From the NCBI RefSeq assembly GCF_009687845.1, contig NZ_BLAD01000040.1, forward strand, positions 159,666 through 223,665: DNA of 64,000 nt, given 5' to 3'. The notes beneath the pieces are model-generated. The model searched no databases, was not told where the DNA came from, and worked only from the letters and a program-made list of their open reading frames with translations. Each line of letters opens with the position of its first letter. The stretch's first letter is position 1. A program made the translations under genes and the position numbers. The DNA is from Acrocarpospora corrugata. Its GTDB lineage: Bacteria; Actinomycetota; Actinomycetes; Streptosporangiales; Streptosporangiaceae. Of this stretch, positions 1 to 64,000 are shown in pieces.

Positions 1-1
1 C

Positions 2-658
2 CGGGACGTGAGAATCCCGATCGTCTTCATCGACTCCTCACCCTTCGAGCAGCCCCGCGAGTATCCGCCGAACGTGGCGTTCGTGGGCTGCAGTTCAGCC
101 GAGATCGGCGGCAAGGCGGCCGACTGGCTGGCCAAGACCGTCAACGACCGCGGAATCGACTCGCCAGATGTCCTCGTCATCGCCAGCACCGAACATCCGG
201 ACCGCCAGAACACCTTCGTGGCCCGCCTCCAGGCGGCTCTCCCCTCCGCCCAGATCACCGTCAACGACCAGGCCATGTACGACCGCAAACGATCAAGCGA
301 GATCGTCGACCAGCACCTGGACCGGGTCGGCACCATCCACGCCATATTCTGCACCAACGACGAGATGGCACTCGGCGCCGTCGACACCATCCAAAGACGA
401 GCCGCCGCGGGCAACAGCCCCCAAGATCTCATCGTGGTCGGCGTAGACGCGACCAGGGAAGCCGTCGCCACCATCGACTCCGGCGGCACCGCCTTCCGCG
501 CCACGGTCGTCCAGGCATCCCGGCAGGTAGCCGAGGTCGCGGTAAGCACCCTCCTCAAGCTACGCGCCGGAGGCCGCGTCGAGACGGTGACGATAATCCC
601 CACCACCATCCATCCGATCGGCCACGCATCCTCGGCCGCCCACGGGCCCCGCGGCTAG
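2..658 (+). CDS. Periplasmic-binding-fold (LacI/RbsB-type) sugar-binding protein, 5' end outside window
   Basis: The frame is open to the left edge, so this is the C-terminal ~218 residues of a longer protein. It reads as lobe 2 of a type-1 periplasmic-binding fold: a Rossmann-like start, the ligand-site segment AIFCTNDEMALGAVDTI (a pattern typical of LacI-family and ribose/xylose-binding proteins), VVGVDATREAV, and a final strand near the end. Without the N-terminus it is not possible to say whether it is a secreted ABC-transporter receptor (signal peptide) or a cytoplasmic LacI-type repressor (helix-turn-helix). The nearby relic of a sugar ABC ATPase and FGGY kinase (3.0-3.7 kb) would fit the transporter option, but there is no operon link. 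Confidence 0.65.
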   Translation, partial: RDVRIPIVFIDSSPFEQPREYPPNVAFVGCSSAEIGGKAADWLAKTVNDRGIDSPDVLVIASTEHPDRQNTFVARLQAALPSAQITVNDQAMYDRKRSSEIVDQHLDRVGTIHAIFCTNDEMALGAVDTIQRRAAAGNSPQDLIVVGVDATREAVATIDSGGTAFRATVVQASRQVAEVAVSTLLKLRAGGRVETVTIIPTTIHPIGHASSAAHGPRG

Positions 659-686
659 CGCCGAGTGAACGTATAGCCGGAGCCGT

Positions 687-1355
687 TCAGCGGGGGGTCC
701 TGGAGAGCTCGGAGATCACCTCGAGGATGATGTGCCGGGTCTCGTTGGGATTTGCGGCCACGGCGGTGAGTCTGTTGAACTCGTTCCAGTAAATCTCTAC
801 GTCCGCGCTCCTATCAAGATACAGGGCTTGATTGAGAAGTTCGATGTATACCACGTCAGGCAGAGACGACTCCGCGAACCGGAGAATGGAAAACGAGCCG
901 TCCGCTCTACGGGGAACGCCGAACGGGAGGATCTGAATACTGACATTCGGGAGATGACCCAGTTCGATGAGATGTTCCAGCTGAGCACGCATGATCTCTT
1001 TGCTGGCCTGCGGGCGTCGCAAGACGGCTTCGTCTACCAGAAACCACCGAGTCGGCGGGTCAGGCGCCCTGAGCAACTGCTGGCGTCTCATCTTGAAATC
1101 AACCTGAAGTGCCGGGTCGCCCTGGGCACCGTCCTCCTGGTCGAGAATTCCGACGGCACTGGCGTACTCTCTGGTCTGCAGTAGGTCCGGAATGTGGCCG
1201 GCCGCGAATTCGCACACGAGCGAGACGGCTTCCTCCAGGCCCACATAGGTATGGAGCCAGGGCGGTATGACGTCGGAATAACGCTGCCACCATCCCGGGG
1301 CGTTCGCCTGCCGGGCCTTTGCCAGCAAGGTCTCGCGCTCCGCTTCGTCGGTCAC
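687..1355 (-). pseudogene. DUF5753 (Scr1-type) transcriptional regulator lacking its N-terminal HTH
   Basis: The 222 residues match the C-terminal effector domain of actinomycete DUF5753 regulators: the opening TDEAERETLLAKAR, then QRYSDVIPPWLHTYVGLEE, the IPDLLQTREYA segment, a FLVDEAVLRRP strand and the QILPFG strand. Full-length proteins carry a ~60-residue xenogeneic-type HTH before this. Here the upstream sequence runs into a stop codon and then into a transposase relic, so the HTH is missing. What remains starts at a GTG that would normally be internal. I infer that a mobile element removed the 5' end. Proteins of this family usually pair with a small DUF397 protein; none is seen nearby. 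Confidence 0.75.
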
Positions 1356-1398
1356 TCCGTACAGCGTGAGAAAGATCCTCGGCGACTAACGCGCCGCG

Positions 1399-1700
1399 CC
1401 CACCGGGTCGGCGGCGGCCGTCGGCACCACCACCGCCTGGCGCTACGTGCGGGAGAGTGTCGACCACCCGGGCGCCCCTGGACCTCGATGCCTCCGTCGC
1501 CACCGGACGCGCCTGCCTTCCGGGCAGAATGCCGTTGATCGCTTCCACGCCCGAAATCGGGCCTTGGGCGAGCGCGCCATCTCGACCCTGAATACCTGGG
1601 GAGTTCGGGCCAAGTTCAGCTGCTGCCCCGCGCGATCGGGCAGCGATCCTCGTTCTGGAGGCCTTCAAAGCAGACCGCTACTCAGGATTAAATGGCTCAA
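1399..1700 (+). mobile_element. IS5-family transposase relic (both ends, catalytic middle deleted)
   Basis: One frame reads AVGTTTAWRYVRESVD, the N-terminal helix-turn-helix of actinobacterial IS5-type DDE transposases. About 25 codons later it reads RFHARNRALGERA followed by STLNTWGV, the typical C-terminal part of the same family. The central RNase-H-like DDE region is absent, and a further frameshift near 1640 is needed to continue into AAILVLEAFKADRY. The relic lies exactly where the HTH of the neighbouring DUF5753 gene should be. No terminal inverted repeats or target duplication could be recognised by eye. Confidence 0.7.
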
Positions 1701-2089
1701 TGATCGACATTGAGAGTCAGGTCCTCGAAGAGGCCATCTATCGGCTTCAGTTGGAGATTCGTCAGTGGGTGCTCATCGATGCGATCATCGACAACGAGAT
1801 GAGTGCGGCTGTCTCGGCTGGCGGCCAGAGAGACATCGTCGATCTGGGGCGCAGCATCCGCAAGGCCGGCTGGGAACAGTTCCCGGACTGGCCGGGCGAC
1901 TACCGGCTTCTATCGCTCTGGGCCGCATCCGATGAGTGCAGGACGATTACTCTGAGCGGGGCCCAATGCGAGCTTGTCCTATCTGCGTTGGCCCGCTGGG
2001 CAGCCGTCGCGGACAGAGCCGACGATGCCGAAAGCGGCCGGGTGGCGAAAAGGAACGCGCAATCGAAGCGTCGGCACGCACTCAGCTGA
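1700..2089 (+). CDS. Hypothetical protein, 129 aa
   Basis: This is a moderately acidic, largely helical 129-residue protein with no signal peptide or membrane segment and no family I recognise. It has an ATG start, and codon use is less GC-biased than in the well-preserved genes further right. It follows directly on the transposase relic, in the frame in which the relic ends, so part of its 5' region could be shared with transposon sequence. The coding status is plausible but unproven because the surrounding 6 kb is rich in decayed genes. Confidence 0.4.
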   Translation: MIDIESQVLEEAIYRLQLEIRQWVLIDAIIDNEMSAAVSAGGQRDIVDLGRSIRKAGWEQFPDWPGDYRLLSLWAASDECRTITLSGAQCELVLSALARWAAVADRADDAESGRVAKRNAQSKRRHALS

Positions 2090-2171
2090 CAGCGCGAGGA
2101 TGGTCTCCCACCTGAGTAACCAGAGCAGCCCCCCATGGCACACCCAGACCTAGGCAGGACCTCGACCGACC

Positions 2172-2414
2172 GTGCCGGCGGGCGGGAGCGCGGTGATCTG
2201 CACCCATCAGAACGCCGCGTTGTCGGACGGATGGGTCGACGACTGCGTCGTGGAGTGCCCGCTGCACATGTCGCGCTTCGATCTGCGCACGGGAGCGGTG
2301 GACGCGCCGCCGGCTGAGCTGCCCGTGCGGGTGCACCTGGCCGAGGTCGTCGGCGGTGAGGTCTGGGTGACGCTGTCGGAGCAGGCCCCGAACCTGCCTC
2401 CGGGGGTCAGGTGA
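2172..2414 (+). pseudogene. Rieske-type ferredoxin, N-terminally truncated
   Basis: The 80 codons contain both halves of the Rieske [2Fe-2S] ligand pattern, CTH and CPLH, within VICTHQNAALSDG and VECPLHMSRFDLRTG, and end as dioxygenase ferredoxins usually do (LSEQAPNLPP). Full-length members are about 105 residues and start with two beta strands before the first ligand loop; about 40 of those residues are missing here and the frame begins at a GTG in mid-domain. I infer a broken ferredoxin subunit of an aromatic-ring dioxygenase system. The oppositely oriented BenE fragment that abuts it may be another piece of the same lost aromatic catabolism locus. Confidence 0.75.
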
Positions 2415-2905
2415 GGTTGACGGCATGCCCGCCGAGCGGCGCGGCGAGGATGCTGCCGAGACCGGTGACGCCCATGGTGGCCCGCCACGGAACGTGGTAG
2501 CCGAACGAACTCATGATCGCGACACCGGGCACGTTCTGCGCGGCCATCGTGACGACGTACAGCGGGAGTGCGATCCCGGCGATCGCGGCCCAGCTCAGCT
2601 GGGGTGCGGTCAGGGTGAGGTACAGCAGACACGGCCCGTGCAGGCCGTCACCGCGTACGGCGAGGAAGCAGACGACGACCACGGTCGCGCCGAAGGCGGC
2701 CGGGATCGCCCACCGCGGCGCGGCCACGATCACGACGAGCCAGGTCAGGAGGATCGGGGCGACCTGCCACGGATGGGAGGCCAGCCCTTTGACGGGCATC
2801 AGGCAGAGGGCGACGAGCACACCGGCGAGCATCGCCTGCGCGATCGACGCCGGGATCGACGCCGGGATCGACGCCACCAGGGCGCCCAGGCGCGGCCAGA
2901 GACCG
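2407..2905 (-). pseudogene. BenE-type benzoate/H+ symporter, internal fragment
   Basis: About 165 residues resemble the middle of BenE transporters: GLWPRLGALVASIP, QAMLAGVLVALCLMPVKGL, several hydrophobic helices, then TMAAQNVPG and GGHAVNL. Full-length BenE is about 390 residues with a dozen helices, so both ends are missing. The reading frame stops where it meets the convergent Rieske fragment, and the sequence 5' of the similarity reads as arginine-rich non-membrane residues. A 12-base unit (gccgggatcgac) is repeated about three times near 2850-2880. I regard it as a dead remnant. Confidence 0.7.
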
Positions 2906-3021
2906 GTGACGGCCACCAGCCGCGCGCATGCTTGACATGATCGGCGCCTGCGTTCACCGTATGGGCTTGGCAGCACAATGCACCGCTCTGGCAGAACTGT
3001 GAGAGTTGTGAGGTTGCGCGC

Positions 3022-3670
3022 GTGACCGATGAGCCCAGCGGATCGCCCGCGCTCCGGGAGACAGACTTAAGCCACGCCTATGGCCGCCACACCGTACTCG
3101 ACGGCATCGACCTGTAAATCCCCGCCGGTGAGGCGCACGCGCTGCTCGGCGAGAAGGGCGCCGGCAAATCCACCCCTCATCAAGATAGTCAGCGGCGCGC
3201 TGCTCCCGCGTCGAGGTGTACGGCCGCGACCTCGCGGGCGTCGCGGAAGCGCAGGCGGCGGGAGTGGTCGCCGTCCACCAGAATCTGGGCCTGGTCGACG
3301 ATCTCAACGCGGGGGAGAACATGTATCTCGGCCGGGCGTACCCCCGGCGTGGCCTGTTCGCCGATCGCGCGCTTCCCTCGCTGGCCGGTGAACGCTACCC
3401 GGTCCGCGACCCGGATGCCCGCGGCGTCCTCGTCTGGCTGTCCCCAGCGACGGCGCCCGCGCAGATGTACCGGGCCATGCTCGAAGGCGTGGCCCAGGTG
3501 TTGGGCACCCTCCTGGACGCGCTCCCCGTCGCGGAATGCCCGCTGCCGGTGTGCGGCGGGGGTACGGCTCGCCCTGTGGCCGCAGTCATGGCCGATATCA
3601 CCGAGCGGCCGATCGTCACCGTGGACGCGGCCTTCTCCGCTGCGTTCGGGGCGGCGACATCGACCGCGCC
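3022..3670 (+). pseudogene. Chimeric relic: sugar ABC ATPase (5') fused to FGGY sugar kinase (3')
   Basis: The 5' part reads SHAYGRHTVLDGIDL, a TAA stop, then IPAGEAHALLGEKGAGKST, which is the Walker A region of an RbsA/XylG-type ATPase with G changed to K inside the P-loop approach. A frameshift follows, and then VVAVHQNLGLVDDLNAGENM (Q-loop). Without a stop the same frame passes into GERYPVRDPDARGVLVWLSP, YRAMLEGVAQVL and LPVCGGGTARP, which is the C-terminal domain of xylulokinase-type FGGY kinases. A deletion therefore joined the two genes. The stop, the frameshift and the loss of most of both proteins make function very unlikely. Confidence 0.7.
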
Positions 3671-3743
3671 CTCTCAATCTGCCGCCACTGCACCCAGAAA
3701 CTGCTGGAATCCCTCGCCTCTTCTCTAACGAAGCCAATATTCC

Positions 3744-3775
3744 GTCAAGGCGACTTGACGTCAAGGCGACTTGAC
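3744..3775. promoter_or_regulatory. Two tandem copies of a 16-bp palindrome, likely operator
   Basis: GTCAAGGCGACTTGAC occurs twice back to back (3744-3759 and 3760-3775). Each copy is an inverted repeat (GTCAAG/CTTGAC around gcga). The block ends 14 bases before the ATG of the 142-aa helix-turn-helix-like protein, which suggests a binding site controlling that gene, perhaps by its own product. CTTGAC could also serve as a -35 element. The regulator is inferred, not shown. Confidence 0.6.
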
Positions 3776-3789
3776 GAAATACTCTGGGC

Positions 3790-4218
3790 ATGTCGACACC
3801 TGATGACCTTGAACGTCGGTTCACGCTGCTGACCGCCGCTGCGCGCTATGACGCGTTGCGAACGCGCGAGGCCCTCGCGTCGCCGCCCGATGAGGACGAC
3901 GCGGATGCGGCGCCCGATCCGGACGCGGCCCCGCTGACCCGGAGTGAGGCTTTGGAGGTGCTCGCGCTCAGTGAGGTGATCGCGCGCAAGGCCGCCTACG
4001 GCCGCCAGCTGTCCGTGCGCTCCGCGCGCCGGGCGGGCGCCTCGTGGTCCCAGATCGGCGCCGCGCTGGGGACCAGCAAGCAGGCGGCCTGGGAAGCCCA
4101 CAACCGGTGGATCGACGAGCAGGCCAAGCCGGAGGGCCCGGGCCACTGGGGCTGGGACGAACACGACGTCGCGGCCGCGCGCACACTCGCGGGCGAACTT
4201 GACGAGAACCGAGCATGA
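3790..4218 (+). CDS. Small DNA-binding-like protein, 142 aa, probable autoregulator
   Basis: This acidic actinobacterial protein has a helix-turn-helix-like segment around residues 75-100 ([20 protein letters not shown], i.e. S-W-x-x-I-G-x-x-L-G-x-S-x-Q-A). The residues before it ([17 protein letters not shown]) form a likely helix. No enzyme motif is visible. The ATG is only 14 bases after the tandem palindrome, and the stop TGA overlaps the ATG of a decayed epoxide hydrolase (ATGA), so the two were a translationally coupled pair: regulator plus hydrolase. The regulator gene appears intact although its partner is not. I infer transcriptional control of the downstream gene; the ligand is unknown. 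Confidence 0.65.
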
Positions 4219-4430
4219 GCGAGGCCATCCGCCCATACGAACTCGACATCCCCAGACGGCGCTGGACGACCTGGCCGCCCGGCCCGACGCCACGCGCTGG
4301 CCGGGCTCCGTCGTCGAGTTCCTCGACGTCATCGGCCCACTGAGCGACCCGCGCTCGCTCGGTGCCGCGTTCGATCTGGTGATCCCGTCCATTCCGGGAT
4401 ACGGCCTGTCCGGCCGACCCGCGATCCCAG
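4215..4430 (+). pseudogene. Epoxide hydrolase relic
   Basis: Starting at the ATG that overlaps the preceding stop, the sequence reads [13 protein letters not shown]. After a frameshift it reads [15 protein letters not shown], the EHN domain of microsomal-type epoxide hydrolases, then [14 protein letters not shown] and [13 protein letters not shown], the start of the alpha/beta-hydrolase core. The stretches between these motifs are missing compared with a ~380-residue family member, and nothing after the first core strand remains. It is a decayed second gene of the regulator-hydrolase pair. Confidence 0.7.
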
Positions 4431-4492
4431 CTGGGGCCATCCCCCCGGGTCGCCCCTGTGGACCGGCCGCTGAAATCTCAATGAGCGGGCTG

Positions 4493-6254
4493 CTACCGCA
4501 GCGCCGACAGATTGTCCTGTACGGCCTTGGTGATCGGGTGTTCGCCACCCAGTACCCGCTCACTGTCGGCCAGGGTCTGCTCCAGCAGAGGGATGGCCCG
4601 GCCCAGATCCCCCGCCGACCGGTAGACGTGGGCCAGGTTGTTGCGGGAGCCCAGAGTACGTGGGTGGTCTCCGCCCAAGAGCCGCTCATATGCGGCGTAG
4701 GCGCGCTGGAGCATCCCGGCCGCGACGGCGATGGCGCCTTGATTGCTCAAGAAGAGGCCGGTCTGGTTGAGGAGGCGGGCGGTGGTTTCGGTGTCGGTGT
4801 CGGGGGGCGCGTGGCCGGTCAGGGCGGTGATGTGGCTCAGCAGGCTCCGCCGACGCGGCCACCCGGTTCGGATCTTCGAAATGGCCGGGGAGCGCCTCGG
4901 CCAGCAGCACGGTGGCCCGCCTGCGGGCGGCTTCGATGTCCTCGGATCGGCGGTGGGGATCGGCGGGGTCGGGGGTGCGGGCGACGGCTTGGACCAGGCG
5001 GTGGACGGTGATGCCGGTCTCGGTCAGGGTGATCATGTTGTAGGCGGCCAGTTCTCCCAGCGCCTGCTCCACCTCGATGTCCGGGGCCAGGTCCTCCAGC
5101 AGGGTGCGGGGGATCTCCTCGGCTCCGTACCAGGCCAGGACGCGCAGGAGCTGCCCGGCCAGCGGGGTGGTGGCCAGTTGGTCGAGGGTGAGGCGCCAGA
5201 TGCGGGCGATGCTGCGTTCGGCGTCGGCGCCGCGAGCGGACCGCTCGTACATCACCGCCGGCTGCTCGGCCAGCCGCTCCAGATAGGCGCGCGGGGAGAT
5301 GCGGGCCTGGTGCAGATAGGCGGCCGCCTGCTCCACCGCCAGCGGCAGGCAGCCCAACTCCCGCACCAACTCAGCCGCCCCATCCCCGACCGGCCGGTCG
5401 GGGGCGGCGATCCGGGTGAGCAACTCGATCGCTTCGCTCTCGGCCAGTACGTCCAGGCGCAGCACCCGCGCGCCCAGCCGGTGCCAGCCCTCCCCCAGCC
5501 TGCTGGTCACCACCATCGTCCCGCGACCGGCCAAGGTCCGATCCAGCAGGACGGCCACATCGGCCGGGTCGGTGACGTTGTCGGCGACCAGCAGCCAGTC
5601 CTGATGGGCGGCCAGCCAGGCCAGCGCCCGCTGGGGCAGCGCCTCCAACGGCAGCGCCTGCTTCAGCTCCGGCTGCAACGCCACCGCCAGATCGGCCAGT
5701 CCCGTCTGGACCGCGCCAGCGGAGTCGGCCACGATCCACCACACCGGATTGACCCCACCGGCACCGGGACTGCCGTCCACGCCGGCACCTACCGCATTCG
5801 CGGTGTTCGCCGTGATGCTCGTGGCGCGGGTGGTGGCGTAGCGGGCGGCCAGGGCCGACTTGCCGACCCCGCCCAGCCCGTGTACCGCGGCCACCGCTAC
5901 CCGCCCCGAGCCCTCCCCCGAATCTGGACGCAGAGCCGCGTCCAGAGCGGCCAAATCCTCGGCCCGGCCGACGAACATATGCCCGGCCCCTGGCACGTTG
6001 ATCGTTCCCGGCGGCGCGGCCACCTCGCCGACCGGCCGCAACGCCTCCACCGGGATCGTGATCTGCGTGTTAGTGGTGTGGTCGCCGGTGGCGACGATGC
6101 CTTGATTATCGCCGTGGATGCCCACCGTCCGGGGGCCATCAGCCCCGGGACGAAGGGCCGGCGAGACCGCAGTTGTGGCGGGGAGTCCGGGCGGGGCAGG
6201 AGCATGCTCGGATGGATCAGCCGGTTGTGGTCTTCGCCACCATTTAGGGCTCAT
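4493..6254 (-). pseudogene. STAND (NB-ARC) NTPase with C-terminal TPRs, single-base frameshift
   Basis: Residues ~45-70 hold a short motif, DNQGIVATGDHTTNTQI. An NB-ARC NTPase follows: Walker A VHGLGGVGKSALA, a WWIVADSA strand, LLVADNVTD (Walker B), TSRLGEGW (sensor-like) and GCLPLAVEQAAAYL (GxP). A winged-helix region (VLAWYGAEEIPRTLLED) and kinesin-light-chain-like TPRs ([19 protein letters not shown]) come next. The TPR part is in another frame: an extra base in the ccc run at 4862-4864 shifts translation, and removing it restores [18 protein letters not shown] and the rest down to the stop at 4493. The repaired protein would be about 586 residues. It could be a real mutation or a base-calling error. 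It is a paralogue of the STAND gene at 35.6-37.5 kb. Confidence 0.75.
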
Positions 6255-6426
6255 CGCAGCGGGGTGTGGGGCACGTCGTCACCAGTGGAGATGACCCCAA
6301 TCCGCACACTCCTGCGCACAGTGGCCATCCTCACCCCCACAGCAAGATCACACAACGCATCGGACTCTGCGTATCGAACCCATCGCCCCCGTCGTAGTCG
6401 GCGTTACCTGAACCCGATCTATCCGC

Positions 6427-6702
6427 CTACGCGCTGGCCTCCGTGCTCTGGGCGGCCATCTCCCGCAGCCTGGTCAGCGCCTCGTGCTGGACCAGTACTG
6501 GAACGAAGTCCCTCACCGTGCTGTCCTGGAAACCCTCATGGGCCTCGCGCACCACAGCTTCTACCTGCTCGAGCGTCAGGACATCGGCGAACTGCGCGGC
6601 CAATCGCGTGATCGCCTCCTGTATCGCCGCCTGCTCCCGCTCTTCCCCTACCTGCTCTTGATCCTCCGCGACCTGCTCTTGAGCCTCGCCGTCACCGGCC
6701 AT
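6427..6702 (-). CDS. Three-helix-bundle dimerization-domain protein, 91 aa
   Basis: A small acidic N-terminal region rich in Glu/Gln (residues 1-27) is followed by a compact helical domain (AITRLAAQFADVLTLEQVE, then REAHEGFQDSTVRDFVPVLV). This resembles the short actinobacterial three-helix-bundle domain with an R-D-F-V-P-x-L-V signature, usually found as a stand-alone protein of 60-90 residues or next to small regulators. No catalytic motif is visible and its role is not known to me. It is transcribed on its own, upstream of the frameshifted STAND gene on the same strand and separated from it by about 170 bases. Confidence 0.6.
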   Translation of the reverse strand: MAGDGEAQEQVAEDQEQVGEEREQAAIQEAITRLAAQFADVLTLEQVEAVVREAHEGFQDSTVRDFVPVLVQHEALTRLREMAAQSTEASA

Positions 6703-7022
6703 GGTCCTCCTCGCCAGACCTAAAGATCGACCCGCAATGGCATGGCCAATCTACGTACCTGCCGCTGCCTGCGTTCACGACGCATCACAGGAGAACCATG
6801 GCGATGTAACGGTGCGCGACGCCTGGGCAACGGCAGGGCGTCGGATCGGGGAACGGGGAGCAGCATGGACCTGTGGCGGCGTACCTGCCGGAGGGAGCCA
6901 CCTCCGCCACGGCAACCGGGCGGGACAGCAACACAAGATTCACTTTATGAAGCCATTCGACTACCTATTGTTCGTGCCGGGTAGATCCCGCGTGAGGCGC
7001 CCGTCGCGGAAGTGGAGAGAAC
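6703..7022. other. Intergenic stretch without a recognisable gene
   Basis: About 320 bases separate the divergent 91-aa gene and the luciferase-like gene. Short open frames here have no family features. Promoters for both neighbours must lie here, but I could not fix -35/-10 boxes. Confidence 0.4.
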
Positions 7023-7865
7023 ATGAAGGTCGGTCTTGGCCTGCCCATCAGCGACCCTGCCTCGCTGCTGACCTGGGCGCGGCGCGCCGATACCGGGCCG
7101 TTCACCACGATGGGGCTGCTCGATCGCATCGTGTACGACAATCCGGAGCCGCTGATCACCCTGGCCGCCATCGCCGCGGCCACCACCAGGATCCGCGTGC
7201 AGACCGAGGTGCTGCTCGCGCCGCTGCGTGAGCCGGTGCTGCTGGCCAAACGGTGCGCGACCCTGGACCGGATCTCCGGCGGACGCCTCACCCTCGGCAT
7301 CGGGATCGGAATGCGGCCCGAAGACTACCTGGCTGTAGGAGCGGACTATTCGACGCGAGGCCGCCGCGTCGATTTAGTGGCGCCGGTCCTGCGGCGGATC
7401 TGGTCGGGGCAACCCCACAATGATCGGGTAGGTCCCATCGGCCCCGCCCCCACCCGTGCGACCGGCCCGGAACTCCTGTTCGGCGGCTTCGCCCCGGCAG
7501 CCCTGCGACGCGTGGCCCGCTGGGGCGACGGCTACCTCAGCGCCGCACCCGTCGAACACACCGGCCCGCTGTTCCGCACGGTCGAGAAGGAATGGGTCAC
7601 AGCGGGACGTATGGGCAGTCCGCGCCTGGTCGGCCAGCTCAACGTAGCTGTGGGCCCTGACAACGTGGTCCAGGACGCCAAGCAGGCGATCGGCTCCTAC
7701 TACGCCTCACTGGCCGGCACCTACGACATCCGCATGGCGACGACCGCCGGCCAGATCCGCGACACCCTCACCGAGTTCGCCGATCTCGGCGCCGACGAGG
7801 TGATGCTCTACTGCTGGGCCCACGACCCCGACCAAGTAGATCGCCTGGCCGACCTCCTCACCTGA
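7023..7865 (+). CDS. LLM-class (luciferase-like) flavin/F420-dependent oxidoreductase
   Basis: This 280-residue TIM-barrel oxidoreductase of the bacterial luciferase superfamily shows MKVGLGLPISDP at the first strand, LITLAAIAAATTRIRVQTEVL (the family's conserved second/third strand region), the segment LDRISGGRLTLGIGIG typical of F420-dependent members, and a C-terminal LADLGADEVMLYCWA strand. It is slightly shorter than the usual 290-340 residues, with a short region after residue 130. Members oxidise or reduce small organic substrates using FMN or F420; nothing here fixes the substrate. It stands alone and converges with the lipoprotein gene ending at 7965. Confidence 0.8.
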   Translation: MKVGLGLPISDPASLLTWARRADTGPFTTMGLLDRIVYDNPEPLITLAAIAAATTRIRVQTEVLLAPLREPVLLAKRCATLDRISGGRLTLGIGIGMRPEDYLAVGADYSTRGRRVDLVAPVLRRIWSGQPHNDRVGPIGPAPTRATGPELLFGGFAPAALRRVARWGDGYLSAAPVEHTGPLFRTVEKEWVTAGRMGSPRLVGQLNVAVGPDNVVQDAKQAIGSYYASLAGTYDIRMATTAGQIRDTLTEFADLGADEVMLYCWAHDPDQVDRLADLLT

Positions 7866-7964
7866 CCGCTCCCGGCGGGCCCTGTGCAAGGCCCATCTGA
7901 TCAGCCGGATCGCGATGTGTTCGGACCCGCGTTGAGGCTCGTGCGAGTCTGCGAAACCGGTGGC

Positions 7965-8489
7965 TCAGCCTGCCTTGATCACCTGTTCCCTTGCCGTGGC
8001 GGCGATCTGGCCGAGGCCCTCGCTCCCGGGAGGACCACTGACCACAATCAGGTGGTCGTCGGTGAATCCGGCGATCTCGGTCTTGTCGTCGCTGGTGACG
8101 ATGTTGGTCGGGCCCGGTGCGCCCTCGACCTTGCCGACGGTGCCGCATTCGGCGTAGAAGCGCTTGAACGCCTGCATTCCGTCGACGCCGGAGACCACGA
8201 CCTCGGTGATCGAGACGCCGGCGGCCGACTCGAAGACCCGGAACCGCGCCGGGGATTCATCCGGGGCGATGACGCGCTGGCCGCACGGCACCAATGCCGC
8301 CTCCAGGCCGGCCCACGGGGCGGCGCCGTCCTTGGTGACCGTCCACGGGCCGCCGGGGAGCTGCGCCGCCTCCAGCAGCACCCGCGGAGTGGGGGCCGCT
8401 CCGGTGGGGGCAATCTGTGTGGAGGTCCCGCCGCCGCAGGCGGACAGGACGATCATGGCGGCGACGGCGATCAGCGCCCGGCGAGTCAT
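7965..8489 (-). CDS. Lipoprotein, last gene of the SARP/Mau-like operon
   Basis: A 174-residue secreted lipoprotein: MTRRALIAVAAMIVLSACGG gives a signal peptide with lipobox LSAC (Cys18). The mature part resembles sensor-like extracellular domains of actinobacterial lipoproteins (LPGGPWTVTKDG, then VVVSGVDGMQAFKRFYAECG) with two further cysteines, C79 and C125 approximately, that could pair. It lies 33 bases after the MauE-like gene on the same strand, so it may belong to the redox operon that starts with the SARP regulator. A membrane-anchored accessory to that system is a reasonable inference; no enzymatic motif is present. Confidence 0.65.
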   Translation of the reverse strand: MTRRALIAVAAMIVLSACGGGTSTQIAPTGAAPTPRVLLEAAQLPGGPWTVTKDGAAPWAGLEAALVPCGQRVIAPDESPARFRVFESAAGVSITEVVVSGVDGMQAFKRFYAECGTVGKVEGAPGPTNIVTSDDKTEIAGFTDDHLIVVSGPPGSEGLGQIAATAREQVIKAG

Positions 8490-8522
8490 TCGGTACTCCT
8501 TCGGAGGGGATCCACACTCTGA

Positions 8523-9044
8523 CTACCGGCCCCGGTCCCGTGAGGTTCCCACGAGATCGGCAGCCTTCTCCGCGACGACCGCCAGCAGCGCCACGAACCC
8601 GGCGAGGGGCAGGTGGAGCAGGCGGGCGAGCACATCCGGGGGCGGCGTGAGGGCGCCCCCGGCCATCGCGGCGCTCGCCACCGACCACAACACGCCGACG
8701 GCGATCTTCAGCGGCGACACGCGGGTCTCCGCGTCCAGGCAGCCGCACGGCACCCGCCCTCGCACCCGCAGCAGGATCGCCAGGTAACCCGCCAGAGCCG
8801 CCTGCCACGCCGCCGCCGCGGCCCAGACGTACCGGAAGTCGGCCCCCACGGCCCAGCCGGCGAGCACCGCGAGGCCGAGAAGCGGCCCCACCGGCACGGC
8901 GCAGCGGACCACCCACCCCGGCAGCAGGCCGTGCTCACGGATGACGCGGGTGACCGCGCCGGCCCGAGCGAGGTGGCGCGCGCCCGCCACCACCAGGAGC
9001 ACGGCACCGGCCAGGGCCACGTCCGCGATCAGGATCATGTCCAC
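8523..9044 (-). CDS. MauE/DoxX-like redox membrane protein
   Basis: This 173-residue protein has four predicted membrane helices: DVALAGAVLLVVAGARHL near the start, then a VGPLLGLAVLAGWAVG region, a helix around 80-95, and two closing hydrophobic stretches. Between helices 3 and 4 it has VPCGCLDAETRVSPLK. The CGC motif in this position is characteristic of MauE-type proteins, which are thought to shuttle electrons for disulfide formation in periplasmic partners (known for methylamine dehydrogenase maturation). It lies between the UGA-interrupted membrane protein and the lipoprotein on the same strand. The thioredoxin-like and cysteine-rich genes upstream support a role in disulfide chemistry of the exported protein. 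Confidence 0.75.
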   Translation of the reverse strand: MDMILIADVALAGAVLLVVAGARHLARAGAVTRVIREHGLLPGWVVRCAVPVGPLLGLAVLAGWAVGADFRYVWAAAAAWQAALAGYLAILLRVRGRVPCGCLDAETRVSPLKIAVGVLWSVASAAMAGGALTPPPDVLARLLHLPLAGFVALLAVVAEKAADLVGTSRDRGR

Positions 9045-9075
9045 CTGTCCAGCGGGACCAGCAGCGCGATCAGGA

Positions 9076-9801
9076 TCATGTCCACCCGTCCAGCAGGACC
9101 AGCAGCGCGAGCAGGAATCCGGCCGCGCACAGGCGGCCCACCCAGGCGAGCCATCGGAGCAGGTGGTGGTCCCACCCCTGGGGGTCCCCGCTGAGCGATC
9201 GGGTGAGCGGCATCAGCACGCGGCCCAGTCCGAACCCGAGTCCGGCCAGCACCCCCGGGCCGATGCCGCCCATGAGGATGATCGTGAGGACGAGCGCGTG
9301 CGGGAGCGCGGTCGGGGTGAAGGTGCGTACCCCCGTGCCCATCTCGAAGCCGAACTGGAACGGCCCCTCGAACCGGCTGCGCGGAATGACCTCCTGGGGG
9401 ACGAGCCTGCGGTTCTGGACCAGCCGGAGCGGCCGTCCCGCGAGTTCGAACATCAGCAGCACCGCGACCATCGGGATGAGAGACCAGAGCCTCCCGGCCT
9501 CAGGCACCACAGAGACGAGGCCCGCCAGGGCCCCCACGACCGTCCCCGAGACAAGCCCACCCAGGACGAGACCCGATGAGAACGCCGTCAACTGTCCCCG
9601 CCAGACCGGCGAGGTGAGCAGATCCGCCGAGTTGAGGCTTCAAACGGATCCCGATAGCGAGAAACCGGCGATAACGCCCATCAGAATCCAGGCGAGCAGA
9701 TCGACCCGGCCCGGCCAAACCTGACTCGCCGCGGCCAGGGCGGCGGCCACGGCGAGCAGGACTCCGGCCGTACGGGGGGCGGTGATCACGCGTACGCCCA
9801 T
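9076..9801 (-). CDS. Six-helix membrane protein with an in-frame UGA at codon 54: candidate selenoprotein or nonsense allele
   Basis: Reading from the ATG at 9801, 53 sense codons are followed by TGA (9642-9640) and then, in the same frame, 187 further sense codons to the stop at 9076. Hydrophobicity is continuous: helices around residues 10-28, 32-52, 70-96, 101-118, 150-180 and 210-235. Downstream of TGA the protein reads SLNSADLLTSPVWRGQ and later FQFGFEMGTGVRTF, with no new ATG near the break (only a TTG at 9591). UGA sits at the extracytoplasmic or cytoplasmic end of helix 2 (GFSLSGSV-UGA). The gene starts 2 bases after the Tat protein gene and precedes MauE. The full selenocysteine machinery lies just upstream on the same strand. 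Readthrough as Sec is my inference; a simple stop mutation is the alternative. Confidence 0.6.
9607..9642 (-). promoter_or_regulatory. Candidate bacterial SECIS hairpin after in-frame UGA
   Basis: Ten bases after the UGA the message reads CGGCG, a 13-base loop beginning with G, then CGCCG, giving a 5-bp perfect GC stem. The loop starts 16 bases after the UGA and its first base is G, which meets the commonly used bacterial SECIS rules (G in the first two loop positions, loop 16-37 bases from UGA). A 5-bp stem can arise by chance in GC-rich DNA, so this is supporting evidence only. Confidence 0.35.
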
Positions 9802-9803
9802 GG

Positions 9804-10322
9804 TCAGGGATTCGCCCGGGAGCAGATGTAGAACGAGGTTCCCGCCCCGTAGACGGTGAAGTTGCCGTCGGCGCACCGGTACGGCGTGCTGCCGAAGGTC
9901 CACCGCCAGGCGTTCTTCTTGGTGACGTTGTTGCCGCAGGCGACGACCGGCGTGTAGTACGAGTAGGAGTTGCCATCCGTCCGGAACCAGCCGTCACTCC
10001 CGCAGTAACCGCTGGAGTACGAGGCTCCCACGCAAGCCGTCTGGGTGGTGCCGTTCGCATACCCGGTCCAGCCGTCGTAGCCGGAGTTGGTGCAGTTGGA
10101 CCACTCGGTCCCGACGGTCGCGGAGGCGCTCCTGATCCGCGCGGGCGGCAGGGCGCCCACCACGTTCAGGGCGAGCGCGCCGCCGAGCACGCCGACCGAC
10201 TTGAACATCGCGCGCCGGGACACCCCCGGCCACGCCGGTCGGCGGCGGCGCTGGGAGGACGGCTCGGCGTCCTGGTCCGCCGACGGGACGTCGGCCCAGT
10301 AGTCGCTGGCGTTGACGGTCAT
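9804..10322 (-). CDS. Tat-exported cysteine-rich protein
   Basis: This 172-residue precursor has a long N-region, the twin-arginine motif SRRAMFK, a hydrophobic stretch (VGVLGGALALNVVGAL) and a likely cleavage site after SASA. The mature ~105 residues are rich in Gly, Ser, Tyr and Trp and contain six cysteines, in NCTN, TACVG, GYCGSDG, VVACGNN, PYRCADG and FYICSRA, consistent with three disulfides. The combination of a Tat signal, many cysteines and adjacent MauD- and MauE-like genes recalls the methylamine dehydrogenase light chain (MauA), but the cysteine count and sequence differ and homology is not shown. The start ATG lies 5 bases after the MauD-like stop. Confidence 0.7.
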   Translation of the reverse strand: MTVNASDYWADVPSADQDAEPSSQRRRRPAWPGVSRRAMFKSVGVLGGALALNVVGALPPARIRSASATVGTEWSNCTNSGYDGWTGYANGTTQTACVGASYSSGYCGSDGWFRTDGNSYSYYTPVVACGNNVTKKNAWRWTFGSTPYRCADGNFTVYGAGTSFYICSRANP

Positions 10323-10327
10323 GCTGG

Positions 10328-10834
10328 TCACCTCGCGTTCGAAGATTCGGGCACGTCCGCGCCGAGGAGCCGGTCGAGGTCCTGGTCGGATCCGACCACG
10401 CGGCGCCACTCCTCGGTTCCGTCCGGGGCGTACTTCACGAGCGACGGGGTCGCGCCGACCGCGACCGAGCCGAGAAGCTCGGCGTCGACGACTGCCTGGA
10501 TGTGGCCGGCGCCCTCGATCCACCGCAGCGGATCCGGGCCCGCGCTCAGCATCGACAGGTGGCCCGCGGGCAGGCCGGGCGCGATCGCGGCCAGGCGCGC
10601 GGCCCGCTGCTCGCAGCTCGGGCACTGGTCGGTGACCACGAGCACGAACGTGGGCCGCTCGTCCCCGGAGGCGAACCGGGTGACGCGGCGGACGGCGGAC
10701 GCGCCGGGCACGGGGACGGCGAGCGCCGCCTGCTGGAGCTCACGTACGGTCCTGAGCAGGGCGGAGATCGCGAACAGCGCGACGACCACGCCGAGGAAGG
10801 CGAACACGGCCAGCGAGTTGATGACGTTCTGCAT
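10328..10834 (-). CDS. MauD-like thioredoxin-fold protein with CPSC motif
   Basis: The 168-residue protein has an N-terminal membrane anchor (SLAVFAFLGVVVALFAISAL) followed by a thioredoxin-like domain. TFVLVVTDQCPSCEQRAARL carries the CxxC active site, and the segment VGATPSLVKYAPDG supplies the cis-Pro loop. MauD-type proteins act at the membrane with MauE in disulfide handling of exported partners. The ATG at 10834 was chosen because it begins the anchor and lies 5 bases after the stop of the preceding gene. The next gene, the Tat-exported Cys-rich protein, again starts 5 bases later, indicating one operon. Confidence 0.8.
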   Translation of the reverse strand: MQNVINSLAVFAFLGVVVALFAISALLRTVRELQQAALAVPVPGASAVRRVTRFASGDERPTFVLVVTDQCPSCEQRAARLAAIAPGLPAGHLSMLSAGPDPLRWIEGAGHIQAVVDAELLGSVAVGATPSLVKYAPDGTEEWRRVVGSDQDLDRLLGADVPESSNAR

Positions 10835-10839
10835 CGGCG

Positions 10840-11511
10840 TCAGTTCAGCCCGCACGTGATGGAGTCGGCGACCGCGGCGAAACGCGGGTCGTCGGCCTCC
10901 CTGGCGATGAGCGTCGTGGTCGTCGTCTCGTTGACCACGATGGCCGAGCGCAGCACCCGCCCGTCGGCGCGTCTCTCGTCGAGCTTCCACAACGCGCCGC
11001 CCCGAACCCGTTTGCCCGTGCCGCCCGGCCTGGGCAGGTCGCCCACCGGGTTCACCTGGACCGAGCACACCCCGTCGAGGGTGTTGACGGCGAGCATGTT
11101 GCCGAGCCGCACCCGCGCGCCGAGCCGGGGCGCCAGGACGACGCCGTCCGGGGCGTCCTGGATGTCGAAGCCGGCGAGGTGGCCCATGAAAGCCTCGAAG
11201 GGCACGTTGACGCCCGGGATGAAGGTGTAGACCTCGTGGTGGGGGCCGATCCACAGCATCGTGGTGCCGCCGTTCTCGGGGTCCTCGTGGGAGACCAGCC
11301 GGGCGCCGTTCCAGGAGACCTCCCGGACGGTGAAGCGGCCGTACTCCCCGAGATGACGGGAGATCAGCTCCCGCGCTCCCGCCGCCGCGGTGTGGAAGCG
11401 GAGGGAGCCGCCGTCGCCGCGGGCCCACACCATGTAGCTCCAGCCCATGGTGAACGGCTGCGGGCTGCCTTCGACGGTGAGTGTCCGGCCGTCGGGGGTT
11501 CGTGCTGGCAT
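10840..11511 (-). CDS. Conserved-looking protein of unknown function, first gene after the SARP regulator
   Basis: This 223-residue soluble protein appears beta-rich, with alternating strands such as MGWSYMVWARGDGG, TTMLWIGPHHEVYTFIPG and AIVVNETTTTTLIAREAD. It has no signal peptide and I recognise no family. Two cysteines occur late (GVCSV and the C-terminal ITCGLN). The ATG at 11511 was preferred to an upstream ATG at 11526 because GAGGAG lies at proper distance. It is followed within 5 bases by the MauD-like gene, so it is likely part of the maturation or regulation of the exported Cys-rich protein. Confidence 0.6.
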   Translation of the reverse strand: MPARTPDGRTLTVEGSPQPFTMGWSYMVWARGDGGSLRFHTAAAGARELISRHLGEYGRFTVREVSWNGARLVSHEDPENGGTTMLWIGPHHEVYTFIPGVNVPFEAFMGHLAGFDIQDAPDGVVLAPRLGARVRLGNMLAVNTLDGVCSVQVNPVGDLPRPGGTGKRVRGGALWKLDERRADGRVLRSAIVVNETTTTTLIAREADDPRFAAVADSITCGLN

Positions 11512-11606
11512 GGCACCACTCCTCATGATCCGGGTTCCCCGCCCAGCGTCATCGATCGGCCTCCACGATCGCCCCACAGTCGCCACACGCCCGCCACACG
11601 GGCGGT

Positions 11607-12356
11607 TCACAAACTCGGGTCCTCCATCAGGACGCGGTTGTGCAGGCTGGTCAGCGCCTGGGAGGGCCCGACGCCGATCCGCTCGACGAGGGCGGCCCGG
11701 CAGTCGTGGTAGGCGAGCAGCGCCTCCGCCCGGCGTCCGCTCTTGTGCAGGGCGAGCATGAGCCGGGCCCTCAGGTCCTCCCGCAGCGGTGCCCAGGCGA
11801 CCGCGATCTGAAGCTGGTCGACGGCGTCCTCGTACGCGCCGAGCCGGATGCAGCCGCTCGCGAAGTCGCCCACGGCGGCCATCCGGCGTTCGTTGAGCTG
11901 GGTCGCGGCGTTCCTGAGCGCCTCGGAGCTGTCCACCAGGTCCTGGAGGGCCGACCCGCGCCACAGGTCCAGCGCGTTCCTCAGCAGGTGGACGCCGACC
12001 GCGTCGTCCCGCGCGCTCAGCGCCATCGCCGCCCTGGACCGCATCGACTCGAACGCCGACAGGTCGAGGTGGTCGGCCACGTCGGTCACCCGGTATCCGC
12101 CCGGCACCGTCTCGATGGACACCCCGGAACTGGCCAGGCCCTTGCGGAGTTCGGCGACGTACGTCTGAAGGTTCCGCCGGGCCGAGGGCGGGGCGTGCTC
12201 ACCCCAGAGGGTGGTCATGCAGCGGTCGGTCGAGACCGCGTGGGGCGAGTCGAGCAGGAGGAGGGCAAGGAGCTGACGGTGTTTGATCCGGGTGACGGCG
12301 AGGAGCCCGCCGTCCGGATGGTGGATCTCGAAGTGCCCGAGCAGGAGGAATCTCAT
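11607..12356 (-). CDS. SARP-type (BTAD) transcriptional regulator
   Basis: A 249-residue protein with the AfsR/DnrI-type architecture. An N-terminal winged-helix DNA-binding domain (LLLGHFEIHHPDGG, RIKHRQLLALLLLDSP, SARRNLQTYVAELRKGL, GGYRV) is followed by a bacterial transcriptional activation domain of TPR-like helices (FASGCIRLGAYEDAVDQLQ, REDLRARLMLALHKSGRRAE, ALTSLHNRVL). It is a small SARP without NB-ARC. SARPs activate nearby operons by binding direct repeats near the -35 box. Here it immediately precedes the Mau-like operon on the same strand, so it is the likely activator of that operon. It is separated from selC by ~125 bases. Confidence 0.85.
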   Translation of the reverse strand: MRFLLLGHFEIHHPDGGLLAVTRIKHRQLLALLLLDSPHAVSTDRCMTTLWGEHAPPSARRNLQTYVAELRKGLASSGVSIETVPGGYRVTDVADHLDLSAFESMRSRAAMALSARDDAVGVHLLRNALDLWRGSALQDLVDSSEALRNAATQLNERRMAAVGDFASGCIRLGAYEDAVDQLQIAVAWAPLREDLRARLMLALHKSGRRAEALLAYHDCRAALVERIGVGPSQALTSLHNRVLMEDPSL

Positions 12357-12481
12357 GGAAACTCCAGCCGACCATTAGTTGATTGATCACCCGATCGAAT
12401 CGGCGCCCCGGCCGGGACCGGGGACCGGGGATGCTCGCGTCACGGAACTCGTCGATGCCCACGAAACCCCCTGAGGAGATG

Positions 12482-12574
12482 CGGAGACGGACGGGAATCG
12501 AACCCGCCGCGCCGAGATCCTCGGCACCACCGGTGTTGAAGACCGGGAGGGCCACCAGGCACCTGCACGCCTCC
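12482..12574 (-). tRNA. selC: tRNA-Sec (anticodon UCA)
   Basis: Read on the minus strand the molecule starts GGAGGCG and ends CGTCTCC plus a discriminator base, forming the acceptor stem with one G-U pair. The anticodon arm is CCGGT-CTTCAAC-ACCGG, placing UCA in the anticodon. A long variable arm, GCCGAG-gat-CTCGGC, is present, and the T arm contains GGTTCGATTCCC. At about 93 bases with a long variable arm, it has the selenocysteine tRNA design. CCA is not encoded. It lies 62 bases beyond selB, completing a sel cluster. Confidence 0.9.
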
Positions 12575-12636
12575 GTGGTAACGCTATCAAGAACTCGATC
12601 TTCTTACATCCAGCGATTCCGGAGTAAATGTTCAGA

Positions 12637-14334
12637 TCAAATGATTTGCCGGAACACGTTGTCCATTCGGCGGGTGAGACCCATCCGGTCGAGGTGTTCG
12701 AGCAGGGGGATGACGACCCGGCGGGACGTGCCCAGGGCGGCGCGCGCGTCGGCCGCCGTGAACGGCTGGGGCAGCCCGGCCAGCAGTCCGGCCGCGGTCT
12801 GCGCCGCCCCGGGCGGCAGGACGATGCCCGGCGCCAGGCGCAGCAGCGCCCCGGCCGCCTCGGCCGCCGCCAGGGAACGGGCGTCAAGGCCGAGTTCGGC
12901 CAGCCGGGCGGTGTCCGGCGCCGCGAACGGGCCGGCCGCCCAGTCCCGCCGCAGTTCCGCGATCCCGGGGGCGAGCGCGGGGGCCGCCGCCGTCAGCCGT
13001 CCGCGTACCCGCCGCAACGGGGTGTGCTCGGCCAGCGCGTGCACCAGCGAGCGCTCGGGCAGGCCGAGCGCCTGCCGGGCCTCCTCGGCCGGCATCCCCG
13101 GGTCCTGGGGGTCGTGGCCGGCCCGCGCGGTGACGATCTCCACCAGCCGCGCCCGGAGCGTCTCCCAGTACGCCTGGTCGGCCACCCAGTCCCCCGCGAC
13201 GGGATCGACGGTCACCGGTGCCCCCATGGCGGCCAGGTCGCCGCGCCTGGCCAGGCCGCGCCGCCGCAACTCGGCCATGCCGTCGGGAGAACCGTCCACG
13301 TCCGCGAGCGCGGCCGCCCGCGCCCTGGCCGCTCCCCTGCGGCGGAACTCCGGGGGACGCACGTCGAGCACGATCGCGCCCCACACGCGGCGGCTGCCCG
13401 GATCGCGAAGCAGCGCGCGGTCGCCGATCCGCAGCGGAAGGGCGCGGGCGAGGGTCACCCGTACCGTGTCGGCGCCCAGGGGACGCACCCGGACGGGTTC
13501 GGCAGCGGTGCCGATGTGCCAGATCACCTGCTCGGGCGGGTGGCCCTCGCCGGCGAACCGCAGGTCGGCCACCCGCACGTCGAGCCAGCCGCCCGGCGTC
13601 ACCAGCGCGTCACCGCGCCGGGGACGGCCGCCGCCGCGCAGGTTCACCGCCACCCTGGCCGGGCCGCCGACCTCGGCCCGCGCCGTCTGGAGGCTGTGCA
13701 GACCTCTGACGTGCACCTCGTCGGCGCCGGACCTGAGCCGGTCACCGACCCGGATCGTGCCCGCGCCGAGCGTTCCGGTGACCACGGTCCCCCGGCCCTC
13801 GACGGTGAAGACCCGGTCGATCCAGAGGCGGACGTCGGCGTCCGGCGCGGCCGCGGGTGGCGTGAGGCCGGCCAGCAGCCCGCGCAGCTCGGCCAGGCCG
13901 TGCCCGGTGAGCGCGCTGACGGCGGCCATCGGGACGCCCGCCAGGCTGGTGCCGGTGAGCCGGTCGCGGCAGTCCGCCAGGACCGGCGCCGGGTCGGCGA
14001 GGTCGGCGCGGGTGACAGCGAGCACGCCGCAGGTGATGCCGAGTGCGTCGACGATCTCCAGGTGCTCCTGGGACTGCACCGCCCACCCGGCGTCGGCGGC
14101 GACCACGAAGAGTACCGCCGGGGCCGGGCCGACCCCGGCCAGCATGTTGCCGACGAAACGCTCGTGGCCGGGCACGTCGACAAAGGCGAGCGGGCCGCTC
14201 CACACGAACCCGAGGTCGATGGTCAGCCCGCGCCGCCGCTCCTCCTCCCACCGGTCCGGCTCCATCCCGGTCAGGGCCCGGAGCAGCGCCGACTTTCCGT
14301 GGTCGACGTGGCCCGCGGTCGCGATCACGAGCAT
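12637..14334 (-). CDS. selB: Selenocysteine-specific elongation factor SelB
   Basis: The 565-residue GTPase carries Sec-tRNA to the ribosome at UGA/SECIS sites. G1 is TAGHVDHGKSALLRALTG, G3 is FVDVPGHERFVGNML, G4-like is AVTRADL, and a SelB-typical region follows (ERRRGLTIDLGFVW). Beta-barrel domains 2-3 (GTVVTGTLGAGTIRVGDRL) come next. The last ~200 residues form winged-helix domains that bind the SECIS RNA, ending with the segment FTAADARAALGTSRRVVIPL. Length is near the family norm (580-610). The gene overlaps selA by 10 bases and precedes selC. Confidence 0.95.
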   Translation of the reverse strand: MLVIATAGHVDHGKSALLRALTGMEPDRWEEERRRGLTIDLGFVWSGPLAFVDVPGHERFVGNMLAGVGPAPAVLFVVAADAGWAVQSQEHLEIVDALGITCGVLAVTRADLADPAPVLADCRDRLTGTSLAGVPMAAVSALTGHGLAELRGLLAGLTPPAAAPDADVRLWIDRVFTVEGRGTVVTGTLGAGTIRVGDRLRSGADEVHVRGLHSLQTARAEVGGPARVAVNLRGGGRPRRGDALVTPGGWLDVRVADLRFAGEGHPPEQVIWHIGTAAEPVRVRPLGADTVRVTLARALPLRIGDRALLRDPGSRRVWGAIVLDVRPPEFRRRGAARARAAALADVDGSPDGMAELRRRGLARRGDLAAMGAPVTVDPVAGDWVADQAYWETLRARLVEIVTARAGHDPQDPGMPAEEARQALGLPERSLVHALAEHTPLRRVRGRLTAAAPALAPGIAELRRDWAAGPFAAPDTARLAELGLDARSLAAAEAAGALLRLAPGIVLPPGAAQTAAGLLAGLPQPFTAADARAALGTSRRVVIPLLEHLDRMGLTRRMDNVFRQII

Positions 14335-15611
14335 GCGGCCACCACCGCGGCGAGCAGGTCACGGTCCTGGCCGGGCGGGACGGCCCGCAGGTCGAGCAGG
14401 CAGCGCCCGCCCTCCACCCGGCCGACCACCGCCGGGGCGCCCAGGCGCAGGGGCCCGGCCAGGGCGGCGGCCACGGCGACCGCCGCGCTGGGCAGCTCCA
14501 CCCCGGGCGCGCCCCCGCCGCCGACCGCGGCAACCGTGTCCACGGCCTCGGCCTTCACCCCGGCCCCGGCCAGCCGCAGGGCCAGCGCGCCCGCGCGGCG
14601 GCGCAGATCCGTAATGTCGGCGCGCAGGCCGTCCCGGGTGGGGTTGGCGGTGTGGAGGAGCGTCGCCTCCAGGGCGGCCAGGGTCAGTTTGTCCACCCGG
14701 AGCGCGCGGGCCAGCGGGTGCCCGCGGACGCGATCCACCAGGTCGGCCCGGCCGAGCAGCAGGCCGCACTGGGGACCGCCGAGCAGCTTGTCGCCGCTGG
14801 CGGTGACCAGGCCGGCGCCCTCGCGCAGCCAGGTCGCGGCGTCCGGTTCCGCGGGCAGCAGCGGTTCCGGCGTCAGCAGCCCGGAGCCGATGTCGGCGAC
14901 CAGCGGGACGCCCAGGCCCGCCAGGTCACGGACGGACGGGGTGGCGGCGAAGCCCTCGATCCGGTAGTTCGACGGATGGACCTTCAGCACGAAGCCGGTG
15001 TGCGGGCCGATGGCGGCCGTGTAGTCGGCCACCGACGTACGGTTGGTGGTGCCGACCTCGCGGAGCCGCGCGCCGGTGGACTCCAGCAGCTCGGGCAGGC
15101 GGAACCCGTCGCCGATCTCGACCAGCTCCCCCCGGCTGATGACGATCTCCCGGCCCTGCCCCAGCGCGGTCGCGATCAGGACCAGCGCCGCGGCGTTGTT
15201 GTTGACCACATGCACCGCCTCGGCGTCCGGCACGGCCTGCCCGAGCGCGGCCAGCGCGGCCCGGCCCCGGCGGGCCCGGCGCCCGGTGGCGAGCTCGAAC
15301 TCGACGTCGGTGCTGCCTGCGGCGGCCCGGATCGCGTCCAGAGCGGCCGGTGACAGCGGCGCCCGGCCGAGATTGGTGTGCAGCAGCACCCCCGTGGCGT
15401 TGATCACCACACGCGGCCCGCCGGCCGGAAGCGCCCGCAACGCCTCGTCGCCGACCTCCGACGGGCTTATCTCGCCGTTTCTCGCCCGTTGTTGCACGGC
15501 GTTGATGACCGCCTTCACCCGATCCCGGCCCATCCGCGCCACGAATACCGCGAAACGGGGATCGGCCAGGACAGTGTCCGTCCGGGGAATACGACGACGC
15601 GGATCAGTCAC
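14325..15611 (-). CDS. selA: L-seryl-tRNA(Sec) selenium transferase SelA
   Basis: This PLP enzyme converts Ser-tRNA(Sec) to Sec-tRNA(Sec) using selenophosphate. Visible features are the N-terminal helical domain, GPRVVINATGVLLHTNLGRAP, HVVNNNAAALVLI, GTTNRTSVADY, VLKVHPSNYRIEGF, and the PLP lysine region TASGDKLLGGPQCGL. The GTG at 15611 (VTDPRRRIPR...) gives 428 residues, a normal length; no in-frame ATG is available nearby. It is divergent from selD with only about 36 bases between start codons, and its end overlaps selB. Confidence 0.95.
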   Translation of the reverse strand: MTDPRRRIPRTDTVLADPRFAVFVARMGRDRVKAVINAVQQRARNGEISPSEVGDEALRALPAGGPRVVINATGVLLHTNLGRAPLSPAALDAIRAAAGSTDVEFELATGRRARRGRAALAALGQAVPDAEAVHVVNNNAAALVLIATALGQGREIVISRGELVEIGDGFRLPELLESTGARLREVGTTNRTSVADYTAAIGPHTGFVLKVHPSNYRIEGFAATPSVRDLAGLGVPLVADIGSGLLTPEPLLPAEPDAATWLREGAGLVTASGDKLLGGPQCGLLLGRADLVDRVRGHPLARALRVDKLTLAALEATLLHTANPTRDGLRADITDLRRRAGALALRLAGAGVKAEAVDTVAAVGGGGAPGVELPSAAVAVAAALAGPLRLGAPAVVGRVEGGRCLLDLRAVPPGQDRDLLAAVVAACS

Positions 15612-15647
15612 AACTAATCGGGATATCGCAATACGGCTGGCCGCGCA

Positions 15648-16646
15648 ATGATTCTGATCATGCTGCGATTGACGCAATACGCCCAAGGCGGCGGCTGCGC
15701 GTGCAAGATCCCGCCCGGTGAACTCGAGGACATCCTCGCGGGCCTGGGCGTCCCCGCTCCGCAGGACCCGCTCGGCGAGCTGCTGGTCGGCGTCGAGACC
15801 GGAGACGACGCCGCCGTCGTCCGGCTCGCGAACGGCACCGCGGTGGTGAGCACCGCCGACTTCTTCACCCCCGTCGTGGACGACCCGTTCGACTGGGGCC
15901 GCATCGCCGCCGCCAACGCGCTCTCCGACGTGTACGCCATGGGCGGCAGCCCCCTCATGGCGCTCAACCTGCTGTGCTGGCCCCGGGACGCGCTGCCGTA
16001 CGAGCTCGCGAAGGAGGTGCTGCGCGGCGGCGCGGAAGTCGCCGCGCGGGCGGGCTGCCACGTCGCGGGCGGCCACAGCGTCACCGCCCCCGAACCCATG
16101 TACGGCATGGCGGTCACCGGCCTCGCCGACCCCGACCAGCTGATGCGCAACGACGCCGGCCGCCCGGGACTGCCGCTGTCGCTGACCAAGCCGCTCGGCC
16201 TGGGCGTGCTCAACAACCGTCACAAGAGGACCGGCGAGGTCTTCCCGCAGGCGGTCGCGACCATGACCGAACTCAACGCGGACGCGAGCCGGGCGGCCGT
16301 GCGGGCGGGTGTCCGCTGCGCGACCGACGTGACCGGGTTCGGCCTGCTCGGCCATCTGTTCAAGCTGGCCAGGGCCTCGGGCGTGACGGCCGTGCTGGAC
16401 GCGGCGGCGGTCCCTCTGCTGGCGGGCGCTCGGGAGGCCGTCCGGGACGGGTTCGTGCCCGGCGGGTCGCGCCGCAACCTCGGCTGGGTGGCCGGGCGCC
16501 TCACCAGCACCGTCGACGAGGAGACCCTGCTCCTGCTCGCCGACGCCCAGACCTCGGGCGGGCTGCTGATCGCCGGAGAGGTGCCGGGCGCGCCGGTGAT
16601 CGGCGAACTCGTCCGCCGGGGCGAGCACGAGATCGTGGTGAGGTGA
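15648..16646 (+). CDS. selD: Selenide, water dikinase SelD (selenophosphate synthetase), Cys form
   Basis: The 332-residue enzyme makes selenophosphate from selenide and ATP. The N-terminal active-site motif is GGGCACKIPPGE with Cys17 and Lys20, so unlike many organisms this SelD is not itself a selenoprotein. Further motifs are TADFFTPVVDDPFDWGRIAA, ALSDVYAMGG, GGHSVTAPEPMYGMAVTG and ATDVTGFGLLGH. The start may be 15648 or the ATG at 15660 (MLRLTQYAQ); neither has a clear Shine-Dalgarno sequence. Divergent from selA across a very short spacer that must hold both promoters. Confidence 0.95.
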   Translation: MILIMLRLTQYAQGGGCACKIPPGELEDILAGLGVPAPQDPLGELLVGVETGDDAAVVRLANGTAVVSTADFFTPVVDDPFDWGRIAAANALSDVYAMGGSPLMALNLLCWPRDALPYELAKEVLRGGAEVAARAGCHVAGGHSVTAPEPMYGMAVTGLADPDQLMRNDAGRPGLPLSLTKPLGLGVLNNRHKRTGEVFPQAVATMTELNADASRAAVRAGVRCATDVTGFGLLGHLFKLARASGVTAVLDAAAVPLLAGAREAVRDGFVPGGSRRNLGWVAGRLTSTVDEETLLLLADAQTSGGLLIAGEVPGAPVIGELVRRGEHEIVVR

Positions 16647-16692
16647 CAGCTGTTAGGCCGCGCGCGAGATGGTGGCTAGCATCGTTCGGGAT

Positions 16693-18330
16693 ATGAGCGC
16701 TGCGATAGTTGTCAAGGGTCTCGCGGCCGGGCACGGGGAGCGGGTCCTGTTCTCGGGGCTCGACCTCGTGGTCGCCCCCGGGGACGTCATCGGGCTCGTC
16801 GGGGTCAACGGCGCGGGCAAGTCGACGCTGCTGCGCCTGCTCGCCGGCCTCGACGCGCCGGAGCAGGGCGGCATCAGCCTCTCCCCGGCCACGGCGGTCG
16901 TCGGCCACCTGCCCCAGGAGCCGGAGCGCAGGCCGGGCGAGACCGTCCGCCTGTTCCTGGCCCGCCGTACCGGCGTCGCCCAGGCACAGCACGACCTCGA
17001 CACCGCCACGCAGGCACTGGTGGAAGGTCTGCCCGGCGCCGACGACGCGTACAGCACGGGCCTGGAGCGCTGGCTCTCGCTGGGCGGCGCGGACCTGGAC
17101 GAACGCGCCGCCGAGGTGGCCGCCGACCTGGGCCTCACGATCGGCCTCGACCAGCCGATGACCTCGCTGTCCGGCGGCCAGGCGGCCCGCGCGGGGCTCG
17201 CCTCGCTACTTTTGAGCCGCTACGACCTCTTCCTGCTGGACGAGCCGACCAACGACCTCGACCTCGACGGGCTCGACCGGCTGGAGAAGTTCGTGACCGG
17301 CCTGCGCTCGGGCACGGTGCTGGTCAGCCACGACCGCGAGTTCCTCGCCAGGACCGTCACCAGCGTGCTCGAACTCGACCTGGCCCAGCAGCGGGTCCGC
17401 CTGTACGGCGGCGGCTACCAGGCCTACCTGGACGAACGCGAGGTCGCGCGCACCCACGCCAGACAGCAGTACGACCAGTACGCCGACACCCGCGCCCAGC
17501 TCGAGGCCCGCGCCCACACCCAGCGCGCCTGGATGGAAAAGGGCGTCAAGAACACGCGCCGCAAGATGAGCGACAACGACAAGATCGGGCGGAACGCCCG
17601 GACCGAGGCGACCGAGAAGCAGGCCGCCAAGGCGCGCCAGACCGAAAAGATGATCGAACGACTCGACGTGGTGGAGGAGCCGCGCAAGGAGTGGGAGCTG
17701 CGGATGGAGATCGCCGCCGCGCCCCGCGCCGGAGCGGTCGTCGCCACCCTGCGCGGGGCGGTCGCCCGCCGCGGCTCCTTCACACTCGGTCCCGTCGACC
17801 TGGAGATCGGCTGGGCCGAACGGGTGGCCATCACCGGCGCCAACGGCACCGGCAAGTCCACGCTGCTGGCCGCGCTGCTCGGCCGGCTCCCGCTGGAGGA
17901 AGGGCACGCCTCCCTCGGCCCCGGCGTGGTGGTCGGCGAGGTGGACCAGGCCCGAGGATTCTTCCTGGGCGGCGAGCCGCTGCTGGACGCCTTCGGGGCG
18001 CTGGTCGCACCGATGCCGCCCGCCGAGGCGCGCACGCTGCTGGCCAAGTTCGGCCTGAAGGCCGGCCACGTGATGCGCCCCGCGGCGACCCTGTCGCCCG
18101 GCGAGCGTACCCGGGCGGCCCTGGCGTTGCTGCAGGCCAGGGGGGTCAACCTGCTCGTGCTCGACGAGCCGACCAACCATCTCGACCTGCCCGCGATCGA
18201 GCAGTTGGAGTCGGCGCTCGCGAACTATCCGGGCACGCTGCTGCTGGTCACGCATGACCGGCGCATGCTTGAGGCGGTCCAGGTGGGCCGCCGCCTGCGG
18301 GTCAGCGCGGGGCTGGTCACCGAGATCTGA
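16693..18330 (+). CDS. ABC-F family ATPase (translation factor/antibiotic-resistance type)
   Basis: This 545-residue cytosolic protein has two ABC domains without membrane spans. First domain: LVGVNGAGKSTLLRLLAG (Walker A), SLSGGQAARAGLASLLLSRYD, FLLDEPTNDLD and SHDREFL. A long charged linker follows (about residues 245-320, YQAYLDEREVARTHARQQYD and on). Second domain: ITGANGTGKSTLLAALLG, LSPGERTRAALALLQA, LVLDEPTNHLDLPAIEQLE. ABC-F proteins act at the ribosomal E site; some protect against antibiotics. The subgroup cannot be fixed here. ATG 16693 was chosen over 16669 because it starts the first strand directly. The gene converges with a decayed minus-strand gene. Confidence 0.9.
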   Translation: MSAAIVVKGLAAGHGERVLFSGLDLVVAPGDVIGLVGVNGAGKSTLLRLLAGLDAPEQGGISLSPATAVVGHLPQEPERRPGETVRLFLARRTGVAQAQHDLDTATQALVEGLPGADDAYSTGLERWLSLGGADLDERAAEVAADLGLTIGLDQPMTSLSGGQAARAGLASLLLSRYDLFLLDEPTNDLDLDGLDRLEKFVTGLRSGTVLVSHDREFLARTVTSVLELDLAQQRVRLYGGGYQAYLDEREVARTHARQQYDQYADTRAQLEARAHTQRAWMEKGVKNTRRKMSDNDKIGRNARTEATEKQAAKARQTEKMIERLDVVEEPRKEWELRMEIAAAPRAGAVVATLRGAVARRGSFTLGPVDLEIGWAERVAITGANGTGKSTLLAALLGRLPLEEGHASLGPGVVVGEVDQARGFFLGGEPLLDAFGALVAPMPPAEARTLLAKFGLKAGHVMRPAATLSPGERTRAALALLQARGVNLLVLDEPTNHLDLPAIEQLESALANYPGTLLLVTHDRRMLEAVQVGRRLRVSAGLVTEI

Positions 18331-18345
18331 GTACGGCCAGAGCCG

Positions 18346-18990
18346 TCACCCGCGTGCCGCCAGCTTGTGTAGGCGGCGGATTCCTATGACGGTGGCTCCG
18401 GACAACACCAGGACCAAGAACCCGATCTGGATCAGGTATTGGGTGCCGTTGTTCGTCTGGCGTACCGGGTCTTGGCCGTAGCCTCCGGCCAGGCCCTGGA
18501 GGTCGTAGTCCGAGCCGGCTTGTTTGTCGGCGTAACGGGATACGACAAGGGTCTGGTAGTCGGCGACGCTGTAGATAGTTCCAGCGGTTTCAGCGGTTTC
18601 AGCGGTGGCCGAGGTGGTCAGCAGGCGAATCTGGCCGGCTGAGACCTCATACCATTCGTCGGTCTGGGGCTCGTGCAGGAGAGAGGTGCCGGTGGCCAGT
18701 GCGCGGCCATTCGCTCCTCCCGGGTGTCGGAGGAGATCTCCAGCATTCGCCAGGGATCGCCGTCCTTGATCATTGACACCGTTATTCCGGCACCGTCGCC
18801 GTTACGCGCGGGCACCGCGATATAGGCCAGTTCGCCGACCGGAGTGCCGGTGACTCCGCTCCCCCCGTTGCCCGAGCGTGAAATATGAATGACGACCGAA
18901 CCTGGCGAACCTTACGGAGAATCAACACAGGGTTCTGTGTAGGAATCCTCAATTCCCACGCTGTGCGTACAAATACTGCATTCGCCCAGC
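18346..18990 (-). pseudogene. Decayed gene for a membrane-anchored surface protein
   Basis: A coherent product can be read only by shifting frame. One frame gives VGELAYIAVPARNGDGAG and SMIKDGDPWRMLEISSDTRE, then near 18700 another frame continues with ALATGTSLLHEPQTDEWYEV, YSVADYQTLVVSRYADKQAG, a membrane helix (YLIQIGFLVLVLSGATVIGI) and a basic tail (RRLHKLAARG) before TGA at 18346. A TAA and further shifts occur upstream near 18920. The layout resembles an exported protein with a C-terminal membrane anchor; no family is recognised. It converges with the ABC-F gene. Confidence 0.5.
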
Positions 18991-19122
18991 AGGACTGGAG
19001 ACCCGGGTCAAGGACCTGGTCCGGCCGTCGAGGACGTCTATTCGGCTGGGGGCGTGTTCTCATTCCAGCGTTCGGACTCGGCCGCGCCCAAGAGCAAGAT
19101 GGCTGTGAGACGGAGCCGCCAG

Positions 19123-19359
19123 CTACGTATTGGCGCGGACTACCCAGATAGACACGTGGTCCTCGCCGTAGGTGTACCGAAGCGTGAAGAGGTCAGTCAC
19201 GAACTCGAACGCGTCAGGGATACCCCCGTATGGACGCGCGCCAAGCGGCTCAGGGGTGTCGACGAGATCTTCGATGGTCCGCAGGAGGCGCGCACGGAGT
19301 TGCGGCGGAAGAGCGGCGACGTCACCGATGACGGCGCCTAGGTGAAGCGTTCGTTTCAA
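19123..19359 (-). CDS. RelE/ParE-type toxin
   Basis: The 78-residue protein resembles small RelE/ParE superfamily toxins: an N-terminal helix (VAALPPQLRARLLRTIEDLV), then the segment PLGARPYGGIPDAFEFVTD and closing strands LRYTYGEDHVSIWVVRA. Its ATG overlaps the stop of the upstream antitoxin gene by 4 bases (ATGA), the usual antitoxin-toxin order. RelE-type members cut mRNA at the ribosome and ParE-type members act on gyrase; too few catalytic residues are diagnostic here to choose. It is slightly shorter than typical (85-100 residues). Confidence 0.75.
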   Translation of the reverse strand: MKRTLHLGAVIGDVAALPPQLRARLLRTIEDLVDTPEPLGARPYGGIPDAFEFVTDLFTLRYTYGEDHVSIWVVRANT

Positions 19360-19652
19360 AGTTCGTCACCGTCGCGGGTGACGCCGAAGTGGCGGTACAT
19401 GTCGTCGGCGTCGGTGAAGGCGAGCGCGGGGGTTTCACCGCGCTCAGCCTTCGCGATCTCCTCTTTGAACTGGGCGATCTCTTCCTGCTCACGGAGACGC
19501 CGGAAGTCGGTGTAGTCGTCCTCGCTGATCAGGACCGCGTGTTCGTCAGCCGAGCGGCTGATCTTCACTGGCACGTGGGCGTGCACGGCCCGGGAGACCA
19601 GCGTGCCCAACCGCTTGCGGGCTTCGACAATCCCGATCTGCTCAATCTCCAT
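19356..19652 (-). CDS. Phd/YefM-type antitoxin
   Basis: The 98-residue protein starts MEIEQIGIVEARKRLGTLVS, the Phd/YefM DNA-binding fold in which a short strand is followed by a helix positioning a Leu-rich dimer core, then VPVKISRSADEHAVLISEDDY, a canonical segment of the family. The acidic C-terminal tail (EEIAKAERGETPALAFTDA) would bind the toxin. It is first in a two-gene operon with the toxin. A perfect palindrome overlaps the start codon, consistent with autorepression. Confidence 0.85.
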   Translation of the reverse strand: MEIEQIGIVEARKRLGTLVSRAVHAHVPVKISRSADEHAVLISEDDYTDFRRLREQEEIAQFKEEIAKAERGETPALAFTDADDMYRHFGVTRDGDEL

Positions 19653-19686
19653 GTGTACACATTAGCCTAAGTGTCCATTGTGCACA
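19651..19686. promoter_or_regulatory. Palindromic operator(s) at the toxin-antitoxin start
   Basis: ATGTGTACACAT (19651-19662) is a perfect 12-bp palindrome that includes the antitoxin start codon. A related core, TGTGCACA, follows at 19679-19686. Phd/YefM antitoxins bind such paired palindromes to repress their own operon, and here the sites would block the start region. Confidence 0.6.
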
Positions 19687-19867
19687 CCCACTCAGCCGAG
19701 ACGAGTCTGGGGCTCTCCGAGGTGGGGAGGGTTCCGCCAACCCTTCAGGAAGGGTGTAGTTCCGGAAGGGGTTTGGGAACCCGACGTGTATGCGACCGGC
19801 GGTCCGGCGCACCTCCCGGGCGCGGGTGCCCGGATGGTTCTTTGGTGCACGGGCCCTTCGGCAGTCT

Positions 19868-20308
19868 TCAGCTGAGTTGTTCGGCCAGTCCGACGATGAT
19901 GCCCTCGGGGCCGCGGACGTAGCAGAGCCGGTAGCTGTTCTCGTACTGCGCCAGTTCGCCGACGAGTTCGGCGCCGTGGGTGCGCAGGCGGGCGACGACG
20001 TCCTCGATGTCGTCGACGGCGAACATGATGCGACGGATGCCCAGCGTGTTCGCCGGTGCGTCTTTCGGCTCGGCGCTGATCGCCTTCGGCGTGTGGAACA
20101 TCGCCAGCTCGATTCGGCTGTGGCCGTCCGGGGTTCGCAGCATGGCGATGTCCTGCCGGACGTCGTCGATCCCGATGACACGCTCCACCCAACGTCCCTC
20201 GATTGGCCCCTTGCCCTCCAGCTCCATGCCGAGTTCGACGAAGAACGAAATAACAGCGTCAATGTCGTCGACAACGATGAGGACGTTGTCCATCCGCTGG
20301 ATCGTCAT
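19868..20308 (-). CDS. VOC-superfamily (glyoxalase/dioxygenase fold) protein
   Basis: A 146-residue protein with two beta-alpha-beta-beta-beta modules: MDNVLIVVDDIDAVISFFVE near the start, RIELAMFHTP at the end of module 1, then RRIMFAVDDIEDVVARLRTH and a final YVRGPEGIIVGLAEQL. His/Glu residues at the ends of strands (for example the final E of the VGLAEQ strand) could bind metal. The ATG at 20308 follows AAGGAG at good distance, so the upstream arginine-rich extension is not part of the protein. Members include glyoxalases, ring-cleavage enzymes and drug-binding proteins. It is monocistronic. Confidence 0.8.
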   Translation of the reverse strand: MTIQRMDNVLIVVDDIDAVISFFVELGMELEGKGPIEGRWVERVIGIDDVRQDIAMLRTPDGHSRIELAMFHTPKAISAEPKDAPANTLGIRRIMFAVDDIEDVVARLRTHGAELVGELAQYENSYRLCYVRGPEGIIVGLAEQLS

Positions 20309-20525
20309 GCTGGATCTCCTTGTGGTGGTACGGCCACGGTGGCCGCGTCCGTCCCTAGGACGGAGCCGCCAGGCCGTTCTCGACATCACCTCTTGACGTG
20401 GCAGTGCCCGTCACGGGCCGGTCGTACCGCTTCGGAGTGTGATCTCATATCCGTCACGGCGTGACACTTTTCCTTCCCGGGATGACAGGGTGCAATGGAT
20501 ACATCGGGCGCCGTACCGGGAGTGA

Positions 20526-20987
20526 ATGGCTGTGGGATGGCTCGAAGCCTGTCTTCTTGGGGCTGCGGGAGGGGCGATCGTCGAGGTCGTCTCCCTGTGG
20601 GGCTATCTGACGGCATGGCAGCAAGATCGCCGTCGCGTACGTGCGGAAACCCCGGCGAGAAAGAACCGCCGGCTGCCTCCCCTGTCGGACTATGTCGATC
20701 CTGCCGCCGACCTCCTGGTCGCCCTCACGAGGCTCGGCATCGGCGCCTTGGCCGGATTCCTGTTGAAGGATCAGATCACTGGTGCCCTGGCAGCGATCGC
20801 GGTGGGTGCGGCGGGGCCGGCATTCCTACGACAGCTGGGGACGACGCGCGTGGTTCAGCAGGCCGCCGCGAATGGGCAATTCGATGTTCTGCCGATGGAA
20901 TCCTTGGCGGAGCTCGGCCAGGCCGCCCCACCGTCACGGCCCAGGCCCACGGCCCGGCGGCGAACCGTTGAGGAGGTGGTGGAATGA
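20526..20987 (+). CDS. Small membrane protein paired with the LAR-repeat protein
   Basis: The 153-residue protein has an N-terminal hydrophobic segment (ACLLGAAGGAIVEVVSLWGY), a basic loop, a second hydrophobic region (LVALTRLGIGALAGFLLKDQ into ITGALAAIAVGAAGPAFL), and a soluble proline/arginine-rich C-terminus. I recognise no family. Its stop overlaps the start of the next gene (ATGATG), so the two are translationally coupled. Membrane anchoring of the repeat protein or formation of a two-component membrane system is the simplest inference. Confidence 0.6.
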   Translation: MAVGWLEACLLGAAGGAIVEVVSLWGYLTAWQQDRRRVRAETPARKNRRLPPLSDYVDPAADLLVALTRLGIGALAGFLLKDQITGALAAIAVGAAGPAFLRQLGTTRVVQQAAANGQFDVLPMESLAELGQAAPPSRPRPTARRRTVEEVVE

Positions 20988-21793
20988 TGCCTCGGCCGCC
21001 GCTATCGCGCCGCTACTGGAATTCACTGGTCGACGTGCCTCGCGCGAAGCACAATCCGCGGAAAAATGGCCGCGCGAGCAACAGTTTGTGGCGGCGCTAC
21101 TGGACCACGCTTCTGGGAGTACGACTTCAGGGAGATGGCAGGGCACCCGAACCAGACCCTGCGCCGGCCAGAGAATCGACCGAGGCAGACCTCGGCACGC
21201 CCGACCCCCTCGCTGGCCTCGCCCTCGCTCGCAGCCTGGCCCGCAGCCGTACTTTCGCTCACGACCTCGCCCGCACCCTTGAGATCGACTTCGACCTCAC
21301 CCGTGTCCACAATCTCGCCCGAGAGTTGACCCGCAGCCTGGCCCGCGAACTCGCCCTCGCCCGCGACCTTGCTCGCGTCCTCGATATCAACTTCGCCGTC
21401 GACCTCGACGACGCCCGCACCCACGCTCTCGACCTCACCCGCGCCCGCGACCTTACTCGTGTCCAATCCCGCGTCCACAGCCTCGCCCTTGGTCTCGAAT
21501 CCGCCCTCGCCCTCCTCAACAAGCGCGGCATCGATCTGCTGATGACCGTTGCCAAAGACGATTTCCGCACATTGTTTCTCGACGGAATCGATCTTTCGGG
21601 CGTGGATCTGCGCGGCGCGCATCTGTCTCTCCCCGCGCTTACCGGAGCCAAGTGGTCGGAGGAGACCATGTGGCCGTCTCATCTGGAGACGCAACTCCGC
21701 GAGCATTCACGCGAAATCAGCCCGGGACTGTTCGTGGTGGCCGGCCCCGGTGATGACCGAAGCTCAACAGAACACCTGGTCCCTTCAGACTGA
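20984..21793 (+). CDS. Repeat protein with LAR/DLAR helical repeats and short pentapeptide-like region
   Basis: The 269-residue protein begins with a basic region in which RRYWNSLV and RRYWTTLL are near-duplicates. Residues ~70-175 form a striking alternation of Leu/Ala and Arg (SLARSRTFAHDLARTLEIDF, ELTRSLARELALARDLARVL), probably a long amphipathic helical array with a hydrophobic face and an Arg/Asp face. Residues ~195-220 read FLDGIDLSGVDLRGAHLSLP, matching the A(D/N)LxG pentapeptide pattern for a few turns. Such mixtures occur in actinobacterial proteins encoded beside membrane partners or STAND proteins. Function unknown. Confidence 0.6.
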   Translation: MMPRPPLSRRYWNSLVDVPRAKHNPRKNGRASNSLWRRYWTTLLGVRLQGDGRAPEPDPAPARESTEADLGTPDPLAGLALARSLARSRTFAHDLARTLEIDFDLTRVHNLARELTRSLARELALARDLARVLDINFAVDLDDARTHALDLTRARDLTRVQSRVHSLALGLESALALLNKRGIDLLMTVAKDDFRTLFLDGIDLSGVDLRGAHLSLPALTGAKWSEETMWPSHLETQLREHSREISPGLFVVAGPGDDRSSTEHLVPSD

Positions 21794-21809
21794 ACCCAAG
21801 CGTTGACCT

Positions 21810-21935
21810 TGACCTTAGGTCACGGTGCACGCTGAACGGGTGAACGACTTGAACTCCTGGGCCGGGATGGTGCCGGTCGCCGACACCGCGCTGGCCGTGA
21901 CCGACACGGGTGGGCTCGGTCGTCCCGATCGAGCG
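21810..21935 (+). pseudogene. MerR-type promoter dyad plus first ~25 codons of an alpha/beta hydrolase
   Basis: TGACCTTAGGTCA (21810-21822) is a perfect 13-bp palindrome preceded by TTGACC, the arrangement of promoters controlled by MerR-family activators in actinobacteria. It is followed by a GTG at 21840 and LNSWAGMVPVADTALAVTDT, the start of a hydrolase of the alpha/beta fold, after which the frame decays and meets the 3' end of the SDR gene. No MerR gene is present next to it. I infer a remnant of a MerR-regulated hydrolase locus. Confidence 0.5.
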
Positions 21936-21955
21936 GCCGTGGGTCGCGTTGCAGG

Positions 21956-22690
21956 TCAGACCTGCGCTACTCCTCCGTCGACGAACAGTTCAGCGCCGGC
22001 GACGAAGCTGGCGTCCGACGAGGCGAGGAACAGCACGGCCCGAGCGATCTCCTCTGGAATGCCGTAGCGCCCCAGCGGCACCATCGAGGCGATGAGCTCC
22101 TTAGTCGCCTCGGGGAGGCCCTCGACCCCCGGGGTGTCGATCGGCCCGGGGCTGATCACGTTCACGCGGATGTCACGATCCTTCAGTTCCATAGTCCACG
22201 TGCGCGCGAACGACCGCAGCGCAGCCTTACTCGCCAAGTAGACCGTGCTGCCCGCGACGCCCTTGCTGGCGCCCGCGCTGCTGTTGAGCACGATCGACGC
22301 GCCGTCGGACAACAGTGGCAGCAATTTCTGCACGGTGAACAAGGTGCCGCGCACGTTGATGTCGAAGACGTGGTCGAACGACTCCTCGGTGACCGCGGCC
22401 AGCGGTTCGTTCAGCAGGCCGTTGCCTGCGCTGGCGAACAGAATGTCGACCCGGCCCTTCTCTTCGCGGATGGTCTCCACGAGGCGGTCGAGATCGGCGA
22501 GGTCGCCTGAGTCGGCCTGCACACCGGTGACATTGGGACCGAGTTGCGCCACAGCAGCTTCCAGCTTGTCCTTGCGTCGTCCGGTGATGAAGACGTGGGC
22601 GCCTTCGGCGACGAACGCCCTGGCGGTGGCCAGTGCCATACCGGAAGTCGCGCCGGTGATGACAGCGACCTTTCCTTCGAGCTTGGGCAC
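21956..22690 (-). CDS. SDR-family oxidoreductase
   Basis: A 244-residue classical short-chain dehydrogenase. Nucleotide binding TGATSGMALATARAFVAEGA (G-x3-G-x-G variant with Met), DSGDLADLDRLV, ASAGNGLLNEPLA (NAG-like), SIVLNSSAGASKG with the catalytic Ser, YLASKAALRSFARTWTMEL with YxxxK, then PGPIDTPG and a C-terminal FVAGAELFVDGGVAQV typical of the 3-oxoacyl reductase/glucose dehydrogenase-like group. It starts at a GTG. It is divergent from a TetR gene, with shared repeats in between, so it is probably the repressor's target. Confidence 0.9.
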   Translation of the reverse strand: MPKLEGKVAVITGATSGMALATARAFVAEGAHVFITGRRKDKLEAAVAQLGPNVTGVQADSGDLADLDRLVETIREEKGRVDILFASAGNGLLNEPLAAVTEESFDHVFDINVRGTLFTVQKLLPLLSDGASIVLNSSAGASKGVAGSTVYLASKAALRSFARTWTMELKDRDIRVNVISPGPIDTPGVEGLPEATKELIASMVPLGRYGIPEEIARAVLFLASSDASFVAGAELFVDGGVAQV

Positions 22691-22726
22691 GATTGCGCCT
22701 TTCAGATTGGGGATGTGACAACGCCG

Positions 22727-22782
22727 ATAGTGAGGGGTACCTCGACTTCGACTGACGGTATCACCATAGTGAGGGGTGCCTC
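22727..22782. promoter_or_regulatory. Paired direct repeats in the SDR/TetR divergent promoter
   Basis: ATAGTGAGGGGTACCTC (22727-22743) and ATAGTGAGGGGTGCCTC (22766-22782) are 39 bases apart and differ at one position; each contains GAGG/CCTC arms. They lie between the divergent SDR and TetR genes and are the best candidates for the TetR binding sites. CATAAT just after the second copy could be the -10 box of the TetR gene. Confidence 0.6.
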
Positions 22783-22825
22783 AGCATAATGATGAGGGGG
22801 TGCTCATCTTGGTAACATCGCTGGT

Positions 22826-23515
22826 ATGGAGCACAGGGACGATGATTATCTCGACCAAGCACGAGTCGACTCGTCCGGCAGGGCGGCCGTACCGCGCCGG
22901 CGGGACGCGCGGCGCAACCGCGAGCTGCTCATCGGCCTCGCGCAGGAGGCGTTCGCCGATCACGGCGTCGATGCGTCCCTGGAGCAGATCGCACGGAAAG
23001 CGGGCCTGGCGATCGGAACCCTCTACCGGCACTTCCCGACCCGGGTCGATCTCCTGCTCGCCGCTTTCGAGCCGAGGCTGTCGGAATTCATGACGGCCGC
23101 CGAAACGACGCTCCTGATGGAGGACCCATGGGAAGGGTTCTGCACGTTCCTGGAAGCCCTGTGCGCCACGCAGGCCGGAGACCGCGGCTTCAACGACTTC
23201 ATCTCGATGAGGTTTCCCAACAGCCAGGCCACCGAGGCGATGCACGACCGCCTGTGCCACCTGGCCAGTGAGGTCATCGAACGCGGTCAGGCCGCCGGAG
23301 CCGTACGCCCAGACATCACCGACGCCGACATCATCAGCCTCGTCTGGGCCAACAGCCGCATCATCGACGCGACCAGAGGCGCCGCACCCAACGCGTGGCG
23401 GCGCAACCTGCACATCATGATCGACGGCTTCCGGGCCGCCCAGCACCACCCGCTACCCGAGCCACCACTCACCGAAGCACAGCTGTACCAGGCGATGGTC
23501 AACCTCACGACCTGA
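22826..23515 (+). CDS. TetR-family transcriptional regulator
   Basis: A 229-residue protein: after a variable N-terminus, RRNRELLIGLAQEAFADHGV and ASLEQIARKAGLAIGTLYRH form the TetR helix-turn-helix (residues ~30-80), and the rest is an all-helical ligand-binding domain ending near QHHPLPEPPLTEAQLYQ. TetR regulators repress divergent genes and release DNA on ligand binding. Its target is likely the SDR gene, given the divergent layout and the paired repeats between them. The start at 22826 leaves a long disordered head; a start at 22850-22890 is possible. Confidence 0.9.
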   Translation: MEHRDDDYLDQARVDSSGRAAVPRRRDARRNRELLIGLAQEAFADHGVDASLEQIARKAGLAIGTLYRHFPTRVDLLLAAFEPRLSEFMTAAETTLLMEDPWEGFCTFLEALCATQAGDRGFNDFISMRFPNSQATEAMHDRLCHLASEVIERGQAAGAVRPDITDADIISLVWANSRIIDATRGAAPNAWRRNLHIMIDGFRAAQHHPLPEPPLTEAQLYQAMVNLTT

Positions 23516-23634
23516 CAGCGCAGGCTTCTTTACAAAGTAGATTCATTAGAAGCGGAGTTGAGTAGAACTCTACTCAGGCACTATGAGCGGCCCCCCTGGA
23601 TGCTTGAGGAAATCGCCACGCTCAGGAGCCCGAC

Positions 23635-24159
23635 ATGGATCGTTCCATCCCCCTCAAGTTCGCCCTAGCCGCCGCCCTCACCATCGGCCTCGCCGGTATC
23701 GCCTCCCCAGCCCACGCCGCCGGCAACCAGGTCATGCTCGTCAACGTCCAGACCGGCAAGTGCCTCACCATCGCGGGCGGGGTCAGCAAGGCGAACAACG
23801 TCACCGCTCTGCAGTACACCTGCGACACCCACCTCTCCCGCCGCTGGCTGCTGGAGCCGGGCGTCAGGAACGGCACCAAAATCAGGAACGCCAACACCGC
23901 CAAATGCCTGACGATCGCGGGTGGAGTCAGCAAGGCGAACAACGTCAAGGCCCTGCAGTACACCTGCGACAGCCACCGGTCGCGGTCCTGGACCTTGATC
24001 GAGGACGGCGTCACCGGCAACTACTGGATCAAGAACCTGCAGACCGGCAAGTGCGTGACCATCGCCGGCGGCGTCAGCACCGCCAACAACGTCGAGGCCC
24101 TGCAGTACACCTGCGACAACCACCCCTCACGCGTCTGGCACATCGTCCACACGAACTGA
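23635..24159 (+). CDS. Secreted ricin-type beta-trefoil lectin
   Basis: The 174-residue precursor has a Sec signal peptide (IPLKFALAAALTIGLAGIAS, cleavage after AHA). The mature protein is essentially one RICIN domain built of three closely similar ~47-residue units: TGKCLTIAGGVSKANNVTAL-, AKCLTIAGGVSKANNV- and TGKCVTIAGGVSTANNV-, each followed by LQYTCD and a Trp (RRW, RSW, RVW) in place of the QxW signature. Two Cys per unit form the usual loop disulfide. Such modules bind sugars, often as part of exported glycoside hydrolases; here the lectin stands alone. A strong terminator follows. Confidence 0.85.
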   Translation: MDRSIPLKFALAAALTIGLAGIASPAHAAGNQVMLVNVQTGKCLTIAGGVSKANNVTALQYTCDTHLSRRWLLEPGVRNGTKIRNANTAKCLTIAGGVSKANNVKALQYTCDSHRSRSWTLIEDGVTGNYWIKNLQTGKCVTIAGGVSTANNVEALQYTCDNHPSRVWHIVHTN

Positions 24160-24166
24160 CGACGGC

Positions 24167-24201
24167 CTTCGGGGGGATCGTCGGCGACGATCCCCCCGAA
24201 G
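24167..24201. terminator. Bidirectional terminator hairpin
   Basis: CTTCGGGGGGATCGTCG and CGACGATCCCCCCGAAG are perfect inverted repeats separated by one base (24167-24183/24185-24201), placed between the converging lectin and msrA genes. Confidence 0.8.
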
Positions 24202-24211
24202 CTGCGCGAGT

Positions 24212-24733
24212 TTAGTGGCCGACCTTCTCGTCGCGGCGCGGAAGCTTCCAGCCGGGCCGGACGAAGTGGCAGGTGTAGCCGTTCGGGTAGTGCTCCAGGT
24301 AGTCCTGGTGTTCCGGTTCCGCCTCCCAGAACGGCCCGGCCGGAGTGACCTCGGTGACCACCTTGCCCGGCCAGAGGCCGGAGGCGTCGACGTCGGCGAT
24401 CGTGTCGTACGCGACACGCTTCTGCTCGTCGTCGGTGTAGAAGATGGCCGACCGGTAACTGGTGCCCATGTCGTTGCCCTGGCGGTTCTTCGTGGACGGG
24501 TCGTGGATCTGGAAGAAGAACTCCAGCATGTCCCGGTACGAGGTCCGCTCCGGGTCATACACGATCTCGATCGCCTCGGCGTGGGTGCCATGGTTGCGGT
24601 AGGTCGCGTTCGGCACGTCCCCACCGGTGTATCCGACCCGCGTGGAGACCACCCCCGGGCGTTTGCGGATGAGATCCTGCATCCCCCAGAAACATCCACC
24701 GGCGAGGATCGCCGTCTCCGTCTTCCCAGTCAT
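24212..24733 (-). CDS. msrA: Peptide-methionine (S)-S-oxide reductase MsrA
   Basis: This 173-residue enzyme reduces methionine-S-sulfoxide in proteins. It has the active-site motif [11 protein letters not shown] (catalytic Cys near residue 13), [20 protein letters not shown] (substrate pocket), [20 protein letters not shown] and [14 protein letters not shown]. The Cys is encoded, so this MsrA is not a selenoprotein even though the organism has Sec machinery. Cys near the C-terminus (YTCHFVRPG) could be a resolving residue. The ATG at 24733 with a preceding GGAG was chosen over longer starts. Monocistronic, between two strong hairpins. Confidence 0.95.
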
Positions 24734-24858
24734 CGCTTTCCGCTCCTTCGTCTGAGGATTCGAACAGCTGTCGCCCCTCAAGGCGTACAAAGCGGATAAC
24801 GGCCGAGTTGATTCCCGATCGGCGGCGGGGCGGATCAACTCATCCGGGCTATGCGCGG

Positions 24859-24890
24859 CCACCCGCCGGCCGAACCGGGCCGGCGGGTGG
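24859..24890. terminator. Terminator-like GC hairpin
   Basis: CCACCCGCCGGCC and GGCCGGCGGGTGG form a 13-bp perfect stem around gaaccg, just after the stop of the minus-strand secreted-protein gene at 24924. Confidence 0.75.
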
Positions 24891-24923
24891 ACGGGAAGGA
24901 ATCAGCGGCTGCCGGCCACTTGA

Positions 24924-25238
24924 TCAGGGAATGGCGTCGTAGCCCTGGCCGACGCGGGTCCAGCCGTTCTGGCAGCCGACCACTGAGGACGTCCCGCCGC
25001 CGGCGGTGCGCCAGGGGCCGTAGCGCCACTCGGTCCGGTAGCCGTCGGCCGTGAAGCAATTGATCTTGGCCCGGAAGGACGACGGGGCGAACCCACTGCA
25101 GTAGGCCGAGACGGTCACCGAGCCGATCGGGGTGACCGTGCACGTCCCGATCGAAGCCTGCGCCGGGGCGGCAGCGAACAGACTCGCGGCCACGCCGGCG
25201 AGGACAAGTACGGAGGCTCTGCGGGCGATTCGAAACAT
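24924..25238 (-). CDS. Small secreted protein with four cysteines
   Basis: The 104-residue precursor has a Sec signal peptide (ASVLVLAGVAASLFAAAPAQ, cleavage after AQA). The ~75-residue mature part contains cysteines in IGTCTVTP, SAYCSGF, INCFTADG and VVGCQNG, so two disulfides are likely. It is Gly/Ser/Thr rich and has a Trp/Tyr-rich segment (TEWRYGPWRT). Small secreted proteins of this type are common in filamentous actinobacteria; function unknown. It is followed by a terminator hairpin and preceded by a 560-base gene-free interval. Confidence 0.7.
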   Translation of the reverse strand: MFRIARRASVLVLAGVAASLFAAAPAQASIGTCTVTPIGSVTVSAYCSGFAPSSFRAKINCFTADGYRTEWRYGPWRTAGGGTSSVVGCQNGWTRVGQGYDAIP

Positions 25239-25798
25239 CTAGAATCCTTTCGGAAGCGTACTTCGAAGGGTTGACGAATTCGCCGCTCTATCTGTTGACA
25301 ATTCCGGTTACTGAGCCAATCACTGCTAAGAGCGTCGTAACGTCCGTGCCCTCAATGTGCCGCGACTTGGGACGCTGTCAAGTGATGGAGACATCTACCG
25401 CGAGGGTCAGGCACCGCCGGCCATCGTGCTCTCACAAGCAGATTCCAAGCCGACGCCTACGGATCGTAGCGACTCGCACGGCTTGTGACGTGCCAGGTCC
25501 AGCACCCTGCCCTGCTAGCGCTAGCACCACATCTGCCGATCTACCTGGGGGCTAGCAGCTAGCACCCCAACCCCGGTTGGACGCCTTGCACGCATGCCGC
25601 ACCCTCCCCGTGGTGCCGGCGACCTCGACCGCTCCAATCACGGACAGTCACATCGGCACCGCGCGCCCCCGAATCGCCCCCTGAGCGCGGAAGCAACGGC
25701 ATATGTAATTAAATGAATACAAAGATTAAGGGACTCCTATTAATCTGGGCGGCCGTTCTGCGCACTATGTAAGTATCGGCGAAGTCGCGAAGCCGCGG
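25239..25798. other. 560-base gene-free interval with repeats and an AT-rich island
   Basis: Both flanking genes are on the minus strand, so only the secreted-protein gene can be driven from here. The interval holds two CTAGC-type dyads (25513-25566) and, at about 25701-25753, an AT-rich stretch that is conspicuous in this high-GC region. A 94-codon open frame at 25271-25555 has no protein-like composition and I do not consider it a gene. Confidence 0.5.
25513..25566. promoter_or_regulatory. Two GCTAGC-dyad sites, possible repressor operators
   Basis: TGCTAGCGCTAGCACC (25513-25528) and GCTAGCAGCTAGCACC (25551-25566) each contain two GCTAGC half-sites and share the ACC tail, about 37 bases apart. 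CTAG is rare in high-GC DNA, so four copies in 54 bases are not expected by chance. The binding protein is unknown. Confidence 0.5.
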
Positions 25799-26788
25799 TC
25801 ACCTCTCCGTCGGCAGCACGCTGATCAGTTCGTACAGGGCGTGCGCGGCGGCGATGCCGGTGAGTTCGGCGTGGTCGTAGGCGGGGCTGACCTCGACCAG
25901 GTCGGCCCCCACCACGTGGAGGCCGTCGAGCCCGCGCAGGACCTCCAGCAGCTCGCGGCTGCTCATGCCGCCGGCCTCCGGCGTCCCGGTGCCCGGCGCG
26001 AACGCGGGATCCAGGACGTCGATGTCAAGCGAGACGTAGACCGGGCGGTCCGCCAGCCGGATCCGGACGCGCTCGATGATCTCGTCCAGGGACCGCCGGG
26101 CGAAGTCGCGGGCGTGCACCGCGGCGAAGCCCAGCCGCTTGCTCTCGGCCAGGTCCAGGCGCGAGTACAGCGGGCCGCGCAGGCCCACGTGCATCGAGTG
26201 CGCGTGGTCGATCAGCCCTTCCTCCGACGCCCGCCGGAAGGGGGTGCCGTGGGTGTACGGCGAGCCGAAGTAGGTGTCCCAGGTGTCGAGGTGGGCGTCG
26301 AAGTGCAGTACGGCGAGCGGGCCGTACCGGGCGTGGTGGACGCGCAGCAGCGGCAGGGCGATCGTGTGGTCCCCGCCGAGGGTGATCAGCTTGCGGCCGG
26401 TGCCGGCGAGTTCGGTCGCGGCCCGCTGGATCGTCTCCAGCGCGCTGCCGATGTCGAAGGGGTTGACCCCGACGTCCCCGGCGTCCGCGACCAGCCGGCT
26501 GGCGAACGGCGCGGTGTCGAGCGCGGGATTGTACGGGCGCAGCAGCCGGGACGACTGCCGGATGTGCCCGGGGCCGAACCGGGCCCCGGGCCGGTAGCTG
26601 ACCCCGGTGTCGAAGGGCACGCCCCACACGACCGTGTCGGCGCCGGGCTGGTCCTGCAGCCGCGGCAGCCGGGCGAAGGTGTTCTCGCCCGCGTAGCGCG
26701 GGACGACGGTGGCGTCGACCGGGCCGCCCGGCGCGGAGCGGGGCTGGGCCAGCGCCGACGTGTCCGGGGTCTCGGGGACGGCGCTCAC
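25799..26788 (-). CDS. Ureohydrolase (agmatinase/guanidinobutyrase family)
   Basis: The 329-residue enzyme has the full Mn2-binding signature of the arginase superfamily: [23 protein letters not shown] and [20 protein letters not shown]. These enzymes hydrolyse guanidino compounds to urea plus an amine. The SpeB-like length and the motif [10 protein letters not shown] fit agmatinase-like members, but the true substrate is open because the gene sits at the end of an operon with a dimethylformamidase-like enzyme and a peptide/opine-type ABC importer. The GTG at 26788 overlaps the stop of the previous gene (GTGA). Confidence 0.85.
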
Positions 26789-28389
26789 GCGGCCCCTCCC
26801 AGCCGGTCCAGGACCGTACGGGTGACGTGCTCGACGAACCAGTCGCGGTGGATCAGGCCCGCCACCCACTCGGAGGTGCCGGAGTTGAAGACGGTCCCCT
26901 CGCCCCGGGTGAAGGTGGCCATCATGGCCGAGCCGTACGCCGGCCGCCTGCTGCCGTCCTCCCGTTCGACCCACTGAGTGCCGCGGTACTCCTCGACCGC
27001 CGCCACCCCCGGGTCGCCAAGCGGCACCGTGCCCGCGAAGTGGTCTTCCTCGTAGCGGACCGCGGGCCCCATGGCGATGATCTCCAAGTTGGCGGGGGCG
27101 CCGTCCGTTCCGGTGGCGAAGGGGAGGCCCTCCTGCACGACGTGGGCGCAGCCGTCGACCTCGAAGGTGGCGATCCGCGAGGGGTGCCCGCCGAGGACGT
27201 CGCCGTAGTAGAGGTCGGTGCCGGCCAGCGTCCAGTGTTCGGGCCGGTAGACCTGCAGGCCGCCGTGCCCGCGCGGCGCCGAGGCGCCGTAGCCGGCGTA
27301 CACCCCGGCGAATCCGGTCAGGCCCAGGGTGGCGGTGGCGGGGCGGCCGATGAGGGGGTGGTCCCAGTTCAGGCTGACCAGGTGCTGCTCCGCGGTGCCG
27401 AAGACCGGGTCCTCCTCAGGTACGTACTTGTGGCAGATCTGCGTGGTCCCCTCGATGCGCACCTGCCAGGCGAAGTTGGCGCCGAAGCGGGCGACGTTGC
27501 CGCCCCGGTCCACCAGCGCGTCGATCGCGTCGCGCATCCGCCAGGACCAGTACTCGTCGTGGCCGACCAGGATCGCGCACTGGTACCCGTCCAGGGCGGA
27601 CGGGTCGCGATCCAGGTCGTCCTGGGTGAGGTAGTCCAGAACGTAGCCCTGCTGCTCCGCCCAGATGGCGAAGGGCCGGTCGTAGGTGGCCCAGAACGCG
27701 TCGGCGTGGTGGCGCCCGTAGTCGCGCAGCCGCGCCCACTCGTACACCGGGTAGCGCGGTTCCCAGAACGGCGGCACCGGCTCCTCGTACCGGTTGCGCG
27801 GGGCCCCCGGCGGTTTGCGCAGGAACCCGCGCGACAGCGGGCGGAGCATGGACAGCCGGGGCGAGGCGATGTCCACGGCGGGGTCGTCGCCGATGCCGCG
27901 GTAGGCGTTGGCCCCGCCCCAGTCGTTGTAGGAGATCAGCGTGCTGGTGGTCAGGACCAGCGCGTACGGGGTGCGCCGGCCGGGCTCGGCGGAGCGGACC
28001 ACGAAGAAGTGCTCGTTCTCCACGGCGTGGCCGTCCACCTCGGCCCGGATGATGAGCAGATACATCGCCGACGGCCAGTCGGCGGGGATCGTGACGCGGG
28101 CGGTGACCGGCCACCCGCACCCCTCGGCGTAGGCGTCGGCCGGCGTGTCCGGCATCGTGCCCGGCAGGTCCGTCTGCTGGTGCACGACCTCGGGGCGCGC
28201 GCCGTCGCGGACCACGGTGAGGGAGTAGTGGCCGGCCGTGGTGTACGCCGAGACCTCCACGGTGTCGCCCGGCCGGTAGGAGAAGCGGTCGGTGTAACAC
28301 CAGGCCTCCAGTCCCTCCCCGGTCGGTCGCGGGGATGGCCAGTTCGGCGGCGACCAGGCCGAGCGCGGGGTCGGATAGGTCCCGCTCAC
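26785..28389 (-). CDS. N,N-dimethylformamidase beta-subunit-like hydrolase
   Basis: The 534-residue protein resembles the C-terminal catalytic part of the large subunit of N,N-dimethylformamidase: an N-terminal beta-sandwich ([20 protein letters not shown]), the segment [20 protein letters not shown], then [20 protein letters not shown] and [12 protein letters not shown] in a glutamine-amidotransferase-like fold, and later [12 protein letters not shown]. Known enzymes use a mononuclear iron site to hydrolyse formamides. The small alpha subunit of the classical enzyme is not present in the window. It is linked by 4-base overlaps to the cupin upstream and the ureohydrolase downstream, so it acts in the same pathway. 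Confidence 0.8.
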
Positions 28390-28751
28390 GCGGCGCCTCC
28401 CGGGATCGCGACGAAGATCTTCTCAGTGGCTTCGAGAGTGTGCCACCAGCCGTCGAACCCGGCCGGGACCAGGAAGGACTCACCGGCCCCGAACTCGCGC
28501 CTGCCGCCCTCTGCGTCCTCGATCGCCACCCGCCCGCGCAGCAGGACACAGACCTCGTGGTACGGCCAGCGCGGGATGCGCACGGACCCGGGGACGCCCT
28601 CCCAGGCGGCGGCGAGCGCGCCCGGAACCTCCAGCCGGGCCCGGTGCTCGACCTCCCGCCAGCCCGGGGAGACCTCCGCGTAGTCGGTCGGGGGCGGGAT
28701 CACGGCCACGCCTTCTCCCTTGGCGAGCACCTGGACGTCGGAAATCGTCAT
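28386..28751 (-). CDS. Cupin-domain protein (DUF861/EutQ-like)
   Basis: A 121-residue single-domain cupin. IPRWPYHEVCVLLRGRVAIE is cupin motif 1 (a His/Glu metal site partly changed) and FGAGESFLVPAGFDGWWHTL is motif 2, as in small DUF861 proteins. These are often encoded with amine, ureide or opine catabolism and may be regulators or isomerases. It overlaps the ABC ATPase upstream (28748-28751) and the formamidase-like gene downstream (28386-28389), both by 4 bases. Confidence 0.8.
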   Translation of the reverse strand: MTISDVQVLAKGEGVAVIPPPTDYAEVSPGWREVEHRARLEVPGALAAAWEGVPGSVRIPRWPYHEVCVLLRGRVAIEDAEGGRREFGAGESFLVPAGFDGWWHTLEATEKIFVAIPGGAA

Positions 28752-29566
28752 ACGGGACGTGCCTCCTCGGGCGCGGACAGTGCCGGGCCGTCCATGCGCG
28801 GCGTGGCCGCGACCAGCGATCGGGTGTACTCGTGCCGCGGGTTTCGCAGCACGTCGTCGGGCAGGCCGCGCTCGACGATCCGGCCGCGGTGCATGACCGC
28901 GACCTCGTCGGCGACGTAGCGCGTCACCGCCAGGTCGTGCGAGATGAACAGCATGGTCAGGTCGAGCCGGGCGCCGAGGTCGCGCAGCGTGTTGAGCACG
29001 GCCGCCTGGACGGAGACGTCCAGGGCGGAGACGGCCTCGTCGGCGATGAGCACCTCGGGTTCGACGGCGAGCGCGCGGGCGATGCCCACGCGCTGCCGCT
29101 GCCCGCCGGAGAGCCCGCGCGGACGGGCGTCCAGGACGGCCGCGCCCAGGCCGACCAGCTCAAGCAGTTCGACGGCGCGGTCCGTGGCGGCGCTCCGGCC
29201 GGCGGCTCTGCGGTGCACCAGCAGCAGCTCGGTCAGGGTCCGCCGGACGGTGTGCATCGGGTTCAGCGCCGAGCCGGGGTCCTGGAAGACCATCTGGATC
29301 CGGGTGGCGTCGGTCCGGCCGCGCGGCGCGGGCAGCTCGGCTCCGCCGAGGCGGATGGTGCCCCCGGTGGGCGCGGCGAGCCCGGCGATGACCCGGGCCA
29401 GGCTGGACTTGCCGCATCCCGACTGGCCGACCAGGCCAAGGGTGCGGCCGCGCGGGATGTCCAGGCTGACGTGGTCCACGGCGGGCGGTCCGCCGGTCCG
29501 GCCGCGCCGGGGCCGGTAGTCCACCACGATGTCGTCCACCTGGAGCAGGGGCGTACCTGCGCTCAT
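28748..29566 (-). CDS. ABC transporter ATPase, DppF/OppF type
   Basis: The 272-residue ATPase of an oligopeptide/opine-type importer has Walker A LVGQSGCGKSSLARVIAG, Q-loop MVFQDPGSALNPMHTV, signature RGLSGGQRQRVGIARALAVE, Walker B VLIADEAVSALDVSVQAAVL and H-loop FISHDLAVTRYVAD. The C-terminal extension typical of OppF, with Cys residues for an Fe-S cluster, is absent. The start ATG at 29566 overlaps the stop of the DppD-like gene by 4 bases. Confidence 0.9.
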   Translation of the reverse strand: MSAGTPLLQVDDIVVDYRPRRGRTGGPPAVDHVSLDIPRGRTLGLVGQSGCGKSSLARVIAGLAAPTGGTIRLGGAELPAPRGRTDATRIQMVFQDPGSALNPMHTVRRTLTELLLVHRRAAGRSAATDRAVELLELVGLGAAVLDARPRGLSGGQRQRVGIARALAVEPEVLIADEAVSALDVSVQAAVLNTLRDLGARLDLTMLFISHDLAVTRYVADEVAVMHRGRIVERGLPDDVLRNPRHEYTRSLVAATPRMDGPALSAPEEARPV

Positions 29567-30588
29567 GCCGTCCCTCCCGGCAGCGGGCTGAGCAGGGCCT
29601 CGCGGTCCAGCGGCGGCCCGCCGAGGTCCGCCACCCGGATGCACGCGCTCCTCGACGGCGACCCGGGCACCGCGGCCAGGACGTGCGCCAGGCCGGCGCA
29701 GGCAGGCAGGGCGTGCCCGCACCGGGGGGCGAACCTGCAGCCCTCCGGCCGGTCCCCCGCACCGGGCTGGCCGCCGGGGATGGCCGCGAGCGGGCGGTCT
29801 CTGGGGGTGTCCTGCGTCGGCATGGAGCGCAGCAGGCCCGCGCTGTAGGGGTGGGTCGGCCTGGTGAAGACCTCCTCGACCCGGCCCGTCTCGACCACCT
29901 GGCCGGCGTACATCACCGCGACCCGGTCGCAGAGCCGCCGCACGACCCCGAGGTCGTGGGTGACGAACACAATCGAAAGCCCGCGTTCGGTACGGATGCG
30001 ATGCAGCAACCGCAGGATCTGGTCCTGCACGGCGACGTCCAGCGCGGTGGTCGGCTCGTCGCACAGCAGCACGGAGGGCTCGGTGGCCAGCGCCATAGCG
30101 ATCATGACGCGTTGCCGCAGTCCGCCGGAGAGCTGGTGCGGCCACATCCGGGCCTGCGCCTTCGGGTCCGGCATGCCGACTTCGGCGAGCAGGTCCACCG
30201 CCCGGCTCCTGGCGGCGCGCCGGCTCCAGCCGTACCTGGCGCGGGGCCCGGCGGTGACCAGGTCGCCGACCCGCATGGTGGGGTTGAGCGCGGTCATCGG
30301 CTCCTGGAAGACCATGCCGATGCCCCGGCCGCGCACCTCGGCGAACCGGTACGGCCGCATGGCGCCGTCGCGCTCCAGCTCGAGGGTGCCGCCGGCCTGG
30401 CGCACGCCCTCGGGCAGCAGGCCGATGACGGCACGCAGGGTCAGGCTCTTGCCCGAACCCGACTCGCCGACCAGCCCGAACGCCTCGCCGTGGGCCACCT
30501 CGAAGCCGACGTGCGACACCGGGCGCACCGGAGCCGCGGCGGGCCCGGTCTCCAGGACGAGGTCGGTGATCCTCAGCAGGGGACTCAT
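29563..30588 (-). CDS. ABC transporter ATPase, DppD/OppD type
   Basis: The 341-residue partner ATPase has Walker A LVGESGSGKSLTLRAVIGLL, Q-loop MVFQEPMTALNPTMRVGDLV, signature HQLSGGLRQRVMIAMALA, Walker B VLLCDEPTTALDVAVQDQIL and H-loop VTHDLGVVRRL. The C-terminal oligopeptide-type extension contains CRFAPRCGHALPAC, the cysteines of the OppD/F Fe-S-like site. ATG 30588 overlaps the upstream permease stop by 4 bases. Confidence 0.92.
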   Translation of the reverse strand: MSPLLRITDLVLETGPAAAPVRPVSHVGFEVAHGEAFGLVGESGSGKSLTLRAVIGLLPEGVRQAGGTLELERDGAMRPYRFAEVRGRGIGMVFQEPMTALNPTMRVGDLVTAGPRARYGWSRRAARSRAVDLLAEVGMPDPKAQARMWPHQLSGGLRQRVMIAMALATEPSVLLCDEPTTALDVAVQDQILRLLHRIRTERGLSIVFVTHDLGVVRRLCDRVAVMYAGQVVETGRVEEVFTRPTHPYSAGLLRSMPTQDTPRDRPLAAIPGGQPGAGDRPEGCRFAPRCGHALPACAGLAHVLAAVPGSPSRSACIRVADLGGPPLDREALLSPLPGGTA

Positions 30589-31442
30589 CGTTGCAGCCTC
30601 CGCTCCAGGCCGCCGGCAATGAGCCGTACGGCGACGCCGACGAGGATGATCGCCAGTCCGGGCATCACCGACACCCACCACTGGTTGCGCAGGAAGGGCT
30701 GCCCGTCGGCGATCATCTGCCCCCACTCGATCCCCGGCGCCTGGATGCCCAGGCCGAGGTAGGACAGCGCCGCGAGATAGCTCAGCGCGAGCACGATGTC
30801 GGAGGCCGCGTAGACCACGGCCTGCGGCAGGGCGTTGGGCAGGACGTGCCGCAGCAGGACCCGGGTGTGCCCGAGCCCGGCGGCCTGGGCCGCGCGCACG
30901 TAGTCGAGTTCCCGCAGCCGCAGCACCACCCCGCGGACGAGGCGGGCGTAGGTGACCCAGGCGCCGACCGCGGCCCCGACCAGGAACGAGCCGGCGCCCG
31001 GCCCGAGCAGGAAGACCAGGACGATCAGCAGGATGTAGGACGGGAACGCCTGAATCAGGTCGGCCAGCCGCATCACCGCGGTGCCGATCCAGCCGCGGGC
31101 GTACCCGGCGAGCGCGCCGAGCACGATCCCGATCACGGCCGGTACGGCGGCGCCGAGCAGAGCCAGCGGCAGGTCGGTCCCGGCCGCGACGAGGACCCGG
31201 GCGAAGACGTCCCGGCCGAGCTGGTCGGTGCCGAACCAGTGCTGCGGGGAGGGCGGGCGGAACCGGGCGGTCAGGTCGGTGAGCGCCGGATCGTGGCCGG
31301 TCAGCGCGCCGGACACGAAGCTCGCGGCCAGCAGGAGGGCCAGCAGCACAGCACCGGTCACCAGCGCGGCGGTGCCGGTGGCGCCGGGGTCGCGCCGTAC
31401 CCGGCGGCGTCCCAGGACCTGGGCGGGGGCGAGGGCCATCAC
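30585..31442 (-). CDS. ABC transporter permease, DppC/OppC type
   Basis: The 285-residue permease has a cytosolic N-terminus, a first helix (AALVTGAVLLALLLAASFVS), the segment HWFGTDQLGRDVFARVL that marks DppC/OppC, and five more helices. The EAA-like coupling loop is YVRAAQAAGLGHTRVLLRH with VLPNALPQ. It pairs with the DppB-like permease upstream (4-base overlap 31439-31442). Confidence 0.92.
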   Translation of the reverse strand: MMALAPAQVLGRRRVRRDPGATGTAALVTGAVLLALLLAASFVSGALTGHDPALTDLTARFRPPSPQHWFGTDQLGRDVFARVLVAAGTDLPLALLGAAVPAVIGIVLGALAGYARGWIGTAVMRLADLIQAFPSYILLIVLVFLLGPGAGSFLVGAAVGAWVTYARLVRGVVLRLRELDYVRAAQAAGLGHTRVLLRHVLPNALPQAVVYAASDIVLALSYLAALSYLGLGIQAPGIEWGQMIADGQPFLRNQWWVSVMPGLAIILVGVAVRLIAGGLERRLQR

Positions 31443-32386
31443 ACCATCACCCGCGGGTCGAGGAAGGCGACCAGGACGTCGCCGACCAGGTTGACCACCA
31501 CGACGGCCAGGGAGAAGACGAGGGTCAGGCCCTGGATGACGTTGAAGTCGCGGTTCTGCGCGGCCTGGGTCAGGCTCAGCCCGAGCCCCGGCAGCCCGAA
31601 GGTGGACTCCACCACGACGGCGCCGGACAGCAGCAAGGTCGTCAGGGCGGCCAGCAGCGACACCGGCGGCACGGCGGCGTTGCGCAGCACGAACCCGCGG
31701 GTCAGCTTCCAGCCCCGGACCCCGGCGGCCTGGGCGGCGGCGTGGTACTCCGAGCGCCGCGCCTCCACGATGCCGCTGCGCAGGCTGGCCATCAGGACCG
31801 GCGCGACGGAGACGCTGAGGGCGAGGGCCGGCAGCACCGCGGCGCGCAGCACCGTGGCGGGGGTGTCACCCCAGCCGCCGATGGGGAACGCGCCGGTCGG
31901 CAGCGCCACCCCGGCCAGCAGCACGATCCCCAGCCAGAAGGTCGGGACGCCGACACCGAAGGCGGCCATCACGTTGATCATCCGGTCCACCAGGCCGTCG
32001 GGGCGGCGGGCGGCGAGCAGGGCCGTCGCGCCGGCGATGAGCACGGTGAAGACCGTGCTGACGGCGAGCAGCACCAGCGTCACCGGCGCGCCCGACGCGA
32101 TCAGCGTGCCGACCTTCGTCGAACCCGTCGCGGTGGTGCCGAAGTCACCGGTCGCGATTCGGCCGAGGTAGTGCAGGAACTGCTCCCACACCGGCTGGTC
32201 GAGGCCCAGCTGGACCCGGATCGCCTGCAGCGTCGCGGCGCTCGCCCGGGGCCCGGCCACCTGCATGGCCGGGTCGCCGGGGACCACCTTGAGCATGGCG
32301 AAGACGAGGAGGAGCAGCACCAGGGTGAGCGGGATCGCCTGCAGCAGCCGTCTGCCGACGAACCCGAACCGGCCGCTGTGGATCAC
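31439..32386 (-). CDS. ABC transporter permease, DppB/OppB type
   Basis: The 315-residue permease begins FVGRRLLQAIPLTLVLLLLV, continues with the large extracytoplasmic loop GDPAMQVAGPRASAATLQAI typical of DppB, and has six helices. The coupling loop is EYHAAAQAAGVRGWKLTRGF. Its start lies 4 bases after the binding-protein stop, so transporter genes follow the order receptor, B, C, D, F. Confidence 0.92.
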   Translation of the reverse strand: MIHSGRFGFVGRRLLQAIPLTLVLLLLVFAMLKVVPGDPAMQVAGPRASAATLQAIRVQLGLDQPVWEQFLHYLGRIATGDFGTTATGSTKVGTLIASGAPVTLVLLAVSTVFTVLIAGATALLAARRPDGLVDRMINVMAAFGVGVPTFWLGIVLLAGVALPTGAFPIGGWGDTPATVLRAAVLPALALSVSVAPVLMASLRSGIVEARRSEYHAAAQAAGVRGWKLTRGFVLRNAAVPPVSLLAALTTLLLSGAVVVESTFGLPGLGLSLTQAAQNRDFNVIQGLTLVFSLAVVVVNLVGDVLVAFLDPRVMV

Positions 32387-32390
32387 CGGA

Positions 32391-33935
32391 TCACCGCCCG
32401 GTCCTGATCCGGATCGCGGCGGCGTCGTAGGACAGGAACGGCGTGGCGGTGAAGCCCTCGACGTAGCCCGCCACCGCGAACGCCGTCGACATGTTGACCA
32501 GGCCGATCACCGTGGACTGCTCCTGTGCGTCGTCCTGGATGGCCCGCACGGCCGCGTCCTTGACGGCGTCCTCGGTGGTGGAGGTGCCGGTGGTGAACTT
32601 CTCCTTCATCAGCTTGGTGTCGGCGCCGGTCCAGGGGTACCAGGCGGTCAGGACGAAGCTGATCGGGTCGAACACCGTGGGCGAGATCGCCGAGGGGTCG
32701 CTGATGAGCATGTCGAAGTCGCCGCTGCTGCCCATGGAGTAGACCGTGGCACTGTCGGTGGGCTTGAGCGTCACCTCGACACCGATCTTGGCGAGCTGGT
32801 CCCTGAGCAGCTGGACCATGGTCGAGACAGTCGAGCTGCTGCCGTCGAAGCCGATGGCGAGCGTGACCGGCTTGGTGTCGGCCCGCTCCGCCATGAGCGC
32901 CTTGGCGGCCGCCAGGTCGTAGGTGTACGGCTTGGTGGGCGGCACCGAGTTGGGCACGTTGGTCGGCAGGATGCCCTCGGCCGGCACCGCGTAGCCCTGC
33001 TGCACGCTGGCCAGCGCCTGACGGTCGATCGCGGCGGAGATGGCCTTGCGCAGGGCGAGGTCGGCCAGGGCCGGCCGCTTGCTGTTGAGCATGAGGTCCC
33101 TGGCCTGGCTCGGCTGCGGGATCCGCACCTGCTCGGGGGCGAGCTGGTTGCCCTCGTCCGCGGTGAGCTGCTCGATCAGGTCGAGCTGGCCGCCCTGGAA
33201 GGCCAGCATCTGCTGGGCCGCGTCGGCCGAGGTCTTGGTGATCACCGTGTCGACGTGCGGCTCCCCGTTGGGGGCGCCGTAGTAATGCGGGTTCTTCTTC
33301 AGCGTGATCGTCTCGGATGGGCCGGGGTTCTGCCAGGAGACGAACGCGAACGGGCCGGCGCCGATCGGCTCGGCGAAGAATTCCTCGGGTGTCTTCCCGG
33401 CGTAGCGGTCGGGGTAGACCGTCGAGGTGCACCAGGTCAGCAGCGCGGGCAGGAACGTGTCCGGCCGGGTGAGGCGCACCACCACGGTGTGCCCGTCGGT
33501 GGCCTCGGCGCTCTTGATCATGTCGTAGTAGGCGCCGCTGGTCTTGCCGTCGCGCCACTGCTCGAAGGAGAAGGCGACGTCGGCGGCGGTCACCGGGGAG
33601 CCGTTGCTGAAGCCCGCGTCCTCGCGCAGGTGGAAGGTGTAGGTGCGGGCTGAGGCGTCATAGTCGTACGACGCGGCGATCCCGGCCTGCACGCCCGAGC
33701 CGTCCGGCTTGTTGGTGAGCAGGTTGCCGTAGATCATCGGCATCGTCGAGATCGACCCCGCGCCGTAGCAGGAGTCCCCCGACATGCCGTCCACGGCGAC
33801 GGTCCGCCCGATGACGAGGTCGTTACTCGCCTTGACGGCTCCGGTTCCGGAGTCGCCGGCGCCGCCACCAGAGCCGCAGCCGGCGACCAGCGCGACGGCG
33901 GCTATGGCGGCGGCCAGCTTGGTCCAATTGTTCAT
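32391..33935 (-). CDS. ABC transporter substrate-binding lipoprotein, DppA/OppA family
   Basis: The 514-residue receptor has a lipoprotein signal (AAAIAAVALVAGCGSGGG, lipobox VAGC). Family-5 signatures include LVIGRTVAVDGMSGDSCYG, YTFHLREDAGFSNGSPVTAA (the SBP_bac_5 core), KKNPHYYG and ADLALRKAISAAIDRQALA. The ATG at 33935 follows GGAGG; a TTG four codons upstream is less likely. It is the first gene of the operon, and the divergent TetR gene starts about 190 bases away. The ligand is probably a short peptide, opine or guanidino-amide that feeds the two hydrolases. Confidence 0.9.
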   Translation of the reverse strand: MNNWTKLAAAIAAVALVAGCGSGGGAGDSGTGAVKASNDLVIGRTVAVDGMSGDSCYGAGSISTMPMIYGNLLTNKPDGSGVQAGIAASYDYDASARTYTFHLREDAGFSNGSPVTAADVAFSFEQWRDGKTSGAYYDMIKSAEATDGHTVVVRLTRPDTFLPALLTWCTSTVYPDRYAGKTPEEFFAEPIGAGPFAFVSWQNPGPSETITLKKNPHYYGAPNGEPHVDTVITKTSADAAQQMLAFQGGQLDLIEQLTADEGNQLAPEQVRIPQPSQARDLMLNSKRPALADLALRKAISAAIDRQALASVQQGYAVPAEGILPTNVPNSVPPTKPYTYDLAAAKALMAERADTKPVTLAIGFDGSSSTVSTMVQLLRDQLAKIGVEVTLKPTDSATVYSMGSSGDFDMLISDPSAISPTVFDPISFVLTAWYPWTGADTKLMKEKFTTGTSTTEDAVKDAAVRAIQDDAQEQSTVIGLVNMSTAFAVAGYVEGFTATPFLSYDAAAIRIRTGR

Positions 33936-34124
33936 CGCTGCCTCCAAGACATGCGCCCCCCTCGTTCGGGAGAGGCCCGGGCACCCCGGCGAAAAGCTAT
34001 CGACCTATAGGCTAGGAGGGCAAGCCTGTTTCGGTGTTCGCCAAATATTAATTTCGGATTACCAAAAGTCGCGGGGTACCTACCTGCCGCGCCACCCGCC
34101 CCGGAGGACCGCCATGATGCAACC

Positions 34125-34796
34125 ATGACCCGAGTCGGAGGAGCGACCAGAGACCGGATCCTCGTGGAGGCGTCGCGGCTGTTCGCGGAGCGCGGCTACC
34201 ACGGGACGTCCACCCGGGACATCGCCGAGAAGGTCGGGATGCGCCAGCCCTCGATCTACAGTCATTTCGCGACCAAGCACCTCATCCTGGCCGAGCTGCT
34301 CGACGCGGACCTGGTCCCCGCACGGGCGCGCATCCGCGCCGCCCTGGACCTGCCCGCCCCGGTGGCGGCCCGGCTGCACGCGTACCTCCAGGTGGACGTG
34401 GCCGCGATCCTGTCCCTGCCCTATGACGTACGCGGGCTGTACAACGACGACGTGCTGCGCGCTCCCGAGCTGGCCGAGCAGGCGCGGCGGCGGGCGGAGA
34501 TCCACGACCTGACCCGCGAGTTAATCGACACCGGCATCGACGGCGGCGAGCTGGTCCCCTTCGACACCAGCTTCGTGCAGCACGCGATCACCGGACTCCT
34601 GCTCGAGGTGGTCCGGGAGCGCGGGGCCACTCCCTCCACGGCGCCCGCCGCCCGCGCCCTGGACGTGGCCGACTTCGTCCTGCGCGCGCTACTCCTCGAC
34701 GCCAAACTGCTGAACGACGTACGGGCGCGGGCCGGCGCGCTGGTCCCCCACATCACCGCCCTGGCCGCCCCTCACCCCGAACACGCCGGAGCCTGA
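34125..34796 (+). CDS. TetR-family regulator, likely controls the divergent transport operon
   Basis: A 223-residue protein: RDRILVEASRLFAERGYHGT and STRDIAEKVGMRQPSIYSHF form the HTH (residues 9-52), followed by helical ligand-binding domain with RGLYNDDVLRAPELAEQARR. It is divergent from the binding-protein gene. The 190-base intergenic region contains CCTATAGG (34004-34011) inside a larger imperfect dyad and an AT-rich core, where both promoters and the operator should lie. Confidence 0.9.
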   Translation: MTRVGGATRDRILVEASRLFAERGYHGTSTRDIAEKVGMRQPSIYSHFATKHLILAELLDADLVPARARIRAALDLPAPVAARLHAYLQVDVAAILSLPYDVRGLYNDDVLRAPELAEQARRRAEIHDLTRELIDTGIDGGELVPFDTSFVQHAITGLLLEVVRERGATPSTAPAARALDVADFVLRALLLDAKLLNDVRARAGALVPHITALAAPHPEHAGA

Positions 34797-34989
34797 CGGT
34801 TGAGCACACGGCCAGAACATCGGCGCGTTGTCCAGGGGATGTTGATGGCGAATTGGACAGCGCCCGGGTCATCGTGCGGGTGTACGGGGGCATGGACGGA
34901 GAGACGCACATCACATCGGCTATCCGTCACATCCTGCCTGGTTGTTCCGTCAGTGGGGTGTAACAGCCGAACACGGTAGGGGAATCACC

Positions 34990-35463
34990 ATGGACGCCCG
35001 TCTCAACTACAACGGCAACTCTGTCGCGGCCAAGTTCCTGAAGTACATCAACTCGGCGGGCAAGGTCGTGTCGGACTCGACGCTGCCTGCCGCAACGCAG
35101 GAGCTGGTGAAGCTCCGCGCCAGCCAGATCAACGGCTGCGGCTTCTGCGTCGACATGCACACCAAGGAGGCAGCGCACGCCGGAGAGACCACGCTGCGCC
35201 TCAACCTGGTCGCGGCCTGGCGGGAGGCCAAGGTCTTCACCGACGCCGAGCGCGCCGCCCTGGAGCTGACCGAACAGGGCACCCGCATCGCCGACGCCGC
35301 CGGTGGCGTCACCGACGAGGCCTGGGCGAACGCCGCCAAGCACTACGACGAGGACCAACTCGCCGCCCTGGTGTCCCTCATCGCCCTCATCAACACCTAC
35401 AACCGCATGAACGTCATCGTCCAGCAGCCCGCCGGCGACTACCAGCCCGGCCAGTTCGGATAA
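34990..35463 (+). CDS. AhpD-like alkylhydroperoxidase (carboxymuconolactone decarboxylase fold)
   Basis: A 157-residue protein with the peroxidase motif NGCGFCVDMHTKEA (CxxC...H), LVKLRASQINGCG and a helical AhpD fold. These proteins reduce peroxides with the two cysteines and a proton-relay His/Glu. The ATG at 34990 is preferred to an upstream one at 34942 because homologues begin close to the segment MDARLNYNGN. It is monocistronic. ECF sigma factor genes often follow such genes, but here a STAND gene converges instead. Confidence 0.88.
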   Translation: MDARLNYNGNSVAAKFLKYINSAGKVVSDSTLPAATQELVKLRASQINGCGFCVDMHTKEAAHAGETTLRLNLVAAWREAKVFTDAERAALELTEQGTRIADAAGGVTDEAWANAAKHYDEDQLAALVSLIALINTYNRMNVIVQQPAGDYQPGQFG

Positions 35464-35618
35464 CCAGCGCCCCCCGGGAAGGCCTCGTCGAAGAGGATCC
35501 GACCTTCTCCTGGCACGATGCGTGGCCCAGAAGCGTTTCTGAGAACCACGCCCCGGCCGAGAAAGCGAAGACGATGGATGGGCCCGGGTCCCAGTTCGTA
35601 GGGTGCTCCCGACCGGGC

Positions 35619-37517
35619 TCAGCCAGGTCGCTTGCCGCGGAGGCGGCGGCTGATCTCCTGTACGCGGCGCACATTGTCGAGGCGGCGGGCACCGGCTGCC
35701 CCGCGTGACAGGTTGAGTATCGATCTGATCAGCGGATCGTCGGTGTAAGCGAACAGGTCGACGTGTTTCCTGATTTCCATCGCGTACTTGATCGTCATCG
35801 GGTCCCCAGGGCCCAGAGTGCGCTGGAGACCTGCGAGGACCTCTCGCCAGAGGGAGAGCGCCAGGAGCGTGTTCTTGGCGCCCGGCCCTTCTCCCGAATC
35901 GAGGTAGGCCCAGGCCAGATCCCACTTGGTCTGCAGGGTGAGTGAATGGTCAGGGCCCAGAGCCAGTTCGGCGTCCGCGGCGAGGCGCTGGTAGTGAGCG
36001 ACGGCGCGGAGGTATTCGTTTCTTCGCGAGTAGAGTTCACCGAGGCTGAGCCGGGTCTCCAAGGTATCGAGATGGCCGGGGCCGAGCACTCGCTGCTGAT
36101 CCACGAGGAGTTCACCGAACTCGTCGATCGTGGCGTCAGCGGAACCGAGCGTTGCGCGGAACTTGGCCAGGGTCACCCGGATATGGAGGATCGCCGGATG
36201 GTCGGATCCCGGCCGCTCCCGGCCGCCGAGGACCGTCTTCTCGAGGAAATCGATGGCCTCCTGCCTCGATCCAGTCCTGTCCACGTGAACGGCGTAGGCG
36301 ACGACCAGGTCCACGGAGTCTTCATCAAGGTCGTTGAAGCCGCCCCACGAGGCGAAGGAGGCCAAGTGCGGAAACAGGCGAGCGCTCGGCTCCGTGCCGT
36401 TCTCCCAGGCGGTCAGCAGCATCTGGCCCGCGAGAGGCCGGTCCTCGGCCACTCGGCTGACGGCCTGGACCATCCGGTGGGCCGAGAGCGCGTCACCGTC
36501 CCGGGTGACCAGGCCATACGCCGCGAGGGAACCGATGGCTTCGTCCGCTTCCGGGGCGACGGACACCAGTGCGATCGGGATGTCGTCAGGTGCGTACCAG
36601 GCCAGGATGCGCAGGATCCGCTCCGGCTGCGGCCCGTGCTCGGCGGCGATCCGGTCCAGGGTGATCTGCCAGGTCCGCCTCACGGTCCGGTCGATGTCTC
36701 CACCGGCGTGCGCCCAGTCCAGCAACGCGCCGTCGTCCTGGATCAGGCGTTGCCGATAGGTATCTGCGGTGATGTGGTTCTGGGTGATGTAGTGGCCGGC
36801 CATCCCGATGGCGAGCGGGAGTCCACCGAGCGCCCGGCACAGCTCCTCAGCGCCCTGGAGGAGGTCGCGGTCCCCGACCCGCAGGCGCAGCATCTTCACG
36901 GCTTCGCGCGTCGGCAGCACAGGCAGCCGGATCGGCACGGTGATGCTCTCCCAGCCGACCGTCTGGCGGCTGGTCACCAGGAACCGTCCACTGGGAAGTG
37001 AGCCGATCAGTTCCGCCACATCCGATGGCCGCGTCACGTTGTCGAGGATCACGAGCCAGCCCTTGTGGCTGGCCAACCAGGTTTTGGCCCACTCGGCCGG
37101 CCGATCCGGCGGATTTCCCGGATGCAGGCGCCTGGCCAGAGCCGCCAGCCCCGCCTCGATCTGAACCGGGTCTTCGGCGTCGATCCACCAGATGGGATTG
37201 TGTCTGCGGCGCTGGGTCAGCACGTACTGCTCGGCCAGCGTGGACTTGCCGACCCCACCGAGCCCGGTCAGAGCCTGGGCGATCACGCCGGAATGCCGTT
37301 TGAGGGTCTTGGCGAGTGCCGCGAGCTCATCCTCCCGCCCCACGAACAGGCGGGTGGCCGCCGCCGTCGAGCGCAGCCGCACGACACCGGGAGGGCTCGC
37401 CACCCCCGCGGCCGGCACTGGGGACTCGGCCTGAATGGTGTTGTTGATGATGTTCACGGCATTTACGCCGGACGACACGATGCCTCTGTTGATCCGGACC
37501 CGAATCCTGTCGGACAT
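35619..37517 (-). CDS. STAND (NB-ARC) NTPase with TPR repeats
   Basis: The 632-residue protein opens with the motif RGIVSSGVNAVNIINN (residues ~10-27), like the motif in the paralogue at 4.5-6.3 kb and in the tail of the small protein encoded just upstream. NB-ARC features: FVGREDELAALAKTL, LTGLGGVGKSTLAEQYV (Walker A), WWIDAEDP, LVILDNVTRP (Walker B), VTSRQTVGW, GGLPLAIGMAGHY (GxP) and winged-helix RILAWYAPDDIP. C-terminal kinesin-light-chain-like TPRs include LGPGHLDTLETRLSLGELYS and LGPDHSLTLQTKWDLAWAYL. STAND proteins are signal-operated oligomerising switches, frequently in self/non-self or defence roles. Its ATG overlaps the preceding stop by one base (TGATG). Confidence 0.85.
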   Translation of the reverse strand: MSDRIRVRINRGIVSSGVNAVNIINNTIQAESPVPAAGVASPPGVVRLRSTAAATRLFVGREDELAALAKTLKRHSGVIAQALTGLGGVGKSTLAEQYVLTQRRRHNPIWWIDAEDPVQIEAGLAALARRLHPGNPPDRPAEWAKTWLASHKGWLVILDNVTRPSDVAELIGSLPSGRFLVTSRQTVGWESITVPIRLPVLPTREAVKMLRLRVGDRDLLQGAEELCRALGGLPLAIGMAGHYITQNHITADTYRQRLIQDDGALLDWAHAGGDIDRTVRRTWQITLDRIAAEHGPQPERILRILAWYAPDDIPIALVSVAPEADEAIGSLAAYGLVTRDGDALSAHRMVQAVSRVAEDRPLAGQMLLTAWENGTEPSARLFPHLASFASWGGFNDLDEDSVDLVVAYAVHVDRTGSRQEAIDFLEKTVLGGRERPGSDHPAILHIRVTLAKFRATLGSADATIDEFGELLVDQQRVLGPGHLDTLETRLSLGELYSRRNEYLRAVAHYQRLAADAELALGPDHSLTLQTKWDLAWAYLDSGEGPGAKNTLLALSLWREVLAGLQRTLGPGDPMTIKYAMEIRKHVDLFAYTDDPLIRSILNLSRGAAGARRLDNVRRVQEISRRLRGKRPG

Positions 37518-37777
37518 CACGCGCCCGGCGGGTTGATCCGCGTGTTGGTTGAGCCCTCGCCGGTCGAGATGATGCCCGACACGTTCCCGCTCACCCGTGC
37601 GCCACCGTCCCGCTCGTCGCCGGCCTCGCGCTCCGCGAGGGTCAGCCACATCTGGGTCGCCGCGCCCGGGGCCACCAGGACGATCGTGTCCGCCCACCAG
37701 GCCCATGCCCGGTGCTGGGTCAGCGTCCCCGTCGTCACGTTCACCGCCGCCACCACAACCGTGAGCCCAGCCGCCAC
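37517..37777 (-). CDS. Small membrane protein with STAND-shared C-terminal motif
   Basis: An 86-residue protein with two hydrophobic segments (AAGLTVVVAAVNVTTGTLTQ and WAWWADTIVLVAPGAATQMW) and a hydrophilic tail ending VSGNVSGIISTGEGSTNTRI. The tail matches the N-terminal motif of the STAND NTPase encoded immediately downstream: consensus GI(I/V)x(S/T)Gx4N(T/I)xI. The stop overlaps the NTPase start codon, so both are made together. Pairing of a membrane effector with an NTPase through a shared short motif is known for bacterial NLR-like proteins that signal by amyloid templating; that this pair does so is inference. It starts at a GTG; the 5' limit is uncertain. Confidence 0.55.
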   Translation of the reverse strand: MAAGLTVVVAAVNVTTGTLTQHRAWAWWADTIVLVAPGAATQMWLTLAEREAGDERDGGARVSGNVSGIISTGEGSTNTRINPPGA

Positions 37778-38400
37778 ACCCGTTTGACCATCATGCCTCC
37801 CGGCCTGCCCGCCGTACAGCGAATTGTTCCTCCTGGAACATCCACCGCGCCAGAGGCAGGCCAGCCTTCTCTCCGGTGGTCAGCCAGCGGTGATCTCGAC
37901 CAGGTCGTGAACTGCGGCGTGATGCCGGCGGTGGCGCGGTCCAACCAGCCCTGCCACACCCGACGAACTCTGCCACCTCATCCAGCAAGGTCGCGGAATG
38001 ATCACGATCCCCCATGCACCGGATGCGGCGGCCGCCAGATCCGCCAACTCCTGGCCCAGGCTGGCATCACCGCCAACCCGACGTATATTCTCGCTCACCT
38101 CGATCTCGCCTGGATTCGGAAGGAATACCACGGGGGCGACCGGAGTGCGCCAGAAGGACACCGCAGGGCAGGGCGATGCACCAGATAAGGGGCCGATCGG
38201 GTACATCGCCGACACCATGATGCCGTTGACCAGGCAGCGACTTGAAGACGGCCGCCGCGCGACTCGAGCACGTGACCGAGACGTCTGCCGACACGAGATC
38301 AGGCCGGCCGCTCACCAAGGGTGCCCAAGCCATGGACAAGATCTTCAAGAAGCGGACGACGTCCGCCTGACCCACTGGCTCCCCACTTGGCTCCCGAAGA
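37778..38400. other. Region without an intact gene; fragments only
   Basis: Protein-like stretches occur in shifting frames on the minus strand (for example GDASLGQELADLAAAASGAW and HSATLLDEVAEFVG), and near 38245-38370 on the plus strand a frame ends KTAAARLEHVTETSADTRSG and FKKRTTSA before a stop. No single frame joins them. I regard the interval as decayed coding DNA next to a tRNA, a common site for insertions and losses. Confidence 0.4.
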
Positions 38401-38404
38401 TCGG

Positions 38405-38435
38405 AAAAGGGGCCTCGGATGAACTCCGAAACCCC
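38405..38435 (-). terminator. Rho-independent terminator of the tRNA-Pro gene
   Basis: On the minus strand GGGGTTTCGGA, a 5-base loop, TCCGAGGCCCC (38435-38409; two G-U pairs), then TTTT. It lies 18 bases beyond the tRNA 3' end. Confidence 0.8.
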
Positions 38436-38452
38436 TTGTGACCAGGAAACCC

Positions 38453-38529
<77 letters not shown>

Positions 38530-38618
38530 TTGCCTGGCTGGCCAGGCGAGAACAACCTTAGCGTAGATTCGTGGCTCGTGTGCACATGGTTAGGGGTGGC
38601 GGGCCTAGGGTGGCGATC

Positions 38619-39044
38619 ATGGGAAGGAAGGCTCGGGTCGAGCAGGGGGAGCTTGCGCGGCTGGTGGCGCGGGGGTGGTCCAATGCGGAGCTGGCGGAGC
38701 ATTTTGGGGTGACTGAGTCGGGGGTTCTGCAGGCCAAGCGGGCCGCGGGGCTGTCCCGGCAGATGACCGATCATCGGGCGGCGTTGCCGTGGAAGTTGAG
38801 CCGGGAGCACAGTCAGTCGGGGCCGGCGACGAACCTGCGGAATCTGTCGGCGGTGGCGCAGGGGCGTACGGTGCCGCGAGAGAAGATCAATACGGCGTTG
38901 CGGTGGGCGGGGCGGCTGGCTCAGCAGGGGCTGGATATCGCGTATGACCCGGAGAGTGGGTTCTACGAGGTGGCGGCGGGCGAGGAGTCCCATATCGGTG
39001 GGGTTCTGGAGGCGGCGCGGAGTGCTCTCGAAGCCGGTGAGTGA
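38619..39044 (+). CDS. Helix-turn-helix protein, 141 aa
   Basis: The N-terminal ~50 residues form a helix-turn-helix (GELARLVARGWSNAELAEHF, then GVTESGVLQAKRAAGL), as in small actinobacterial or phage-derived DNA-binding proteins. A basic middle part (RAALPWKLSREHSQ) and a C-terminal domain (NTALRWAGRLAQQGLDIAYD, then SGFYEVAAGEES) follow. A longer start at 38571 exists; 38619 was preferred because the extra residues look non-protein-like. It is next to a tRNA gene and its composition is slightly less extreme in GC, so an origin from an integrated element is possible. Confidence 0.65.
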   Translation: MGRKARVEQGELARLVARGWSNAELAEHFGVTESGVLQAKRAAGLSRQMTDHRAALPWKLSREHSQSGPATNLRNLSAVAQGRTVPREKINTALRWAGRLAQQGLDIAYDPESGFYEVAAGEESHIGGVLEAARSALEAGE

Positions 39045-39106
39045 TCAGCCGCGTCGATGAATATATCTGGTTGCGGAAGCGTGCTCATTCTCTTACCGTC
39101 GGATGC

Positions 39107-39727
39107 ATGCTTATTCATCCTTGGGACGCGGGATCCGACGAGGAGTCGCTGGCGTTCGTGCGGGCCAACGCGTTCGGGCAGTTGATCGCCGGTGGGCGTG
39201 GGCGGGATGTGCCGGTTGTCGTGCCCACGCAGTTTGTGTTGGTGGACGATCGGCGGGTCGTGTTGCATCTGGCTCGGCCGAATCCGGTGTGGCGGGCGAT
39301 TGAGGAGAATCCGAACGTGGTGCTCTCCGTCGCGGGTGACTGGGCGTACGTCCCGGGGGCGTGGAAGGTCATGCCGGGCGAGGGCGATCCGGGCGCGGGG
39401 ATTCCGACCACCTACTACGCGGCCGTGCAACTTGTCTGCGAGGCCACGGTTGTGATGGATTCGGAGCAGAAGGCCGAGATCCTGCGGCGGCAGATCGCGG
39501 ACTTGGACGACCGCCTTGTCGACCCGGCCGAACATGTACGGCTGTTCTCCGGGATTCGCGGCCTGGAACTGACCATCCGCGAGATCAAGGGCAAGTTCAA
39601 ATACGGCGGAAACGCGGACACCGAACATCGGGAATACGTGGCGAAACGGCTCGCGGAACGCGACGGTCCTGGCGACGCGGCCGCGCTCGGCCACCTTCAA
39701 CGTAGATCGTCGGTATCGCCTAGCTAA
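39107..39727 (+). CDS. PaiB-like FMN-binding split-barrel protein
   Basis: The 206-residue protein begins MLIHPWDAGSDEESLAFVRA and contains VPVVVPTQFVLVDDRRVVLH, the strand pair ARPNPVWRAIEENPNVVLSV, WAYVPGAWK, GIPTTYYAAVQLVCEATVV, and near the end IRGLELTIREIKGKFKYGGN. This is the pattern of PaiB (protease synthase and sporulation inhibitor), an FMN-binding protein that acts as negative regulator in bacilli. In actinobacteria it is usually a stand-alone gene. The in-frame upstream start at 39041 is less likely. Confidence 0.88.
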   Translation: MLIHPWDAGSDEESLAFVRANAFGQLIAGGRGRDVPVVVPTQFVLVDDRRVVLHLARPNPVWRAIEENPNVVLSVAGDWAYVPGAWKVMPGEGDPGAGIPTTYYAAVQLVCEATVVMDSEQKAEILRRQIADLDDRLVDPAEHVRLFSGIRGLELTIREIKGKFKYGGNADTEHREYVAKRLAERDGPGDAAALGHLQRRSSVSPS

Positions 39728-39862
39728 CGCGATCGGCAGCGTCGGATAGACCAAGGGCCGGTGGCGGCCGGGATCGACGCGCCAGTGCACGGCCGTGTTT
39801 CGCGCGTCCTCCAGGCGGGATCCCCGGTACAGGAACGAGGGATTGCGGCCGCGCCGTTCCCC

Positions 39863-39896
39863 CGCTGGAGTGAGTCCCGGAGACTCCACTCCAGCG
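39863..39896. terminator. Hairpin between converging genes
   Basis: CGCTGGAGTG...CACTCCAGCG with inner AGTC/GACT forms a strong stem between the PaiB-like gene and the deaminase-like gene. There is no U tract. Confidence 0.55.
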
Positions 39897-39952
39897 ATCG
39901 AAAGCTCAACGACCGGCCGCCCTCACCGGCAAACCGTACAAAGCCGTTACTA

Positions 39953-42796
39953 CTAGGTCTTCCGCCTCGATGACAGGGACTTCTTCTTCGTGAGCGGTTT
40001 TCCGCCGGCCGGTCCGCCCGTCCGGTCGTCGCGAGGCGTGCCGCCGGTGGCGGGCTTGGCAGGTGTCGTCGTGGTCGTGGTGGTGGTGGTCGTTCGCGAG
40101 GTACGGACGGGTGGTCTGACGGGACTCGGCGAGTCGAGGGGACTCGACGGTGGTGGCCAGGTCAGCGTCCTCGCCGAGGTCGTGGACACCCCCGAGGTCG
40201 TGGACACCCTCGAGGTGGTCTCGGGGGAAGGCGACTCGCCGCGCTCCTCCTGGGCCTCCTCGTAGGTCAGTTCGTCGTCGAGTTCCAGGGATTCGTCGTA
40301 GTCCTGGTAGCTCCGCTTCTCGTCTTCGAGGGTCCCGATCAGGCCATCGCCGTCGTCCGCGTAACCTTCCTCCTCAGGATCCCCCTCACGATTCCGGTCC
40401 CGGGCCGGGCCAGGCCAGACGGGCGGCGTCGGCAAGCCCTCCCCCTCACCCTCGCTCGACGCGTATCCGGTCTGGTCGCCGAATTCGTGCTCGGGGTCTT
40501 TGCCGCCGGTCCGGGGAGGGAGCCCGCCGTAGGCGACTCCGGCGGCCAGCGCGCGCCGGCCGTCAGCTTGCCGCAACGCACGCTTTTCCTTTTCCGTCAT
40601 GCCCTTGCCCAGCGTGGCCACAAGGACGCCCTGCTCAGTGAGCATCGCGGGCGCGGGCCAGGGATAGACCTTCATGTGGGTGGCCAGCTGGCGGTTGAAG
40701 ACCTTGGGATAAGCCGATGTCAGAACCAGGTAGCACTTGAGGCAGCAGACTCTGCCGATGCCCAGCTGGTAGGCGCCCGGAGTCTTCTTGCGGACCAGCG
40801 CCAGCGCCTGCATCTCCGCGTGCACTTCCACCAATTGGCCCCCAGCATTCCTCGGCCCGTCGTAGGCGACCACTTTGACCCGGCCCTCGGTCCTCTCCAT
40901 CTCCCTCAGGTACGCCAGGGCCTTGCGAATCCGGATCCTGGCACGCCTCTGCGACTTGACGGTCGGCTTCTTCTTCGACGACCGCAGACGTTCGTCGATG
41001 AGACGCATCAGCCCGTCCACCTGGGTCGTGGCCTCTTTACCCACGGCTCGGGACGCCTGGAGCAGTCTTTGCAGGTCCGGGCCCATGTTCTTGTCCGGCA
41101 GGTTGGCGAAGACGCCGATCTCCCGCCCGCGGCGCAGCAGCGCGACGCACACGCGGTCCCCGTTGAGCGTGGTGAGCACGTCGGCGACCCGGTCGAGCGA
41201 GCGGTCGGCCTTCGTGCCGCGATCGCCCGCCAGCTTGGTCAGCCACGTCTTGACCGTCCCGTGTCGCGTCTCCAGGATGCCGCTCAAGGTGTTGAGACGT
41301 CTGCCGATCGTTTCCTTGGCGGCGTCCTCCACACTCTTGAAGGATTTCGGCCTGGACGTGCTCGCCGCCTCGTTGCGCGCAGGGCTGGGCAAAGCCTCCC
41401 TCCCACGCAATTCGCTGAGTTTGGCGTCGAAATTTCGCCGTGCGGTGGTGTGCTGGTCCGCCCACGCTTGTAATTCCTTGAGCGTCGGGTCCGCTGTGCC
41501 GCTGGCCGTAGTCCAGTGGAATTCGGCCAGCGCCTCTCCCCGGTTGGCCGTCGACACTCTCAGCGCCTTGCCCAGCGCCTCCCACAGGACCGCGGACTTG
41601 CCGATGTACGGCGCGATCGAGAGCGGCTCGCTGGGCATGACCCGGCGGGTCTGGGCCAGCCAGTAGTTCGCGATCGGGAAGTCAGGTGAGGAAGGATTTT
41701 CGAGCGCGTCCAGCAGGTCACCGGTGATCGGCTGGTGGCGTTCGGTGAACTCCACGAAGTCATCGAGATTGTCGAATGGGCTGTTGTCCTGGAGGGCCCG
41801 GTATTTCGTCGTGAAAACCGGCGCGTCCACGGTCGCGACGCCGTCGGCCTCGTCTTCGTCGCCATCCTCAGTGCCGAGCGGGACGGCCCCGGTGATCGTG
41901 GCGGGGATGCCGCTGGTCGTCGTGGTGGTGGTCGTGGTGGTCGTGCTGACGGGGAAGAAGGCCGAGCCTTGCGGTTCATCGTCGTCGGACGCGACGAAGG
42001 TGCGCGGCGCCGGGACCTTGGGAGCAGTGAAACGGGTGCCCGTGTAGATCCGAAGCGGTGGCTTCGAACGGGCGCGCCCCCCTCCGGAGATGAGGTCGGG
42101 GGAGTCCTCCCGGATCAAGTCAGGAGGGAGCGACTTGTCGGGAATGTAGCCGGGTATCGGATCGTCATCGGGGCCGAAGCGCGCCGGACGACGGAACGAC
42201 CGATCGGATGAGGGGAAGCGGGTCATCCTGACCGCGCCCGACTGCGAAGGGCCGGACCTGTCCTCAGTACGCCCGAGCGCCCAGACTCCTCTGGGCGGCG
42301 GGATCGAGGAGGTCTGGGATTTGGGTGCCGGGACTTTGCCGCCGGACGGCGGGATCGAGGAGGTCGATGGTTTGGAGACCGTCGGCCACTGCGGGGGGCC
42401 CGTGGCCTTGCCGCCGGACGGCGGGATCGAGGAGGTCGATGGTTTGGAGACCGTCGGCCACTGCGGGGGCGCCGTCACCCTGCCGCCGGACGGCGGGATC
42501 GAGGAGGTCGGCCCCCTGCCGGTCGTTGGCGGGGTCACTGGTTTCGCCCATACGCTGAGTCTCTCGGGTGGCCGTGGTTTCGAGGGTCCGGCCGATGCCG
42601 GTTTCAGCGGCACTAATCGCCTGGGCTCCGACGGACTGCGCGAGATGAGCGCGAACGGGTCCGGTTTCGGAAGATGGGCGGACTGCCCGGTGACCGGCTT
42701 CCGGCTTGTCGTACGCGAGGGGAGCTTTCTCTGGTTTCCTTTCGAAGGTGCCGGCGTGGATTTTTTCGGCACCAGAAAAAGTTCCGGCGATGACAT
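39953..42796 (-). CDS. Large repeat protein with a deaminase-type zinc motif (candidate toxin/effector)
   Basis: About 947 residues. The N-terminal third is disordered and Pro/Ser-rich with a 24-residue repeat (SSIPPSGGKATGPPQWPTVS and on) present two and a half times with near-identical DNA. Two runs of ten Thr occur (DNA ~41917-41946 and ~40066-40095). The middle is a helical domain (about residues 330-640). Residues ~655-690 read VEVHAEMQALALVRKKTPG, then GIGRVCCLKCYLVL: HAE plus CxxC is the zinc site and proton donor of the cytidine-deaminase superfamily, and CCxxC recalls OTT_1508-like deaminases. The C-terminus is acidic then Thr/Pro-rich. No signal peptide or membrane helix. I infer a nucleic-acid or nucleotide deaminase effector; substrate and export route are unknown. 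The start may be 42829. Confidence 0.7.
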   Translation of the reverse strand: MSSPELFLVPKKSTPAPSKGNQRKLPSRTTSRKPVTGQSAHLPKPDPFALISRSPSEPRRLVPLKPASAGPSKPRPPERLSVWAKPVTPPTTGRGPTSSIPPSGGRVTAPPQWPTVSKPSTSSIPPSGGKATGPPQWPTVSKPSTSSIPPSGGKVPAPKSQTSSIPPPRGVWALGRTEDRSGPSQSGAVRMTRFPSSDRSFRRPARFGPDDDPIPGYIPDKSLPPDLIREDSPDLISGGGRARSKPPLRIYTGTRFTAPKVPAPRTFVASDDDEPQGSAFFPVSTTTTTTTTTTSGIPATITGAVPLGTEDGDEDEADGVATVDAPVFTTKYRALQDNSPFDNLDDFVEFTERHQPITGDLLDALENPSSPDFPIANYWLAQTRRVMPSEPLSIAPYIGKSAVLWEALGKALRVSTANRGEALAEFHWTTASGTADPTLKELQAWADQHTTARRNFDAKLSELRGREALPSPARNEAASTSRPKSFKSVEDAAKETIGRRLNTLSGILETRHGTVKTWLTKLAGDRGTKADRSLDRVADVLTTLNGDRVCVALLRRGREIGVFANLPDKNMGPDLQRLLQASRAVGKEATTQVDGLMRLIDERLRSSKKKPTVKSQRRARIRIRKALAYLREMERTEGRVKVVAYDGPRNAGGQLVEVHAEMQALALVRKKTPGAYQLGIGRVCCLKCYLVLTSAYPKVFNRQLATHMKVYPWPAPAMLTEQGVLVATLGKGMTEKEKRALRQADGRRALAAGVAYGGLPPRTGGKDPEHEFGDQTGYASSEGEGEGLPTPPVWPGPARDRNREGDPEEEGYADDGDGLIGTLEDEKRSYQDYDESLELDDELTYEEAQEERGESPSPETTSRVSTTSGVSTTSARTLTWPPPSSPLDSPSPVRPPVRTSRTTTTTTTTTTPAKPATGGTPRDDRTGGPAGGKPLTKKKSLSSRRKT

Positions 42797-42951
42797 GCAT
42801 GCCCCCAGAGGTCGTTCGGTTCGCCCCACATCTTCCCGGTCCGACTATCACCACGGACCTACTTTTATGGTGATAAAAGGGGTTCCATCCCATCGCCTGG
42901 ACAATGGGATGGAACGCTCTCCAAGCCACGGAACAGACAATAGTGGCTAAT

Positions 42952-43224
42952 TCACGTCGACTTCTTCTTCTTGAGTTGTTCAAATCCCGCCGCCAAGTCT
43001 TCGGGTCGGGTACGGCGTGTCCTGGCGCGCCTGATCTGTGACCAGGCCACGGCGGCGGGTCGGCGACGGTGGCCCCTGAGTACCTCACCAGCGGTGGTTG
43101 CGCGCACAGGTCGGGTGCCGAGCTGCGCCGCCCACCCGCGAGGACGTGGATTAGCCCCGTCTTCCCCGGGCAGAGCGGATTGACAACTCAACAGAACACC
43201 CCGGAGGCAGACAATGAATGCCAT
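42952..43224 (-). CDS. Doubtful small basic protein
   Basis: An open frame of up to 90 codons ends RPEDLAAGFEQLKKKKST about 155 bases before the deaminase-like gene and on the same strand. Its proposed 5' end overlaps the start of the divergent gene at 43214, and the N-terminal half does not look like a protein; only the last ~30 codons do. It could be a shorter gene from an internal start (possible partner of the deaminase protein) or no gene. Confidence 0.2.
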   Translation of the reverse strand: MAFIVCLRGVLLSCQSALPGEDGANPRPRGWAAQLGTRPVRATTAGEVLRGHRRRPAAVAWSQIRRARTRRTRPEDLAAGFEQLKKKKST

Positions 43225-43771
43225 CGTTTGGGTGGCTGTCGTCGTAGTCGTGGTGGTGGCGCTGGGAGCCGTCGGATATTTCGTCGCGACCCAGAACCGC
43301 CGCCGCCATCTTCAGGATCGTTTCGGTCCCGAGTACGACCGCACCATCCAGGAGACTGACAACCGCCGCCTGGCCGAGCAGGAGCTGCTGGCCCGGGAGG
43401 CCCGCGTCGCGGAACTCGACATCCGGCCGCTGGATGACGAGACGCGTGAGACGTACGCGAAGAAGTGGATGGAAGTGCAGGAGCGCTTCGTCGACGCGCC
43501 CGGCTTCGCGGTGACGGAGGCGGACGCGCTGGTGACCTCGGTCATGGCCGACCGCGGCTTCCCCACCGACGAGTTCGAGGAGCGCCTCAACGTGCTCTCC
43601 GTCGGGTACGGCGCCACGCTCGACCGGTACCGGCAGGCGCACGAGATCAGCGGACGGGCGGCCCGGCAGGAGGCCGGCACCGAGGAGCTCCGCCAGGCGA
43701 TGGTCCACTATCGCGCGCTGTTCGAAGAGCTGCTCACCGATTCCACCCGCCAGAAGGAGGCCGATCGCTGA
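43214..43771 (+). CDS. Membrane-anchored helical protein, first of a three-gene stress unit
   Basis: The 185-residue protein has a single N-terminal helix (VWVAVVVVVVVALGAVGYFV) followed by a charged helical domain (RFGPEYDRTIQETDNRRLAE, then YAKKWMEVQERFVDAPGFAV, VLSVGYGATLDRYRQAHEIS). This is a family common in actinobacteria, often encoded near RsbW/CBS stress genes; its biochemical role is unknown. The next gene's C-terminal domain repeats part of the same pattern (WHDIKAGFVDDPRESVAKAD and REYRALFDKL, compare YRALFEELL), so the two share a domain. Its stop overlaps the next start (TGATG). Confidence 0.75.
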   Translation: MNAIVWVAVVVVVVVALGAVGYFVATQNRRRHLQDRFGPEYDRTIQETDNRRLAEQELLAREARVAELDIRPLDDETRETYAKKWMEVQERFVDAPGFAVTEADALVTSVMADRGFPTDEFEERLNVLSVGYGATLDRYRQAHEISGRAARQEAGTEELRQAMVHYRALFEELLTDSTRQKEADR

Positions 43772-44511
43772 TGGAACGCAACCCCTACACGTACGACACC
43801 CGCCGCGAGCCGGACGAGGTGCCGGTGCCCGAATCGCCGGAACCGCTCACGGACGAGGCGCGCCGCGAGGAGCGGCTGCACGAGGACGAGCTGGTGGCGG
43901 GCAACGGCACGGTCGGCAACGGCACGCAGGACGAACGGGACCGCCTCAACGAGCAGGACCGGCTGAACGAGCAGAACCGGCTGGACGATGACCCCGTCCC
44001 GGCCGACGGCCGGTTCGACCCGGACCAGCCGCTCGAAGGCGAAGACCGTTCAGACGACTTCGCCGCGGAGCGTGTCGCCGACGACGTCGACCCGCTGACC
44101 GGCGAGCGCCGCGACGTGCACGAAGGCCCCGGCCCGCTGCACCAGCCGGTCGACGCCGACGGCGCCCCCGTCGACACACCGCTGAGCGAGGAGAGCGACG
44201 CCCGTTCGGAAACCCCCGCCGACGTCCTCGCCCCCGAGGCCGTCACCGTCCCGGAACAGCGCACCCCCGGCGACTACCCGGCCGAGATCGACTTCGACGC
44301 CCGCTGGCACGACATCAAGGCCGGTTTCGTGGACGACCCGCGGGAGTCCGTGGCGAAGGCCGACGCCCTGATCGACGAGGCCGTCAGCGCTCTGGCCGAA
44401 CGCCGGCAGGCGCTGGTGGACGGCTGGAAGAACGGCGACCAGCACGACACCGAGCAGCTGCGGCTCGCGCTGCGCGAGTACCGCGCCCTGTTCGACAAGC
44501 TGAAGGGATAA
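43771..44511 (+). CDS. Acidic protein sharing a helical domain with its upstream neighbour
   Basis: The 246-residue soluble protein is mostly disordered and acidic in its first 170 residues, with short Asn/Gln/Arg repeats (RLNEQDRLNEQNRLDDD) and many Asp/Glu-Pro pairs. The last ~70 residues (DARWHDIKAGFVDDPRESVA, then LALREYRALFDKLKG) match the C-terminal domain of the preceding membrane protein. Coupled translation with both neighbours suggests the two products form a membrane-associated complex. No catalytic motif is visible. Confidence 0.7.
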   Translation: MERNPYTYDTRREPDEVPVPESPEPLTDEARREERLHEDELVAGNGTVGNGTQDERDRLNEQDRLNEQNRLDDDPVPADGRFDPDQPLEGEDRSDDFAAERVADDVDPLTGERRDVHEGPGPLHQPVDADGAPVDTPLSEESDARSETPADVLAPEAVTVPEQRTPGDYPAEIDFDARWHDIKAGFVDDPRESVAKADALIDEAVSALAERRQALVDGWKNGDQHDTEQLRLALREYRALFDKLKG

Positions 44512-44515
44512 GACC

Positions 44516-44704
44516 ATGCTCGCAATCGCGGCTGCCGTCGTATTCGGCATCGCCTTCCTGCTCGACCTGCTCAACGCCAGCATCGGCATCGGCATCACCG
44601 CGCTGGTCGCGCTCGGCCTCTGCCTGCTCGCCCTGCACCAGGCAGGCGTGGGTACGGCGGGCATGAACTCATGGCGTGGCTACCGAGGCCGAACCCGAAG
44701 GTAG
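44516..44704 (+). CDS. Small two-helix membrane protein, 62 aa
   Basis: Two hydrophobic segments (LAIAAAVVFGIAFLLDLLNA and ITALVALGLCLLALHQA) with a short turn, followed by a basic tail (RGYRGRTRR). Similar tiny membrane proteins accompany stress operons in actinobacteria. It starts 4 bases after the acidic protein gene and its stop abuts the CBS gene start. Confidence 0.7.
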   Translation: MLAIAAAVVFGIAFLLDLLNASIGIGITALVALGLCLLALHQAGVGTAGMNSWRGYRGRTRR

Positions 44705-45130
44705 ATGATTCCGGTGCAGACAGTACGAGATGTCATGACCACCCACCCGACCACGCTGCCCGTGGACGCGCCCCTCATCAAAGCCGCCAAACTCATGCGC
44801 GACCAGGGCATCGGCGACGTCCTGGTGACCAAGGAGGGCCTGCTCTGCGGCGTGGTCACCGACCGCGACATCGTGGTCCGGGCCGTCGCCGAGGGCAGGG
44901 ACATCAACCTGACGCCCCTGGGCACCCTGTGCAGCTCCGACGTCGTGTCCGTCGGCCCCGACCAGAGCTCCGACGAGGTGGTACGGCTGATGCGCGAGAA
45001 GGCGATCCGCCGGATCCCGGTCGTCGAGGGCAACCGCCCGATCGGAATCGTCAGCCTGGGCGACATGGCCCTGGAACGCGACCCCGACTCGGCCCTGTCC
45101 GACATCAGCGCGGCCCCGCCGAACGGCTAG
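44705..45130 (+). CDS. CBS-pair domain protein
   Basis: A 141-residue protein made of two CBS motifs: VRDVMTTHPTTLPVDAPLIK with DVLVTKEGLLCGVVTDRDIV, and DVVSVGPDQSSDEVVRLMRE with RRIPVVEGNRPIGIVSLGDM. CBS pairs bind adenine nucleotides and sense energy or hypoxia state. It is the last gene of the 43.2-45.1 kb unit, just ahead of the sigma-factor module, and is followed by a terminator hairpin. Confidence 0.9.
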   Translation: MIPVQTVRDVMTTHPTTLPVDAPLIKAAKLMRDQGIGDVLVTKEGLLCGVVTDRDIVVRAVAEGRDINLTPLGTLCSSDVVSVGPDQSSDEVVRLMREKAIRRIPVVEGNRPIGIVSLGDMALERDPDSALSDISAAPPNG

Positions 45131-45144
45131 CCCGCCAGAGAACC

Positions 45145-45180
45145 GTGCCGCGTGACCTCTCAGGCCAGGTCACGCGGCAC
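45145..45180. terminator. Bidirectional terminator
   Basis: GTGCCGCGTGACCT and AGGTCACGCGGCAC are perfect 14-bp inverted repeats around an 8-base loop, between the converging CBS and anti-sigma genes. Confidence 0.85.
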
Positions 45181-45206
45181 ACTCATGCCCGGACCTTGAC
45201 AAGAGA

Positions 45207-45617
45207 TCAGAGCCGGAAGCGCATCACGACCGTGGTTCCACTGTCGCCCGTGTCGACTTTCAGGGAGCGGCTGAGCAGGCGGGCCACCCAGAGGCCCATG
45301 CCGCTGGTGGCGTTCTCGCCCGGCGGCGTGTGCCCCGGGACCCCGTCCAGCACCCAGTGCCGGCCTTCGTCGTGGACCTCCACCACCAGATCCCCCGTGT
45401 CGTACCAGACCCGTAGCCGCGCCTTGGTCGCCCCGTGGGTCACCGCGTTCGTGGTGACCTCGTTCAGGGCGACCAGGAAGTCACCGACGCGTTCCTCGGT
45501 CATGCCACCCCGGCGGGCGAGGGCAGCGGCGTACTCCCGTACGTCGGGCAGGTCGGCGAGAGAGAATGTGATCTCCTTGCCGCCCCCCGGTACGGGCGTG
45601 GCGCCGTCCTCGTTCAC
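45207..45617 (-). CDS. RsbW-like anti-sigma serine kinase
   Basis: A 136-residue GHKL-ATPase protein: the N box FLVALNEVTTNAVTHGAT, VHDEGRHWVLDG (G1-like), and TSGMGLWVARLLSRSL (G2). Such kinases bind SigB/F-type sigma factors and phosphorylate STAS antagonists. A sigma factor gene follows on the same strand side of the region and a STAS gene is ~1 kb away, so this looks like the switch kinase of the local module. Its start lies ~100 bases from the sigma gene's 3' end. Confidence 0.88.
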   Translation of the reverse strand: MNEDGATPVPGGGKEITFSLADLPDVREYAAALARRGGMTEERVGDFLVALNEVTTNAVTHGATKARLRVWYDTGDLVVEVHDEGRHWVLDGVPGHTPPGENATSGMGLWVARLLSRSLKVDTGDSGTTVVMRFRL

Positions 45618-45715
45618 CCGCTAACGCCTCCCAGTACGTGACGACTCACCGAAGAAGATACCCCGGGATATCGCCCGAAGTGGGTCGATACCCCAGGGAA
45701 GACCACAGATGACCA

Positions 45716-46483
45716 TTATCCGGCCACTAGTTCGGACCGGAGCTGGTCCAGCACCTTGCGCAAGATGCGCGAAACGTGCATCTGCGAGATATCGAATTCG
45801 GCGGCTATCTCCGCCTGCGTCATGTTGCCATAGAAGCGCAGCAGCAGGATGGTCTTCTCCCGCTCCGGCAGCTCGTCGATCAGGGGTTTCACGGCCTCCC
45901 GGTCCACCAGGACGGAGAGGCTGTCGTCGCTGTCGGGGATGACGTCGCCGAGCGCGGCGGCGTCGTCGTCGGCGCCGAGCGGCGCGTCGAGGGAGAGGGT
46001 GCTGTAGGCCGCGGAGGCGTCCAGGGTGAGGATCATGTCCTCCTCGGAGATGCCCATCCGCAGGGCCAGCTCCGGCACCTTCGGCGAGCGGCCCAGCTCC
46101 TGGGTCATGTCGGCGACCAGGCGGTTGAGCTCGGCGCGCCGCTCCTGGTAGAGGCGGGGCACCCGGACGGCCCAGGTGCGGTCCCGGAAGTGCCGCTTGA
46201 CCTCGCCGGTCATGGTCACCATGGCGTACCCGCGGAAACTGTGGCCGAGGGTCGGGTCGAAGCCGTTGATGGCCTTCATCAGGCCGACGTACGCGGCCTG
46301 GAGCAGGTCTTCCATGGGTTCGCCGCGGTGCAGGTAGCGGCGGGCGATGTCGCGGGCCATCGGGCGGTGCATCTCCACGATGAGTTCGCGGAGGCGGATC
46401 CGGCGTTCGTCGGTGACGTTCTCTTCGACGAGTTCGGCGAGCAGGTCTTCGGCGGTGAGTTCGCAGATGGTTTCGGCAGGCAT
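45716..46483 (-). CDS. RNA polymerase sigma factor, SigB/SigF/SigG family
   Basis: A 255-residue sigma-70 factor with regions 2 (MARDIARRYLHRGEPMEDLL, QAAYVGLMKAINGFDPTLGH, FRGYAMVTMTGEVKRHFRD), 3 (ELGRSPKVPELALRMGISEE) and 4 (LPEREKTILLLRFYGNMTQA, AAEFDISQMHVSRILRKVL). This is the general-stress/sporulation group that is controlled by partner switching. The RsbW-like kinase (downstream), the STAS protein (divergent) and the RsbU-like protein are encoded alongside. Confidence 0.95.
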   Translation of the reverse strand: MPAETICELTAEDLLAELVEENVTDERRIRLRELIVEMHRPMARDIARRYLHRGEPMEDLLQAAYVGLMKAINGFDPTLGHSFRGYAMVTMTGEVKRHFRDRTWAVRVPRLYQERRAELNRLVADMTQELGRSPKVPELALRMGISEEDMILTLDASAAYSTLSLDAPLGADDDAAALGDVIPDSDDSLSVLVDREAVKPLIDELPEREKTILLLRFYGNMTQAEIAAEFDISQMHVSRILRKVLDQLRSELVAG

Positions 46484-46653
46484 CTCGGCAGGCCCCTTAT
46501 GTGACAGCGGGCTGCGCCTTACCGTGCAGAAGGCGCGCCTCGCTCAATGTTCGAGACGAAGCCCTCTGCTGGACCTCTGGCGTAATAATGCCCCAGATTC
46601 CGGAGTTTCACCACCCCCCGGATAACAGTAGGGTTGCGGCAGGGAGGAACATC

Positions 46654-47001
46654 GTGGCAAATCTCACCATGCGCTCGACCGCCGCCGAGGGTGTCGTGGT
46701 GATCCATATCGACGGCATCCTCGACGCGACGACGCGGGATCAGTTCTCTGAGCATCTCGACACCGCGGCCGAGGATCACGGCCCCGACATGGTCCTCGAC
46801 CTGGGCGGGGTCTCGTTCATGGACTCGCGCGCGCTCGGGCTGATCGTGCATCACTGGCAGCGCTCGACCGAGGTCGGCGGGCATTTCGCGCTGATCAACG
46901 TGCAGTACCCGAACTCGAAGGTGATGTGGGTGACGGGGCTGTCGCAGCGGCTGCCGATGTTCGAGACGCTGGAGGAGGCGATGGCCGCCTTCGCGCGGTA
47001 G
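46654..47001 (+). CDS. STAS-domain anti-sigma factor antagonist
   Basis: The 115-residue protein has the STAS fold with VVVIHIDGILDATTRDQFSE, VLDLGGVSFMDSRALGLIVH (phosphoacceptor Ser in the F-M-D-S motif) and FALINVQYPNSKVMWVTGLS. It would sequester the RsbW-like kinase when unphosphorylated, freeing the sigma factor. The GTG at 46654 is preceded by GGGAGG at good distance; a longer ATG start at 46501 adds non-homologous residues. It is divergent from the sigma gene. Confidence 0.92.
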   Translation: MANLTMRSTAAEGVVVIHIDGILDATTRDQFSEHLDTAAEDHGPDMVLDLGGVSFMDSRALGLIVHHWQRSTEVGGHFALINVQYPNSKVMWVTGLSQRLPMFETLEEAMAAFAR

Positions 47002-47004
47002 CGG

Positions 47005-47721
47005 CTACTTCTTCGCGTTCTTCTGCTGGTGCTCGGTGACCAGGAGCTTGGCCAGGTCCGCTACCTTGACCTGGTGGTGCTGGGAGACGCGGCGGAGCTC
47101 GTCGAAGGCCGCCTCGGCGGAGCAGCCGCTGGCCTGCATGATGATGCCCTTGGCCTGGTCGATCAGGGCGCGGCCGGCCATCGCCTCCTGCATCTGGGCG
47201 GCGCCGGTGAGCACGTCGTCGAACTCCCAGACGTTGGCCAGGGCGACCGTGACCTGTTCGCGCAGCAGGTCGGTGAGGATCACGTGGTCGGCGAAGACGC
47301 CGGGGCGCACGCCGTACAGGCCGACGACGACGACCGCGCCGTCGGCCCCGTCGGCTTGGACGGGGAGGACCAGGACGGATCGGATGCCGTGGCGGACGGC
47401 GGCGGCCGTGTAGCGGGGCCAGCGGGGGTCGCGCATGATGTCGGCGACGACGACGGGGCGGCCGGTGGCGCGGGCCTCGCGGGACGGGCCTTCGCGCAGG
47501 TCGCGCTCGCGGTCGGTGACGGCGATGAGCTCGCTGTGCGAGGCGGCCAGCAGGACGCGTTCGTCCTGCCAGAGCTCGGCGGTGCCGCCGGCGCAACCGG
47601 GGACGCCGCGGGCGATGGCCTCGGTCACCCCGCGCAGGACGCTCTCCAGCGAGGCGCCCTCGGTGACCCGTCCGAGGGCGGCGAGATCGCGCGCCAGAAT
47701 GGGAATCACAGGGATGACCAT
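47005..47721 (-). CDS. GAF-ANTAR RNA-binding regulator
   Basis: A 238-residue protein: GAF domain (residues ~25-165; LRGVTEAIARGVPGCAGGTA, GIRSVLVLPVQADGA) followed by an ANTAR domain (LIDQAKGIIMQASGCSAEAA, FDELRRVSQHHQVKVADLAK). ANTAR proteins bind tandem stem-loops in leader RNAs to prevent termination. Actinobacterial GAF-ANTAR genes commonly sit by STAS/RsbU genes. It converges with the STAS gene and is divergent from the RsbU-like gene. Confidence 0.9.
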   Translation of the reverse strand: MVIPVIPILARDLAALGRVTEGASLESVLRGVTEAIARGVPGCAGGTAELWQDERVLLAASHSELIAVTDRERDLREGPSREARATGRPVVVADIMRDPRWPRYTAAAVRHGIRSVLVLPVQADGADGAVVVVGLYGVRPGVFADHVILTDLLREQVTVALANVWEFDDVLTGAAQMQEAMAGRALIDQAKGIIMQASGCSAEAAFDELRRVSQHHQVKVADLAKLLVTEHQQKNAKK

Positions 47722-47768
47722 TCCCCTAGTTTGATGGTTAATCCTTTTCAGGACGTACAGAGGAGCAT

Positions 47769-49550
47769 ATGTCCGTGACCGAGCTGGAGCAGCGGCTGGC
47801 CGAGTTCGCCGACCGCGTCGCCGCGCTGCCGCCCCGCGAGGAGCTGGCGGCGGCCGAGGAGCTGGTCCGAGACGCCCTCGCCGAGCTGGGCCGGACCCGC
47901 AAACGCCGGGACGGCGGGCCGCAGCGGGAGCAGAAGCTGCTCCGGCAGATCTTCCGGACGCTGCCGGTGCCGGTGATCGTGATGGATCCCGGCGGTACGG
48001 TCCGGCGGATCAACAACGAGACCAGCCGCCTGCTGGGCAGCCCGGCCGGATACCTGATCGGACGCGGTTTCCCGCTGCTGATCGAGTCGTCCCGGCGGGC
48101 GGCGTTCCGTACCCAGCTGAGCACGGCGCTGCGGAGCGAGGAGAGCATCACCTTCGAGACCAGGCTCAACCATCAGGGGCGCACCCACACGGTCCGGCTG
48201 GTGCTGAGCCGGCTGCGGATGCCGGGTGAGCCGCAGGAGATGGTGGCCGCGGTGGCGCTGCCGACCGAGGTGCAGCTGACCGAGCACAAGGACAGGACCG
48301 AGGCGCCGGACGAGGCGCTGTTCCTGGCCGCGGCGCGGCGGCACGAGCTGCTGTCCCGGCTGACCAGGCTGCTGCTGGACGAGGAGAGCCTGCGCGAGCC
48401 GGTGGCGCTGATCCGGGCGGCCCGGCTGCTGGCGGCCGAGACCGCGGACTGGGTGATCGCCGACATGGTCCGGGACGGGGTGCCGCACCGGGCGGCGGTG
48501 ATCGCGCCCAGCACCGAGCCGGTGGCCCGGCTGCAGCGCGCGGTCGAGGCGCACCCGCCGGCGGACGCGCCGCTGGTCGGGCATGTGCTGGCCACCCAGA
48601 GCGGCATCATCCACGAGATGCTCAGCGACGAGGGCCTGCTTGGCGACGACCTGCTGCCGCAGATGCGCGCGGGTTCGCTGCTGTCGGTCCCGATCCGCAC
48701 CGACGACGAGATCAACGGCGTCCTCACCCTGGTACGGCTCCGCGACCGCCCCCCGTTCGGCCTCGCCGACCTGGGCCTGCTGGAGGAGATCGGCGGCCAC
48801 CTGGGCCTCGCGCTGCGCGCCCAGCGCAGTTTCCAGCGCAGCTCGAACGCGGCCGACGCGCTGCGCAGCGGGGTGCTCCCCCGGACGCTGCCCGACGTGC
48901 AGGGCTTCGAGACGGCCGCGATCTACCATCCGGGGTCGGGGTTGCGCGCGATCGGCGGCGAGTTCTACGACGTCTTCCCGATGAAGGGCGGCTGGGGTTT
49001 CGTGATCGGCAGCGCGGCCGGGCGCGGCGACGAGGCGCCCTCGGTGACCTCGCTGGTCCGCAACGGCGTCCGGGTGCTGAGCGCCTGGGAACGCGACCCC
49101 GGCGAGGCGCTGCGCAAGGTCAACGACGCGCTGGTGGCCCAGCACACCGGCCTGTTCGTGATGGCCGCGGCCGGTTTCGTGCGCGGCAGGAAGGTCCGGC
49201 TGGCCTCCGCCGGACACCATCCGGCCGCGCTGCTGCAACCCGACGGCGGGGTGCGTTTCACCGACGGCGGCGGCGTGCCGCTGGGCTTCGAGGAGGGCGC
49301 GGAACCGGCCACCGAGGAGCTCACCCTGGCCGCCGGGGAGACGCTGGTGCTCTACTCGGACGGGCTGGTCGGATCGCGCAGCGCGGACGGCGCCGGCTAC
49401 GGCGAGGACCGGCTGACCGAGGTGCTGGCGCGGTGCGCGAGCCAGCCGCCCTCGGCGGTGGTGAAGGCCATCGAGGAGGACCATCGCGCCTTCTCCGGGG
49501 ACCGGATCATCGACGAGATCACGGTGCTCGCGCTGCGGCGGGCTCGCTGA
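47769..49550 (+). CDS. PAS-GAF-SpoIIE (RsbU-like) protein with altered phosphatase motifs
   Basis: The 593-residue protein has an N-terminal coiled region (VTELEQRLAEFADRVAALPP), PAS domain (FRTLPVPVIVMDPGGTVRRI, SRLLGSPAGYLIGRGFPLLI), GAF domain (~200-360; SLLSVPIRTDDEINGVLTLV) and a C-terminal PP2C/SpoIIE domain. Usual metal ligands in SpoIIE phosphatases are Asp in GGD(F/W)YD and in GDVxGxG; here they read GGEFYDVF and VIGSAAGRG, so both Asp are replaced (E and S). The later VLYSDGLVGSR keeps its Asp. It may be a weak or non-catalytic sensor that feeds the sigma module through binding, or a divergent phosphatase. Confidence 0.85.
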   Translation: MSVTELEQRLAEFADRVAALPPREELAAAEELVRDALAELGRTRKRRDGGPQREQKLLRQIFRTLPVPVIVMDPGGTVRRINNETSRLLGSPAGYLIGRGFPLLIESSRRAAFRTQLSTALRSEESITFETRLNHQGRTHTVRLVLSRLRMPGEPQEMVAAVALPTEVQLTEHKDRTEAPDEALFLAAARRHELLSRLTRLLLDEESLREPVALIRAARLLAAETADWVIADMVRDGVPHRAAVIAPSTEPVARLQRAVEAHPPADAPLVGHVLATQSGIIHEMLSDEGLLGDDLLPQMRAGSLLSVPIRTDDEINGVLTLVRLRDRPPFGLADLGLLEEIGGHLGLALRAQRSFQRSSNAADALRSGVLPRTLPDVQGFETAAIYHPGSGLRAIGGEFYDVFPMKGGWGFVIGSAAGRGDEAPSVTSLVRNGVRVLSAWERDPGEALRKVNDALVAQHTGLFVMAAAGFVRGRKVRLASAGHHPAALLQPDGGVRFTDGGGVPLGFEEGAEPATEELTLAAGETLVLYSDGLVGSRSADGAGYGEDRLTEVLARCASQPPSAVVKAIEEDHRAFSGDRIIDEITVLALRRAR

Positions 49551-49667
49551 AATTCCTGGAAAAGTTTGCGTTTGGAGCCGGTCCATGTACGGTAAGGAAA
49601 GCAACAGAGCTGGTGCCTAAGACGCAGGCACATCCTTTCATCGCGAATCAACGCCATGAGGTGTGCC

Positions 49668-50711
49668 ATGCATATCGCCATTGTCTCCACGCACGGCCTT
49701 TCCGCCGACGCCCCCGCCATCGCCCGTGAACTGGGCCGCGGCCACAGCGTGACCGTCTACACCCGCTCCGCGTCCGACATCAAGGGCGTCCGGGTGGAGC
49801 AGGTGCCCGCCGGGCCGGCCGGGGAACTCTCCGACAACGACCTGCTGCCCTACATCTCCGACTTCAGTGACGGGCTCAAGAAGTGCTGGCGGCAGGACCG
49901 GCCGGACGTCATCCACGCCCACTCCTGGACCGGCGGGCTGGCGGCCATCGCCGGCTCCGACGGGCTCGGGGTGCCGGTCACCCAGACCTTCCACCACGGC
50001 GACGCCCCGTCCGCGCCGGTCCAGCGGCTGGAGCGGGCGATCGGCCGCCGGGCCAGGGCCGTGATCGCGGCCTGCGCCGGCGAGGAGTCCGAGCTGATCA
50101 AGCTGGGCGTGCCGCGCCGGAACATCGCGGTCGTGCCGAGCGGCGTCGACGTCGAACGGTTCCGCCGCCGGGGCCCGGCCGCGCCGCGCGGCGAGCGGGC
50201 CCGGATGCTGCACATCGGGGACGCCGGCGCCGCCATGGCGATCCAGGCGCTGGCCTCGGTGCCGGGCGCGGAGCTGGTGGTGGCCGGCGGCGACGACGCG
50301 ATGATCGCCCGGCTGGGCATCCTGGCCAGGGACAAGGGCGTCGAGGACCGGGTCGAGCTGCTCGGCCGGGTCGCGCACGCCAACATGCCGAAGCTGATCC
50401 GCAGCGCCGACGTGGCGCTCGCGCTGGCCCCCACCGCGCCGACCGGGATGGCCGCGCTGGAGGCGATGGCCTGCGGCATCCCGGTGATCGTGTCGGCCAC
50501 CGGCGCGCACCTGGACGCGGTCGTGCACGGCGTCACCGGTTACCACGTCCGCCGCCCGGCCGAAGTGGTCGTCCGGATGCGGCAGCTGCTGGGCGACCGG
50601 ACGCTGCGCACGGCGCTCGGGTTCGCCGGGGTGGACCGGGCCCGCTCGCGCTACTCGCTGGAGCGGGTCAGCCAGGAGCTCATCCGGGTGTACGAGAACA
50701 TCTGCGCCTAA
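49668..50711 (+). CDS. GT4-type glycosyltransferase
   Basis: A 347-residue retaining glycosyltransferase of the GT-B fold. N-terminal domain HIAIVSTHGLSADAPAIARE and VIHAHSWTGGLAAIAG; C-terminal domain NIAVVPSGVDVERFRRRG, LVVAGGDDAMIARLG, ELLGRVAHANMPKLIRSADV and the donor-binding EX7E-like region TAPTGMAALEAMACGIPVIV. ATG 49668 with GAGG upstream was chosen over 49656. Its acceptor is unknown; it could decorate a surface glycan or a small molecule. Its stop overlaps the end of the convergent PucR gene. Confidence 0.9.
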   Translation: MHIAIVSTHGLSADAPAIARELGRGHSVTVYTRSASDIKGVRVEQVPAGPAGELSDNDLLPYISDFSDGLKKCWRQDRPDVIHAHSWTGGLAAIAGSDGLGVPVTQTFHHGDAPSAPVQRLERAIGRRARAVIAACAGEESELIKLGVPRRNIAVVPSGVDVERFRRRGPAAPRGERARMLHIGDAGAAMAIQALASVPGAELVVAGGDDAMIARLGILARDKGVEDRVELLGRVAHANMPKLIRSADVALALAPTAPTGMAALEAMACGIPVIVSATGAHLDAVVHGVTGYHVRRPAEVVVRMRQLLGDRTLRTALGFAGVDRARSRYSLERVSQELIRVYENICA

Positions 50712-51727
50712 AGATGCGCGGCTTTCAGGGCCAGGTGGAGGAGCAGGCGATTCTGCCCGTCGGCCAGGTCGAGGCCGGTCGCCTCGGCCGCCCGGCCCAG
50801 CCGGTAGTAGAGCGTCTGGCGGTGCACGCCGAGCGCCGCGGCCGTCTCCTGGACGTGGCCGCCATGGTCGAGGAAACACTCGACGGTGGCGGCCAGTTCG
50901 CCGAGCGGGGCGGCCTCGGCGGCCAGGTCGACCAGGTCGCTGTGCGGGAGTCTGACCAGGTAGCGGTAGACGCCGAGATCGTCCCAGCAGGCGATGGGGG
51001 TGTGCCGGGCTTCGGCCACCCGGAGGGCGGCCAGGGCTTCGCGCCAGCTCTCCCAGGCGTCGGCCGCGTCCTGGCGGGGGGCGCCGACGCCGGTGGCGGT
51101 GCCGTACATGTCCTGGATGCGGCGGGCGACGTCGCGGGCCTGGGCGGCGGGGACGAGGAACGCGGGGCGGGTCAGGGTGAGGTCGATGCGGACGTCGTGC
51201 GGGAGCGTCCAGAGGGCGGCGACCTGGTCGGGGGCGGCGCGGGTGGCCATCGCCACCAGCGGGCCTTCCAGGTCGGCGGCGGCGGCCGCGCGGGTGTCGG
51301 GGTTGGCGGAGAACAGGTCGTCGAGCGGGGCCTGGCGGGTCTGGGTCTCCCGGGCCAGGGTGGCCGCGGCGCGGGTGACCAGGGGTTCGATGGCGCGGAG
51401 GCGCTCGTCGGTGAGGCCGCCGGAGTCGAGCAGCCAGAGGTAGCCGTAGGTGACGCCGTGGTGGCGGAGCGGGACGCAGACGCGGCCGAGCACTCCCCCG
51501 ATGGCCGGGATCCGGACCGGGCCTGCCGCGGTGGCGATTCCGTAGGCCTCGAAGTGGGCGCGGGTGGCGTCGGTGGCGCGGCGGCGCAGGATGACCTCCT
51601 CGCGGACGGCGTCGATGTCGCCGCTCTGGGCGCCGTACGCGACTAGCTGGAACGATCGGTCCTCCAAGGTCACCGACGCGTCCAGCAGGCGAGCGATTTC
51701 GTCGACGAGTTCCTGCACCTGACCCAT
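50708..51727 (-). CDS. PucR/CdaR-type regulator, likely controls proline catabolism
   Basis: The 339-residue protein begins MGQVQELVDEIARLLDASVT, has a central GAF/PucR-like region (VCVPLRHHGVTYGYLWLLDS) and ends with the PucR helix-turn-helix (CFLDHGGHVQETAAALGVHR, QTLYYRLGRAAEATGLDLAD). It is divergent from proline dehydrogenase and P5C dehydrogenase genes, the arrangement seen for PutR-type proline-responsive activators in actinobacteria. Specificity for proline is inferred from this. Confidence 0.9.
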   Translation of the reverse strand: MGQVQELVDEIARLLDASVTLEDRSFQLVAYGAQSGDIDAVREEVILRRRATDATRAHFEAYGIATAAGPVRIPAIGGVLGRVCVPLRHHGVTYGYLWLLDSGGLTDERLRAIEPLVTRAAATLARETQTRQAPLDDLFSANPDTRAAAAADLEGPLVAMATRAAPDQVAALWTLPHDVRIDLTLTRPAFLVPAAQARDVARRIQDMYGTATGVGAPRQDAADAWESWREALAALRVAEARHTPIACWDDLGVYRYLVRLPHSDLVDLAAEAAPLGELAATVECFLDHGGHVQETAAALGVHRQTLYYRLGRAAEATGLDLADGQNRLLLHLALKAAHL

Positions 51728-51802
51728 TATTGAGCATTTGTCTGAACACGCTTGGGCGGATGTCCGTGGATGGGCTTTGACGTGGGGATTTAGGGTGGTC
51801 TC

Positions 51803-52702
51803 ATGCTTGGTGAGGTACTTCTGGCGGCATCCCGGAACCGGCGGGCCCGGCGGGCCGTGTCCCGGTTCCCGCTGACCCGCAGAGTGGTGGACCGGTTCGT
51901 CGCGGGTGAGCAGACCATCGACGCGGTGACCGCGGCCCGGCGGCTGTCCGATCTGGGGCTGATGTCGACGATCGACCATCTGGGCGAGGAGGTCCGCGAC
52001 ACCGGCGCCGCCGTCGAGACCACGAAGGCGTACCTGCGGCTGCTCGAAGCGCTCCGGCCGCTCGGGTTCGGGGACCGGGCCGAGGTGTCGGTGAAGCTGT
52101 CGGCCGTGGGGCAGGCGCTGGACGACGGGATGGCGCTCGACCACGCCCGCCAGATCTGCGAGGCGGCCAGGGAGAACGGGTCCACCGTGACGCTCGACAT
52201 GGAGGACCACACCACGGTCGACTCCACGCTGGCGATCTTGCAGGCGCTCCGGACGGATTTTCCCGACACGGGAGTGGCCATCCAGTCGTATCTGTTCCGC
52301 AGCGAGGCCGACTGCCGCGACCTGCGCGACTCCCGGGTCCGCCTGGTGAAGGGCGCGTATGACGAGCCGGCGTCGGTGGCGTACCAGAAGAAGAGGGACG
52401 TGGACCTGGCGTACGTGCGCTGCCTGCGGGTGCTCATGTCCGGCGCCGGCTACCCGATGATCGCCACCCACGACGACCGGCTGATCGCCGTCGCGGAGAG
52501 CCTGGCCGACGGCCGCGACAACTACGAATTCCAGATGTTGTACGGCATCCGCACCGACAAACAGCTCGCGCTCGCCGAATCAGGCGCGAACGTCCGCGTC
52601 TACGTGCCCTACGGCGACGACTGGTACGGCTACTTCATGCGCCGCCTCGCCGAACGCCCGGCCAACGTCGCCTTCTTCCTGCGTTCCCTTGGGGGTAAAT
52701 GA
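51803..52702 (+). CDS. Proline dehydrogenase
   Basis: The 299-residue monofunctional PRODH, an FAD enzyme with a TIM barrel, oxidises proline to delta-1-pyrroline-5-carboxylate. Recognisable are AEVSVKLSAVGQALDDGMAL, VTLDMEDHTTVDSTLAILQA, VAIQSYLFRSEADCRDL, RLVKGAYDEPASVAYQKKRD and QMLYGIRTDKQLALAESGAN near the C-terminus. It overlaps the P5C dehydrogenase start (ATGATG), so the intermediate may be channelled. It probably responds to the divergent PucR regulator. Confidence 0.95.
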   Translation: MLGEVLLAASRNRRARRAVSRFPLTRRVVDRFVAGEQTIDAVTAARRLSDLGLMSTIDHLGEEVRDTGAAVETTKAYLRLLEALRPLGFGDRAEVSVKLSAVGQALDDGMALDHARQICEAARENGSTVTLDMEDHTTVDSTLAILQALRTDFPDTGVAIQSYLFRSEADCRDLRDSRVRLVKGAYDEPASVAYQKKRDVDLAYVRCLRVLMSGAGYPMIATHDDRLIAVAESLADGRDNYEFQMLYGIRTDKQLALAESGANVRVYVPYGDDWYGYFMRRLAERPANVAFFLRSLGGK

Positions 52703-54360
52703 TGGACTCCGTATCAAATGTCCCCGTCCCCGGCAACGAGCCGGTCCTGGCGTACCCGCCGGGCAGTGCCGAGCGGGCCGCCCTGGAGAGCCGCGTCAAG
52801 GAGCTCGCCAAGGCCGATCTCGACCTCACCATGACCGTCGGCGGCGAACGCCGGATGGGCGGCGGCGCGCCGATCGAGGTCGTCCAGCCCCACAACCACC
52901 GGGCCGTCCTGGGCCGTACGGCCGACGCCACCGCCGCCGACGTGTCGGCCGCGATCGACGCGGCACTTGCCGCCGCCCCCGGCTGGCGGGCGCTGCCCTT
53001 CGACGAGCGCGCGGCGGTCTTCCTGCGCGCGGCCGACCTGCTGGCCGGGCCGTGGCGGAACACGCTCAACGGCGCGACCATGCTCGGCCAGTCCAAGTCG
53101 GCGCACCAGGCCGAGATCGACGCGGCCTGCGAGCTGATCGACTTCCTCCGGTTCAACGTGGCGTACGCGCGGCAGCTTTACACCGAGCAGCCGGTGTCCT
53201 CGCCCGGGGTGTGGAACCGGATGGAGTACCGGCCGCTGGAGGGCTTCGTCCTGGCCATCACGCCGTTCAACTTCACGGCCATCGCCGGGAACCTGCCCGC
53301 GTCGGCGGCGCTGATGGGGAACGTGGTCGTCTGGAAGCCGTCACCGACGCAGCAGTTCGCGGCGCACTTCACCATGCGCCTGCTGGAGGCGGCCGGACTG
53401 CCGCCCGGGGTGATCAACATGGTCACCGGCAACGGGCAGGCCGTGTCCGAGGTCGCGCTGCCGCATCAGGCGCTGGCCGGGATCCACTTCACCGGCTCGA
53501 CCGCGACGTTCCAGCATCTGTGGGCGAGCGTGGGCGCCAACATCGGCGCGTACCACGGCTATCCGCGGCTGGTCGGTGAGACCGGCGGCAAGGACTTCGT
53601 GCTCGCGCATCCGTCCGCCGATCGCGGCACCCTGCTGACGGCGTTGATCCGAGGGGCTTTCGAGTACCAGGGCCAGAAGTGCTCCGCGGCGTCGCGGGCC
53701 TACATCCCGCGCTCGATCTGGAACACCCTCCGGGACGACCTGGCCGGCACAGCGGAATCGCTGACCATTGGCGACGTCACCGCCGACTTGTCCACGTTCC
53801 TCGGGGCTGTCATCGACGCCCGCGCTTTCGCCAAGCACAAGGCTGCCATCGACCGCGCCCGTGCCACCTCGTCAATCGAAGTCCTGACCGGCTCGTACGA
53901 CGACTCCACCGGATATTTCGTGAAACCAACCGTCCTGGTGTCGGACGACCCTACCGACGAGATCTTCACCACCGAGTACTTCGGCCCCATCCTCGCCGTC
54001 CACGTCTACGACGACGCCGACTTCGACCCCGTCCTCGACCAGATGGAATCCGCCTCCCCCTACGCCCTGACCGGCTCCCTGATCGCCCAGGACCGCCGCC
54101 TCATCGCCTCCGCCACAGAACGCCTCCGCTTCGCGGCTGGCAATTTCTACATCAACGACAAACCCACCGGCGCTGTAGTCGGCCAGCAACCATTCGGCGG
54201 CGCCCGAGCCTCCGGCACAAACGACAAGGCCGGCTCCCTCTTCAACCTCATCCGCTGGGTCAACGCCCGCACCATCAAAGAAACCCTCAACCCCCCAGTG
54301 ATCCAGGGCCCCTACCGAGGCGACATCCCCCAGTCCGGCTGGCTCCAGCCCGAACTCTGA
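52699..54360 (+). CDS. pruA: L-glutamate gamma-semialdehyde (P5C) dehydrogenase
   Basis: The 553-residue ALDH4-type enzyme oxidises glutamate semialdehyde to glutamate with NAD, the second step of proline use. It has EVVQPHNHRAVLG, LEGFVLAITPFNFTAIAGNL, GNVVVWKPSPTQQFAAHFTM, HFTGSTATFQHLWASVG, ETGGKDFVLAHPSAD, the catalytic segment FEYQGQKCSAASRAYIPRSI (Cys) and FGPILAVHVYDD. It starts in the ATGATG that overlaps the PRODH stop; either Met may be used. GC at third positions stays high to the end. Confidence 0.95.
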   Translation: MMDSVSNVPVPGNEPVLAYPPGSAERAALESRVKELAKADLDLTMTVGGERRMGGGAPIEVVQPHNHRAVLGRTADATAADVSAAIDAALAAAPGWRALPFDERAAVFLRAADLLAGPWRNTLNGATMLGQSKSAHQAEIDAACELIDFLRFNVAYARQLYTEQPVSSPGVWNRMEYRPLEGFVLAITPFNFTAIAGNLPASAALMGNVVVWKPSPTQQFAAHFTMRLLEAAGLPPGVINMVTGNGQAVSEVALPHQALAGIHFTGSTATFQHLWASVGANIGAYHGYPRLVGETGGKDFVLAHPSADRGTLLTALIRGAFEYQGQKCSAASRAYIPRSIWNTLRDDLAGTAESLTIGDVTADLSTFLGAVIDARAFAKHKAAIDRARATSSIEVLTGSYDDSTGYFVKPTVLVSDDPTDEIFTTEYFGPILAVHVYDDADFDPVLDQMESASPYALTGSLIAQDRRLIASATERLRFAAGNFYINDKPTGAVVGQQPFGGARASGTNDKAGSLFNLIRWVNARTIKETLNPPVIQGPYRGDIPQSGWLQPEL

Positions 54361-54402
54361 CCCGCGAAGCCCGCTGGAAAGCCAAGAGCAACTGCACTTC
54401 TC

Positions 54403-54976
54403 TCAGCTTTCCAGCGGCTCGGCCGGCAACCGGAGACGTGCTCGACGGGCGAAGACGGGAACCCCTGCCCGATCGAGGGCATTCAGGACGTCGAACGTGG
54501 GGAGGACGTCGTTTGCCCGCCGACATGCGTCCGAGGACGTCCACGACCTCTCGCGGGCTTTGACTGAGCAATGAGCACAGGTAGGTGTCGGGATCTGTGA
54601 CGGTCAAGCCGAAGCGAGCCAGGAACTTCGCCGGAAAATCCGCGCGATTCCACGTCACGAGGGTCTGAGCGCGTCCGGCGATCGCCGCGGCCATGTGGTA
54701 GCGATCATCGGGATCTCGTCCCTCCATCTGTTCCACCAGGAGCTTGTACGCGTCCTCGGAAACTCGCGAGTCCGCGAAGAATTCACGGATCACCGCGCAG
54801 ATACGTGTGGCCGAGGGCGCGGAGCGGCGCTGCTCGCGCACGATGACACGCTCCCACTCATCCAGCAGATGATCGCTCCAGATGACCGTGTGAACCGCGT
54901 CTTCGCTCAGCGCCAGCATCAAGTCCATCAGCGAGAACGGGAACAAGACGTTGGTGTCGACGCACACTCGTGACAT
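54403..54976 (-). pseudogene. PIN-domain toxin with C-terminal frameshift
   Basis: The PIN ribonuclease reads VCVDTNVLFPFSLMDLMLAL (first acidic residue), SDHLLDEWERVIVREQR, EGRDPDDRYHMAAAIAGRAQ (acidic pair) and TLVTWNRADFPAKFLARFGL. After KRRPP the frame goes astray because of an extra base in the gggg run at 54499-54502. With one base fewer it continues FDVLNALDRAGVPVFARRA and stops at 54403 as expected for the family. Without that, translation runs on into the P5C dehydrogenase gene on the opposite strand. The catalytic core is intact, so the toxin may still be made with a wrong tail. Confidence 0.75.
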
Positions 54977-54995
54977 CTGGCGGGTCTCCGGGGCG

Positions 54996-55445
54996 TCAGT
55001 AGGGCAGGTCCGCGTCCTCGGCGGCTTCGATTATTTTCCGGCTGCCCTCGGCGCGGCGCTCGCGGCGGGCTTGGAAGGCCAGGACGTCGGCCAGGCGGAC
55101 CAGGCGGTGACGGCTGCCGGGCAGGTGCTGGGCGGGGATCTCGCCTTCGTCGAGCAATCGAACCACGAAAGGACGGGAAAGGCCGAGCATTTGGGCTACC
55201 TCGCCGGGAGTCAGGCGGGTCTCAACCGGGAGCGCCAAGATGGCGTTTCCCTTCGCGAGATCATGAACCGCCGCCAGCACCAGGGCGAGCAGCGACTCGG
55301 GGAGCACCGTGTCCTGGCCGTCCTCGCCCCGCAACAGAAGCTGGGTGGCGCTGTGGGAACTGGCCTCCAGGTGAGCGAGGAGCTCACGCTCGCCGCTGTC
55401 GGCCTCGACACGCGTCGCGCTCGCGAGCACACCAGTACGTGACAT
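54996..55445 (-). CDS. Excisionase-type HTH antitoxin paired with the PIN toxin
   Basis: A 149-residue protein with a helix-turn-helix of the excisionase/MerR-like HTH_17 type (TRLTPGEVAQMLGLSRPFVV, RLLDEGEIPAQHLPGSRHRL) and a basic tail (AFQARRERRAEGSRKII). The pair of such a protein with a downstream PIN toxin is a frequent type II toxin-antitoxin layout in actinobacteria. The ATG at 55445 has GGGAG before it; an upstream start at 55502 is less likely. It lies 19 bases from the toxin gene. Confidence 0.82.
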   Translation of the reverse strand: MSRTGVLASATRVEADSGERELLAHLEASSHSATQLLLRGEDGQDTVLPESLLALVLAAVHDLAKGNAILALPVETRLTPGEVAQMLGLSRPFVVRLLDEGEIPAQHLPGSRHRLVRLADVLAFQARRERRAEGSRKIIEAAEDADLPY

Positions 55446-55533
55446 GATCATCTCCCGGATCAATATCCGCAATAAGTGTAACTCAGCATTGCGTTCGGCC
55501 ATGTGGGGATGAGACCGCGGGTCGTTTGCTGGT

Positions 55534-56202
55534 TCAGTTCGTGGTGGCTGGGCTGGTCAGGTGGTCGAGGGTGGCGAGTTGGGCCGTTCGGGACTTGACC
55601 ATGGCGGCGGCGAGGGTGTGGGCCGAGGGGTCTTTGCCGGATTGGCCTTCGGCGCGGGAGATCAGGGTGACCTGTTCCAGGTGGCCGCGGAGGTGGGCGA
55701 TGAAGAGGCGTTCGAAGGTCGGGCCGGTGATGGGGGTGAGGAGGGTGAGGTCGGCTTGGGTGACCATGCCGGGCATGTCGTGGCCCTCGTGCGGGTTGGC
55801 GCCGGTGATGCCGGCCCGGGTGAGGATGCGGCGGAGGGCGGGGAGTTCGGTGCGGTGAGTGGTGGCGACCTGGGCGGCCAGGTGGGCCAGGTCGGGGTTG
55901 GTGAGGCGGGCGGGGGCCTGGTCGAGGAGTTCGAGGAGGCCCTCGTGCATGGGGATCATGAGCTGGGCCCAGGCGATGTCGGTGGCGTTGATGCTGCCGG
56001 TGCTGAGGGGGTCGGGGTTGAGGGTGGCGGCGTTGACGGTGCTCGGGTTGACGGTGTTCGGGTTGACGGTGTTCGGGTTGAGGGTGGCGGGGTTGAGTGG
56101 GGTGGACGCCACCGGCGGCGGGGCGGATACCTGGGGGGTGACCGCCGCCGGTGGCGGGGCGCAGGCGGCCACGAGGAAGGACAGGATCAGCAGGTGTCGC
56201 AT
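55534..56202 (-). CDS. DUF305-type lipoprotein with Asn-Pro repeats
   Basis: A 222-residue lipoprotein (signal LLILSFLVAACAPPP, lipobox VAAC). The mature N-terminus has degenerate repeats NPATLNPNTVNPNTVNPST, encoded by direct DNA repeats. The C-terminal domain resembles ferritin-like DUF305: AQLMIPMHEGLLELLDQAP, a His/Met-rich turn ANPHEGHDMPGMVTQADLTL, and FERLFIAHLRGHLEQVTLIS. The His/Met residues suggest binding of copper or another metal at the cell surface. Monocistronic, convergent with nothing nearby. Expression cue unknown. Confidence 0.75.
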   Translation of the reverse strand: MRHLLILSFLVAACAPPPAAVTPQVSAPPPVASTPLNPATLNPNTVNPNTVNPSTVNAATLNPDPLSTGSINATDIAWAQLMIPMHEGLLELLDQAPARLTNPDLAHLAAQVATTHRTELPALRRILTRAGITGANPHEGHDMPGMVTQADLTLLTPITGPTFERLFIAHLRGHLEQVTLISRAEGQSGKDPSAHTLAAAMVKSRTAQLATLDHLTSPATTN

Positions 56203-56276
56203 GGGGTGTCCTTCCTCGTGGCGCCTTTTCAGTGAGCCCCTTTTAGTGAGCCCCTTTCAGCGGGTCCTCAAGGGAG

Positions 56277-57569
56277 TCAGGGTGTGCCGTTGGCGCCGCA
56301 CTTGATGATCGGGCGGATGCAGTCGCGGACGCGGCGTTCCATCTCGGCGACCGGCCAGGCGTTGAAGAAGTCGCCGTGCATGGTGAAGCCGGGGCCGGAG
56401 GCCAGGCGGAAGGTCGCTGGGCTGCCGTTGACGGGGTAGCGGAGGACCTGCCGGAGTTTGGGTACCGGGACGGGGTGGGAGGCGGGGCAGTCACCGTTGA
56501 CCGGGTAGGCCATGTGGCTCTTGTGGTCGGGTGAGTCCAGGGTCGTTCCGTTCCAGCACTGCGGGAAGTCCAGATAGGACTCCATCATGGTGCCGGCGGG
56601 GCAGGTCACGAAGTCCTTGCTCGGTGGCACCTGGCCGGCGTGCAGGCAGGACCAGCGGGCGGTGGAGGTCGCGTCCGGCGCGGTGGCCTTGGCGTTGCCG
56701 GCCACGATCCGCAGGCCGAGCGGGATCGGCTGGGTGCGGGCGATCACGTCGTCCCGTACGCCTTCGCCCAGGTAGTAGAAGGTAGTGCCGGTCGGTTCGA
56801 CGGGGACGTTGTTGACGTACAGGGTGGGCACCCAGTACGAGGACAGGTCGGTCGACGGGTTGCAGTTGGTGGGCGCGTTCTGCAGGTCGGTCAGGGTGGT
56901 GAAGGCGTTGGTCACCGTGCTGCCGAAGAAGCTGTGCATGTGCGAGCCGCCGGGCAGGTTGGGGGCCACGATCGGGTCGTCGGGCAGCCGGTGGCTGAAC
57001 GGGCAGTCGGCCAGGAATTCGGCCACCCGGACGATCGGGCCGCCGCCTCCGCCTCCCCCGCCGCCGGGACCGTTGACCTGGAACTCCCACAGCGAGACGC
57101 CGTACGCGGTGGCCTTGGCGGTGGCGTGCAGGCGGACGTAACGGCCGTTGCCGTTGACGTTGTACGTCTGGTTACCGCCGGTGCCGTTGGTGACGTTGTG
57201 GATGGTGGTCCACGCGTTGCCGTCGTTCGAGGTCTGGATGGTGAAGGACGTCGCGTACGCGGCTTCCCAGTTGAGCACGATCTGGTTGATCGCCTGGGCC
57301 GAGCCGAGGTCGACCCTGATCCACTGCGGGACCGAGAAGGCGCTCGACCAGCGGGTGCCGGCGTTGCCGTCCACGGCGGCCCCGGCCGGGGTTCCCGCGT
57401 TCTCGACCGAGGAGGCGAGCGTGGGCCGGCCCTGCGAGAGGACGGCGGCCGCGGCCGGCTGGGCGGTGGCGAACAGAGAGGTGACGAGCAGGGTGGTGGC
57501 CGCTGCGATCGTGGTGGCCAGACGTAAGCGGGTCCTGCCCGGGACACGGGCGCGGAAGGACATGGTCAT
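56277..57569 (-). CDS. Secreted discoidin (F5/8 type C) plus DUF1996 protein
   Basis: The 430-residue exported protein has a signal peptide (ATTIAAATTLLVTSLFATAQ, cleavage near PAAAA), an F5/8 type C/CBM32-like domain (LASSVENAGTPAGAAVDGNA, GTRWSSAFSVPQWIRVDLGS, YVRLHATAKATAYGVSLWEF), a nine-Gly linker, and DUF1996 (AEFLADCPFSHRLPDDPIV, HMHSFFGSTVTNAF, GRYV-like strands, NGDCPASHPVPVPKLRQVLR, FTMHGDFFNAW). DUF1996 proteins occur in fungi and actinobacteria and are linked to wall or polysaccharide surfaces. The ATG at 57569 follows GGAG. Three palindromes upstream suggest control by sugar-responsive LacI-family repressors. Confidence 0.85.
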   Translation of the reverse strand: MTMSFRARVPGRTRLRLATTIAAATTLLVTSLFATAQPAAAAVLSQGRPTLASSVENAGTPAGAAVDGNAGTRWSSAFSVPQWIRVDLGSAQAINQIVLNWEAAYATSFTIQTSNDGNAWTTIHNVTNGTGGNQTYNVNGNGRYVRLHATAKATAYGVSLWEFQVNGPGGGGGGGGGPIVRVAEFLADCPFSHRLPDDPIVAPNLPGGSHMHSFFGSTVTNAFTTLTDLQNAPTNCNPSTDLSSYWVPTLYVNNVPVEPTGTTFYYLGEGVRDDVIARTQPIPLGLRIVAGNAKATAPDATSTARWSCLHAGQVPPSKDFVTCPAGTMMESYLDFPQCWNGTTLDSPDHKSHMAYPVNGDCPASHPVPVPKLRQVLRYPVNGSPATFRLASGPGFTMHGDFFNAWPVAEMERRVRDCIRPIIKCGANGTP

Positions 57570-57663
57570 GCGAGCTCCAGGCATGGGCGGAACAGCCAGG
57601 GGGACACACGGGTCGCCGCCGCGTGCTGAGCCCGAGGCCGATTCCTCGGGAGGGCGAATGTCG

Positions 57664-57787
57664 GGGAGCGCTCCCTGCACGCAAAATGTCCCCTCTGCGC
57701 CGAACTTTTGTCAAGAGTTAAGTTAACTCTGATGTAATCAGACAACCCCTTTGCCACGGTCCAAAATCCAGCCGGAGAGCGCTCTCC
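57664..57787. promoter_or_regulatory. CebR-like and other palindromic operators upstream of the discoidin-DUF1996 gene
   Basis: GGGAGCGCTCCC (57664-57675) matches the core of the cellobiose repressor CebR site of Streptomyces. GGAGAGCGCTCTCC (57774-57787) is a related 14-bp palindrome, and a weaker copy, GGGAGCGCTTTC, occurs at 57951-57962. Between them GAGTTAAGTTAACTC (57715-57729) is a different dyad. All lie upstream of the minus-strand gene starting at 57569. Confidence 0.6.
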
Positions 57788-57979
57788 AGGGCGGGATCAG
57801 ATACCGATATTTCGGCTTTGACGTGTACTTATGACGTCAGGGCTGGGTGCGCTCGCCCGCCGGTTGTGCCCGTCCGGAGAAATCTTGCGCGGGTGTGAAC
57901 AGTGCAGAAGTGCTGTTGACACGGCCGTAACCCGGCGTCACCCTGATTCAGGGAGCGCTTTCTTCATGATCGAAAGGCG

Positions 57980-58729
57980 TCAGTCGCGTTCGGCCAGCCG
58001 GCCGGCGGCGTCGGCGGCGTCCAGTGCCTCGGCCTCCTCGGGGGTGGGGGCCGAGCCGCCGAGATGGGCGGGCTGCCACCAGACGCCCTCGGGGATCTCG
58101 GCGTACCCGCGCTGCGCCTTGTCCACCAGTTCGGACATGCGCCTGCGCAGCTCGACGGTGTGAGCCTCCATGTCCTCGCCCCGCTTGGGGTGCATGGGCT
58201 CGCCCAGCAGGATGGTGATCGGGATGTGCCGCTGGCCGAGCGCGCGCTTGCGGTCCTTGGTCCACAGCCGCTGGGTCCCCCACAGCGCGACCGGGATCAT
58301 CGGCGTGCCGGTGGCCGCCGCCATCCGCACCGCGCCGTTCTTGATGTCCTTGACCGTGAACGAGCGGCTGATCGTGGCCTCGGGGAAGATCCCGACGACC
58401 TCGCCCGCCTTAAGGGCGCGCAACGCCGCGACGTAGGCCCCCGCCCCCTCGGTACGGTCCACCGGGATGTGGTGCATGCCCCGCATCAGCGGCCCGGAGA
58501 TCTTGTTGTCGAAGACCTCCTTCTTCGCCATGAAACGCACCAGCCGCCGCGATGGGCGGGCTCCCAGCCCGGCGAAGATGAAGTCCAGATAACTCACGTG
58601 ATTGCTGACGAGCACGGCTCCGCCGGTCGTCGGAACGTGCCCGGATCCTTCGATGTGGATCTTCATGTCGAGCACCCTGAACAGCATCCGGGCGACCCCG
58701 ATAACCGGGGGGTACACGATCTCAGCCAT
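57980..58729 (-). CDS. 1-acyl-sn-glycerol-3-phosphate acyltransferase (PlsC-like)
   Basis: A 249-residue acyltransferase: catalytic VSNHVSYLDFIFAG (HX4D variant), membrane-near N-terminus (YPPVIGVARMLFRVLDMKIH), VGIFPEATISRSFTVKD (the FPEG-like block III), and RMAAATGTPMIPVALWGTQR (block IV). These enzymes add acyl chains to lysophosphatidate in lipid synthesis. The C-terminal 50 residues are Pro/Ala-rich. Start at 58729 was chosen because the frame upstream has no protein-like sequence and reaches into the TPP enzyme gene. Confidence 0.9.
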   Translation of the reverse strand: MAEIVYPPVIGVARMLFRVLDMKIHIEGSGHVPTTGGAVLVSNHVSYLDFIFAGLGARPSRRLVRFMAKKEVFDNKISGPLMRGMHHIPVDRTEGAGAYVAALRALKAGEVVGIFPEATISRSFTVKDIKNGAVRMAAATGTPMIPVALWGTQRLWTKDRKRALGQRHIPITILLGEPMHPKRGEDMEAHTVELRRRMSELVDKAQRGYAEIPEGVWWQPAHLGGSAPTPEEAEALDAADAAGRLAERD

Positions 58730-58746
58730 GCCAGAACCGTAACAGT

Positions 58747-60537
58747 TCAGTGCCCACGGAACGCCTCCTCCAGCCACCAGGAACCCCGGTTCGCGGCGAC
58801 CTTCGCGTCCACCAGCAGCGGGCGCGCGCGCGGGCCCTTGAGCCACTCGGCGATCCCGGCGAGATCCTCTTTGTGCCGTACGGTCAGCGCGTCGCAGCCG
58901 AAACCCCGGGCGATGGCGGCCAGGTCGGCGGGCGGGAACACCACCGTGTCGAGGGGCGATCCGTCGGGGCCGAAATGGTGGACCTCGGCGCCGTACGCCT
59001 CGTCGTCGTAGACGACGATCACCATGGGGAGGCCGAGGCGGACGACGGTCTCCAGTTCTGCGACGCCCATCAGGGCGCCGCCGTCGCCGAGCGCGGCGAC
59101 CGGGAGGCGGTCGGGGCGGGCCAGGGCCGCGCCGATGGCGGTGGCCAGGCCGAGGCCGATGGACTGGAAGGCCTGGGTGAAGACGAAACCGCACTCGTCG
59201 GGGACGTCCATGAACATCGCCGGGTATCCCATGAAATTTCCGGAATCGGTGGCGATGATGCGCTGGTCGGGGAGCAGGTCGTCCAGGCCGATGGAGAGCG
59301 TCCGGGGGTCGATGCGGCCGGAACCGGCGGGTGCCTTGGTCTCTTCCCGGATCGGCTCCTCGGCCAGCTCTTCGGTCGGCTCTTCGGGAGCGGACTTGCC
59401 TTCGAAAGCTCGCGAATCGCCGGAGCGGCCGTTCCCGGTGTCGCATATCTCACCGGTCCCCCAGTCCTCGTAAGGGACGTCGCGCCAGCGGCCTTCCCGG
59501 GCCAGGCGTTCGGCCAGCCTCGGCGAGCGGTAGCCCATCCGATAGGTCAGTACGGATCGCGGATCCAGCTGGTCCGCGGTCTGCCGCGCGACCGCGGCCA
59601 CGTCTCCGACCAGTCCCAGGGTCAGCGGCCGATGGACGCCGATCGCGGCAGCGTCCTGGTCGACCTGGACGACGGCGGTGTCCGGGCCGATCAGGGTGCC
59701 GTGCCGCATCGTCCACATGTTGAGCGCGCAGCCCCAGCCGACGATGAGGTCCGCGTCCATGATCAGCTCGGTGGCCAGCGGCGTGCCGAATCCGCCGCTG
59801 ATGTCCAGATCCCAGGTGCTCCCCCGGAACAGGCCCTTCGCGACGGCGGAGGTGGCCAGCAGCGCGCCCACCCGCTCGGCCAGCGCCACCAGCTCCGTCC
59901 GCGCCCGGCGCGCACCCCGCCCGGCCACGAACACCGGCCGCCGCGCCGCGAGGAGCATCTCCACGAACTGGTCGATCTCATCAGGCTGGGGTCCGCTCCC
60001 GGCGGACAGCTCCGGCAGCGTCACCAGCGCCTCGATGCCGCGGCTGACGATGTCCCCGGCGACCGGGGCCGCCTGCACGTCGAGGGGCAGGTTGAGCAGG
60101 ACCGTCCGGCCGGTCAGCGCGATCCGGTGCGCGTTGACCGTGTCCTCGACCGCGCTCCCGGCCGTGATCCTGATCGGCAGCGCTCCCACGGCGGTCGCCA
60201 GCGCCGCCTGATCCACGTAGAAGTTCGACCGCGGCGACGTCACCTCCCCCGCCAGGAGCAGCAGCGGGGTCCGGCTCTTGGCCGCCTCGGTGAGCCCGGT
60301 CAGCGCGTTGGTCAGCCCGGGGCCCTGGTGGACGGTGACCACGCCGACCTCGCCGCTCATTCGCGCGTACGCGTCCGCCATCGTGGCCGCGCCGCCCTCG
60401 TGGCGGGCCGCGACGTACCGCGCGCCCGCCGCCACCAGGGCGTTCGTCACGTGGAAGTTGCCGCTGCCCACCACGCCGAAGGCGGTCGTCACCCCGAGGC
60501 GGACCAGCGTGGCGCCGACGGCCTCGGCGACGTTCAC
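58747..60537 (-). CDS. Thiamine-diphosphate enzyme, acetolactate-synthase-like, with an acidic insert
   Basis: The 596-residue ThDP enzyme has AFGVVGSGNFHVTNALVAAG, RHEGGAATMADAYARMSGEV (catalytic Glu), QGPGLTNALTGLTEAAKSRT, and the ThDP-binding ALGDGGALMGVAELETVVRL ... VYDDEAYG. Between the central and C-terminal domains is an unusual ~45-residue Glu/Pro-rich insert (around residues 360-405; EEPTEELAEEPIREETK). It starts at a GTG that overlaps the cyclase stop (GTGA), so the two genes form one unit. Members of this group include acetolactate synthase and decarboxylases/lyases; no substrate can be assigned. Confidence 0.85.
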   Translation of the reverse strand: MNVAEAVGATLVRLGVTTAFGVVGSGNFHVTNALVAAGARYVAARHEGGAATMADAYARMSGEVGVVTVHQGPGLTNALTGLTEAAKSRTPLLLLAGEVTSPRSNFYVDQAALATAVGALPIRITAGSAVEDTVNAHRIALTGRTVLLNLPLDVQAAPVAGDIVSRGIEALVTLPELSAGSGPQPDEIDQFVEMLLAARRPVFVAGRGARRARTELVALAERVGALLATSAVAKGLFRGSTWDLDISGGFGTPLATELIMDADLIVGWGCALNMWTMRHGTLIGPDTAVVQVDQDAAAIGVHRPLTLGLVGDVAAVARQTADQLDPRSVLTYRMGYRSPRLAERLAREGRWRDVPYEDWGTGEICDTGNGRSGDSRAFEGKSAPEEPTEELAEEPIREETKAPAGSGRIDPRTLSIGLDDLLPDQRIIATDSGNFMGYPAMFMDVPDECGFVFTQAFQSIGLGLATAIGAALARPDRLPVAALGDGGALMGVAELETVVRLGLPMVIVVYDDEAYGAEVHHFGPDGSPLDTVVFPPADLAAIARGFGCDALTVRHKEDLAGIAEWLKGPRARPLLVDAKVAANRGSWWLEEAFRGH

Positions 60538-61307
60538 CTCTCGACCAGGGCCAGCACGCGCAGCGGACTGCCGGAGCCGCCGACGATCGGCAGCGGCGGA
60601 GCGACGACCACGGCTCCGGTGGCCGGCAGCCGGTCGAGGTTGCGCAACTGGGTGAGGCCGTACTTGCCCGCGCCGAGCAGGAAGGTGTGACACGGGAACG
60701 CCGGGTCGAAGGAGTGGGCCGCGCCCGCGTCGGTGCCGACAGTCTCCACGCCGACTCCGGCGATGGCGGTCTGTTCGGCCAGGTAACGGGCGCAGTCGAC
60801 GGAGATGCCCGGCGTGTGCGGGCCCGTCTCGTTGGCGTTCAGGAATTCGGCCTGGTCATGGGCGTACACGTCCCAGCCGGTTCGGTAGAGCAGCCAGCCG
60901 CCCTCCGGGAGCGGGCCGTGCTCCTTCTCCCAGGCCGTGACGTGGTCGATCTCCAGCAGGAAGTCAGGATTGGCGGCAGATTCGGCGGCGAAGTCGAGCA
61001 CGACGGCGGGGGCGAGGAAGCGGGACGGGGGCACCTGGGAGACGTCCTCGCCGTCGCGGGCGGTGATCCAGTGAATCGGGGCGTCGAAGTGGGTGCCGGT
61101 GTGCTCGCCGGTCGCGATGTTGTTCCAGTACCAGCCCGGACCGCGGTCGTCGTACCGGCTAATCTCCTGAAGCGTGAACGGGATCGTGTTGCCGAACGGC
61201 TCGGGCAGCATCAGGATCGGCGTCGAGCTCGCCAGTGGCGCGGTGAGGTCGACCACCTCAATCGAACCACCCTGAATACCCGCCACCAAATCCCGCAAAA
61301 CCGACAT
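60534..61307 (-). CDS. Cyclase-family (kynurenine-formamidase-like) metal hydrolase
   Basis: A 257-residue protein of the cyclase/KynB superfamily. The signature HTGTHFDAPIHWITARDG supplies His/Asp metal ligands, preceded by VVDLTAPLASSTPILMLPEP; VLDFAAE and GWLLYRTGWDVYAHD follow, then GVGVETVGTDAGAAH. Members hydrolyse amide or lactone bonds of small carbonyl compounds. Coupled to the ThDP enzyme, it probably acts on the same metabolite pool. First gene of the pair; the promoter lies in the 61.3-61.5 kb interval. Confidence 0.88.
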   Translation of the reverse strand: MSVLRDLVAGIQGGSIEVVDLTAPLASSTPILMLPEPFGNTIPFTLQEISRYDDRGPGWYWNNIATGEHTGTHFDAPIHWITARDGEDVSQVPPSRFLAPAVVLDFAAESAANPDFLLEIDHVTAWEKEHGPLPEGGWLLYRTGWDVYAHDQAEFLNANETGPHTPGISVDCARYLAEQTAIAGVGVETVGTDAGAAHSFDPAFPCHTFLLGAGKYGLTQLRNLDRLPATGAVVVAPPLPIVGGSGSPLRVLALVER

Positions 61308-61349
61308 AACCCCTCCAGCTGTTTACATGGCCGCGCCTTCGGCACGGCG

Positions 61350-61441
61350 GGCTTGGCCGCCCCTTAGCCGGTGTCTTCCCTCGTCACTCCGGCCGCTCCG
61401 CGACCTGCGTTCCTCAGTCCAGACACCGGCGCGGCCAAGCC
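61350..61441. repeat. Imperfect long inverted repeat
   Basis: GGCTTGGCCGC...CGGTGTC (61350-61375) is the reverse complement, with a 6-base interruption, of GACACCGGCGCGGCCAAGCC (61422-61441), separated by ~46 bases. It may act as a transcription stop for the leader or be a small remnant of mobile DNA; no coding is seen. Confidence 0.4.
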
Positions 61442-61491
61442 ATGTGCGTGTCCCCGATCTTCCTACAGCCGGTCCGTCACGGTACAGCCCA

Positions 61492-61509
61492 GATGAGAGT
61501 CTTCTCATC
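61492..61509. promoter_or_regulatory. Inverted repeat upstream of the two-component operon
   Basis: GATGAGAgtctTCTCATC, with 7-bp arms and a 4-base spacer. The same motif with one changed position per arm occurs at 63860-63877, upstream of the next gene, so it is a strong candidate for the response-regulator binding site. Confidence 0.6.
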
Positions 61510-61552
61510 GTGGGCTCAGGGTCTTCTCCTGGACCGGGCCGAGGATGGCCGG

Positions 61553-61804
61553 ATGAGTCGCCGGATGTCGGTTGTGGTGCTGCTGGTCGGGGCGGTCGCC
61601 GTCGCGTTCGCCTTCGTGGGGATCGTCTGGGCGGCCGGGACCGGTGACCCCGATCTGGGCGGTCCCGTGGTCGTTTCGGTCTCGCCGTCGGCCCGGAAGC
61701 CGGACAAGCTTGACGCGGTATCGACAGAGCGTGCGGATCCGGTCAAGCCTCCACCGCCGCAGCGGGGTGGGGATGACGATGATGAAGGCGATGACGACGA
61801 CTGA
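61553..61804 (+). CDS. Small membrane protein with acidic tail, first gene of the two-component operon
   Basis: An 83-residue protein with one membrane helix (MSVVVLLVGAVAVAFAFVGIVWAAG region) and a C-terminal Asp-rich tail (GGDDDDEGDDDD) that may bind cations. Proteins of this size placed before sensor kinase genes can be accessory sensors. ATG 61553 was chosen because the upstream extension to 61442 runs through the regulatory palindrome. It is 12 bases from the kinase start. Confidence 0.55.
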   Translation: MSRRMSVVVLLVGAVAVAFAFVGIVWAAGTGDPDLGGPVVVSVSPSARKPDKLDAVSTERADPVKPPPPQRGGDDDDEGDDDD

Positions 61805-61816
61805 TCGGGACGGCGG

Positions 61817-63184
61817 GTGAGCGCCCGCGCCCGGATCGTGGGCTGGATGCTGCTCCTGGTGGCGCTCGCCCTGTCGGTGTCCCTGTTCGCGACCTGGACG
61901 ATTCTGCTGGCCGGCCTCGACGACCGGGTCAACGCCGAACTCCGCAACGAGACCGCCAAACTCCGCTCGTACGCGGCGACCGTGGAGCGCACCGGCTGGA
62001 CGGTGTCCGAGCTCCTGGACTCCTACCTGGCGGTCAACGTGCCCGACCGGTGGGAGACGTTCTTCACCCTGGTCGACGGGCGCGCCGACTCGATCACCGG
62101 GATCACTCCCCCGATCCGGCTGGACCAGGACGAGGAGTTCGTCGGCGTCCTGGCCGAAGCCACCGTGGCCACCGCCGACCGCGTCGACACCGCCGCCGGG
62201 ACGGTGCGGTACGCCACCATTCCGGTGCGGGTGACCGGCGACGACCGTACCGGCCATTTCGTGGTGGCCATCTTCTACGACCGGCATCGCGAGGAGGTGG
62301 TCGAGGCGGTCAGGGTGCTCGCCTCCGCCGCCCTCGCGTCGCTCGCCCTGGCGGGCGGGGCCGGCTGGTTCGTGGCGGGCCGCGTCCTGGCCCCCGTCCG
62401 CCTGGTACGGCAGGCCGCCGCCCAGATCACCGACTCCTCCGACCTGACCCGCCGCCTCACGGTGACCGGCAACGACGACGTGGCCGCGCTGGCGGCCACC
62501 TTCAACCACATGCTGGACCGGCTGGAACGGGCGTTCGCCGCGCAACGCGAGTTCGTCGACGACGCCGGGCACGAGCTGCGCACGCCGATCACGGTGGTTC
62601 GCGGGCATCTGGAGCTGATGGGCGAGGACGACCGGGCCGAGACGCTCGCCCTGGTCGCGGACGAGCTGGCCCGGATGAACCGGATCGTCGAGGACCTGCT
62701 CACGCTGGCCAAGGCCGAGCAGCCGGACTTCCTGAAGCCGGAGGAGGTCGAGCTGGCGGATCTGACGGTGAGCGTGGTGGCGAAGGCGCGGGCGCTCGGG
62801 GATCGGCGGTGGCGGGTGGAGGAGGTGGCCGAGGAGCGGGTGCTCGCGGATCGGCAGCGGTTGACGCAGGCGCTGGTGCAGTTGACGGCGAACGCGGTGC
62901 GGCATACCGGGGTGGGGGATCTGGTGGCGGTGGGGTCTTCCGTGCGGGATGGGCTGGTACGGCTCTGGGTGCGGGACAGCGGGCCCGGGGTGAGGGCCGA
63001 GGATCGGGGGCGGATCTTCGAGCGGTTCGTGCGGGGCGGGAGCCGTACCGGGGAAGGGGCCGGGTTGGGCCTGGCCATTGTGCGGTCGATCGCGGAAGGG
63101 CATGGCGGCACGGTCGGGGTGGAGGAATCCCCCGGCGGCGGAGCCCTTTTTGTCATGAAATTTCCGGCTAAGGAGGTTGGGTGA
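61817..63184 (+). CDS. Sensor histidine kinase
   Basis: A 455-residue transmembrane kinase with two helices (MLLLVALALSVSLFATWTIL and LASAALASLALAGGAGWFVA) flanking an extracytoplasmic domain of ~130 residues, HAMP (RLVRQAAAQITDSSDLTRRL), HisKA (FVDDAGHELRTPITVVRGHL with the phospho-His) and HATPase (TANAVRHTGVGD, RDSGPGVRAEDRGRIFERFV, GAGLGLAIVRSIAEGH). It starts at a GTG and overlaps the response regulator start (GTGA). The signal is unknown; the extracytoplasmic domain has no known fold that I recognise. Confidence 0.93.
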   Translation: MSARARIVGWMLLLVALALSVSLFATWTILLAGLDDRVNAELRNETAKLRSYAATVERTGWTVSELLDSYLAVNVPDRWETFFTLVDGRADSITGITPPIRLDQDEEFVGVLAEATVATADRVDTAAGTVRYATIPVRVTGDDRTGHFVVAIFYDRHREEVVEAVRVLASAALASLALAGGAGWFVAGRVLAPVRLVRQAAAQITDSSDLTRRLTVTGNDDVAALAATFNHMLDRLERAFAAQREFVDDAGHELRTPITVVRGHLELMGEDDRAETLALVADELARMNRIVEDLLTLAKAEQPDFLKPEEVELADLTVSVVAKARALGDRRWRVEEVAEERVLADRQRLTQALVQLTANAVRHTGVGDLVAVGSSVRDGLVRLWVRDSGPGVRAEDRGRIFERFVRGGSRTGEGAGLGLAIVRSIAEGHGGTVGVEESPGGGALFVMKFPAKEVG

Positions 63185-63843
63185 ATCGCATTCTGATCGC
63201 GGAGGACGAGGAGCGGATCGCGTCCTTCCTGGAGAAAGGCCTCCGTGGCAGCGGATTTGTGACAACGGTGGTGAGTGATGGGCTGGCTGCTTATGAGAAC
63301 GCCCGCACCGGCGAGTTTGACCTGCTCATCCTGGACATCGGTCTACCAGTGAGCGACGGTTTCACCGTGCTACGACGCCTGCGCGAATCCCGGATCGGGA
63401 TCGCCGTCATCATCCTCACCGCCCGGGACAGCGTCGTCGACACGGTCGCCGGCTTAGAAGGTGGCGCCGACGACTACATAGCCAAACCTTTCGCCTTCGA
63501 AGAACTCCTCGCCCGGGTACGGCTCCGCCTGCGCTCCGACCGCCTCCCCGAGGTGACGGTGCTCAAGGCTGGCGAATTGACCCTCGACCTACGCACCCGC
63601 CGCGCCCACGCCGCCCACCGCTCAGTAGACCTGTCCACCCGAGAATTCGCCTTAGCCGAAGTCTTCTTCCGCCACCCCGACCAAGTCCTCACCCGCGAAC
63701 AACTACTCAGCCACGTCTGGGGCTTCGACTTCGACCCCGGTTCCAATGTCGTCGACGTCTACGTCCGCTACCTGCGCCGCAAACTAGGCCACGACCGCAT
63801 CGAAACCGTCCGAGGCACCGGCTACCGCCTGCGCGCCCAATAA
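63181..63843 (+). CDS. OmpR-family response regulator
   Basis: A 220-residue regulator: receiver IAEDEERIASFLEKGLRGSG, phosphoacceptor LLILDIGLPVSDGFTVLRRL, LTARD and ADDYIAKPFAFEELLARVR; then a winged-helix DNA-binding domain (LSTREFALAEVFFRHPDQVL, TREQLLSHVWGFDFDPGSNV, VDVYVRYLRRKLG). It is coupled to the kinase gene. The inverted repeats at 61492 and 63860 are the likely targets, implying autoregulation and control of the next gene. Confidence 0.95.
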   Translation: MNRILIAEDEERIASFLEKGLRGSGFVTTVVSDGLAAYENARTGEFDLLILDIGLPVSDGFTVLRRLRESRIGIAVIILTARDSVVDTVAGLEGGADDYIAKPFAFEELLARVRLRLRSDRLPEVTVLKAGELTLDLRTRRAHAAHRSVDLSTREFALAEVFFRHPDQVLTREQLLSHVWGFDFDPGSNVVDVYVRYLRRKLGHDRIETVRGTGYRLRAQ

Positions 63844-63859
63844 AACCCGCCAAAAGCCC

Positions 63860-63877
63860 GGTGAGAACCCTCTCACC
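63860..63877. promoter_or_regulatory. Second copy of the inverted repeat, upstream of the final gene
   Basis: GGTGAGAacccTCTCACC has the same design as the repeat at 61492-61509 (consensus GRTGAGA-N4-TCTCAYC). It lies ~80 bases before the next start codon and could also function as a hairpin. Confidence 0.55.
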
Positions 63878-63956
63878 AAGCCCTCACGGTCACCCCACCC
63901 CACTCCCGAATCCTGGAATCAGCCGCGAAAAGCGCCCAACCTTCCAGGAGCCGACA

Positions 63957-64000
63957 ATGACCGAAACCCTGCGCCCCACCCTCCTCGCCATGGCCCTCGC
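63957..64000 (+). CDS. Gene start cut by the window edge
   Basis: An ATG at 63957 follows AGGAG at good distance and opens METLRP-like codons (M-T-E-T-L-R-P-T-L-L-A-M-A-L). The product is not recognisable from 14 residues; a short N-region followed by a hydrophobic stretch would fit a membrane or exported protein. It is the probable target of the two-component system. Confidence 0.5.
   Translation, partial: MTETLRPTLLAMAL

Follow-up and report, generated by a model that had tools for sequence, protein, structure and literature searches.

CcdA carries an SPC motif in its first helix, and DsbD works as a two-cysteine relay. The mau cluster of Paracoccus denitrificans PD1222 contains mauF together with mauE, mauD and mauA; MauA is small and Cys-rich and has a twin-arginine start. 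The plasmid location of this cluster is given in the accessible part of PMC4543880. In the accessible part of PMC7794033, homologues of MauE and MauD are described from putative peptide clusters of Streptomyces, and disulfide formation by MauE is mentioned as a speculation. Among selenoproteins, the available text of PMC13188914 describes TsoB (NF045694) as rhodanese/DsbD fusion-like, with a DsbD-like part and a UxxxxU motif holding two selenocysteine (Sec) residues. Escherichia coli formate dehydrogenase (fdhF) is encoded with an in-frame UGA, behind which a hairpin region with GGUCU follows.

The locus described here is part of a 64,000-nucleotide stretch of DNA from Acrocarpospora corrugata, the whole of which is called the window (Table 1). 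On the minus strand, a frame of 241 codons opens with the ATG at 9801 and closes with a stop codon at 9078-9076; its single interruption was the TGA at codon 54, as already described in the sequence-only reading of this DNA. On the plus strand of 9076-9801, a comparable protein was not found. From the comparisons given below, this apparently broken gene is very probably intact, its internal UGA coding for Sec. The explanation as a whole, in which a Sec-containing MauF-family protein (Sec-MauF) would be decoded by means of selABCD and a bacterial SECIS element (bSECIS) and would play a disulfide role with MauE and a MauD-like protein, is considered highly probable.

Table 1. Features of the Sec-MauF locus, in window coordinates
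Feature	Position	Strand	Evidence or remark
MauE-like membrane protein, CGC motif	8523..9044	-	PF07291, E 1.4e-9, above cut-off
Sec-MauF gene (putative), MauF-family membrane protein	9076..9801	-	241 codons, UGA as codon 54
bSECIS-like hairpin, 7 bp, loop GGUCU, 32 bases after UGA	9596..9614	-	-11.8 kcal/mol
First hairpin, 6 bp, directly before the bSECIS-like one	9615..9630	-	place kept in both clades
In-frame TGA, codon 54, very probably read as selenocysteine	9640..9642	-	frame and homologue comparison
Protein with Tat-like signal (SRRAMF) and 6 Cys, probable substrate	9804..10322	-	sequence; no Pfam match
MauD/thioredoxin-like protein, membrane-anchored, CPSC motif	10331..10834	-	weak PF13098, E 0.12, under cut-off; conserved with the gene
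Open frame in conserved cluster stretch	10840..11964	-	no Pfam match; stretch conserved (out-of-frame query)
SARP-type regulator, BTAD domain	11607..12356	-	PF03704, E 3.3e-35
selC, tRNA-Sec	12481..12574	-	ARAGORN
selB	12637..14334	-	TIGR00475, E 3.7e-65, 220.7 bits, just below curated cut-off of 242.25
selA (stretch scanned)	14325..15620	-	TIGR00474, E 4.7e-121
selD, uninterrupted frame, no Sec codon	15648..16646	+	TIGR00476, E 5.4e-118

The hydrophobic stretch of the window protein comprised residues 35-53, with the Sec position directly after it; in L030, a protein of the wider clade introduced below, no stretch before Sec exceeded the same hydrophobicity threshold. An AlphaFold model computed from 9 rows had a mean pLDDT of 45.9 and was therefore too poor for use. 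By eye, an imperfect direct repeat of approximately 37 bases (gatcaggatcatgtccacc...) was noticed at window positions 9026-9105, reaching from the last part of the Sec gene into the first part of mauE.

Among 60 genomes (the own genome and 59 relatives), the gene was matched in six, the own genome included, and TGA was found inside all six matches. Eight named loci located by pattern and tblastn (six Herbidospora, one Nonomuraea, one Actinoplanes) all had TGA at the same place; locus L015 is apparently the contig of the match in G036. Eight homologues aligned over their whole length were 36-83% identical to the window protein; in this alignment, an invariant run of residues 48-54 ended at the UGA, and N57 and S58 followed beyond it. 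When 396 Actinomycetota genomes were searched with a profile, widened with newly found rows, the gene was recovered in 69, again counting the own one. This search included a second, larger clade, whose proteins have approximately 200-230 residues and a motif like RSxWSPUGESMLSSISPVGE. Within the own family, 80 of 297 genomes had the gene, with 94 matches. Exactly one in-frame TGA was present in 93 of these; the remaining match begins past the site, at model position 80. Direct inspection of the codon in 28 own-family loci (L142-L169) gave TGA in every case.

The codon at the Sec column was counted in 76 loci from 74 genomes, namely 63 of the 69 recovered in the phylum search, together with 11 more from the own family. 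It was TGA in 68 loci and TGC in eight, and no other codon occurred. G245, G343 and G419 (partial) and G323 (N at the site) were left out, and G287 and G364 were also outside the count although UGA is visible in both. An in-frame UGA conserved with Cys as its alternative is one of the features expected of bacterial selenoproteins, and the check proposed earlier, for Cys or UGA at codon 54 of homologues, had a positive outcome. A quick tree placed approximately three changes between the UGA and the Cys state, two of them forced by well-supported branches; these are too few for a sign test.

A nonsense mutation or a sequencing error in a decayed gene, raised as the alternative in the sequence-only reading, would suit the window if read by itself, with its interrupted frame and unexceptional hairpin. 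The single TGA in almost all family matches, its recurrence in one column across the phylum and the identity retained by the whole-aligned homologues argue against decay, and it is the least probable of all readings considered, close to negligible. Almost as improbable is the synthesis of two products, a peptide of 53 residues and a separate protein initiated behind the UGA. The open frame behind the UGA does have TTG at 9591 as its first codon, which could serve as a start, yet the Cys forms are one uninterrupted frame, residues are conserved both up to the UGA and beyond it, and a plain stop would leave the link to selA and the SECIS signal, both presented below, unexplained.

Several genomes had more than one match. 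G156 holds both forms, Cys and UGA, at L140 (C37) and L096 (C81); Nonomuraea gerenzanensis has two copies of the Sec gene at L027 (NZ_LT559118.1), a record of 11.85 Mb that is filed as a plasmid; and four matches were obtained in G701. In a plasmid collection, the window protein matched N. gerenzanensis only, and no homologue of a Cys-form protein, a Cys-rich protein or a MauE was found there.

Decoding by Sec insertion would depend on selA, selB, selC and selD, and all four were found in the window, selB scoring slightly under its cut-off. The position of selC, selB and selA upstream of the Sec gene on the same strand was confirmed, and selD is divergent. The selA marker was a TIGR00474 match at E up to 0.001, and counts by the curated cut-off are given beside it. 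All 80 own-family member genomes had a selA match (79 above cut-off), compared to 16 of 31 own-family relatives without the gene (15 above cut-off). In the codon-count genomes, selA was matched in 65 of 67 with UGA (63 above cut-off) and in none of the seven with Cys only, as expected if UGA occurs only together with the Sec machinery. The Fisher values, 2e-10 for members against non-members (5e-10 by cut-off) and 2e-8 for UGA against Cys-only genomes (2e-7 by cut-off), are not independent tests, because the sequences are related and few independent changes underlie the counts. The two UGA genomes lacking a selA match were G298 (68% complete) and G312 (73% complete); matches under the cut-off were those of G080 (two pieces), G256 (a fragment) and G599 (a piece at a contig edge). 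Three relatives from the genus of the window organism (G001-G003) had neither the gene nor selA. In at least 20 of the 80 genomes, selA was at most 10 kb away from the Sec gene. The use of selB as a marker, with three candidates scored per genome, was given up in favour of selA, since the model matched other GTPases in every genome and the own SelB was under the cut-off.

As genomes without selA have Cys at the site, readthrough of the UGA with insertion of an amino acid other than Sec, such as Cys or Trp, might be considered. The occurrence of UGA together with selA and with a SECIS-like hairpin argues against this. Moreover, both the Sec gene and the preceding gene terminate with TGA, so there is no general recoding of UGA; the chance of such a readthrough is small. 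Reading as Sec is retained here as the very probable decoding. In the own genome, the formate dehydrogenase-like matches (C53, C55, C56 and C67) had no in-frame stop; as selD likewise has none, neither of these classical selenoproteins seems to be one in this organism.

The region behind the UGA was compared with bacterial SECIS elements. Folding of the window sequence alone (61 bases, from 3 before the UGA) gave a z value of -0.16, and 79 of 200 shuffles were equally or more stable; as a single sequence folded no better than its shuffles, the case for a hairpin rests on the comparison of homologues. Two adjacent hairpins at fixed positions after the UGA were common to both clades. In the window, five of the six pairs of the first hairpin are formed, with one mismatch. 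In L080, the sequence of this hairpin is changed, and its fixed place is kept in both clades.

The four bacterial SECIS constraints given in section 5 of PMC13188914, as far as accessible, were applied with a perfect stem required. The window conformed to them. Of 88 distinct sites, among which close relatives were counted as separate by the shuffles, 82 conformed, compared to 23.4 ± 3.8 after synonymous shuffling (60 rounds, maximum 31). E. coli fdhF, used as a yardstick, failed the strict test through a bulge in its stem, which makes the test conservative; in this unrelated protein, GGUCU starts 18 bases after the UGA instead of 32 as in the window. For positions +9 to +50, the folding energy of 70 distinct UGA sites was -18.58 kcal/mol vs. 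-13.76 (sd 0.39) for synonymous-codon shuffles, and that of eight Cys homologues -13.02 vs. -11.17 (sd 0.88). Pairs of the first stem exceeded the shuffles in each clade (68/84 vs. 49.7, and 157/174 vs. 98.6). A bSECIS-like hairpin behind the UGA, as proposed from the sequence, is therefore supported across homologues and above the synonymous-codon null; the one conforming to the constraints (9614-9596) lies a little further on than proposed.

The identity of the protein was analysed by profile comparison. The window protein had no family match in Pfam, and its single NCBIfam match (E 0.078) was far below the cut-off. The neighbours of the Sec gene led to a comparison with the P. denitrificans mau cluster, with MauF of plasmid 1 (L175:16238-17071) as reference. 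In hhalign comparisons, the profile built from both clades was matched by MauF at 99.3% (E 2e-20) and by four MauF rows at 99.6% (E 4e-24). Against the clade of the window alone (10 rows), MauF reached 96.7% (E 4e-10), and its SPC cysteine was aligned to Sec; against a shallower 9-row alignment it reached 4.3% (E 0.009). Three other, unrelated membrane proteins used as controls gave at most 0.3%. By BLASTP, one Cys form matched MauF at E 9e-5. The homology extended over 160-191 columns, and the motif WSPCG was present in all four MauF sequences aligned, its cysteine corresponding to the Sec position of the window protein. By these alignments, the window protein and MauF are distant homologues; unlike the P. 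denitrificans protein, most counted family members have a predicted Sec in place of Cys. No Pfam match to the mauB and mauA subunits was found among the cluster proteins scanned, and the cluster differs from the mau cluster in this and in its other Cys-rich partners; hence the protein is assigned to the MauF family and is not called MauF of the methylamine pathway.

A weaker similarity to the transmembrane domain of DsbD/CcdA was also seen. Of the 25 rows of the both-clade alignment, 11 matched DsbD_2 and three DsbD_TM at E up to 0.1 (best E 2e-6 and 4e-6). In the one row for which scores were given, the Pfam gathering score was not reached (20.9 vs. 24.9 bits), and the window protein itself had no match. 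The both-clade alignment has one invariant Cys/Sec column only and no second conserved Cys. TsoB, a listed selenoprotein whose sequence has a DsbD-like part, is comparable to the putative selenoprotein described here; it differs in its UxxxxU motif with two Sec, and none of the 25 rows matched NF045694 at E up to 0.1.

The genes around the Sec gene were compared in both clades. MauF is characterised by being encoded with mauE and mauD, and this arrangement was found here, the MauD-like protein being recognised by weak matches under the cut-off and by its CxxC motif only. The flanking MauE-like and MauD-like proteins noted earlier thus held up to different degrees, MauE being above its Pfam cut-off. 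Four of four MauE candidates matched PF07291 above the cut-off; six thioredoxin-like candidates had Pfam matches below the cut-offs or none, and all had CxxC. By tblastn, 11 of 14 near-clade loci, the window included, had the order MauD-like, Cys-rich, Sec gene, MauE; some or all of these neighbour matches were missing at L023, L024 and L025. In 20 loci of the wider clade, analysed with a crude gene finder, a Cys-rich protein was encoded near the gene in 16, usually with a twin-arginine start. No Cys-rich Tat gene was seen near three Cys-form loci of this clade (L088, L090 and L100), and the call for the remaining locus, L101, was ambiguous. Cys-form loci seen with their neighbours were L088, L089, L090, L095 and L100, three of five having no Cys-rich Tat gene. 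At L093, L097, L103 and L105, the Cys-rich proteins extend into long repeats resembling cell-surface binding repeats.

A profile of the Cys-rich protein and its relatives, searched against solved chains, made weak contact with Tat signals (E 0.38). Methylamine dehydrogenase light chain was rejected as an identity for this partner, as Pfam, PDB and hhalign gave no support; the hhalign value of the Cys-rich alignment against MauA was 0.9%.

The following mechanism is proposed. UGA codon 54 would be decoded as Sec by the adjacent selABCD genes through the bSECIS hairpin just behind it. The product, a member of the MauF family, would be a small membrane protein with several helices, in which Sec replaces the WSPCG cysteine after a membrane helix. 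At the membrane edge, the selenol may undergo exchange with MauE or with the MauD-like CxxC; disulfides of the Cys-rich protein that is encoded directly upstream and exported would thereby be oxidised or isomerised. Most likely, we infer, Sec-MauF, MauE and the MauD-like protein make or reshuffle disulfides in this Tat-exported protein. Because a second conserved Cys is lacking, a two-cysteine relay like that of DsbD does not apply, and exchange of a single selenol with a partner is more likely.

The one conserved Cys/Sec without a second cysteine would also suit a Sec protein of the MauF family with a role other than disulfide chemistry, such as metal binding, or selenium or sulfur carrying for cofactor maturation; in the literature as far as accessible, no report establishing the function of MauF itself was found. 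MauE and a CxxC thioredoxin-like protein near the gene in both clades, and the Cys-rich Tat-like protein at most of the wider-clade loci inspected, speak for disulfide chemistry, and the other roles are regarded as unlikely, though as a serious alternative. The disulfide role remains the preferred assignment.

The searched catalogues contained no MauF-family selenoprotein, in line with the earlier remark that no selenoprotein of this type was known. The 119 prokaryotic families of selenoproteins tabulated in the accessible part of PMC13188914 (May 2026) did not include it, no such family was present in the available texts of PMC12013277, PMC5029168 and PMC1794560, and terms for it did not occur in that of PMC9312934. 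In the open-access literature, among the matches listed, no report was found of a MauF/MauE selenoprotein or of CcdA/DsbD with selenocysteine, and none of this kind under new actinobacterial selenoprotein families or groundwater selenoproteins. NCBIfam (June 2026) had no fitting model.

If the assignment is true, a membrane family common in actinobacterial genomes would be added to the selenoproteins, one that stop-codon readers see as two fragments, and MauF would be given a testable catalytic residue. With formate dehydrogenase-like matches and selD free of in-frame stops in the own genome, the gene may also be a reason for actinobacteria to retain the Sec machinery. More tentatively, and with somewhat less than even confidence, a widespread actinobacterial branch of the MauF family may normally, and perhaps ancestrally, have Sec, replaced by Cys where decoding was lost; this gene, not formate dehydrogenase or SelD, might keep the Sec trait in many genomes, and MauF in general might act in the membrane as a thiol/selenol oxidoreductase on exported proteins rich in disulfides, far beyond methylamine use.
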